This document shows positions 1 to 40,400 of a DNA stretch of 40,400 bases, in pieces. Positions within the stretch are counted from its first letter, which is position 1, and every line of letters starts with the position of its first letter. The DNA comes from an uncultured Bacteroidota bacterium (GTDB lineage: Bacteria; Bacteroidota; Bacteroidia; Flavobacteriales; Flavobacteriaceae). The DNA is taken from the NCBI GenBank assembly GCA_903824755.1, contig CAIJXW010000073.1:1-40400 (forward strand). The letters run 5' to 3'. The notes beneath the pieces were generated by a model, which worked only from the letters and a program-made list of their open reading frames with translations, did not search any database and had not been told where the DNA came from. The position numbers and the translations under genes were made by a program.

Positions 1-89
1 CCTTCTTCACTTGCCAAACGATTAACATAAACCTTTAGATCTTTGCTAACTTTAAATTGATGCCCTGCTATCTCTACGATTGCGTACAT
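1..89 (-). CDS. rplU: 50S ribosomal protein bL21, N-terminal part (runs off window start)
   Basis: Reverse complement reads MYAIVEIAGHQFKVSKDLKVYVNRLASEEG, matching the conserved bL21 N-terminus; start ATG at 89-87. Confidence 0.88.
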   Translation of the reverse strand, partial: MYAIVEIAGHQFKVSKDLKVYVNRLASEE

Positions 90-344
90 AACAATGATGT
101 TTAGTTAATTTTTAAGTCTGCAAATATAGTACAATTTTTTTAACCTGCAATCCCAACCCTAAAAATAATTTTTTTAGAAAAAATACTTTGTTAAGATTAG
201 AAAACTTATAATAAATAACACAAAAAAGTGTTAAACTATATAAATCATAGTGTTTTTTAATAAAAAAAAGTACTTTTGAAGTAACAAATTCAGACAGTAA
301 TAGTCTGAAATTAAAAAAAATAGAAAATAAATTTATTAATCTTT

Positions 345-1673
345 ATGAAAAATTCATTAATGGCTTTAAGTTCAATGCTTATGCTTGGCGGAGTTGCTTC
401 TGCCCAAAAGGTAGCTTTTGAAGAATACAATTTAGACAATGGAATGCACGTAATCCTGCATAACGATCCGTCTGCACCTGTAATTATTACTTCGGTAATG
501 TATCATGTAGGTTCAAAAAATGAAAATCCAGATCGTACTGGTTTTGCCCATTTCTTTGAGCACCTTCTATTTGAAGGAACTGAAAACATAAAACGTGGCG
601 AGTGGTTCAAAATCGTAACTTCAAACGGAGGGACAAACAACGCCAACACATCTGATGACAGAACCTACTATTTTGAAGTATTTCCTTCAAATAATCTAGA
701 GCTTGGTCTTTGGATGGAATCAGAAAGATTGTTGCACCCTATCATTAACCAAATTGGTGTTGACACTCAAAATGAGGTAGTTAAAGAAGAAAAAAGACTT
801 CGCGTTGACAATCAGCCGTATGGTAATTTGATTGCCGAAGTAAAGAAAAACATGTTTACAAACCACCCTTACCGCTGGGCAACTATTGGTTCTATGGAAC
901 ATCTGGACGCTTCAACATTGGAAGAATTTCAGGCCTTTAACAAAAAATTCTATGTTCCAAATAATGCCGTGCTCGTGGTTGCAGGAGATTTGAACGATAT
1001 TCCGAAAACCAAAGAATGGATTAATAAATATTTCGGCGTCATTCCAAGAGGAGCAGACATCGAAAGAAAAACTTTTGTTGAGGCTCCAATCACCGAAACT
1101 ATCAAAGCCACCTATCAAGACCCAAATATTCAAAAACCAATGGTAGTTGCTTCCTATAGAACACCCTCTATGAAAACGCGTGACGCTAGAGTTTTGGATA
1201 TGATTTCTACTGTTTTGAGTGATGGAAAAAGTTCTCGTTTATACAAAAAAATTGTAGATGACAAGAAAATGGCACTACAAATAGGTGCGTTTAGTTATAG
1301 CCAAGAAGACTATGGAATGTATATTCTATATGGTATGCCTCAAGGTGAAAACACTGCCGAAGGAATTATCAAAGAAGTTGATGAAGAAATTGTAAAACTT
1401 CAAACAGAATTACTTAACGATAAAGAAATGGAGAAATTGAAAAATAAATATGAAAACAATTATGTCAACGGAAACGCAAGTGTTGAAGGAATTGCCGAAA
1501 ATTTAGCTTCTTTCTACCTATTATATGGTGACGTAAATTTGATAAATACCGAAATAGAAATGTATCGTTCTATCACAGCAACAGAAATTAGAGACATCGC
1601 AAAAAAATATCTAAATCCAAATCAACGTTTGATTTTAGATTATGTTCCATCAAAAGACAAAGCTCAAAACTAA
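345..1673 (+). CDS. M16 family zinc metallopeptidase (secreted/periplasmic), catalytic subunit
   Basis: Signal peptide plus inverted zinc motif HxxEH (HFFEHLLFEGT) and downstream E (NEVVKEEKR). Confidence 0.92.
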   Translation: MKNSLMALSSMLMLGGVASAQKVAFEEYNLDNGMHVILHNDPSAPVIITSVMYHVGSKNENPDRTGFAHFFEHLLFEGTENIKRGEWFKIVTSNGGTNNANTSDDRTYYFEVFPSNNLELGLWMESERLLHPIINQIGVDTQNEVVKEEKRLRVDNQPYGNLIAEVKKNMFTNHPYRWATIGSMEHLDASTLEEFQAFNKKFYVPNNAVLVVAGDLNDIPKTKEWINKYFGVIPRGADIERKTFVEAPITETIKATYQDPNIQKPMVVASYRTPSMKTRDARVLDMISTVLSDGKSSRLYKKIVDDKKMALQIGAFSYSQEDYGMYILYGMPQGENTAEGIIKEVDEEIVKLQTELLNDKEMEKLKNKYENNYVNGNASVEGIAENLASFYLLYGDVNLINTEIEMYRSITATEIRDIAKKYLNPNQRLILDYVPSKDKAQN

Positions 1674-1686
1674 GATATCAAAAATT

Positions 1687-3738
1687 ATGAAAAAATCAAT
1701 TATCCTAATATCAAGCTTGTTTTTAACCTTAATTATGCAAGCACAAGACAGAACTCAGCCAAAGCCAGGGCCAGCTCCTGCAATAAATATTAAAAAACCA
1801 GAAACTTTTATGCTCCCTAATGGACTGAAGGTTTTAGTAGTAGAAAACCATAAACTACCAAGAGTTTCCTTTAATTTAAGTCTGGACAATACTCCAACTT
1901 CCGAAGGAAATAAAAAAGGTGTAGATGATTTGACAAGTAGTCTAATCGGGAATGGAAGCATGAAAATCTCAAAAGATGCCTTCAATGAAGAAATTGACTT
2001 TCTTGGTGCCGATATTAATTTTTCTGCTTCGGGAGCATCGGCAAACTGCCTTTCTAAATATTCTGGAAGAATCCTAGAATTGATGGCCGAGGGCGTGTTG
2101 AGTCCCAACTTTACTCAAGAAGAATTTGATAAAGAAAAAGACAAATTAATTGAAGGCTTGAAGACTCAAGAGAAAAGCGTTGCTGCTGTAGCAGGAAGAG
2201 TGCAAAACGTTCTAGCTTATGGGAAAACACACCCTTTTGGTGAATTTCTAAGCGAAACAACAATAAAAAATGTAACTCTTGAAGATGTAGAAAACAATTA
2301 TTATACAAACTTTGTTCCCGAAAACGCCTATTTAGTCGTGATTGGTGATGTGAAAGTAAAAGATGTAAAAAAAGCAATTGAAAAATTATTTGGATCTTGG
2401 GCAAAAGCATTGGCACCAAAACTAGCCTATACTGAACCGAAAAATGTTCAATATACACAAATCAATTTTGTAGATATGCCAAATGCTGTTCAGTCAGAAA
2501 TAGCGTTGCAAAATACTGTGAATTTGAGAATGACCGACAAGGATTATTTTGCTGCAATCGTTGCAAATCAAATTCTAGGAGGTGATTTTAATAGCTACCT
2601 GAACATGAATCTTCGGGAGGCTCATGGTTGGACTTATGGGGCAAGATCAAGCATTGGCGGAAGCAAATATGTTACTACTTTCAAGGCATCTACTCAAGTG
2701 AGAAATGCCGTGACTGATAGTGCGGTAGTAGAGTTTTTTAAAGAAATTAAAAAAATTCGTACCGAAAAAGTTTCAGATGAAGTATTAAATAATGTTAAAG
2801 CGGGTTATATTGGAAAATTTGTTATGCAAATCGAAAAGCCTCAAACCGTGGCGGGTTATGCATTGCGAATCAAAACGCAAGGACTTCCAGAAGATTTTTA
2901 TGAAAATTATATCAAAAACATTAATGCTGTTACTGCTGACGATGTGTTGGCTGCTGCCAAAAAATATTTTCTTGAAGAAAATATTCGTGTGATAATTGTT
3001 GGAAAAGGAAGTGAAGTAATTCCTGGTTTGGAAAAAACAAAAATTCCAATCTTTTATTTTGATAAATACGGAAACCCAACAGACAAGCCTGTGATGAAAA
3101 AACCAGTTCCTGCAGGAGTAACTTCAAAAACAGTATTTGATAATTATTTTGCTGCAATAGGAGGAGAAAAAGCAGTTGCTGGCGTAAAATCAATTTTTGC
3201 TTCTGGGACTGCAACAATCGCTCAAGCACCAGCACCAATTAATTTTGTTTCCAAAAAAGATGCAAAAGGAAAAATTATGATTTCAATTTCTATGGAAGGA
3301 ATGGGCGAATTGTCAAAACAAGTGTTAAATGAAAAAGGCGGTTATGCAACTCAACAAGGACAAAGAAAAGACCTTACTGCCGATGAATTTGCTGAGAAAA
3401 AAGTGTCTGCTTCAACATTTGAAGAGCTATTGCTGGCAAAAAATAGTGCGGTAGTTCTAGACGGAATAGAATCGCTTAACGGAACAGATGCCTATGTTAT
3501 AAAAAACGGAAAATCAACCTATTATTATGATGTGAAAACAGGTTTGAAAATCTCTGAAGCAAAAACTATTGAAAACGGAGATAAGAAGATGACAGTAGTA
3601 ACAAGCTATTCAGATTATAGAGCAGTGAAAGGAATAAAAGTTCCTTTTCAAATGATAATAAATCAAGGAATGGAATTGGACTTTAAGATGACCGATGTTA
3701 AAATAAACGAAGGAGTTTCTGAAGCAGATTTTCAATAA
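1687..3738 (+). CDS. M16 family peptidase-like protein, non-catalytic partner (start corrected from 1642)
   Basis: M16-like fold sequence (LPNGLKVLVVENHKLPRVSFNL...) without HxxEH; the ATG at 1687 begins a signal peptide MKKSIILISSLFLTLIMQAQ. Confidence 0.88.
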   Translation: MKKSIILISSLFLTLIMQAQDRTQPKPGPAPAINIKKPETFMLPNGLKVLVVENHKLPRVSFNLSLDNTPTSEGNKKGVDDLTSSLIGNGSMKISKDAFNEEIDFLGADINFSASGASANCLSKYSGRILELMAEGVLSPNFTQEEFDKEKDKLIEGLKTQEKSVAAVAGRVQNVLAYGKTHPFGEFLSETTIKNVTLEDVENNYYTNFVPENAYLVVIGDVKVKDVKKAIEKLFGSWAKALAPKLAYTEPKNVQYTQINFVDMPNAVQSEIALQNTVNLRMTDKDYFAAIVANQILGGDFNSYLNMNLREAHGWTYGARSSIGGSKYVTTFKASTQVRNAVTDSAVVEFFKEIKKIRTEKVSDEVLNNVKAGYIGKFVMQIEKPQTVAGYALRIKTQGLPEDFYENYIKNINAVTADDVLAAAKKYFLEENIRVIIVGKGSEVIPGLEKTKIPIFYFDKYGNPTDKPVMKKPVPAGVTSKTVFDNYFAAIGGEKAVAGVKSIFASGTATIAQAPAPINFVSKKDAKGKIMISISMEGMGELSKQVLNEKGGYATQQGQRKDLTADEFAEKKVSASTFEELLLAKNSAVVLDGIESLNGTDAYVIKNGKSTYYYDVKTGLKISEAKTIENGDKKMTVVTSYSDYRAVKGIKVPFQMIINQGMELDFKMTDVKINEGVSEADFQ

Positions 3739-3755
3739 ACATAATTTAATAATTC

Positions 3756-3789
3756 AAAAAAGCTATCTGAAAAGATAGCTTTTTTTTTG
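3756..3789 (+). terminator. Rho-independent terminator after the M16 pair
   Basis: AGCTATCT-GAAA-AGATAGCT stem followed by a T run. Confidence 0.85.
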
Positions 3790-3873
3790 TTTTTATATTA
3801 TAAAGGAAGAGTGAATTCACTTCAATATTGTTTTTATAAAAATGAATAGGAAGGGAGTATAAAAATTGGATTC

Positions 3874-4440
3874 CTATTTTTTCCAGCGAAGGCTTTCCAT
3901 TAAAACACGCATATCCGATTTGATATAATTAACGGCTGGCATGATTGAATCAAAATTTGGTTTTGCATAAAAATATACAGAACAAGCCACAAAATGTTTT
4001 GTGCTATCAGTAACATAAAACTGTGAATTAGTTGCCGCATTCCCATCAACTTGATAAAACATACCAAAGACTTTATCCGAAGAGTTATTGAACGGTTGCT
4101 CAATTATATCATCGGCTTTGACCACGTGTTCATAGGTTCTTTTTTGTGCGTCACGCAATAAATCCTTAAGATTATTGGCTACTGGCTTGTAGGTTAAATA
4201 CAAAGTAGCCTTCATTTTTGGATAGGTAATTTCAAAATTACAATTTTTGATTTCCTTAATAATTGAATTTGAATTAATGTCAAAAGTAAAAGGACAACTA
4301 TTTTCAAAGTGCAAATAATCTGGCTTTGCGTATTCCAAACTTAAATAGCCCGAAGGTTTCGGGATAACATCATTTTTACAACTAAAAATAAGTATGCAAA
4401 AAGAAACCAAGAAGAATATATTGAAAAGCTTTTTTGACAT
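3874..4440 (-). CDS. gldD: Gliding motility lipoprotein GldD
   Basis: Lipobox-type N-terminus (FCILIFSCKND) and GldD-like VIPKPSGYLSLEYAKPDYLHFENSCPFTFDIN; located by ssb/mutY as in F. johnsoniae. Confidence 0.85.
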   Translation of the reverse strand: MSKKLFNIFFLVSFCILIFSCKNDVIPKPSGYLSLEYAKPDYLHFENSCPFTFDINSNSIIKEIKNCNFEITYPKMKATLYLTYKPVANNLKDLLRDAQKRTYEHVVKADDIIEQPFNNSSDKVFGMFYQVDGNAATNSQFYVTDSTKHFVACSVYFYAKPNFDSIMPAVNYIKSDMRVLMESLRWKK

Positions 4441-4575
4441 AAAGAAAAAATGTAAAAATAATTAATATTAAATCCTTGAAATGTTTTATAAAAAAAGCAT
4501 AAAAATTCAGGAATCAACGGAAAAATCAATTGAACCAAAATTTATATGCTTGAATTATAAAAAGAAACTTTAAAA

Positions 4576-4992
4576 TTAGAAAGAACTGTCGTTGCTTTCT
4601 GAAGAATTTCCGTTTTGATTGTCATATCCTGCACCTTTTCCAGGATCAGAATCTTTTTTTGTAGTCAAAAATGTAAATTCAGTAACTTGAACCTCGGTAG
4701 TATATTTTGTTACCCCGTCTTCGGCTTGCCATTGTCTTGATTTTATTCTTCCTTCAACATAGATTTTATCACCTTTGGCCAAATGTTTTTCGCAAATTTC
4801 TGCCGCTTTGTTTCTGACAACTAGATTGTGCCATTCCGTAGTGTTAATTTTCTCTCCTGTAGTTTTATTTATGTAGGTTTCGTTTGTAGCTAATGGGAAT
4901 CTCCCAATACAATTTCCACCATCAAAATAATGCATTTTCACATCATCTCCCAAATAACCTATCAATAATACTTTGTTTAGTGTTCCGCTCAT
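4576..4992 (-). CDS. ssb: Single-stranded DNA-binding protein (start corrected from 5058)
   Basis: MSGTLNKVLLIGYLGDDVKMHYF...EWHNLVVRNKAAEICEKHLAKGDKIYVEGRIKSRQW, OB-fold SSB. Confidence 0.93.
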   Translation of the reverse strand: MSGTLNKVLLIGYLGDDVKMHYFDGGNCIGRFPLATNETYINKTTGEKINTTEWHNLVVRNKAAEICEKHLAKGDKIYVEGRIKSRQWQAEDGVTKYTTEVQVTEFTFLTTKKDSDPGKGAGYDNQNGNSSESNDSSF

Positions 4993-5035
4993 TTCAATTA
5001 AAAATTTAATGGACAAAAGTACAATTTTTTTTTGA

Positions 5036-6079
5036 TTAAAATTTATAATTATTTTCAATAAAATTATAAATCACAATTGGGAATGGGAATTTGATTAATT
5101 CTTGACGCTCGTAAGTTCCTTCGATGTCCTTTAAAACATGCACTTCCCAAAAGTTTATATGCAAATGTTGATGGGAAAGTTTGTGTGTAATTTTGTTTAG
5201 ATTAAGCCGAAAAACACTTTCGATTTCAGTCGAAAAATGCATATTCTGACGAATACATTCAATAATTTCACTGTCAGGAGTGAATTCAATTGTTTCAATA
5301 TTTGGAAATTCATATAGGTTTTGCCAAATCCCTTTTTCGGTTCTTTTTTGTATCGGAATTCTGCCATTTTGGTCAATAATAATTAGATAATTAATGTGGC
5401 GTTCTTGTATTTTAATTTTTTTTAATTTAACAGGACGTTCTGAAACATTCTTTTTCTGCAAAGCCAAACAGCTATTATTAAAAACACACACGTCACAATT
5501 TGGATTTTTTGGAACACACTGAATAGCTCCAAACTCCATGATAGCTTGATTGAAAAGTGCAGGTTGATTTTTGTCCATTACTTCAAAGGCTGTAGCCGAG
5601 AATTCTTTTTTGGCGGAAGCCAAAGAAATATCAGTTGGAATATCAAAATAACGAGACAAAACCCGAAAAACATTTCCATCAACAACTGGAACGGCCTCGT
5701 CATAGGCAAAAGAAGCTATAGCAGCAGCCGTATATTCTCCTATTCCCTTCAATTTTATTAATTCAATATAGGTATTTGGAAAAATTCCATTTCGTTCAAA
5801 AGCAACAAACTGTGCCGTTTTATGCAAATTTCTGGCTCTAGAATAATAGCCTAAACCTTGCCAAAGTTTCAAAACTTGTTCCTCGGGGGCATTTGCAAGT
5901 TCAAAAACAGTAGGAAAAGTTTCAATAAAATTCAAAAAATAAGGCGTTCCTTGTGCTACTCGCGTTTGTTGAAGTATAATTTCTGAGAGCCAGATGTGGT
6001 AAGGATTTCGAGTATTTCGCCAAGGCAAATCGCGTTTATTATTTAAATACCATTGGGTTAAAGAGTTAGAAAAATTCAT
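5036..6079 (-). CDS. mutY: A/G-specific adenine glycosylase
   Basis: HhH-GPD region (LKGIGEYTAAAIASFAYDEAVPVVDGNVFRVLSR), C-x6-C-x2-C-x5-C Fe-S cluster (CVPKNPNCDVCVFNNSC), C-terminal NUDIX-like region. Confidence 0.95.
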   Translation of the reverse strand: MNFSNSLTQWYLNNKRDLPWRNTRNPYHIWLSEIILQQTRVAQGTPYFLNFIETFPTVFELANAPEEQVLKLWQGLGYYSRARNLHKTAQFVAFERNGIFPNTYIELIKLKGIGEYTAAAIASFAYDEAVPVVDGNVFRVLSRYFDIPTDISLASAKKEFSATAFEVMDKNQPALFNQAIMEFGAIQCVPKNPNCDVCVFNNSCLALQKKNVSERPVKLKKIKIQERHINYLIIIDQNGRIPIQKRTEKGIWQNLYEFPNIETIEFTPDSEIIECIRQNMHFSTEIESVFRLNLNKITHKLSHQHLHINFWEVHVLKDIEGTYERQELIKFPFPIVIYNFIENNYKF

Positions 6080-6138
6080 TGTTATATATTGATTAGCAAA
6101 AGTAAAAATTTATGTTATTAAATTTTAATTGTTTAAGG

Positions 6139-6170
6139 TTGATTAATTGTTTTTTAAATTCATATATTTG
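6139..6170 (+). promoter_or_regulatory. Bacteroidetes-type promoter for HU gene
   Basis: TTG (6139-6141), N21, TATATTTG (6163-6170), fitting TTG-N17-23-TAnnTTTG. Confidence 0.5.
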
Positions 6171-6213
6171 CGAACTCAAAAAAATAGTACAACATATATA
6201 ATTAAGAACAAAA

Positions 6214-6504
6214 ATGACGAAAGCAGATATCGTAGCAAAGATTTCAGAAAGACTAGGTCTTGAGAAAGGAGATGTTCAAGCGACAGTAGAAACATTTATG
6301 GAAGAGGTAAAAAACTCTTTAGAATCAGGAGATAATGTTTATTTAAGAGGTTTTGGAAGTTTTATTGTAAAAACAAGAGCCGAAAAAACAGGTAGAAATA
6401 TCTCCAAAAACACAACAATAAAAATTCCAGCACACAATATTCCCGCATTCAAACCAGCAAAGGTTTTTGTTGAAGGAGTAAAAGCAAATAACGAAACTAA
6501 ATAA
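6214..6504 (+). CDS. HU family DNA-binding protein
   Basis: MTKADIVAKISERLGLEKGDVQATVETFMEEVKNSLESGDNVYLRGFGSFIVKTRAEKTGRNISKNTTIKIPA; canonical HU. Confidence 0.95.
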   Translation: MTKADIVAKISERLGLEKGDVQATVETFMEEVKNSLESGDNVYLRGFGSFIVKTRAEKTGRNISKNTTIKIPAHNIPAFKPAKVFVEGVKANNETK

Positions 6505-6530
6505 TTTAATAATCTTTAAATCTACAAGAC

Positions 6531-6623
6531 ATGCCAAGTGGTAAAAAAAGAAAAAGACATAAGGTAGCAACGCACAAACGTAAAAAAAGAGCGAGAGCTA
6601 ACCGTCACAAAAAGAAAAAGTAG
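6531..6623 (+). CDS. 30-aa Lys/Arg/His-rich basic microprotein (absent from supplied ORF track)
   Basis: ATG at 6531 to TAG at 6621-6623: MPSGKKRKRHKVATHKRKKRARANRHKKKK; between HU and rng, with a terminator hairpin overlapping its stop. Confidence 0.75.
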   Translation: MPSGKKRKRHKVATHKRKKRARANRHKKKK

Positions 6624-6639
6624 TTTAAAACTACTTTTT
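6615..6639 (+). terminator. Hairpin/terminator overlapping the microprotein stop codon
   Basis: AAAAAGTAGTT-TA-AAACTACTTTTT near-perfect inverted repeat ending in T5. Confidence 0.75.
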
Positions 6640-6888
6640 CCATTTTAAAATAATAAGTTCATTGAAATTGAAAATTAGCAATCAGGCCGTAAATAGTTCT
6701 CAGTTATCTGCAAACTAAACGAACAACTAAAACTAATTTTCCCCGGGTTCAATACCTGTTAAAAATATTGTTTAATCCATCCTTACGATTGGATTTTAGT
6801 TTTTGAATAAAAAATTCAGCCCTTTTTTAAAGTCTGAATTTAATTCTGTCTAACTAAAATTTTTAAAGTACGGATAAAAATTTACATT

Positions 6889-8433
6889 GTGAATAAAGAA
6901 TTAATCATCAGATCTAGTTCTGAAGCAGTAGATTTTGCCTTATTAAAAGATGGAAAACTAATTGAATTACACAAACAAGAAGAGACAAGCAATTTTCAAG
7001 TTGGCGATATATTTATTGCCAAAGTTAGAAAACCAGTTGCAGGACTTAACGCTGCTTTTGTAAATGTAGGCTACGAAAAAGATGCCTTCTTACATTATCA
7101 TGATTTAGGACCAAATTTAACTTCCCAATTGAAATTCATTAAACTTGTAAGCGCAGGTAAATTAAAAGATTTCTCCCTAAAAAACTTTCAGTTTGAAAAA
7201 GAAATTGATAAAGACGGAACAGTTTCAGATATTCTGAATCCAAACCAGTCAATTTTAGTACAAGTTGTAAAAGAACCTATCTCTACAAAAGGACCAAGAA
7301 TTAGTTCAGAGCTTTCTCTTGCCGGTAGATATATAGTGCTCGTGCCGTTTTCTGACCGTGTTTCTATTTCACAAAAAATAGAAGAAAAATCAGAAAAAGA
7401 CCGTCTAAAAAAACTTGTACAATCCATCAAACCAAAAGGATTTGGCGTTATTGTTAGAACAGTAGCCGAAGGCAAAAAAATAGCCGAACTAGAAAAAGAC
7501 ATGGAAAATCTGCTCAGCAGATGGACAGCCATGTGTAAAAAATTACCAACCGCACATCATCCTTCAAAAGTATTAGGAGAACTCAACAGAGCTTCCTCAA
7601 TATTAAGAGATGTCTTCAATGATTCCTTCAGTGGAATTCATATTGATGATGAAGAGTTGTATAACGAAACGAAGGACTATTTAGAAGAAATAGCACCCTC
7701 AAAACAATCAATTGTTAAATTTTATCAGTCGAACGATACCCCTATATTTGAAAAATACAATATAGAAAGGCAAATCAAAACTTCATTTGGCAAAACAGTC
7801 TCGATGAGCAAAGGAGCCTACTTGATTATAGAACACACTGAAGCTCTTCACGTTATAGACGTAAACAGCGGAAACCGTTCCAACAAGGCCACCAATCAAG
7901 AAGACACCGCAATGGAAGTAAACATGATAGCCGCTGCCGAAATCGCCAGACAACTTCGTTTGCGTGATATGGGCGGAATTATCGTTGTCGATTTTATCGA
8001 TTTGTCTAATCCAGACAACAGAAAAGTGCTCTATGACTTCCTAAAAGAAGAAATGAGCGATGATAAAGCAAAACACAAAATCTTGCCGCCAAGCAAATTT
8101 GGATTAGTCCAAATAACGCGACAAAGAGTACGGCCAGAAGTAAATATTAAAACTAGAGAAGAAGACCCAAACAATGAAAATGGCGAAATAGAAGCCCCAA
8201 TATTAATCATTGACAGGATCGCTTCCGACCTAGAAAGAATATCAAAAACCCACGAAAATGTCGTTCTAAACGTACACCCATTCGTGGCCGCATACCTTAC
8301 AAAAGGATTTCCATCAATTCGTTTCAAATGGTTTTTAGAACGAAAAAAATGGGTGAAAATCATACCACGTGACGCTTACACGTATTTAGAATATCATTTC
8401 TTTAACAATAAAGGAAAATATATTAAAGATTAA
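6889..8433 (+). CDS. rng: Rne/Rng family ribonuclease (GTG start)
   Basis: S1-like N-terminus (VGDIFIAKVRKPVAGLNAAFVNVGYEKDAFLHYHDL) and catalytic DVNSGN...DFIDL motifs. Confidence 0.94.
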   Translation: MNKELIIRSSSEAVDFALLKDGKLIELHKQEETSNFQVGDIFIAKVRKPVAGLNAAFVNVGYEKDAFLHYHDLGPNLTSQLKFIKLVSAGKLKDFSLKNFQFEKEIDKDGTVSDILNPNQSILVQVVKEPISTKGPRISSELSLAGRYIVLVPFSDRVSISQKIEEKSEKDRLKKLVQSIKPKGFGVIVRTVAEGKKIAELEKDMENLLSRWTAMCKKLPTAHHPSKVLGELNRASSILRDVFNDSFSGIHIDDEELYNETKDYLEEIAPSKQSIVKFYQSNDTPIFEKYNIERQIKTSFGKTVSMSKGAYLIIEHTEALHVIDVNSGNRSNKATNQEDTAMEVNMIAAAEIARQLRLRDMGGIIVVDFIDLSNPDNRKVLYDFLKEEMSDDKAKHKILPPSKFGLVQITRQRVRPEVNIKTREEDPNNENGEIEAPILIIDRIASDLERISKTHENVVLNVHPFVAAYLTKGFPSIRFKWFLERKKWVKIIPRDAYTYLEYHFFNNKGKYIKD

Positions 8434-8436
8434 ATC

Positions 8437-8469
8437 AAAACCGCCTTTTGTGAGATTGGCGGTTTTTTT
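8437..8469 (+). terminator. Rho-independent terminator of rng
   Basis: AAAACCGCC...GGCGGTTTTTTT. Confidence 0.88.
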
Positions 8470-8504
8470 GTGTCCAAAAGTCAACGAGCGATTTATTGAA
8501 ATAA

Positions 8505-8533
8505 CGTCATTGCGAGCAATAAACGAAGCAATC
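8505..8533 (+). repeat. REP-like repeat fragment (GTCATTGCGAGCAATAAACGAAGCAATCT)
   Basis: ATTGC/GCAAT stem with the familiar GTCATTGCGAG...GAAGCAATC core seen in many bacterial genomes (recalled, not searched). Confidence 0.6.
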
Positions 8534-8541
8534 TTTTTTTT

Positions 8542-8620
8542 GGAGCTATTTCCAGCTATTCACTTCAATCTTTATTGTTAAAAAAACAATAAAGGATTTC
8601 CGTTTCTATCTGGGCTAGGG
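8542..8620 (+). repeat. Structured interspersed element, copy 1
   Basis: GGAGCTATTTCCAGCT...AATC-TTTATTGTT-AAAA-AACAATAAA-G-GATT...CGTTTCTATCTGGGCTAGGG; same architecture as 20216-20291. Confidence 0.8.
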
Positions 8621-8638
8621 GATTTGATATATTTAAGA

Positions 8639-9082
8639 TTATTTTCGTTTCCCTGCAAAAAATCGCTTCATTAATTCCGATGACTCCTCTGCCATAACCC
8701 CTCGAACAACAGTAGTTTTTGGGTGCAATTGCGTACCCATTTTCTCAAAACCCCGATGCTCATCACTAGCCCCAAAAACAATTTTCGAAATCTGGCTCCA
8801 ATACAAAGCCCCAGCACACATCTGGCAAGGTTCAAGCGTAACATAGAGCGTGCAGCCCATCAAATATTTACCCCCAAGAAAATTCGCCGCCGAAGTAATG
8901 GCCTGCATTTCTGCATGGGCAGTAACATCGTTCAATAATTCGGTGAGATTGTGGGTTCTAGCAATGATTTTATTATCAATAACAATTAATGCTCCAACAG
9001 GAATTTCGCCTTTTTCAAAAGCAATTTCAGCTTCCTGCAAAGCTTTTTTCATAAAATAGTCGTCGCTGAAAGGATTTTTCAT
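8639..9082 (-). CDS. tadA: tRNA-specific adenosine(34) deaminase TadA (start corrected from 9166)
   Basis: Deaminase motifs HAEMQAI and PCQMCAGAL; MKNPFSDDYFMKKALQEAEIAFEKGEIPVGA. Confidence 0.92.
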   Translation of the reverse strand: MKNPFSDDYFMKKALQEAEIAFEKGEIPVGALIVIDNKIIARTHNLTELLNDVTAHAEMQAITSAANFLGGKYLMGCTLYVTLEPCQMCAGALYWSQISKIVFGASDEHRGFEKMGTQLHPKTTVVRGVMAEESSELMKRFFAGKRK

Positions 9083-9143
9083 ATTTTTCAAAACCCAAAA
9101 AAGGGAATTTTTAAGTTCCCAACAAAAATACAATTTCAAATCG

Positions 9144-9151
9144 TACATTTG
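9144..9151 (+). promoter_or_regulatory. Candidate -7 element TACATTTG immediately upstream of dxs
   Basis: Exact match to TAnnTTTG ending 4 nt before the dxs ATG. Confidence 0.5.
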
Positions 9152-9155
9152 CAAT

Positions 9156-10925
9156 ATGTCAAACAATTTACTTTCAAATATAAATTCGCCTACCGATTTA
9201 AGGCTTCTTGAAGAAGGTCAACTTCCTCAATTAGCCCAAGAATTACGCGAATTTATTATTGATGTCGTGGCTACAAAAGAAGGTCATTTAGGAGCAAGTT
9301 TGGGCGTTGTCGAACTGACAATCGCTTTGCACTATGTCTTCGATACCCCAAATGATTTACTAGTTTGGGACGTAGGTCATCAAGCCTATGGACATAAAAT
9401 CCTTACTGGAAGACGAAATAATTTTCATACGAATAGGCAACTAAACGGGATATCAGGTTTTCCAAAACGCAGCGAAAGCAACTTCGACACCTTTGGCGTA
9501 GGCCACTCTTCGACTTCTATCTCGGCAGCATTAGGAATGGCAATTGCATCAAATCTGAAAGGCGATTTTGAGAAACAGCACATTGCAGTTATTGGAGACG
9601 CATCAATTGCAGCAGGAATGGCGTTTGAAGGACTGAATCACGCTGGAGTTACCGATGCAAATTTATTGGTAATTCTGAACGATAATGCTATCGGAATAGA
9701 CCCAAGCGTTGGGGCTTTAAAAAATTATTTGACCGCCGTAAAAGATGGTAAAAATCCTAGGCAAAACAATATGATTAAGTCCTTGAATTTTGATTATTCT
9801 GGTCCAATTGACGGTCACGATATTGTTGCAGTTCTCAATGAATTAAAACGATTACGCAATATAAAAGGCCCAAAATTTCTTCATATAATTACCACAAAAG
9901 GAAAGGGATTGCAACAAGCCGAAGACAATCAAGTGCAATATCATGCACCTGGTAAATTTGATAAAATTACGGGTGATATTATCACAAAATCCGAATTAAA
10001 TTTACCCCCAAAATACCAAGATGTGTTTGGGTTAACCATTTTAGATTTGGCGAAAGCCAATGAAAAAATAATAGGGATTACGCCCGCAATGCCTTCGGGG
10101 AGTTCATTAAAATTTATGATGGATGTTTTTCCAACACGTGCTTTTGATGTAGGAATTGCCGAGCAACATGCCGTAACATTAGCAGCAGGAATGGCAACTC
10201 AAGGCATGATTGTATATTGCAATATTTATTCTACTTTTCTGCAACGAGCTTATGATCAAGTGATTCACGATGTGGCTTTGCAAAATCTCCCCGTTATTTT
10301 CTGTTTGGATAGAGCTGGTTTGGTAGGAGAAGATGGTGCTACCCATCATGGAGTTTTTGATTTGGCCTATTTGCGTTGTGTTCCCAATATGATTGTCTAT
10401 GCCCCAATGAACGAAATTGCCCTTAGAAACATATTATATACTGCCCAATTAGGGCTGAAAAATCCTATTGCTATTCGCTATCCTCGAGGTCGTGGTGAAT
10501 TAATTGATTGGCAAAAACCATACAAAAAAATTGAAATTGGAAAGGCAAATTACCTTAAAGAAGGAACGGTTACTGCCGTTTTATCAAATGGTACAATTGG
10601 AAACATCGTCACTTTGGCATTGGCCAAAATAAATAATTCGGAAACAATTGCTCACTATGATTTTGCTTTTGTAAAACCATTAGATGAAAACGAGTTGCAT
10701 ATTATCTTTAATGAATTTGAAAAAATAATAACTATCGAAGAAGGTGTAATAAAAGGTGGTTTTGGAAGTGTAATTCTAGAATTTGCCTCCGAAAACAAGT
10801 ATCCAAATCCGATATTAAATTTAGGAATTCCGGACGAATTTATAGAGCATGGTACGGTCGATGAATTGCAACAATATTGTAAAATTGACGTTGAAAGTCT
10901 TGTAAGCATTTTTTCAAATTTATAA
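9156..10925 (+). CDS. dxs: 1-deoxy-D-xylulose-5-phosphate synthase
   Basis: LLSNINSPTDLRLLEEGQLPQLAQELREFI, VWDVGHQAYGHKILTGRR, GDASIAAGMAFEGLNHAG, DRAGLVGEDGATHHGVFD. Confidence 0.97.
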   Translation: MSNNLLSNINSPTDLRLLEEGQLPQLAQELREFIIDVVATKEGHLGASLGVVELTIALHYVFDTPNDLLVWDVGHQAYGHKILTGRRNNFHTNRQLNGISGFPKRSESNFDTFGVGHSSTSISAALGMAIASNLKGDFEKQHIAVIGDASIAAGMAFEGLNHAGVTDANLLVILNDNAIGIDPSVGALKNYLTAVKDGKNPRQNNMIKSLNFDYSGPIDGHDIVAVLNELKRLRNIKGPKFLHIITTKGKGLQQAEDNQVQYHAPGKFDKITGDIITKSELNLPPKYQDVFGLTILDLAKANEKIIGITPAMPSGSSLKFMMDVFPTRAFDVGIAEQHAVTLAAGMATQGMIVYCNIYSTFLQRAYDQVIHDVALQNLPVIFCLDRAGLVGEDGATHHGVFDLAYLRCVPNMIVYAPMNEIALRNILYTAQLGLKNPIAIRYPRGRGELIDWQKPYKKIEIGKANYLKEGTVTAVLSNGTIGNIVTLALAKINNSETIAHYDFAFVKPLDENELHIIFNEFEKIITIEEGVIKGGFGSVILEFASENKYPNPILNLGIPDEFIEHGTVDELQQYCKIDVESLVSIFSNL

Positions 10926-10952
10926 ATCTGAATTATAGTATCTATTTTTTAT

Positions 10953-11900
10953 ATGAAATTGAGTCGTTTATTTTTCATTATTTTAGCTACAATTACGCTA
11001 AATAGTTATTCTCAAATAGCGGAGCTTCCTTCCAAAAAAGATACTGTTTCTTACTGGAAATCAAAAAATACTATTGGTTTTGACCTCAACGAGATTGCAT
11101 TCGTTAACTGGAGTGCTGGAGGGAACAGTTCTGTTTCAGGGATTTTGAAAGGGAATTTCACGCGTTCTTATTTATATAAAAACATAAAATGGTATAACGA
11201 GCTAATTGTGCGTTATGGAGTGAACAAACAAGATGGGCTGGACGTGCGAAAAACCGATGATGTTTTGTCATTTGCTTCTACTTTTGGCCACCGAAAAGAC
11301 TCAATATCCAATTGGTTTCACTCGGCAAAATTTAATTTCAACTCGCAATTCACAAACGGATATGCTTATCCCAACACGAGTTATGCTATTTCGAAACCAT
11401 TCGCTCCTGCCTATTCCTTTTTAGGCGTTGGAACGGAATATGCAAACAAAGAGAAAAAATTTATATTTTATTTTTCGCCATTCACTATGAAAAACACGTT
11501 TGTATTTGATCAAAGATTGGCAAATCAAGGTGCTTTTGGGGTAAAAAAAGCCGAATATGACAGCAATGGAAATTTGGTTCGAAACGGAGAATTATCAAAA
11601 TCGGAGCTTGGCGTTTTGATTACAAATTTTTATAAAAAGGAACTATTCAAAAACATTACTTTAGAAAATCGTTTGAGTTTATATTCTGACTACATTAATA
11701 AATTTGGAAATATAGACATCGACTGGCAATTGCAATTGGATTTGGTTGTCAATGATTATGTTCGGGCTACTATTGCCACACATTTATTGTATGACGATGA
11801 CATAAAATCAAAAAAACAGGTAAACGGACAACAGGTTATCGAAGGGCCAAAGGCACAATTAAAACAACTTTTGGGAGTTGGAATTATATATTCATTCTAA
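10953..11900 (+). CDS. DUF3078 domain-containing protein (putative outer-membrane/secreted)
   Basis: Signal peptide; WSAGGNSSVSGILKGNFTRSYLYKNIKWYNELIVRYGVNKQDG pattern of DUF3078. Confidence 0.8.
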   Translation: MKLSRLFFIILATITLNSYSQIAELPSKKDTVSYWKSKNTIGFDLNEIAFVNWSAGGNSSVSGILKGNFTRSYLYKNIKWYNELIVRYGVNKQDGLDVRKTDDVLSFASTFGHRKDSISNWFHSAKFNFNSQFTNGYAYPNTSYAISKPFAPAYSFLGVGTEYANKEKKFIFYFSPFTMKNTFVFDQRLANQGAFGVKKAEYDSNGNLVRNGELSKSELGVLITNFYKKELFKNITLENRLSLYSDYINKFGNIDIDWQLQLDLVVNDYVRATIATHLLYDDDIKSKKQVNGQQVIEGPKAQLKQLLGVGIIYSF

Positions 11901-11935
11901 AAAAAAGCCTGAATCGATAAAGATTCAGGCTTTTT
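11901..11935. terminator. Bidirectional terminator between convergent genes
   Basis: AAAAAAGCCTGAATC-GATAAA-GATTCAGGCTTTTT. Confidence 0.88.
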
Positions 11936-11953
11936 GAAATAGAGAATAAGTTC

Positions 11954-14900
11954 TTAATTTTTCACTATCTTTTGGTTATAATTTAGTGATTCACCACTAA
12001 TTTTTATCACATACATTCCCGACTGAAGGTTGCTCAAATCGATAGATTTATCATTGCTAAACTTTTCTTGTTTAACGTCATAAACAATTCTTCCGTTCAT
12101 GTCCACTACCATTATGTTGATTAGACCTGAATATTGTGGAACATTAATATTAAATTGTCCGTTTGATGGGTTTGGATATATAGAAACTGATTTTGAAGCA
12201 ATAAAACTCTCTGTTGATAAAGTGGAGGCATCAAATACTCCTGAAAAAATTCCTCTTCCGTAGGTTGCAGCAAAAACGGCGTTGTCGTTTCTTAAATCCA
12301 AATCGGTTACTTTAACATTGCTCATTCCATTGAACGATTGGTTCCAGGTTGGGGATGTTGCACTAAAAGTGTTTGTGTACCAAACGCCTAATTCAGTTCC
12401 AATAATAACTTCATTTAAGTTTAAAGGATTTTGAAGAATACATTTTACTGGAATATCTGGGAAGTTTCCTTCTTTATTTTGCCAAGTTACTCCGCCATTG
12501 GCTGTATACCAAATGCTAACTACGCCATAATTATGGAAGGTAACAAAGATGTCGTTTGAGGTTGCTCCATATTCTACATCAGAAATACTTCCTACAAAAC
12601 CTGGCCCTGTAATATTTGACCACACAGGTGGTGCTAAAGTCACATCGGTATTTGCAGATGTTACTTTCAATAATCTACCATTTCTACAACCTACCAAAAG
12701 TGTAGTCGATGTTGCTGGTGGTTTTGCAACTGCAAAAGCGGTGGCATTACTTGTTAATAAAGGGTCTGTCATAATTTGTCTAGAAACTGATGATAGCCCA
12801 ATTTTTACGTTTGTATATCTTCTGATTTGATATACAGTAGCGGTCGAAGCCGTTCCAGGGGTATAATAATCAGTATATAAAATGTTTAAATTTGAGTCTA
12901 AAACCATTGGGGTAATAAATGCTCCATTTGTTGTAGATTCAGAATTTATTGATTTTGTTGCCGTTCCAGTTGCGGATCTACTATTTATGTTTTGATTATA
13001 GACATAATTAGTAATATAGTATTTATCAGCATCTTGGTCAAACATACTAAACGCCCCATCACCAGGTTGAACTTTAACTGATGCACCAGCTGCTGCACCT
13101 GGATTTGCAAAATATTGAGAGCCGTTGTCTTGTGCTCCTGCAACAAAATAATCACCTATAAGATTTCCGCCAGTTGCTCCTGTTGGAGCAACACCTAAAC
13201 TATAAAATTGGGTAACATTAAATCCAGTATTTCTAGAAGATATTCCTGAAGAAGCTGTGGCAGTAGCCAAATTTCCTGTATAATAAACGCCGCCATCATT
13301 TCCAAAAATAGCTACATTTGAATTTCCTGGTTTGAAAGCCATAGCGTGTTGATCTGAATGTAAAGAAGTGCCTCCGTTCCAAGTTGAAATTTGAGTCCAA
13401 GCTGAACCTCCGTTTGTTGTTTTAAACAAATCGATTCCACCTACATAAAATGTTTGATCGTTGGAAGGATCTACTTCTATCAGAAGGTTATAGAAAGCCT
13501 GAGCTCCCGTAAAACCATATGTAGTTGTTCTGTCAGCAGGGTTTAATGTGCTTGCAGGTAAAGGCATTATATTTGAGGTTGCAAAACCATCTTGTGTACT
13601 AATAATTCTTACTTCTATACCGTCTGTAGATCCTGTTTGATTGATTTCTGACAAAACATAAAGCTTGTTTGGATTTGTAGAAGATACTGCTATTTGAGTT
13701 CTTGAGCCATCTGTCACAACATATTTTTGAGTAAAATTAGTTCCATCGGTTGAGGAATAAACTTTTCCGCCGCCATTTCCAAAAACGGTACTATTCATCG
13801 TTGAAACCCATATTTTATTATCGGCTCCAATAGCAATATCGTTAGGGCAATGTTTATTTCCTGTAGCAGTTAGTGGCAAGTTTATTTCTGTCCAGTTTTG
13901 TCCACCGTCTACCGACTTATACAAACCAAATTGTGGTCCTCCAAGAAAAGTAGTTGCATTTGCAGCAGCATAAAATGAATCTCCTGCCGCAGCATAAATT
14001 TCAGATACACCTGCATTATTTCTAACTTTAATATCATTTATAAATTGTATACCAGGGACTAGATTTCCAGTAAATGATCCTGGCAAAGTTATATTTAGTG
14101 TTCCGTTTATCGCTCCAGCAGCTTCTAGAATATCCCCATCGGCTTTGGAAATCATTACAGAAGGAATTGTTACATTTGGAGTAGTTCCAGGTGTAGTACC
14201 CATTGAAATAGGTTGCCCTTCGACATTATTCATCATGATTACTCCAACAGCACCGTATCCTTGAGCATTTTGGATTTTTTCAACAAATGAACATTCTCCT
14301 CTTCTAATTAAAGCAATTTTTCCGCTTAAAGAAGCTCCGTTTGAAAGTGTTGTTCCGCAACCTAATGTAGGCGTGGTAGTCCCATCACTAACAATAGCAA
14401 TATTTGCAGTTATAGCAGTAGTTACAGCTGGTCCAAAAGCCGTAGTTGCATAACATTGATAGCTTCCAGCAACAGATGTTGGGGAATTTATTGTCACACT
14501 TGTAGCCGATTGAAATGAGGACGGCCCAGTAATTCCGCCAAAAACATTTGTCCAAGTCAAACCTCCATTGGTCGATTTCCATACTCCATCACCGTTCACA
14601 TCACCGCCTACATAGGATTCTCCTGTTCCAACATAAAAAATATTGAGGTTATTTGGATCATACGTTATGCATGACACGGCCAGGTTTTCAGGAATATTTA
14701 CTCTTGTCCATGCAGAATTTGCATTTGAAATGGCAGTGTTTTTCCATAATCCACCACTAACACCTCCTGCAAAAACAGTTTCTCCAGTTGAATCGTTTGG
14801 GTCAAACATGATAGCTCTTGTTCGTCCACCTACATTTGTTGGGCCTCTTTCTACCCATGAATTATCAACTGCATCTCCTGGAACTCTTCCTAATAAAAGT

Positions 14901-15283
14901 GAATTTTTTCTTTCTGTGGCTAATTTATTTCTAAGTGTAGCTATATTTTCTGGAGTAGGGCGACCCAAAACAGGACTCATTGTTAGCTCCCATTCGCTTT
15001 CATAATATTTATTTGGAGGAAGTCCGCTTGCTTTTCTTTCCTCTTTCGAAAGGGTTATTGTTTTTTTGAATGGACTATGTTCTTGAAAATAAGCTAATTT
15101 TTTTCTTAATTCAAGTGTTTTCTTGTCAGGTTTTGAAACACTGTTTGTAATTTTTTTGGATTTAATTACTTTTTTCACTTCGGTTTTGCTAACCAATTTT
15201 TTCTTTTGTGGAGAATTCGTTTGTGAATATCCAGAAAATACAAACATCAAGGTGCAAATAGATAATAGTACGTTTTTTTTCAT
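11954..15283 (-). CDS. Large secreted protein with sortilin/BNR-like beta-propeller repeats, an embedded PA-like domain and a C-terminal T9SS type A sorting domain
   Basis: Signal peptide; WKSTNGGLTW / YKSVDGGQNWTEI / FKTTNGGSAWTQIS repeats; IALIRRGECSFVEKIQNAQGYGAVGVIMMNNVEG (PA-like); C-terminus VSIYPNPSNGQFNINVPQ...SGMYVIKISGESLNYNQKIVKN. Confidence 0.9.
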   Translation of the reverse strand: MKKNVLLSICTLMFVFSGYSQTNSPQKKKLVSKTEVKKVIKSKKITNSVSKPDKKTLELRKKLAYFQEHSPFKKTITLSKEERKASGLPPNKYYESEWELTMSPVLGRPTPENIATLRNKLATERKNSLLLGRVPGDAVDNSWVERGPTNVGGRTRAIMFDPNDSTGETVFAGGVSGGLWKNTAISNANSAWTRVNIPENLAVSCITYDPNNLNIFYVGTGESYVGGDVNGDGVWKSTNGGLTWTNVFGGITGPSSFQSATSVTINSPTSVAGSYQCYATTAFGPAVTTAITANIAIVSDGTTTPTLGCGTTLSNGASLSGKIALIRRGECSFVEKIQNAQGYGAVGVIMMNNVEGQPISMGTTPGTTPNVTIPSVMISKADGDILEAAGAINGTLNITLPGSFTGNLVPGIQFINDIKVRNNAGVSEIYAAAGDSFYAAANATTFLGGPQFGLYKSVDGGQNWTEINLPLTATGNKHCPNDIAIGADNKIWVSTMNSTVFGNGGGKVYSSTDGTNFTQKYVVTDGSRTQIAVSSTNPNKLYVLSEINQTGSTDGIEVRIISTQDGFATSNIMPLPASTLNPADRTTTYGFTGAQAFYNLLIEVDPSNDQTFYVGGIDLFKTTNGGSAWTQISTWNGGTSLHSDQHAMAFKPGNSNVAIFGNDGGVYYTGNLATATASSGISSRNTGFNVTQFYSLGVAPTGATGGNLIGDYFVAGAQDNGSQYFANPGAAAGASVKVQPGDGAFSMFDQDADKYYITNYVYNQNINSRSATGTATKSINSESTTNGAFITPMVLDSNLNILYTDYYTPGTASTATVYQIRRYTNVKIGLSSVSRQIMTDPLLTSNATAFAVAKPPATSTTLLVGCRNGRLLKVTSANTDVTLAPPVWSNITGPGFVGSISDVEYGATSNDIFVTFHNYGVVSIWYTANGGVTWQNKEGNFPDIPVKCILQNPLNLNEVIIGTELGVWYTNTFSATSPTWNQSFNGMSNVKVTDLDLRNDNAVFAATYGRGIFSGVFDASTLSTESFIASKSVSIYPNPSNGQFNINVPQYSGLINIMVVDMNGRIVYDVKQEKFSNDKSIDLSNLQSGMYVIKISGESLNYNQKIVKN

Positions 15284-15349
15284 TATTTATTTATTTGGGG
15301 AGTTTATTATTTCGGTAAAGTTAGGTTTTTTTTTAAATTTCTGCAAAAT

Positions 15350-16693
15350 TTAACTTTTGTTTGCGTTAACGGTATTGTAAATTATCAAGGCGTTTCCGTC
15401 AGTTAGCAGCGAAATAAAGTGACAAATATGCAATAATTGATGGTAGAGGCTTTCTTTTTCGACATTGAATTTTTCGGGTAATAGCTTTAAAATCAGTTGA
15501 TCATAATTTGATGGTTTTCCTTGATAGTTATTATTGAATGCTGTGATGAATTTGTCCAGCAAGGTGTTAATTATCTGATAGCCTGTAAGCTCTTTTTCAA
15601 TTACTTCTCTACTTTGGTATATTTTTTTAACGCTTAATTTGATAATATCGTCCATTTGAGCTTTATATTTGCTCTTATCGGTGAGAGAAAACGGGAATTT
15701 CCCTTCCAAAATCGCAGTTTCATTTTCTATAAATACCGATACTGCATCATTAATTAGGCTTCCAATTGCCAAAGCTCTCAGGTAACTAATTCGGTCTTCT
15801 TTTGTTGTTAAGGTATTATATTTTGGAGCATCGATACTATCTTTTACAAGTTTTATAAGATATTCCAACGCATAATCTTCCGAAACTAACCCAAGGTTGA
15901 TTCCGTCTTCAAAATCAATTATTGTATAACAAATATCATCGGCGGCTTCCACTAGATAGGCCAAAGGGTGTCTTTCAAAACCAATATCTGTTCCTGTTTT
16001 GTTTGAAATCATCCCTAATTCTTCGGCAACTTCCTGAAAGAATTTGGAGTCGGTTTGAAAGAAGCCATATTTTTTGTCGGCGATATTTTTTGTTGGTTTT
16101 TTAGGCAAGCTTTCCTTTGGATATTTCATAAACGCTCCCAAAGTGGCATACGAAATTCGCAAACCGCCTTCGTTTCCGGGCCTCGAACTCGTTAATACCG
16201 AGAATCCATTGGCATTTCCTTCATAATCAATAAGGTCTTGCCATTCTTTTTCGGTGAGTTGATCTTTATATTTTTGGCCTTTGCCAATAGAAAAATATTC
16301 TCCTATTGCTTTCTCGCCCGAATGTCCAAAAGGGGGATTCCCAATATCATGAGCTAGCGATGCGGCGGCAACGATGGCTCCAAAATCGTTAGCTTGATAA
16401 CCATGAATTTCTTGAAGATAGGGATATTTTTCGATGATTTTTTTTCCAACCAATCGTCCAATAGAACGCCCAACGACAGATACTTCTAGGCTATGCGTTA
16501 GTCGTGTATGAACAAAATCGGTTTTGGAAAGCGGAATTACCTGTGTTTTATCTTGAAGACTTCGGAATGCCGATGAGAAAATAATGCGGTCATAATCTAC
16601 TTCGAAACCCAATCGCAAATCGTCTTGTTCTTTGCGAAGTCTTTTGCTGGTGTCGCCTTGACGTTTTAGCGATAATAATTGTTCCCACTTCAT
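15350..16693 (-). CDS. dgt: dGTP triphosphohydrolase (dGTPase, HD family)
   Basis: RIIFSSAFRSLQDKTQVIPLSKTDFVHTRLTHSLEVSVVGR and SLAHDIGNPPFGHSGEKAI. Confidence 0.94.
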   Translation of the reverse strand: MKWEQLLSLKRQGDTSKRLRKEQDDLRLGFEVDYDRIIFSSAFRSLQDKTQVIPLSKTDFVHTRLTHSLEVSVVGRSIGRLVGKKIIEKYPYLQEIHGYQANDFGAIVAAASLAHDIGNPPFGHSGEKAIGEYFSIGKGQKYKDQLTEKEWQDLIDYEGNANGFSVLTSSRPGNEGGLRISYATLGAFMKYPKESLPKKPTKNIADKKYGFFQTDSKFFQEVAEELGMISNKTGTDIGFERHPLAYLVEAADDICYTIIDFEDGINLGLVSEDYALEYLIKLVKDSIDAPKYNTLTTKEDRISYLRALAIGSLINDAVSVFIENETAILEGKFPFSLTDKSKYKAQMDDIIKLSVKKIYQSREVIEKELTGYQIINTLLDKFITAFNNNYQGKPSNYDQLILKLLPEKFNVEKESLYHQLLHICHFISLLTDGNALIIYNTVNANKS

Positions 16694-16881
16694 GGCTTGA
16701 GGTTTTGAGGTTTCAATGCACGAATATACGAAAAATGTAGGTGATGATTATCGATTGTTCAAAACTGAATTTGCTTAATTGTCATAAACTGCTGTATTGA
16801 TTGGGTTTTTTGGATTCTGTTTTTGAAAACATCGCCGGAGTGTAGTGTGCTAAAAGTGGTTTGGGGTTTGGTTTGCCCGAA

Positions 16882-16940
16882 AACTTTCGGTTAATGACTG
16901 ACTTTGTAAGTACAAAACCAACTTTCAGTTGATGACCGAA
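16882..16940. repeat. Imperfect direct repeat pair around a short palindrome
   Basis: AACTTTCGGTTAATGACTGAC (16882-16902) vs AACTTTCAGTTGATGACCGAA (16920-16940); TTTGTA-AG-TACAAA between them. Confidence 0.6.
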
Positions 16941-16962
16941 ACCCAAATCTCGTGTAACTGCT

Positions 16963-16977
16963 GTTAGCGGATGGCTT
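16963..16977 (+). repeat. Left inverted repeat of accessory cassette
   Basis: GTTAGCGGATGGCTT; 14/15 match to the reverse complement of 18182-18196. Confidence 0.65.
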
Positions 16978-17461
16978 TTTGATTATTTATCTCCGTTTTT
17001 TCTGTTTCAGGAATTTGTTTTAATTCTTTAACTGATTCTTTAATATCTTGATAGGATAGCGTGTAAAACATAATCCCAATTGCTGAAAGTATTGTTATTA
17101 AACCAGAAATGATAATCCAAAACTCCGATTTTGTTAAATATTTTTCGGTAATTTCTTTGGAAAAACTTGAATAATCTTTTTTAATTTCTTTTATTTCTAC
17201 ATTAAAATCATCTTTTAATTTGTCATATCTTAAATGCATATTATCATTCAATCCAACTAAATCAGTCGTTTCAAATGATGTGCCTTTAGTTTTATTATTT
17301 ATGTTTTCAGATATTTCTCTACTCTTTCCAGAATTTTCTTCAGTTACATAACTTGAATAATTTTTTCCCGATTTTAATTTTTGTAAATTTTTTCTAACGT
17401 CAAATTCATTTTCATTAAAGTTTGAAAAAACAGGTTTTATTTTATTAGAATTTTTACCCAC
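16964..17461 (-). CDS. Hypothetical single-TM protein with long charged N-terminal region
   Basis: 165-aa ORF; TM segment FWIIISGLITILSAIGIMFYTL; 2-nt gap from the upstream ORF suggests an operon. Confidence 0.65.
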   Translation of the reverse strand: MGKNSNKIKPVFSNFNENEFDVRKNLQKLKSGKNYSSYVTEENSGKSREISENINNKTKGTSFETTDLVGLNDNMHLRYDKLKDDFNVEIKEIKKDYSSFSKEITEKYLTKSEFWIIISGLITILSAIGIMFYTLSYQDIKESVKELKQIPETEKTEINNQKAIR

Positions 17462-17463
17462 TT

Positions 17464-18165
17464 TTAAATTGTATTTAGTTTTTCAAACAACGATTTCTCA
17501 ACAGATAAAGAAGTCATATAAACATCTTTAATAGAACTAATTTTTACTGTTTCACTAGTTTTTAATATATAATTGTCTGTATCAATTGCAAATCCAGGTT
17601 TGTTTACTCTCAATTTTTCATTTTGGAATTGTTGCTTTGTCCAAACATCATCAATATTTATCGGACCAATCTCATATTTTCCATTTTGATAGACTAAATG
17701 AAAATTTAAATCTTTAGATGGAAATTCTTCTAAAATAAATTGACTTGGAAATAAGTTTAAAAATCCTTTAAGTATGTTTTCGTATTTCATTGATTTACTT
17801 GAATACGTGCCTTGTATTCTGCAACCAATGCGAATTATATCAATACTCAAATTGTCTTTTGCAATATTAAATAAAGTCGTGAAGTTGTTAAAAAATCTTT
17901 CATTTGTGTCATTACAATGACTCATTAAAGTTATTCGATGAGTGTCTATTAGGCATTTTTTCGTAACCAAATTTTGTTCTAAACTATCAGCGAAAGAAAT
18001 CATACCGTCTCCTAATTCCCATTGTCCGTTTGGAATAATATTAGATTTTATTATTTCGTCCAAAATTTTACCTCTTTTATCAACAATTTGTGGATTTGGT
18101 TCAAATCTCACTTCCAATATTAGTTTTCTGTTTAGGATTGATGATGAGTCAATTGTATTTTTCAT
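17464..18165 (-). CDS. Hypothetical protein, weakly TIGR04255-like
   Basis: 233-aa ORF with ordinary coding composition; ILEVRFEPNPQ start and GFAIDTDNYILKT...SVEKSLFEKLN end vaguely resemble TIGR04255; family call is tentative. Confidence 0.6.
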   Translation of the reverse strand: MKNTIDSSSILNRKLILEVRFEPNPQIVDKRGKILDEIIKSNIIPNGQWELGDGMISFADSLEQNLVTKKCLIDTHRITLMSHCNDTNERFFNNFTTLFNIAKDNLSIDIIRIGCRIQGTYSSKSMKYENILKGFLNLFPSQFILEEFPSKDLNFHLVYQNGKYEIGPINIDDVWTKQQFQNEKLRVNKPGFAIDTDNYILKTSETVKISSIKDVYMTSLSVEKSLFEKLNTI

Positions 18166-18181
18166 TTTTCATTTTTTTTTT

Positions 18182-18207
18182 AAGCTATCCGCTAACTATC
18201 CGCTAAC
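18182..18207 (-). repeat. Right inverted repeat of accessory cassette plus 11-bp tandem duplication
   Basis: AAGCTATCCGCTAAC (18182-18196); CTATCCGCTAA occurs twice in tandem (18185-18206). Confidence 0.65.
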
Positions 18208-18553
18208 CTCTACAAAGTAGAGCCTATCTCCCCAAATCTGGGTAATTCACCAAAGTCTAGCTTCGCGTTTTTTCTTTTAATAAATAATTGGGGATATTGG
18301 ATATGGTGTCGGCATATACTTTATTCTAATTGTTCATTACTCGAACAAATGTAACTCAAAATAGTAGTAAAAGATTTTTTGAAACGGTTAAATTTTCAAA
18401 AAAAGATTTTTTATTGTATTTCCTTATCAGGAGCGGGTTCAGGAGGGTTTTTTGAGCGGTTTTTAGTACTACAATAAGGAGAAATTTATGGCTAAAATAC
18501 AGTCGTTTTCAAAGTCGCATTTTGTTCGAAAATCGCTCTTTGAACCGCAAGCT

Positions 18554-18690
18554 GCGTGAAGGATAAAAGCGAAAAGCCCACAGCCATGTGGAGCGATAGC
18601 GGAACCTGGCGAGGACTTGTAGCGGATAGCCTGACCGAGTTTTGTGATGGCTTCTTGGTTTGTAATAGCGTTCTAAACGAGGGCACGCCC
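18554..18690 (-). repeat. Structured interspersed element, diverged long copy 3
   Basis: Minus strand reads GGGCGTGCCC...GGTCAGGCTATCCGCTACAAGTCC...CCACATGGCTGTGG...GCTTTTCGCTTTTATCCTTCACGC; GCGTG/CACGC closing pair, internal CCACA-TGGC-TGTGG hairpin. Confidence 0.6.
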
Positions 18691-18692
18691 CA

Positions 18693-18721
18693 AAAAAAAC
18701 CCTCACATTTCTGTAAGGGTT
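18693..18721 (-). terminator. Rho-independent terminator of ahcY
   Basis: Minus strand AACCCTTACA-GAAA-TGTGAGGGTT-TTTTTT. Confidence 0.82.
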
Positions 18722-18764
18722 CTGAAGTTATAGGATTGCTTTGATTTGCATCTTCTAGCGTGTC

Positions 18765-20081
18765 CTAATATCTGTAATATTCTGGTTTGAAAGGCCCTTG
18801 AACCCCCACACCTATATAGTCTGCTTGGTCTTGACGCAAGGTTTCTAATTCAACACCTAGTTTTGCTAAGTGCAACATGGCCACTTTTTCGTCCAAATGT
18901 TTTGGTAACATATAGACATCATTTTTATAGGCAGCACTGTTTTTCCACAATTCGATTTGGGCTAATGTTTGGTTTGTAAACGAGTTACTCATCACAAAAC
19001 TTGGGTGACCAGTAGCGCAACCTAGGTTTACTAAACGTCCTTCGGCCAACACTAATATGTCCACACCATCGATGGTATATTTATCTACTTGTGGTTTGAT
19101 TTCTACTTTCGTATGACCATAGTTTGTGTTTAACCACGCCATATCAATCTCGTTGTCAAAATGCCCAATGTTGCAAACAATCGTTTTGTCTTTCATCGCT
19201 CGGAAATCGCTTTCCAAAACAATATCTTTATTTCCAGTAGTCGTTATTACGATATCGGCAGTTCCGATTACGGTAGCTAATTTTTTTACTTCAAACCCGT
19301 CCATCGCTGCTTGCAAGGCACAAATTGGGTCAATTTCGGTCACTGTTACAATAGATCCTGCACCTTTGAACGAGGCAGCAGTCCCTTTTCCTACATCTCC
19401 ATAACCGCAAACTACAACACGTTTTCCTGCCAACATAATATCTGTAGCTCTTCGAACCGCATCAACAGCACTTTCTTTGCAACCGTATTTGTTGTCGAAT
19501 TTTGATTTTGTCACCGAGTCATTCACATTAATTGCTGGCATTGGCAACGTTCCTGCTTTTACTCTTTCATATAATCTATGAACTCCTGTAGTGGTTTCTT
19601 CACTCAATCCTTTGATTCCAGCAACTAATTCTGGATAGCGATCAATCACCATATTGGTCAAATCTCCACCGTCATCAAGAATCATATTCAACGGTTTTCT
19701 GTCCTCACCAAAAAATAATGTTTGCTCGATACACCAGTCAAAATCAGGCTCATTCAAACCTTTCCAGGCATAAACCTGAATCCCAGCAGCAGCAATTGCA
19801 GCCGCAGCTTGATCTTGAGTAGAAAAAATATTGCAAGAACTCCAAGTCACTTCCGCACCTAATGCAATCAGTGTTTCAATCAACACCGCCGTTTGAATCG
19901 TCATGTGCAAACACCCAGCAATACGAGCACCAGCAAGAGGTTGTTCGTTTTTATATTCTGCTCGAAGGGCCATCAAACCTGGCATTTCGGCCTCGGCCAA
20001 TTCAATTTCTTTTCTTCCCCAAGCCGCCAAGGAAATGTCTTTTACTTTGAAAGCCACATAAGGCATAGTCGTTGTACTCAT
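18765..20081 (-). CDS. ahcY: Adenosylhomocysteinase
   Basis: [67 protein letters not shown]-terminal FKPEYYRY. Confidence 0.97.
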
Positions 20082-20215
20082 TTATAGTATATTTGTATTG
20101 ATAATTTTTTGCAAATTTAAACAATAGGTTATGATATAAAAAACTTTTCAGCACTAATTATGAATTGTTTGAGTGACTAACCTTTTGAAAAACAATTTAA
20201 TAATTTATTTTTTTT

Positions 20216-20291
20216 GGAGCTATTCCCGCTGTACACTATATCTCTTGTGGCGAAAAAACGCCACAAGAGGATATCGTTTCCATCGGGGCTA
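20216..20291 (+). repeat. Structured interspersed element, copy 2
   Basis: GGAGCTATTCCCGCT...TATC-TCTTGTGGCG-AAAAAA-CGCCACAAGA-G-GATA...CGTTTCCATCGGGGCTA. Confidence 0.8.
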
Positions 20292-20331
20292 AAAAACACT
20301 CAACAGCAACACATTAGAAACAAATAAACAA

Positions 20332-20967
20332 ATGCCACTCTATAAAACTATTGCCGTTTCCAATCATACAAAAGTCTATATCTGGAAAATCACCGAATCT
20401 TTCCAAGCACTTTTGAACGCCGTTGTTTTGAATCAAATCAGCAACAACCGACTAGCAGCAATGAAATCCGAAATGCACCAACGTGGTTTTCTTAGCATTC
20501 GCAAACTTCTCCAAGAAGCAGGCTATACGGACAATGATTTGAAATATGACGCCTTCGGGAAGCCCCATCTAATCGATAATAAACACATTTCTATCACCCA
20601 CTCGCACCACTTTTCGGCACTAATCATCAGTAACGAACCCTGCGGAATCGACATAGAAATGAATAGAGAAAAAATTATCGGCATTGCTACAAAATTTATC
20701 GAGTCTGAATTGGACTATTTAAACCCTGAAAACGAGCCTGAATACATAAAAAAATTAACCATTATTTGGGGTGCAAAAGAATGTATTTTTAAAATAAAAA
20801 ATGAAGAAGGGATTAGTTTTAAAAATCATATTTCTGTCGAGCCTTTTGAGTTGTCTCAAAATCAAACCCTCGCAAAATTGCATATCCCAGAAACAATTTG
20901 TTCCTTTGAAATCCATTTCGAATCCATCGAAGAATTTGCTTTGGTTTATGCCTTCATAAAAAAATAA
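20332..20967 (+). CDS. 4'-phosphopantetheinyl transferase superfamily protein
   Basis: ITHSHHFSALIISNEPCGIDIEMNREKI ... IWGAKECIFKI (magnesium-binding and WxxKE-type motifs). Confidence 0.88.
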   Translation: MPLYKTIAVSNHTKVYIWKITESFQALLNAVVLNQISNNRLAAMKSEMHQRGFLSIRKLLQEAGYTDNDLKYDAFGKPHLIDNKHISITHSHHFSALIISNEPCGIDIEMNREKIIGIATKFIESELDYLNPENEPEYIKKLTIIWGAKECIFKIKNEEGISFKNHISVEPFELSQNQTLAKLHIPETICSFEIHFESIEEFALVYAFIKK

Positions 20968-20969
20968 TC

Positions 20970-21602
20970 ATGCTAGACTTTTTTTTTGCACAATATAAAA
21001 CCTACCCAAATTCAGAAATTTTTCTAGAAATTACAGCCATAATTTTCGGATTATTAAGCGTTTGGTTTGCAAAAAAAGACCATATTTGGGTTTTCCCCAC
21101 AGGAATAATCAACACCTCAATATATGTTTATCTTTTATGGAAATGGGGACTACTAGGTGACATGATGATCAACGGGTATTATTTTGCAATGAGTATTTTT
21201 GGCTGGTATCACTGGACTCGAAAGAAAGAAGGTGTACCGGAATTTCCGATTTCTAGACTTTCAAAATCAGAAAAAAAGACCGCTATACTGCTATTTATAG
21301 CAACAATTTTATTTGTATTATTTATTTATCAGTATTTTAATAAATTTACATCTTCGTTTGCCTATGTTGATACTCTGGTCACAGGGATTTTCTTTGTAGG
21401 TATGTGGCTCATGGCCAAACGAAAAATCGAAAACTGGATCTTGTGGATTATAGGCGATATCATCTCTATTCCAATGTATTTTTTTAAAGGATATACATTT
21501 ACAAGCATACAATATATTATATTTACAATTATTGCCATATTGGGCTATTTAGAATGGAAGAAAACCTTAAACAACTCCAGAATACTGGAAAAGACATTAT
21601 AA
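20970..21602 (+). CDS. PnuC/PnuT-family vitamin transporter
   Basis: Multi-TM; AKKDHIWVFPTGIINTSIYVYLLWKWGLLGDMMINGYYFAMSIFGWYHW and ENWILWIIGDIISIPMYFFKGYTFTSIQYIIFTIIAILGYLEWKK. Confidence 0.9.
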   Translation: MLDFFFAQYKTYPNSEIFLEITAIIFGLLSVWFAKKDHIWVFPTGIINTSIYVYLLWKWGLLGDMMINGYYFAMSIFGWYHWTRKKEGVPEFPISRLSKSEKKTAILLFIATILFVLFIYQYFNKFTSSFAYVDTLVTGIFFVGMWLMAKRKIENWILWIIGDIISIPMYFFKGYTFTSIQYIIFTIIAILGYLEWKKTLNNSRILEKTL

Positions 21603-23671
21603 AAATTGCAATCTACGGACCTGAAAGTACAGGAAAAACGACATTAGCAAAACAATTAGCCCTGCACTATAATACGGTTTGGGCTCCCGAATATGCAAGA
21701 GAATATTTGCAAAAAAAATGGAATTCCAAAAAAGAAATTTGTGCCGAAGAAGATTTACTTCCCATTGCAATCGGCCAAATGCAAATAGAAAATGAAGCAC
21801 TCGAAAATGCCAATCAATTTCTTTTTGCCGACACTTGCCTAATGATTACAAAGGTTTTCTCCGAAATTTATTACGGATTTTGCAATCCAAATATCGATAA
21901 AGCCGCAAGAAAACATCGATATGATTTGTTTTTTCTGACCGATATTGATGTGCCTTGGGAAATGGACGATTTGCGGGACAAACCAAAAGGGCGAGAGGTT
22001 ACATTTGATACTTTCAGAAAAGCATTAATCGATTGCAACAAACCCTTTATTGTCCTGAAAGGGAATCAAAAACAACGGTTCAGTCAAGCAATTATTATTT
22101 TGAAAGCTCTCGAAAAATCTAAGAAACTTGGACTTTCTTCCCATCAATTTGTGCAAATTTATGAATCGGGAATAGCAATTGAGGCCATTGAATTTCAATT
22201 AGATAGGTATCAAAACGGAATTCAAAAAACAATTATCGATAGACCAGCAATTATAAATGACGGAATTTTGCAGTTCTCCCCCGAAGAGCATCGAGATTTC
22301 TCGAAGCAATTTGATGATAAAAAACAAAAATTAAAACTAAAGAAATTTGTACCCGCATCAGGAGCTGCAAGCAGAATGTTTAAATTTCTAATCGAATTTC
22401 TAAATGAATTTGATGCAGAAAATGAAACGATAAACGCCTATATCAATAGAAAAAACGCAGCTGATTTAATGATTTTTTTGTCAGGAATGGAAAAGTTCCC
22501 CTTCTATCATCAAATCGATGAATTTTTAAAAAATAAATTCTCTGATTTCAATTCGTGGTCAAGAGACAAAAAAAATCATCAATTTATTTATACACTCTTA
22601 AACGAAAAATCCTTCGAATATGCATCAAAACCCAAAGGTGTTTTGCCATTTCATACCTACAAAAATCGATTAGCAACTCCCATAGAGGAGCATTTGTTTG
22701 AAAGCATTTATTATGCAGCATCAAATAATGAGTCGTTTTTGCATTTTACAATTTCTCAAAACCATCAAGAACATTTCGAAAGTGCTATCAAATTAGTAAA
22801 ACAAAAAATTGAAAAGGATACTAAAACTAAAATAAATATTAACTTTTCGTATCAAAATACAGCAACAAATTCTATTGCCGTTAACTCCGAAAACGAACCG
22901 ATTCAAAATGAATTTGGCGAATTGGTTTTTCGGCCAGGTGGTCACGGAGCTTTAATTCAGAACCTAAATCAATTGGACGCAGATATTGTTTTTATTAAAA
23001 ACATTGATAATATAATTCAAAATAATATTGATACAATCGCCCTCTACAAAAAATCTCTTGCAGGAATATTGTGTCATTACCAACAAATAATTTTTAATTA
23101 TTTGAAAATAATGGAGTCAAATACGCCCGAAATTATTGACGAAATAACAAGTTTTGTAGAGAATGATTTGAAAATTTCAATTATTGAAGATTTCACAAAA
23201 TATACGCTAGAAAACAAAATCGAATACCTGAAAAATGTATTAAATAGACCTATTCGCGTTTGCGGAATGGTGAAAAACGAAGGGGAAGTAGGCGGTGGTC
23301 CATTTTGGGTAAAAGACGCAAAAGGATTTGTATCGCTCCAAATTGTTGAAACCGCACAAATCGATTTGGCTAATGTAAATCAAAACGAAATTCATAAAAA
23401 AGCAACACATTTCAACCCAGTAGATTTAGTGTGTGGTATAAAAAATTATAAAGGAATTAAATTCAATTTAGAGCAGTTTATTGACGCTAACAGTGGCTTT
23501 GTTGTAGAAAAAACCAAAAAAGGGAAGTATCTAAAAGCCTATGAATTGCCAGGTTTGTGGAACGGAGCTATGGCCAATTGGATTACAATTTTTGTAGAAA
23601 TACCACTAATTACTTTTAATCCAGTAAAAACCGTCAACGACTTGCTAAAACCAGCACATCAAAATGATTAA
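21554..23671 (+). CDS. Fusion: N-terminal NadR-like P-loop kinase/ATPase + C-terminal DUF4301-like domain
   Basis: GPESTGKTTLAKQLALHYNTVWAPEYAREYLQKKW (NadR/AAA_28-like), then FVQIYESGIAIEAIEFQLDRYQNGIQKTIIDRPAIINDGIL...KKFVPASGAASRMFKFL (DUF4301-like) in one uninterrupted frame. Confidence 0.82.
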   Translation: MEENLKQLQNTGKDIIKIAIYGPESTGKTTLAKQLALHYNTVWAPEYAREYLQKKWNSKKEICAEEDLLPIAIGQMQIENEALENANQFLFADTCLMITKVFSEIYYGFCNPNIDKAARKHRYDLFFLTDIDVPWEMDDLRDKPKGREVTFDTFRKALIDCNKPFIVLKGNQKQRFSQAIIILKALEKSKKLGLSSHQFVQIYESGIAIEAIEFQLDRYQNGIQKTIIDRPAIINDGILQFSPEEHRDFSKQFDDKKQKLKLKKFVPASGAASRMFKFLIEFLNEFDAENETINAYINRKNAADLMIFLSGMEKFPFYHQIDEFLKNKFSDFNSWSRDKKNHQFIYTLLNEKSFEYASKPKGVLPFHTYKNRLATPIEEHLFESIYYAASNNESFLHFTISQNHQEHFESAIKLVKQKIEKDTKTKININFSYQNTATNSIAVNSENEPIQNEFGELVFRPGGHGALIQNLNQLDADIVFIKNIDNIIQNNIDTIALYKKSLAGILCHYQQIIFNYLKIMESNTPEIIDEITSFVENDLKISIIEDFTKYTLENKIEYLKNVLNRPIRVCGMVKNEGEVGGGPFWVKDAKGFVSLQIVETAQIDLANVNQNEIHKKATHFNPVDLVCGIKNYKGIKFNLEQFIDANSGFVVEKTKKGKYLKAYELPGLWNGAMANWITIFVEIPLITFNPVKTVNDLLKPAHQND

Positions 23672-23681
23672 TTTTAAATAA

Positions 23682-24092
23682 ATGGCTATAAATAAAGAAA
23701 AATTAATCTCAGAACTTCTCTATAAAGCCGTTAGAAGTAGTGGTGCAGGTGGGCAAAACGTAAATAAAGTATCCTCGAAAGTGGTGCTTTCCTTCGATGT
23801 GAAAAACTCAAATGCCCTGTCTGAACTCCAAAAAATGCTTCTAGAAAAGAATTTAGCCTCCCGACTCACAAATGAACAAATCTTAATTTTGAATTGTGAC
23901 GAAGATAGAAGCCAACTCAAAAATAAAGAAATTGTCACGAAACGCTTTTTGTTAATTATCGAACAAGGACTGCACGTTCCAAAGAACAGAAAAGCAACAA
24001 AAATCCCGAAATCGGTAATTAGAAAAAGAATTAAAGACAAAAAAAGCGTATCCGAAATTAAGAAAAATAGAAAGCGACCTAATTTAGAATAG
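23682..24092 (+). CDS. arfB: Alternative ribosome-rescue factor ArfB (aminoacyl-tRNA hydrolase)
   Basis: RSSGAGGQNVNKVSSKVVLSFDV (GGQ) and basic C-terminal tail. Confidence 0.9.
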   Translation: MAINKEKLISELLYKAVRSSGAGGQNVNKVSSKVVLSFDVKNSNALSELQKMLLEKNLASRLTNEQILILNCDEDRSQLKNKEIVTKRFLLIIEQGLHVPKNRKATKIPKSVIRKRIKDKKSVSEIKKNRKRPNLE

Positions 24093-24130
24093 TTTGTTTT
24101 CAATTTTTTTTATAATAATAAAAATAAAAC

Positions 24131-24138
24131 TACATTTG
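24131..24138 (+). promoter_or_regulatory. Candidate -7 element TACATTTG upstream of TPP riboswitch
   Basis: Matches TAnnTTTG directly before the riboswitch. Confidence 0.5.
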
Positions 24139-24142
24139 CAAT

Positions 24143-24222
24143 GTCTCAAAGGGGTGCTCTAAATAACGAGCTGAGATTATACCCAAAGAACCTGGGCAGG
24201 TAATGCTGCCAAGGGAAAAAAT
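24143..24222 (+). ncRNA. TPP riboswitch (THI element)
   Basis: AGGGGTGCTC...GAGCTGAGATTATACCC...GAACCTGGGCAGGTAATGCTGCCAAGGGAA conserved core. Confidence 0.95.
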
Positions 24223-24300
24223 GACAAAAAAGTAGCGTGCACACTATTATTTGTCATAAGAACAATCAATTTTAACAAAAAGAATAATTTCCCCCTTGTT

Positions 24301-24322
24301 ATTCGTAAAAACTTTTACGAAT
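24301..24322 (+). promoter_or_regulatory. Hairpin overlapping the TonB-receptor start codon (putative expression platform)
   Basis: ATTCGTAAAA-AC-TTTTACGAAT perfect 10-bp inverted repeat; ATG begins at 24321. Confidence 0.65.
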
Positions 24323-26489
24323 GAATATTTTATTTTACAAAAAAAAGCAAGAACCAAGAACCAAAAGCTCATTAGCAGCAGTTTTTTTCTTTCTCCTAAT
24401 TGCTACTTTTTCTTTTTCGCAAGAAACAAAAAAAGACACCCTCAAAACTAATGCACTCGATGAGGTGCTAATTTCGGCAATTAGAATTACCAAAAAAACG
24501 CCTATTTCCTTTTCAAATATGGATAAGGTAGAAATTGCGTATCGAAATTTAGGGCAGGACATTCCTATTTTATTGAATTTTTTACCTTCAGTTGTGACAA
24601 CTTCCGATGCTGGAAACGGATTTGGATATACAGGAATTCGAGTTCGCGGAAGTGATGCCACTCGAGTAAATGTTACTATCAACGGAATCCCATATAATGA
24701 CTCGGAAGGAAGTGGTACTTTTTTTGTTGATTTGCCCGATTTTGCATCTTCATTATCAAGCATTCAATTGCAGCGTGGCGTTGGGACTTCTACAAATGGC
24801 GCTGGTGCTTTTGGGGCAAGTTTAAATATGCTAACAGACAATCATTCCACTATTGGCTCGGCCGAAATAGCCAATGCAATGGGAAGCTTTAATTCTAGAA
24901 AAAGCAATGTCAAATTCAGCACGGGATTATTGAATAACCACTTTGAAATTTCAGGAAGACTATCAAATTTGCATTCTGATGGTTATGTGGATAGGGCGTT
25001 TTCTGATTTGAAATCCTATTTTTTGCAAGGGACTTACATCGGAAAAACGACTTTAATAAAAGCCCTCGTTTTTGGCGGGACAGAAAAAACATATCAGTCC
25101 TGGTATGGCGTTGACGCAGTAACATTAGCCAACGACCGAACCTTTAATTATGCAGGAATGTTTACCGATAGTTTCGGGCAAACGCAATTTTATAGCAATC
25201 AAACAGATAACTATCAACAGGATCACTATCAATTGCATTGGAATGAAAAACTAGCCCCAAATTGGAATACAAATTTGGCATTTCACTACACAAAAGGAAA
25301 GGGTTATTATGAAAATTATGAACAAGCGGCAGCATTTGATGATTATGGATTCAGCCCAATTATTATTGGAAATGAAACCATCAACGCTACGGATTTGATA
25401 AATCAAAAATGGTTGGATAATGATTTTTTTGGGACTACATTTTCTGTAAATTATAAAAAAGAGAGCCTTGATTTTATTTTTGGCGGAAGCATAAACAAAT
25501 ATGAAGGACTCCATTTTGGGAAAGTTATTTGGGCTCGATTCGCATCTTCTAGCGAACTCGACAACCATTATTATGACAATTATGGAAACAAGTTTGATGC
25601 TACATTTTATGCGAAAGCAAATTATCAACTAAATTCCAATTGGAATATTTTTGCCGATTTGCAATACAGAAATGTTAATTATAAAGCCAACGGAGTTCAG
25701 CCGAATGCGGTAAATGATTCCTTCAATTTTGCAAATCCAAAGGCTGGAGTTACCTATGAATTTAGAAAAAATAATCAAATTTATTTTTCTTATGCTATGG
25801 CAAATAGAGAGCCAAACAGAACCGATTATGAAAATGGTTCGCCAAAATCAGAACAGCTCAATGATTTTGAACTTGGCTGGCGATTTGAAAAAGGCAAATC
25901 AAAAATCAATATTAACGGTTATTATATGAGCTATAAAGACCAACTAGTTTTGACAGGTGCGTTGGATAATGTTGGCAATCCAATTCGGACAAATATTGGG
26001 AAAAGCTTCCGATTAGGAATTGAATTAGACGCCAATTTTGAGCTTGGCAAACAATGGATTTTGAGTCCAAATTTGGCGCTTAGTCAAAACAAAAATGTTG
26101 ATTTTGTTATCGATAATGGAACAAGTCTTGAGTTTTTAGGGAATACAAATATTGCTTTTTCGCCTAATATTATCGCAGGAAATACACTTTCGTTTTTGCC
26201 AACGAAGGCTTTTCAAGTAAGGCTTTTGACAAAATTTGTAGGAAAACAATATATGGGAAATTCAGATGACGAATCATCAAAACTTGACGCCTATTCTCAA
26301 AATGACATCAATTTGATCTATGAAATCAAACCAAAAAATATATTCAAATCAATTGTTTTCTCTGGATTGATAAATAATGTTTTAGATGCAAAAATTGTTT
26401 CAAATGGTGCAGATTATGGAGGAGGATACGTGTATTATTTCCCTCAAGCAGGAATAAATTTCTTGGCAGGAATAACATTAAAATTCTAA
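24321..26489 (+). CDS. TonB-dependent receptor, predicted thiamine/TPP uptake
   Basis: Plug domain VRVRGSDATRVNVTINGIPYNDSEGSGTFFVDLPDFASSLSSIQLQRGVGTSTNG; beta-barrel C-terminus ending in FLAGITLKF; downstream of TPP riboswitch. Confidence 0.93.
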   Translation: MNILFYKKKQEPRTKSSLAAVFFFLLIATFSFSQETKKDTLKTNALDEVLISAIRITKKTPISFSNMDKVEIAYRNLGQDIPILLNFLPSVVTTSDAGNGFGYTGIRVRGSDATRVNVTINGIPYNDSEGSGTFFVDLPDFASSLSSIQLQRGVGTSTNGAGAFGASLNMLTDNHSTIGSAEIANAMGSFNSRKSNVKFSTGLLNNHFEISGRLSNLHSDGYVDRAFSDLKSYFLQGTYIGKTTLIKALVFGGTEKTYQSWYGVDAVTLANDRTFNYAGMFTDSFGQTQFYSNQTDNYQQDHYQLHWNEKLAPNWNTNLAFHYTKGKGYYENYEQAAAFDDYGFSPIIIGNETINATDLINQKWLDNDFFGTTFSVNYKKESLDFIFGGSINKYEGLHFGKVIWARFASSSELDNHYYDNYGNKFDATFYAKANYQLNSNWNIFADLQYRNVNYKANGVQPNAVNDSFNFANPKAGVTYEFRKNNQIYFSYAMANREPNRTDYENGSPKSEQLNDFELGWRFEKGKSKININGYYMSYKDQLVLTGALDNVGNPIRTNIGKSFRLGIELDANFELGKQWILSPNLALSQNKNVDFVIDNGTSLEFLGNTNIAFSPNIIAGNTLSFLPTKAFQVRLLTKFVGKQYMGNSDDESSKLDAYSQNDINLIYEIKPKNIFKSIVFSGLINNVLDAKIVSNGADYGGGYVYYFPQAGINFLAGITLKF

Positions 26490-26539
26490 AATAGAACATT
26501 CAAAAATAGAAACGTCTAGAAGTTTATTCTGGACGTTTT

Positions 26540-26956
26540 TTAGTTATATACCTTGATTATAGTTCCGTAAACCTCTACTCTATAGGGTTTTAGCGGATAT
26601 TGCTTTCCTTCACATTGTCCAGAAAAAAGGCTATATGAAGCATTATCACAGCCGCAAATCGCATTAATTCCACTAATTGACAATGTCGAACACGCACTTA
26701 AGGCTTGGTTTGGGCAAGCGGCATCAAAGGCAACAAAATTATTGTTTCCCGCGTTAAAAACGATTAATCCTCTGGCTCCATAATTAGGAATAAATTTTGC
26801 GTTACTTACAAATTTCAAACTATTATAGGCAGGCAAATCGGTATTGATTTCGAGTGCAAAACCATAGTTTGGAATATACGGATTGTTGTTATTGAAGTTT
26901 TCAGTACTGCAATTCCAAAATAAAGGCAACAATAAAAGGAGTAAATATTTTCTCAT
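26540..26956 (-). CDS. Rieske-like lipoprotein with altered cluster ligands (start corrected from 27046)
   Basis: Lipobox LLPLFWNCS; DAACPNQ...ICGCDNASYSLFSGQCEGKQYPLKPYRVEVYGTIIKVYN resembles a Rieske fold but lacks CxH...CxxH. Confidence 0.72.
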   Translation of the reverse strand: MRKYLLLLLLPLFWNCSTENFNNNNPYIPNYGFALEINTDLPAYNSLKFVSNAKFIPNYGARGLIVFNAGNNNFVAFDAACPNQALSACSTLSISGINAICGCDNASYSLFSGQCEGKQYPLKPYRVEVYGTIIKVYN

Positions 26957-27056
26957 GATTAAAAAAACTATAAAATAATAGCAGAACAAATTTAATTTAT
27001 TTAACTTTGAATTCAATATGATTAACATATTATTATAGACTAACAAAAAATTGAAA

Positions 27057-27064
27057 TATCTTTG
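27057..27064 (+). promoter_or_regulatory. Candidate -7 element TATCTTTG of greA
   Basis: Matches TAnnTTTG upstream of greA. Confidence 0.4.
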
Positions 27065-27071
27065 AAAAAAG

Positions 27072-27098
27072 AAATCCCGTTGCTTATGGGATTTTTTC
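27072..27098 (+). terminator. Terminator-like hairpin in greA leader
   Basis: AAATCCC-GTTGCTTAT-GGGATTT followed by TTTTCT, 24 nt upstream of the greA ATG. Confidence 0.6.
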
Positions 27099-27121
27099 TA
27101 TTTTATATAAATAACGAAATT

Positions 27122-27598
27122 ATGAGTGCAGTATCTTATTACACAGCAGAAGGATTAAAAAAATTAAGGGAAGAATTAGATTATTTAAAAAACGTAATGC
27201 GTCCAAAAGCATCGCAGGATATCGCCGATGCAAGGGATAAAGGAGATTTGTCTGAAAACGCAGAATATGATGCTGCCAAAGAGGCACAAGGAATGCTCGA
27301 AATGCGAATTGCAAAATTGGAAGAAGTTCATTCAAATGCTCGATTGATAGATGAAACTCACCTTGATTTGTCAAAAGCATTGGTTTTGTCAAACGTAAAA
27401 ATCAAAAATGTTTCCAACGGAATGGAGCTTAAATATACCTTGGTAGCCGAAAGTGAAGCCGATTTAAAAACAGGAAAAATATCAGTAACCTCTCCAATCG
27501 GGAAAGGATTACTTGGAAAATCAGTGGGCGATATTGCCGAAATCACGGTTCCTAATGGTATTTTGAAATTTGAAATTGTTGAAATTTCTAGAGATTAA
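27122..27598 (+). CDS. greA: Transcription elongation factor GreA (start corrected from 27062)
   Basis: MSAVSYYTAEGLKKLREELDYLKNVMRPKASQDIADARDKGDLSENAEYDAAKEAQGMLEMRIAKLE. Confidence 0.96.
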   Translation: MSAVSYYTAEGLKKLREELDYLKNVMRPKASQDIADARDKGDLSENAEYDAAKEAQGMLEMRIAKLEEVHSNARLIDETHLDLSKALVLSNVKIKNVSNGMELKYTLVAESEADLKTGKISVTSPIGKGLLGKSVGDIAEITVPNGILKFEIVEISRD

Positions 27599-27602
27599 TC
27601 CG

Positions 27603-27992
27603 ATGCCTACCATTTTCACAAAAATTATAAACGGGGAAATTCCTTGTTATAAAATAGCCGAGGACGATAATTTTTTGGCGTTTTTAGATGTCAATCCCAA
27701 CGCTAAAGGACACACATTATGCATTCCAAAAATCGAAATAAACAAAATATTTGATATGGACGAAACCCATTATTTGGGTTTAATGCAGTTTTCTAGAAAA
27801 GTAGCAGTAGCACTAGAAAAAACAATTTCGTGCAAACGAATAGGCATGGCAGTTATTGGTCTCGAGGTGCCTCACGCCCATGTTCACTTGATTCCGTTGA
27901 ACGAAATGGACGAAATGCGTTTTCAAAATAAAGTCAGTCTATCTGAAAACGAGTTTATAGAAATTGCAAAAGCCGTTCAAGAGAATTTATAA
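27603..27992 (+). CDS. HIT family protein (start corrected from 27570)
   Basis: MPTIFTKIINGEIPCYKIAEDDNFLAFLDVNP...VPHAHVHLIPL HIT motif. Confidence 0.94.
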   Translation: MPTIFTKIINGEIPCYKIAEDDNFLAFLDVNPNAKGHTLCIPKIEINKIFDMDETHYLGLMQFSRKVAVALEKTISCKRIGMAVIGLEVPHAHVHLIPLNEMDEMRFQNKVSLSENEFIEIAKAVQENL

Positions 27993-28019
27993 ATCCCCCT
28001 TGTAATTAGTTTTTTTATT

Positions 28020-28047
28020 CAAGAATGCTTTAAAAAAAGCATTCTTG
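28020..28047. terminator. Bidirectional terminator between HIT and histidine kinase genes
   Basis: CAAGAATGCTTT-AAAA-AAAGCATTCTTG perfect palindrome. Confidence 0.85.
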
Positions 28048-28055
28048 ACTATAAT

Positions 28056-29210
28056 TTATTTTACTTTTCTAAAACTAATTTGAATAACAGTCCCTTTTCC
28101 AATTTCTGAACTCAATACCCTTATTTTGCCTTTATGGTAATCTTCGACAATTCGTTTTGTTAATGAAAGTCCTAATCCCCAACCTCTTTTTTTGGTTGTA
28201 AAACCAGGTTCGAAAATTTGTTTATGTTGTTTTTTCGGGATTCCCATGCCTGTATCAACCACTTTTATTTTCACATTATTTGCCTTATCTTCTTCGATTA
28301 TCACGTCTAATTTCCCTTTTCCTTTCATGGCGTCAATAGCATTTTTTATTAAATTTTCTAATGTCCAACTATGAAGTGCGGGATTAAGAGAAATATAAAT
28401 AGGCTGTTTAGGTGCATTAAAACTAAATTCTACTTGTTTTGAAAAACGAGATTGCAAATAAAGAAATGAATTTTCGGTTTCAAGAATAAGATCTTTTGTT
28501 TCCAAAACGGGCTCTGAACCTATTTTAGAAAACCGATCGGTAATATTTTGCAAACGAACGATATCCTTTTCGATTTCTATAAGCGTAGTTTCGGCCACGT
28601 TATCAACTTTCATTATTTCGAGCCAGCCCATTAATGATGACAAAGGAGTACCGATTTGATGAGCAGTTTCTTTTGCCATACCAGCCCAAAGTTTATTTTG
28701 AGCTGCCATTTTAGTGCTTCGATAGTAGTTATAAATCAACGCTCCAAACAAGAAAATGATTAGTAATAACGCAATAGGAAAATATTTAAGCTTGTTTATT
28801 AAAGAGGAATTGCCGTAATATAAATTCTGAAATTTCCCGGGTACATATTCAAATTTTATTGGTTCGTTTTGTTTTTTTAGTTTCTGAAGAATTGTTTTTG
28901 CTTCGTTTGGGATCAACATTAATTTCTCGTCAATATTTTTATGACTAATAATGCTATCTTTTTCATCAGTGAGTATAATCGGAATTGTTTTGTTGTTGCT
29001 TATAATTTTATAGGGCAATTCAATTTCTGTATTTTCATTAGCATTAATAATCGTATTTTGAGCCTCTCCCCAATATTCCATTTTAATACGTTCTTCATTT
29101 TTGAATGTTTGAAAAAACTCATACGTATTCCAGAGTATCAAAGAAATGATAATAAACGAAGCGAAAATAATAAACCACCTCATAAAGGTTCTTTTGTTTG
29201 AAAAAAGCAT
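28056..29210 (-). CDS. Sensor histidine kinase (no response regulator adjacent)
   Basis: H box KETAHQIGTPLSSLMGWLEI; N box NLIKNAIDAM; G boxes DTGMGIPKK, GWGLGLSLTKRI; two TM segments. Confidence 0.93.
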   Translation of the reverse strand: MLFSNKRTFMRWFIIFASFIIISLILWNTYEFFQTFKNEERIKMEYWGEAQNTIINANENTEIELPYKIISNNKTIPIILTDEKDSIISHKNIDEKLMLIPNEAKTILQKLKKQNEPIKFEYVPGKFQNLYYGNSSLINKLKYFPIALLLIIFLFGALIYNYYRSTKMAAQNKLWAGMAKETAHQIGTPLSSLMGWLEIMKVDNVAETTLIEIEKDIVRLQNITDRFSKIGSEPVLETKDLILETENSFLYLQSRFSKQVEFSFNAPKQPIYISLNPALHSWTLENLIKNAIDAMKGKGKLDVIIEEDKANNVKIKVVDTGMGIPKKQHKQIFEPGFTTKKRGWGLGLSLTKRIVEDYHKGKIRVLSSEIGKGTVIQISFRKVK

Positions 29211-29330
29211 ATTTTGAGTTTTGAGCTATAAATATAGCAATTATTTAATAGGTTTTTAAAAACTAAAGAATGTCCTTTTAATTTTCATTATCTAAAATCA
29301 TTTTTAGTACTTTTGTTTAAATTGAAAGTT

Positions 29331-30209
29331 ATGATAAGCATTGAACCCAAAGAAATTTCTCCCGCAAAACTACAAGGGTATTTGCAAAGTGCCGTTGCAC
29401 CTAGACCCATCGCTTTTGCTAGTACCCTTGACAAAAAAGGAAGGCCAAATTTATCCCCATTTAGTTTCTTCAATGTCTTTAGTTCAAACCCTCCAATTTT
29501 GATTTTTTCGCCTGCAAGACGGGTGCGAAATAACACAATAAAACACACATTGATTAACTCAGAATCTACTCGAGAAGTAGTAATAAATGTGGTCAATTTT
29601 GATATGGTACAACAAATGTCATTGTCTAGTACAGAATATCCAGACGGTGTTAATGAATTTATAAAAGCTGGATTTACGGCTCTTCCATCGGATATCGTGA
29701 AGCCATATAGGGTGATGGAATCTCCAGTGCAGTTTGAATGTAAAGTAAATGAAATAATTAGTCTAGGAAATGAAGGAGGAGCAGGGAATTTAATTATTTG
29801 CGAAGTAGTTAAAATTCACATTAACGAAGCAGTTTTGGACGAAAACGGCAGTATCGACCCAGTCAAAATTGACTTAGTTTCAAGATTAGGAGGCGATTGG
29901 TATTCTCGTGCTAACAAAGGATTATTTACCGTTCCAAAACCAGTCACTTCATTAGGAATAGGGGTGGATCAAATTCCGAATCGAATTAAAGAAAGTAGTG
30001 TTTTTGACGGAAATGATTTAGGCAAACTTGGAAATGTTGAAGCGTTGCCTACAACCCAAGAAATTGATATATTTGTAAAACAAAACTTTGCAGTAAAAGG
30101 CGTTTTGAGTGCCGATGATATTCAGAAGCAATATAAATTAGCCAAAGAATATTTGAATGTAAACGATTCAATTTCTGCATGGAAAGTATTGTTAGCCAAA
30201 GGAATTTAG
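29331..30209 (+). CDS. Flavin reductase family protein (start corrected from 29313)
   Basis: LQSAVAPRPIAFASTLDKKGRPNLSPFSFFNVFSSNPPILIFSPARR. Confidence 0.9.
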   Translation: MISIEPKEISPAKLQGYLQSAVAPRPIAFASTLDKKGRPNLSPFSFFNVFSSNPPILIFSPARRVRNNTIKHTLINSESTREVVINVVNFDMVQQMSLSSTEYPDGVNEFIKAGFTALPSDIVKPYRVMESPVQFECKVNEIISLGNEGGAGNLIICEVVKIHINEAVLDENGSIDPVKIDLVSRLGGDWYSRANKGLFTVPKPVTSLGIGVDQIPNRIKESSVFDGNDLGKLGNVEALPTTQEIDIFVKQNFAVKGVLSADDIQKQYKLAKEYLNVNDSISAWKVLLAKGI

Positions 30210-30238
30210 TATATTTATAAAAAATTAATACAAGAAAG

Positions 30239-30613
30239 ATGGAAGTATCAGGAAAAATCAAAGTGCTCGGAGAAGCAAAAAATGTAGGAAGCGGAAGTTT
30301 TCTAAAAAGAGAGTTGGTTGTTACAACAGATGAACAGTACCCTCAACATATAATGATTGAATTTGTTCAGGATAAATGTGACTTATTAAATAATTATAAT
30401 ATTGGTGAAGCAGTAAAAGTATCTATCAATTTGAGAGGACGCGAATGGGTTGATCCTCAAGGTGTGACCAAATATTTTAATGCTATTCAAGGTTGGAGAG
30501 TAGAAAGATTGGCTGCCGCTGCACCTGCTCAAGCACCACCAATGCCTGCCGCAACGTCATTTGCACCTGCAGAAAATTTTAAAGAAGAAGACCACGACGA
30601 CCTTCCTTTCTAA
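30239..30613 (+). CDS. DUF3127 domain-containing protein
   Basis: MEVSGKIKVLGEAKNVGSGSFLKRELVVTTDEQYPQHIMIEFVQDKCDLL...GREW...YFNAIQGWRVERL. Confidence 0.88.
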   Translation: MEVSGKIKVLGEAKNVGSGSFLKRELVVTTDEQYPQHIMIEFVQDKCDLLNNYNIGEAVKVSINLRGREWVDPQGVTKYFNAIQGWRVERLAAAAPAQAPPMPAATSFAPAENFKEEDHDDLPF

Positions 30614-30616
30614 AAA

Positions 30617-31348
30617 TTATCTATAAATCATAACGCCTATGCCGTAGTTTGACCCTATTTGAGGATAAACTATTGCATGGGTTTTGTTTTTTGAAAAAGT
30701 CATAGATTTAAAAGGACACATATACGAAACGACTAAACCAACTCCAAGACCTATTCCAGCACCTGCCAAAACATCGGAAGTATAATGACGATTATTTGCA
30801 ATCCTTAAAAATCCAGTAGTAGTTGCAAACAAAAAACCACTGCTGGCATACCAAATGTTACTGTCCTTATATTCATAAAACAATAAAGAAGCATTTGTAA
30901 ATGCTGTGGCAGTATGACCCGATGGAAAGCTAAGATGATTGGAATGATCGGGGCGTTCTTCTTTAATAAGGTGTTTCATAGACAAAACTAAACCGCCCAT
31001 AATTGCATTAGCAACTGCAATATTTATGGTTTGATGAAGTAAATCATTTTTTGGCTTGAAGCCCAAATATCTTCCTCCATAAATTTGTGCAATTCCGCCA
31101 AACTGAAGATAATTATCAACTTCTGTATGAAAATCATTTCCCAAAGTTCTTTGGACGTCTTCTTGCAGGTTTTTGTTTACAGGCGTATTTCTAATTAGCA
31201 AACCGCCAGAAATTAAAACTGTAGGGGCAATAAAATGTTTCAACGATATTTTATCTTGGCATTTAGTTTGTGAAATACTGTCAATTGATTGTGCGTTACT
31301 TATAAAAAGAAATAGAAAAAGGAAAGAAAAACAGTAAATTTTTTTCAT
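30617..31348 (-). CDS. PAP2 family phosphatase
   Basis: KEERPDH...FPSGHTATAF...RIANNRHYTSDVLAG. Confidence 0.88.
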   Translation of the reverse strand: MKKIYCFSFLFLFLFISNAQSIDSISQTKCQDKISLKHFIAPTVLISGGLLIRNTPVNKNLQEDVQRTLGNDFHTEVDNYLQFGGIAQIYGGRYLGFKPKNDLLHQTINIAVANAIMGGLVLSMKHLIKEERPDHSNHLSFPSGHTATAFTNASLLFYEYKDSNIWYASSGFLFATTTGFLRIANNRHYTSDVLAGAGIGLGVGLVVSYMCPFKSMTFSKNKTHAIVYPQIGSNYGIGVMIYR

Positions 31349-31357
31349 AGAATTGTT

Positions 31358-32335
31358 CTAAAAGGTGATTCTTGCACCAATCATATTAATGCCCGATTGT
31401 CTATATGCGTCTAAATTAAATGCATATTTTTTAGGGGTTGTTTTCTTAGTATTTGAAATAGCGACATTGCTTCTAGTAATGTTTTTTCCGATGATATAAC
31501 CCATAACTAATGCAATAGGATAGTCGGAAACCCAGTGAACGCTACTTTGAACCATTTGAAAACCAAGAGCGCCAATAAGTGTATAGCCAACGGGGCGTAT
31601 CCACTTTTTTTCAGGATAATTTCCCATAATAACATATAGTGAAGCCGTAGCAGTCATCATGTGTCCAGAAGGCATTGCGTCATATCTTGGGGTGTGTTTT
31701 GTATAGGCAATAATGCTAGGAAAAGGCGTCCAAGAACCGCCATCATTTCCATCGATTAATGCTGGTGCTGGGCTTTGTCTTCCTGTAATTCTTTTAATAG
31801 TTTGACTAAAAACACCACAAACGATCAGACTTTCCATTAGTCCAGTAGCAGTGTTTAAAGACCTATAATCATTGTTAATTAATCCATAGGTTGCTAGTCC
31901 CATACTTAGCATTATTGGGGTAGTTCCATTGCCAATTAAATATATTGCAGATGTTGCATTTGGCGGAATATTGCTTAATGGGCCAAAATTTTTATAACGA
32001 GCCACAGATGCCATGCCTAAATCTTCTCCAATAGCTATTGAATTTTCAAGTAATTTTTGGTCGGCAGGTAATAATGCAACCGTTGCAACCGTTGCACCCG
32101 CTAGGCCAATCATGTTATTAGTTTTACCAAAATCATGAAATGTACTCACCACATTGCTTGGAATTTTCGTAACTATACTGAAAAATTTTGGCTTTTTATA
32201 AGTATAAATGGCTCCGTTAGAAAGTGTATAAGATTGAATATCAACAGGACGCTGAATCGTGTCGGCTACTTGTGCATTTGCTAAAGCTGTAACTATAATA
32301 AAGATAAAAAAGAGATACTTTTTTGACATAATCAA
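31358..32335 (-). CDS. PAP2 family phosphatase, second copy
   Basis: ITGRQSPAP...MPSGHMMTATAS...SSVHWVSDYPIALVMGYIIG. Confidence 0.86.
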   Translation of the reverse strand: MIMSKKYLFFIFIIVTALANAQVADTIQRPVDIQSYTLSNGAIYTYKKPKFFSIVTKIPSNVVSTFHDFGKTNNMIGLAGATVATVALLPADQKLLENSIAIGEDLGMASVARYKNFGPLSNIPPNATSAIYLIGNGTTPIMLSMGLATYGLINNDYRSLNTATGLMESLIVCGVFSQTIKRITGRQSPAPALIDGNDGGSWTPFPSIIAYTKHTPRYDAMPSGHMMTATASLYVIMGNYPEKKWIRPVGYTLIGALGFQMVQSSVHWVSDYPIALVMGYIIGKNITRSNVAISNTKKTTPKKYAFNLDAYRQSGINMIGARITF

Positions 32336-32421
32336 TTTAACTTTGTGTAAATATATTACAATTTTTATTTTGATTACGTTAACTAAATTAAATTTACATT
32401 AATTAACTAAAATTCTTTCTT

Positions 32422-33057
32422 TTGTATTTACTATCCGATAATTTGTATTTTCCACCCGTAGAAAATTCCACCCGAGAAGGGATTTTAGCTATAGGCGGAG
32501 ATTTAAGTCCAGAACGCCTAATTCTTGCCTACCAAAGCGGAATTTTTCCTTGGTATAATGATGGCGAACCAATTTTCTGGTGGTCACCAAATCCAAGAAT
32601 GGTACTTTTTTTAGATGATTTAGTGGTTTCAAAAAGTATGCGGAATATTCTCAACCGCAACAAATTTAAAGTCACATTTAATTCTAATTTTCGAGAAGTA
32701 ATTTCTAATTGCCAAAAAATGATACGAGAAGGGCAACAAGGAACCTGGATTTCAAATGACATGATTGAGGCCTATTGCAAATTGAATGAGATGGGCGTGG
32801 CAAAATCCGTTGAGGTTTGGCAAGACGAAGAACTGGTTGGAGGGTTGTATGGAATCGATTTGGGTCATATTTTTTGCGGAGAAAGTATGTTTTCAAAAGA
32901 GAGTAATGCATCAAAAGTGGCTTTTATCGCTTTGGCAAACCAATTAAAAAGCAGCAATTATAAACTAATAGATTGTCAAGTTTATAACGAACATCTTGAA
33001 AGTTTAGGTTGTAAAGAAATTGAAAGAAAAGAATTTATGACTATCTTGAAAACCTAA
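32422..33057 (+). CDS. aat: Leucyl/phenylalanyl-tRNA--protein transferase (TTG start)
   Basis: YFPPVENSTREGILAIGGDLSPERLILAYQSGIFPWYNDGEPIFWWSPNPRMVL. Confidence 0.93.
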   Translation: MYLLSDNLYFPPVENSTREGILAIGGDLSPERLILAYQSGIFPWYNDGEPIFWWSPNPRMVLFLDDLVVSKSMRNILNRNKFKVTFNSNFREVISNCQKMIREGQQGTWISNDMIEAYCKLNEMGVAKSVEVWQDEELVGGLYGIDLGHIFCGESMFSKESNASKVAFIALANQLKSSNYKLIDCQVYNEHLESLGCKEIERKEFMTILKT

Positions 33058-33058
33058 A

Positions 33059-33619
33059 TCAATTTCTTTTCCAGCAATCTTCAACATGATCATCAATCAT
33101 TCCTGTGGCTTGCATGTGAGCATAAATCACCGTTGAACCTACAAATTTAAATCCTCTTTTTTTCAAATCTTTACTTATTTTATCCGAAATGGGAGATGTT
33201 GCAGGAATTTCTTTTATTGTTTTTGGGGAATTAATTATTGGTTTTCCGTCTATAAATCCCCAGATATAGTTGCTGAAACTCCCGTATTCTTCCTGAATTT
33301 TTATAAACGAAACAGCGTTTGAAACAGCAGATCGAATTTTTAACTGGTTTCGAATAATTCCAGCATTTTGCATTAATTCTTGAATTTTCTCTTCCGAGTA
33401 TAAAGCTATTTTTGAATAGTTAAAATCATCAAAAGCCAGTCTGAAATTTTCTCTTTTTTTTAATATTGTAATCCAACTTAATCCCGCCTGAAAGGTTTCT
33501 AAAATTAGAAATTCAAATAATTTTTGGTCGTCAAATATAGGAACGCCCCATTCTTGATCATGATATTCTTCATAAATTGGGATTCCGACACACCATTTGC
33601 AACGTATTTTTTCTATCAT
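33059..33619 (-). CDS. tag: DNA-3-methyladenine glycosylase I
   Basis: RCKWCVGIPIYEEYHDQEWGVPIFDDQKLFEFLILETFQAGLSWITILKKRENFR...GFKFVGSTVIYAHMQATGMIDDHVEDC. Confidence 0.94.
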   Translation of the reverse strand: MIEKIRCKWCVGIPIYEEYHDQEWGVPIFDDQKLFEFLILETFQAGLSWITILKKRENFRLAFDDFNYSKIALYSEEKIQELMQNAGIIRNQLKIRSAVSNAVSFIKIQEEYGSFSNYIWGFIDGKPIINSPKTIKEIPATSPISDKISKDLKKRGFKFVGSTVIYAHMQATGMIDDHVEDCWKRN

Positions 33620-34264
33620 TTAATTATGAAGATATTTTTCTATCACCGAATGGCCTACATAGATGAGTGGTGTTAAACACACTGCGATAATTAGTTTTAC
33701 AAAATAACCCGTAAATGCAGAAGCAATATAAACTTCTGTTGTCATTTTTCCAGTCAGCCAAAATGCAATTCCAAGAACGATAAAACTATCAAAAAGTTGA
33801 GATATTACCGTAGAGCCAGTACTCCTTAGCCATATCATTTTGTTTCCTGTTTTATTTTTGAAAAAGTGAAAAATGGTAACATCAATAAGTTGCGAAACCA
33901 AAAATGCGGTTATACTCCCAACAATTATCCACATGCTCTGACCAAAAACACCATTAAATTGATCGTCTGAAACTAAATCAGCTCCTTTTACGGCAGGAAT
34001 TTTTAATGCAAAATAGAGAAGAACGAAACAGTAGGTGATCAATCCAGCCGTAATTAGGGATAATTTTTTTACGCCCTTTTCTCCAAAATATTCATTGATT
34101 AAATCAGTAGTAATAAATACGATTGGCCACGGAAGAATCCCTATACTCATCACATAAGGGCCTAATTGAATGAGTTTTCCACCGATGAGTTCAGCAAACA
34201 CAGCGTTTGTAATGAAAATCCCGGCAAGGATTATAAACACTAAATCTTTCTTTGATTGAAACAT
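33620..34264 (-). CDS. Queuosine precursor transporter (YhhQ/VUT family)
   Basis: LIGGKLIQLGPYVMSIGILPWPIVFITTDLINEYFGEKGVKK...LRSTGSTVISQLFDSFIVLGIAF. Confidence 0.9.
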   Translation of the reverse strand: MFQSKKDLVFIILAGIFITNAVFAELIGGKLIQLGPYVMSIGILPWPIVFITTDLINEYFGEKGVKKLSLITAGLITYCFVLLYFALKIPAVKGADLVSDDQFNGVFGQSMWIIVGSITAFLVSQLIDVTIFHFFKNKTGNKMIWLRSTGSTVISQLFDSFIVLGIAFWLTGKMTTEVYIASAFTGYFVKLIIAVCLTPLIYVGHSVIEKYLHN

Positions 34265-34322
34265 ATTATTATTCTTTTATCAAAATTACAATATTATTTA
34301 AAACCAAATAGGTCAAAACTAA

Positions 34323-34353
34323 AATTCCCATTTCAAATATTGAAATGGGAATT
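34323..34353. terminator. Terminator of tsf
   Basis: AATTCCCATTTCAA-ATA-TTGAAATGGGAATT, perfect 14-bp inverted repeat with T-rich flank on the minus strand. Confidence 0.75.
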
Positions 34354-34377
34354 AATAATTTATAGAACGATTAGGGG

Positions 34378-35202
34378 TTATCCTAAAGCTGCTCTTTTGA
34401 AACCTGTTACCACCAAGTTAGCATCAACAGATTTAATATATTCTGCAACGCTCAACTTATTGTCTTTAATATAATCTTGGTTTACTAAAGTATTATCTTT
34501 AAAGAAACGTGCTAATTTTCCTTTTGCAATATTGTCTAACATTGCTTCTGGTTTTCCTTCTTGACGAAGAATATCTTTTGCAATTTCGATTTCTTTTGCA
34601 ATTGTTTCAGAGTCAACGCCAGCCTCGTCTAATGCGATTGGAGCCATTGCAGCTGCTTGCATAGAGATATTTCTTGCTGCTTCTTCTGCTCCTGCTACAT
34701 TTGCAGAAAGTGCAGTTAATGTTGCAATTTTATTTCCTGAGTGAATATAAGACCCGATGAAAGCACCTTCTAATTTTTCGAAAGTTCTAATTTCAAGTTT
34801 TTCACCAATTACACCCGTTTGTTCAATTAGTTTTTCGGCAACAGTGATACCGTTGAAATCAGCAGCCAAAAAAGCTTCTTTAGTGTCAAAGTTCAAAGCT
34901 AAATTTGCCATTTCGGTAGCCATTTTTACAAAGTTTTCATTCATTCCTACGAAATCTGTTTCGCAGTTCAAAGTGATAACAACACCAGCAGTTTTTGCAG
35001 CATTTACTACTGCAATTGCAGCTCCTTCTGTAGATTCTCTATCAGAGCGGTTTGCCGCTACTTTTTGTCCTTTTTTACGTAGGTTTTCGATAGCTAAATC
35101 AAAATCTCCGTCCGCTTCTACCAAAGCTTTTTTGCAGTCCATCATTCCTGCACCTGTGATTGTTCTTAATTTATTTACGTCTGCAGCAGTTATTGTTGCC
35201 AT
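34378..35202 (-). CDS. tsf: Translation elongation factor Ts
   Basis: ITAADVNKLRTITGAGMMDCKKALVEADGDFDLAIENLRKKGQKVAANRSDRESTEG. Confidence 0.97.
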   Translation of the reverse strand: MATITAADVNKLRTITGAGMMDCKKALVEADGDFDLAIENLRKKGQKVAANRSDRESTEGAAIAVVNAAKTAGVVITLNCETDFVGMNENFVKMATEMANLALNFDTKEAFLAADFNGITVAEKLIEQTGVIGEKLEIRTFEKLEGAFIGSYIHSGNKIATLTALSANVAGAEEAARNISMQAAAMAPIALDEAGVDSETIAKEIEIAKDILRQEGKPEAMLDNIAKGKLARFFKDNTLVNQDYIKDNKLSVAEYIKSVDANLVVTGFKRAALG

Positions 35203-35313
35203 AATTTTTGTTTTTTAAAGAGTAAAAGATTGAAAAATTTAAGAGTTGAATACCACTAATTTAAAATTAATAAGTATCAAATCTATAAATTCTTCAATCT
35301 TAAAAATTTATTT

Positions 35314-36192
35314 TTATTCTTCTGTTGAAGCTTCTTCAGTTGTTTCTGTAGCTTCTTCTTCCGTTGCAGGCTCTTCAGCTACAACAACTTCTTCGGCTAC
35401 AACTTCTTCAGTTGCTACAACGGTTTCTGCTACTGGTTCAAGAACTTCTGCAACTTCGGCTGCTTCTACTACTTCAGTAGCTTCTTCACCTTCTTTGTCA
35501 GAACTTCTATTTGCTAGACCGTCAATAACGGCAGCAGTAACAAGAGTTAAAATTTTATCAATAGATTTTGAAGCATCATCATTTGATGGAATTACATAAT
35601 CAACCTCACGTGGGTCAGAATTTGTATCAACCATTGCAAAAACTGGAATGTTTAATTTTTGAGCTTCTTTTATCGCGATGTGTTCTGCTTTGATATCTAC
35701 TACAAATAATGCAGCAGGTAATCTAGACATATCTGCAATCGAACCTAGATTTTTCTCTAATTTTGCACGAAGACGATCTACTTGCAAACGTTCTTTTTTA
35801 GACAATGTCATAAAGGTACCGTCTTTCTTCATTTTATCAATAGTTGCCATTTTTTTAACGGCTTTTCTGATAGTTACAAAGTTAGTTAGCATTCCGCCAG
35901 GCCATCTTTCAGTGATGTACGGCATGTTTGCTGCTTTTGCTTTTTCGGCAACGATATCTTTTGCTTGTTTTTTGGTAGCTACAAATAATATTTTTCTACC
36001 TGATGCTGCAATTTTTCTTAAAGCTTCGTTTGCTTCTTCAATTTTTGCTGCAGTTTTATATAGATTGATAATGTGAATTCCATTACGTTCCATATAAATA
36101 TAAGGAGCCATGTTTGGATCCCATTTTCTAGTCATGTGTCCAAAGTGAACACCTGCTTCTAATAATTCTTTAACGTCAATTTTGTTTGCCAT
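35314..36192 (-). CDS. rpsB: 30S ribosomal protein uS2 with acidic C-terminal extension
   Basis: ELLEAGVHFGHMTRKWDPNMAPYIYMERNGIHIINLYKTAAKIEEA; ends VVAEEVVVAEEPATEEEATETTEEASTEE. Confidence 0.97.
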   Translation of the reverse strand: MANKIDVKELLEAGVHFGHMTRKWDPNMAPYIYMERNGIHIINLYKTAAKIEEANEALRKIAASGRKILFVATKKQAKDIVAEKAKAANMPYITERWPGGMLTNFVTIRKAVKKMATIDKMKKDGTFMTLSKKERLQVDRLRAKLEKNLGSIADMSRLPAALFVVDIKAEHIAIKEAQKLNIPVFAMVDTNSDPREVDYVIPSNDDASKSIDKILTLVTAAVIDGLANRSSDKEGEEATEVVEAAEVAEVLEPVAETVVATEEVVAEEVVVAEEPATEEEATETTEEASTEE

Positions 36193-36365
36193 TGTGTAAT
36201 AGTTTACGTTCCGTGATTAGCAATGTTCCGTTGGGCTTTACGCTTGAGGCTTCATTTAGATGCTAAACTAATTCCCTTTTTGAAAGGAATATCGACAACT
36301 TTGTTTTTAATTCAATTTTAATTGTAAAAATAGTTCTGAAAAAATATTCTGATAAATATCGAATA

Positions 36366-36752
36366 TTAACGTTTTGAGAATTGGAATCTCTTACGTGCTT
36401 TTTTCTGTCCGAATTTTTTACGTTCTACCATTCTTGGATCTCTTGTTAATAATCCTTCTGGTTTAAGGATAGCTCTGTTTTCCGCCTCAACTTCACACAT
36501 TGCTCTTGCAATAGCCATTCTTACAGCTTCTGCTTGTCCTGTAGCTCCACCTCCATATACGTTCACTTTAACGTCAAAGTTGGTTGCATTTTCTGTCATA
36601 GACATCGGTTGCATTACTTTGTACTGTAAAGTAGCAGTAGGGAAATAGTTACTAAATTCTCTTTTGTTTACCGTGATTTTTCCTGTTCCTTCTGAAACAT
36701 AAACACGAGCAACAGCGCATTTTCTTCTACCGATTTTGTGAATAACTCCCAT
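36366..36752 (-). CDS. rpsI: 30S ribosomal protein uS9
   Basis: IGRRKCAVARVYVSEGTGKITVN...LLTRDPRMVERKKFGQKKARKRFQFSKR. Confidence 0.97.
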   Translation of the reverse strand: MGVIHKIGRRKCAVARVYVSEGTGKITVNKREFSNYFPTATLQYKVMQPMSMTENATNFDVKVNVYGGGATGQAEAVRMAIARAMCEVEAENRAILKPEGLLTRDPRMVERKKFGQKKARKRFQFSKR

Positions 36753-37207
36753 TACTTAAGATCGTTTAGGTTAACTGTTTTTGGTTGTTGAGCGGCATGT
36801 TTGTGCCCAGAACCAACATTTACATTTAAATTTCTGAAAAGTTCGGCTCCTAATTTATTTTTAGGTAACATCCCTTTTACAGCTTTCTCTACTAATAATG
36901 CAGGGTTTTTTTGTTGCATTACTTTAGCAGTTAAAGTTCTTTGTCCTCCTGGATAACCTGTGTGTCTGATGTACGTTTTGTCATCTAACTTGTTACCAGT
37001 AAGGTTGATTTTTTCTGCGTTGATAACAATTACGTTATCACCACAATCAACGTGCGGTGTATAACTTGGCTTGTATTTACCTCTCAAAAGCATTGCTACT
37101 TTTGTTGATAAACGACCTAAGTTATGCCCTTCAGCGTCCACAACAATCCACTGCTTGTCTGCAGTTGCCTTGTTTGCTGATACTGTTTTGTAGCTTAATG
37201 TGTTCAC
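36752..37207 (-). CDS. rplM: 50S ribosomal protein uL13 (GTG start)
   Basis: KQWIVVDAEGHNLGRLSTKVAMLLRGKYKPSYTPHVDCGDNVIVINAEKINLTGNKLDDKTYIRHTGYPGG. Confidence 0.97.
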   Translation of the reverse strand: MNTLSYKTVSANKATADKQWIVVDAEGHNLGRLSTKVAMLLRGKYKPSYTPHVDCGDNVIVINAEKINLTGNKLDDKTYIRHTGYPGGQRTLTAKVMQQKNPALLVEKAVKGMLPKNKLGAELFRNLNVNVGSGHKHAAQQPKTVNLNDLK

Positions 37208-37252
37208 AATAATTAATTTAAATTAAACATTCCATTCCCAATAAAGGGAGTG

Positions 37253-37260
37253 CAAAAGTA
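37253..37260 (-). promoter_or_regulatory. Candidate -7 element TACTTTTG of rplM operon
   Basis: Minus strand TACTTTTG matches TAnnTTTG about 46 nt upstream of rplM. Confidence 0.5.
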
Positions 37261-37390
37261 CAATTAATTATGAGATATACAAATAGGGACACTAAAATAT
37301 TACATAGAACCTGTTTTTGTTGTCAGTAATATTTGGTTTTTTGCCATTTTAAAGCTAAAAAAATGTATTTTTACTTTTTAATTTAAAAGC

Positions 37391-38413
37391 ATGAAAGCAA
37401 AAGCCACCTTAAAACAAATCGCAAAAGAATTTGAAGTATCTATTTCTACTGTGTCTAAAGCTTTAAGCGATAGTCCTGAAATTAGTGAAGCTACCAAAAC
37501 TAAAATTAAAGAATATGCGAAGTTGCAAAATTACAAGCCCAATAGCATTGCAAAAAATTTAAAAAATCAACGCACCAATACGATTGGTGTCATCATACCT
37601 AATATACTAAATCCCTTTTTTGCTAAAGTATTTAGTGGAATTGAAAAAGCTGCTTTAGCTAAAGGCTATAATGTAATTACTGGAATATCCAATGAATCTC
37701 ACGAAAAAGAGATGGAAGTCATGGACATGTTAAATAATGGCACTATTGACGGATTTATCGTTTCGGTGGCTGAAGAAACGCAATCTAAAAAGGAATACCA
37801 ACATTTCAAAGAAATCATCAACAGCGGAACGCCTATTGTCATGTTTGATCGCGTGGCCGATTCTATTGTTTGCGATAAAGTAATTGTGGACGATTTTGAA
37901 TCGGCATTTGAAGCGACGCAACACTTGGTTAAATTAGGAAGTAAAAAAATTGCATTACTTTCTACCATTGGTAATTTAAGTGTAGGAGAATTGCGCTTTG
38001 AAGGCTACCAAAAAGCCTTAAAAGAAAATCATATAAAAATCGATTCTAATTTGCTTGTGCTAGAAAACGAATTGGAATTGTTTGATGCAAAATTAGCCAA
38101 TTTATTTCAAAAGGAAAAAGTAGATGCTGTATTTGCATTGGATGAGCATGCTTCAACAATGGCCATGAAATTAGCCATCAAGAAGGGTATAAAAATTCCA
38201 GAACAATTAAATATTATAGGTTTTGCCGATGGCGTATGGTCTAAACGATTAACGCCAAGTTTGTCTACTGTGAGTCAGCATGCACCAGAAATTGGAGCAA
38301 AAGCAGCTGAATTATTGATCGCCAAATTGAATACAAAAGACGAATTTTATCAACATCAAACCGTTGTGGTAAAAACAGAATTGCGACAAAGAGAATCGAC
38401 CCGAAAGTTATAA
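37391..38413 (+). CDS. LacI family transcriptional regulator
   Basis: TLKQIAKEFEVSISTVSKALSDSPEISEATKTKIKEYAKLQNYKPNSIAKNLKNQRTNTIGVIIPNILNPFFAKVFSGIEKAA. Confidence 0.95.
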   Translation: MKAKATLKQIAKEFEVSISTVSKALSDSPEISEATKTKIKEYAKLQNYKPNSIAKNLKNQRTNTIGVIIPNILNPFFAKVFSGIEKAALAKGYNVITGISNESHEKEMEVMDMLNNGTIDGFIVSVAEETQSKKEYQHFKEIINSGTPIVMFDRVADSIVCDKVIVDDFESAFEATQHLVKLGSKKIALLSTIGNLSVGELRFEGYQKALKENHIKIDSNLLVLENELELFDAKLANLFQKEKVDAVFALDEHASTMAMKLAIKKGIKIPEQLNIIGFADGVWSKRLTPSLSTVSQHAPEIGAKAAELLIAKLNTKDEFYQHQTVVVKTELRQRESTRKL

Positions 38414-39121
38414 TTGGGCTTTTTTATCATCGTTCCAAGTGATGTATCCAATGATCGCATTGAAAAAATAAAACGCATACTTGGCAACATTTGCAACATT
38501 CATCAATAGGATGCTTTGAATGATTTTGGTTAGGTTATAAAATTGCCATAAAAACCAGTTATCTGGATACATGCGTGCCGTATTAAATGTCCCCCCAAAA
38601 GTAATACCAGCAGGAACAGCAATTGCAAAAAACAATTTCCAATCGATAGGTGTTTGCGCGATGTATTTAAAAGCTAAATAATTTAATAGGATGGAAAAGA
38701 AAAAACCTAAGAGTATATTTCGATAGAAAATAAAATCGATGGAACGTAAAATTTTGCTTTTTTTCCAGGCTTTAAACACCAAAAAGTTTCCAATAAATGA
38801 GATGGGATAGGTCAAAATTGCTCCTATATTTCCTAATAAATAATCGATACTACCGCTTAAAAAAGTATTGCAGGTTGTGATTAAATTTCCGAAATTATTT
38901 TTTTTGGTTACCAATCTATTTCCTATCATGGATAGCCCTGTGTTTACAATCGAAACATAACCCAGAAAGAAAACATATTTTGTGCCTTTAAAAGTGAAAT
39001 CTATTTCGGTTTTGTGATAGCCTAATGTTACCGAAGCCGCAAGTACAATGGCTAATCCAATAAAATCGAGATACGTGCTATTGGTTATTTTTTTTATGGT
39101 AGTAATGATAGTATTACTCAT
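38408..39121 (-). CDS. PnuC-like multi-TM transporter
   Basis: Multi-TM; NWFLWQFYNLTKIIQSILLMNVANVAKYAFYFFNAIIGYITWND resembles PnuC family C-terminal region. Confidence 0.65.
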   Translation of the reverse strand: MSNTIITTIKKITNSTYLDFIGLAIVLAASVTLGYHKTEIDFTFKGTKYVFFLGYVSIVNTGLSMIGNRLVTKKNNFGNLITTCNTFLSGSIDYLLGNIGAILTYPISFIGNFLVFKAWKKSKILRSIDFIFYRNILLGFFFSILLNYLAFKYIAQTPIDWKLFFAIAVPAGITFGGTFNTARMYPDNWFLWQFYNLTKIIQSILLMNVANVAKYAFYFFNAIIGYITWNDDKKAQL

Positions 39122-40400
39122 TTATTCTTTAGTAAAGTTAAAACGCATACCGCCTTGATTCAAGACAAAACTGTTTTCGCCAAAAATTATTTCGATCCCA
39201 GCGGATGCAAATATAAATGTTTTTTCTACTTTAAAAGTCAACGGAAAAGCACTTTGTCCGGTTGCTTGTGCAATCAGTTCTTTGTCTTTCTCTGTAATGG
39301 TTATTTTTAAGGGCAACTCTTTTGAAGCATATGTTCCGGTGTATTTGGCTAAAATAGCAGGATCAACTTTAGTAAATGTTGGAAAGGGAAAAGGCATTTT
39401 ATAGTAAATACTGAGTATCCCAATCATAATATCATTTCTATTAAAGTTGTCACCGTTAACAATTAATGAAATGCCTAATTTTTCCGTTGGATAATACCCC
39501 ACAACGGCTCTAAAGTTTTCGATGCCACCCGTGTGACCATAAAATCGACGTTCACCAAAGGGGAATTGCATTAATGCTTTTCCATAGCCTTCTTTGATTT
39601 CTTTCATTTGTTCTAAGGAAGAAGGTTTGATCAATTTTCCATCAAAAAGCGTATACATAAATCGCGTTACATCTGCTGGAGTTGAAATAATGGCTCCTGC
39701 CGAATAAGCAATTGAATTTTCCCATTCCGTAATTTTCTCCCATTGGGAACCATTATTGGTATACGAATAACTTTCACCTTTTGCAGTATTGATTTTTTCC
39801 GATGGAAAATAGGTGTTTACCAAGTTGGCTTTTTTTACAATTCGAGTTTGAAGGTTTTCGGCGTAGGATTTTTTGGTGAGCGTTTCAATAATGTAGCCCA
39901 GTAAATTATAGTTTGAATTGCTGTATTCGTGTTTGGTTCCAGGTTCAAAAAGTGGTTTGTAATCGGTTATTTTTTGAATCATTTCTTCTTTGGAATGAAA
40001 ACGATAGATGTTTTTTGCGGTAATGGTATCTCCATTTATATAATCTACAATGCCTGTTCTATGATGCAATAAATCATAAATTGAAATTTTTTCTGCATTC
40101 GGAATCTTAGGATAAAAACGACTCAATTTAGTATCAAGCGTTAACTTGTTCTCTTCAATTAATTGCATGATCATCACCGCAGTGAATGTCTTTGTTATCG
40201 AGCCAATTTTGTATTTGGTCAACCGATCGGCTGCGATATTGTTTTGTATATCGGCAAAACCATACCCTTTATTGTACACAACATTTTCGCCTTCGCGGAT
40301 GCAAAGTGCTCCCATGAATTTATCATTTTTATTCAAATAGGTGAGCAAGCTATCTATTTTTTGAAAGCGATCTTGCGCAACAGAAAGCATCGAAAAGGTC
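39122..40400 (-). CDS. Serine hydrolase (class C beta-lactamase/DD-peptidase family), start outside window
   Basis: KIGSITKTFTAVMIMQL (SxxK), YSNSNYNLLGYIIE (YxN), YGHTGG; the M at 40390 lies within a probable signal peptide (PFSMLSVAQDRF). Confidence 0.9.
   Translation of the reverse strand, partial: TFSMLSVAQDRFQKIDSLLTYLNKNDKFMGALCIREGENVVYNKGYGFADIQNNIAADRLTKYKIGSITKTFTAVMIMQLIEENKLTLDTKLSRFYPKIPNAEKISIYDLLHHRTGIVDYINGDTITAKNIYRFHSKEEMIQKITDYKPLFEPGTKHEYSNSNYNLLGYIIETLTKKSYAENLQTRIVKKANLVNTYFPSEKINTAKGESYSYTNNGSQWEKITEWENSIAYSAGAIISTPADVTRFMYTLFDGKLIKPSSLEQMKEIKEGYGKALMQFPFGERRFYGHTGGIENFRAVVGYYPTEKLGISLIVNGDNFNRNDIMIGILSIYYKMPFPFPTFTKVDPAILAKYTGTYASKELPLKITITEKDKELIAQATGQSAFPLTFKVEKTFIFASAGIEIIFGENSFVLNQGGMRFNFTKE

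Follow-up and report, generated by a model that had tools for sequence, protein, structure and literature searches.

Flavo-1 repeats of Flavobacteriaceae as the probable short form of a larger folded element with an exchangeable central hairpin

Flavo-1 copies in the window

The window analysed here is the whole stretch of 40,400 nucleotides from contig CAIJXW010000073.1 of an uncultured Flavobacteriaceae bacterium. A structured repeat, here called copy 1, has an RNase G/E-like gene on one side and a nucleoside deaminase gene on the other, both recognised from their translations. A related repeat, copy 2, is found farther along the window. Both are assigned by cmscan to the Rfam family Flavo-1 (RF01705; gathering cut-off, 42 bits) on the minus strand, and both are ordinary members of this known family. 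The Rfam model represents only a short core of 76 positions. Copies 1 and 2 score over the whole model (positions 1–76), and the Rfam alignment of copy 1 contains no broken pairs. A divergent third copy scores 28.8 bits against RF01705, under the cut-off, at 18546–18640 of the same contig (C73 of this genome, G000). The features are as follows.

8545–8620, minus strand: Flavo-1 copy 1, short form (cmscan RF01705, 84.2 bits, E = 2e-17; model R1, 59.4 bits)
8597–8620, minus strand: 5′ base arm of copy 1, CCCTAGCCCAGATAGAAACGGAAA, bearing the GNA loop strands (sequence and Rfam alignment)
8569–8596, minus strand: replaceable central hairpin of copy 1, TCCTTTATTGTTTTTTTAACAATAAAGA (in 13 relatives, the orthologous site holds differing hairpins)
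8545–8568, minus strand: 3′ base arm of copy 1 (Rfam alignment)
18552–18647, plus strand: divergent third copy, "type B", with a GCGTGA... outer arm (model R1, 28.1 bits, E = 5e-5)
20218–20294, minus strand: Flavo-1 copy 2, short form (cmscan RF01705, 70 bits, E = 1.6e-13; model R1, 46.3 bits)

Copy 1 extends over about 8538–8620 once its 3′ A-run side is counted. It is directly preceded by a CGTC-tagged REP-like repeat (CGTCATTGCGAGCAATAAACGAAGCAATC, 8504–8534), whose presence at this site varies among relatives.

The preliminary description of copies 1 and 2 had noted shared ends (GGAGCTATT...GGGCTA), central stems that differ while each pairs perfectly around an A-rich loop, covariation of CCAG/CTGG with CCCG/CGGG, and a T run before each copy. 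All of these are seen in the sequence, and the E-values put the two copies well outside what chance would give. The repeats had also been called interspersed, and further copies exist: in the own genome, a draft of 2.0 Mb that is 88.8% complete, the RF01705 search gives 61 copies that exceed the cut-off and another 14 that score lower, and more are present in relatives. The suggestion that Flavo-1 should be excluded fails, because cmscan places both copies in RF01705 at 84 and 70 bits. Besides, the Rfam model matches copies 1 and 2 in minus-strand orientation, and the weaker third copy has to be added to the window.

Base arms, folding strand and the long form

The short helices of the base flank two 3×3 GNA/GNA internal loops. 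Among 223 distinct copies, Watson–Crick pairs make up 96% of the cells at seven base-arm pairs (1496 of 1561), four of which vary freely with changes on both sides. The pair counts in these copies are CG 75, TA 71, AT 54 and GC 6 at n4; AT 109, GC 63, TA 38 and CG 5 at n8; GC 157 and AT 55 at r12; and TA 103 and CG 99 at y13. As judged from sequence comparison, true compensatory covariation sits in the base arms. A larger alignment had been proposed as a check of covariation; the base arms pair and covary in it, and the long form described below behaves likewise.

On the Rfam strand, G-U mismatches outnumber A-C mismatches, 35:11 in the short form (p = 5e-4, an optimistic value since the copies share ancestry) and 73:11 in the long form, where an RNA-derived structure may favour G-U slightly. 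A palindrome of double-stranded DNA would prefer neither type, and the wobble bias thus marks single-strand folding. The excess of G-U over A-C indicates that it is the Rfam-sense single strand that folds.

A long form of about 144–150 nt shares the same base and has longer arms and the tip GAGC-GA-CC-N3-GG-AA-GCTC. Its conserved tip, GAGCGACC-N3-GGAAGCTC, is present in the own genome and across Bacteroidia. The four loop strands are mostly GNA and are conserved in sequence without Watson–Crick pairing. An exact scan for AGAGCGACCNNNGGAAGCTCCT with one genome per species returned at least 119 stretches, and all of those listed belong to Bacteroidota lineages. Among the matches listed, 73 of the 82 stretches with the tip pattern are intergenic. 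For 49 listed stretches, 91.6% of cells are paired, vs 71.9% after shuffling and no more than 56.5% in the slid controls. Changes on both sides are seen at 25 of the 33 pairs; the invariance of the tip in these 49 follows from its use as the search pattern.

A covariance model was run on a sample of 295 Bacteroidia genomes from 155 genera and finds the family in 39 genomes and 21 genera; the own genome contains at least six long forms. The distant matches in G249, G324, G468 and G492 bear the tip. Rfam recognised one of seven distant loci (L319), and no other Rfam family was found in the long-form insert. A protein-coding partner of the long form was considered and rejected, the recurrent neighbours looking like shared orthologous loci rather than one mobile gene. 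From these sequence comparisons, Flavo-1 appears to be the short version of a larger folded element that occurs throughout the class.

Exchange of the central hairpin at conserved sites

Of 30 own copies compared with G066, the closest relative in the genus sample, 14 have a Flavo-1 counterpart there with both flanks matching, and three more have one with a single matching flank; the comparison covered 30 of the 42 G066 copies. Orientation is kept in 20 of 21 orthologous comparisons. At the site of copy 1, Flavo-1 is present in all 13 syntenic relatives whose intergenic stretch was recovered. A broader comparison adds more relatives with Flavo-1 and three without it (G002, G010 and G204). Within the genus, copies per genome range from 0 (G018 and G020) to at least 65.

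In different species, 1–9 kb of other DNA is often inserted beside Flavo-1 at the RNase G/E-like locus (L130:1577–10259, L125, L127, L131, L132 and L134), and in G030 a Flavo-1 copy lies at each junction of the DNA inserted there. In two species (L068 and L069), the loop of the intrinsic terminator of the upstream RNase G/E-like gene contains extra inserted sequence. Flavo-1 is also seen about 560–620 bp upstream of 16S rRNA genes in G022 and G036 (L039 and L041).

At the site orthologous to copy 1, the central hairpin is wholly different between species and is still paired. In three species pairs, the arms of orthologs are identical at 0.90, 0.87 and 0.96 of positions, vs 0.79, 0.78 and 0.85 for random pairs. 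In the two more distant species pairs, the identity of the hairpins is 0.64 and 0.55, vs 0.48 and 0.52 at random. The arms keep locus identity, and the hairpins are near random in these two pairs. In the close pair G006 and G086, the arms of L256 and L259 are identical while their hairpins differ. In G066, a single new hairpin type, CCACGC...GCGTGG, recurs in several copies whose loci carry A/T hairpins in the genome studied here. One site is occupied by a long form in G010 and by a short form in G202 (L191/L231).

The preliminary description had taken the paired changes between the two window copies as a sign of selection on structure. This stands for the base arms, which covary. Since hairpins are swapped whole at fixed sites, the difference between the window stems is replacement and not a chain of substitutions with stepwise compensation. 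Ectopic recombination, template switching or repeat insertion could each have brought about the replacement.

In some cases the hairpin brought in by exchange is an unrelated palindromic repeat, and other repeats occur inside the hairpin loops. An inverted pair of CGTC-type repeats forms a long stem in the loop of one Flavo-1 hairpin (L241:1088–1200), and a single CGTC-type repeat lies within the loop at L220 and L236.

Origin and retention of Flavo-1

The number and dispersal of Flavo-1 copies imply past spread. Neither a clean empty site nor a target duplication was seen in G006/G086 and eight further species; a deletion scar and palindrome replacements were found instead. In G086, one copy was lost via a 68-bp deletion between ATAG repeats, which left the 3′ arm. 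A probable tRNA-synthetase gene carries at its 3′ end, depending on the species, either Flavo-1 or palindromes of the AAAGTCGAAAGTC type or the GTGATTAGT type, all of them at one and the same point (L260, L301, L441, L442, L446, L444, L437 and L438). In a biased sample of loci totalling about 2 Mb, no gene was seen enclosed by unpaired Flavo-1 arms, as an autonomous parent would be. Carriage by phages or plasmids gave no BLAST match with one 111-base query, a search of weak sensitivity.

Flavo-1 can be described as a dispersed, intergenic, non-autonomous repeat, whose folded base carries an exchangeable hairpin, and which was formerly mobile and is now kept in place. The chances for and against this description are about even. 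A formerly mobile repeat that is now mostly inherited in place is favoured over the trans-acting RNA that had been among the original suggestions. It can be inferred that the long form is ancestral, and that the copies were once dispersed by a trans-acting enzyme that worked on the folded strand. The present replacement of hairpins could be due to recombination between copies, or to other palindromic repeats inserting and taking over. The base may be retained since it is recognised in its folded state, either as RNA or as single-stranded DNA.

The long persistence of copies and the conservation of sequence motifs fit a host function as well. Flavo-1 may be a structured RNA domain with a protein-binding or stabilising role, located in small RNAs or in transcripts that are not translated, and selected at each site; this is possible, though we regard it as the less probable reading. 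The strand-specific tolerance of wobble pairs, the conservation of non-canonical loops and of the tip, and the occupation of the same sites across the genus are all consistent with it. Rfam classes Flavo-1 as Gene; sRNA, and Weinberg et al. (2010) considered Flavo-1 of Bacteroidetes a probable RNA that is not cis-regulatory (PMC2864571). In F. psychrophilum, however, transcription of Flavo-1 is reported to be inconsistent: matches occur in sense and in antisense orientation to transcribed regions without distinction, many of them lack transcripts, and the study gave no real hint of a function (PMC9723704). The lack of a fixed relation to neighbouring genes, the copy-free congeners and the replacement of the tip by other pairing sequences also argue against a host RNA. 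A cis-regulatory element with a fixed relation to a gene was rejected separately, the neighbour contexts being mixed as judged from crude ORF calls.

The structure could instead reflect an element of double-stranded DNA or a cruciform, a palindrome maintained by hairpin-templated correction with neutral persistence or one with a REP/BIME-like role in DNA architecture, with no function of the single strand. Palindromic repeats from other families are found at sites of this kind and in some cases within Flavo-1 loops, and inverted hairpin loops occur (L259 vs L274), as such an element might predict. It is nevertheless unlikely, given that G-U is far above A-C on one strand and that sequence is conserved in the GNA/GNA loops, where no Watson–Crick pairs form.

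A more active element is improbable: a class-wide, single-strand fold of about 150 nt with a conserved GNA/GNA base and GCGACC-N3-GGAAGC tip, of which Flavo-1 would be the shortened version, copied and rewritten via a nucleic-acid intermediate that a putative enzyme recognises, with the hairpin cassette moving between fixed sites. If true, the element would be the bacterial equivalent of a SINE whose tip is exchanged.

Like REP and CGTC-tagged repeats (PMC3733652), Flavo-1 is dispersed, palindromic and mostly intergenic, with a high and variable copy number. Unlike them, it is larger, contains internal-loop motifs and has no terminal CGTC/GTAG tag. The Bacillus cereus group contains bcr1, a multicopy structured repeat of about 155 bp for which mobility and folding as RNA have been proposed; the host groups are unrelated, and the likeness is one of description only. 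REPs are generally known to be small, intergenic, palindromic and of high copy number (PMC3733652), but movement of Flavo-1 as a REP-like element by a Y1/HUH transposase of the RAYT type is disfavoured and hardly credible, since Y1_Tnp is absent from five genomes with many copies (G000, G066, G004, G029 and G030) while low-copy genomes carry Y1 genes, no association of Y1 with copy number is visible among 29 congeners, aligned Flavo-1 copies lack a GTAG/CGTC tag of their own, and replication-strand bias is absent. The last point comes from a candidate that was rejected in its own right, single-strand transposition tied to the replication fork: the complete genomes of G010 and G036 show no strand bias along any ori-ter axis (p ~0.7–0.8).

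Neither the Rfam model nor the Flavo-1 literature that was found covers the long form, the outer arms of the GCGTGA type, the occurrence of the family in other Bacteroidia or the exchange of hairpins. Added here to the known family are the long form, its range, the strand that folds and the exchange of hairpins while the sites stay fixed. The long form is likely the complete structure, and its sequence-conserved tip could serve as bait in the search for a binding protein. The wider host range means that Flavo-1 is not a curiosity of Flavobacterium. Since hairpins are exchanged at fixed sites, seemingly compensatory changes in multicopy hairpins can stem from recombination and not from selection, which calls for caution in the discovery of RNAs by covariation.
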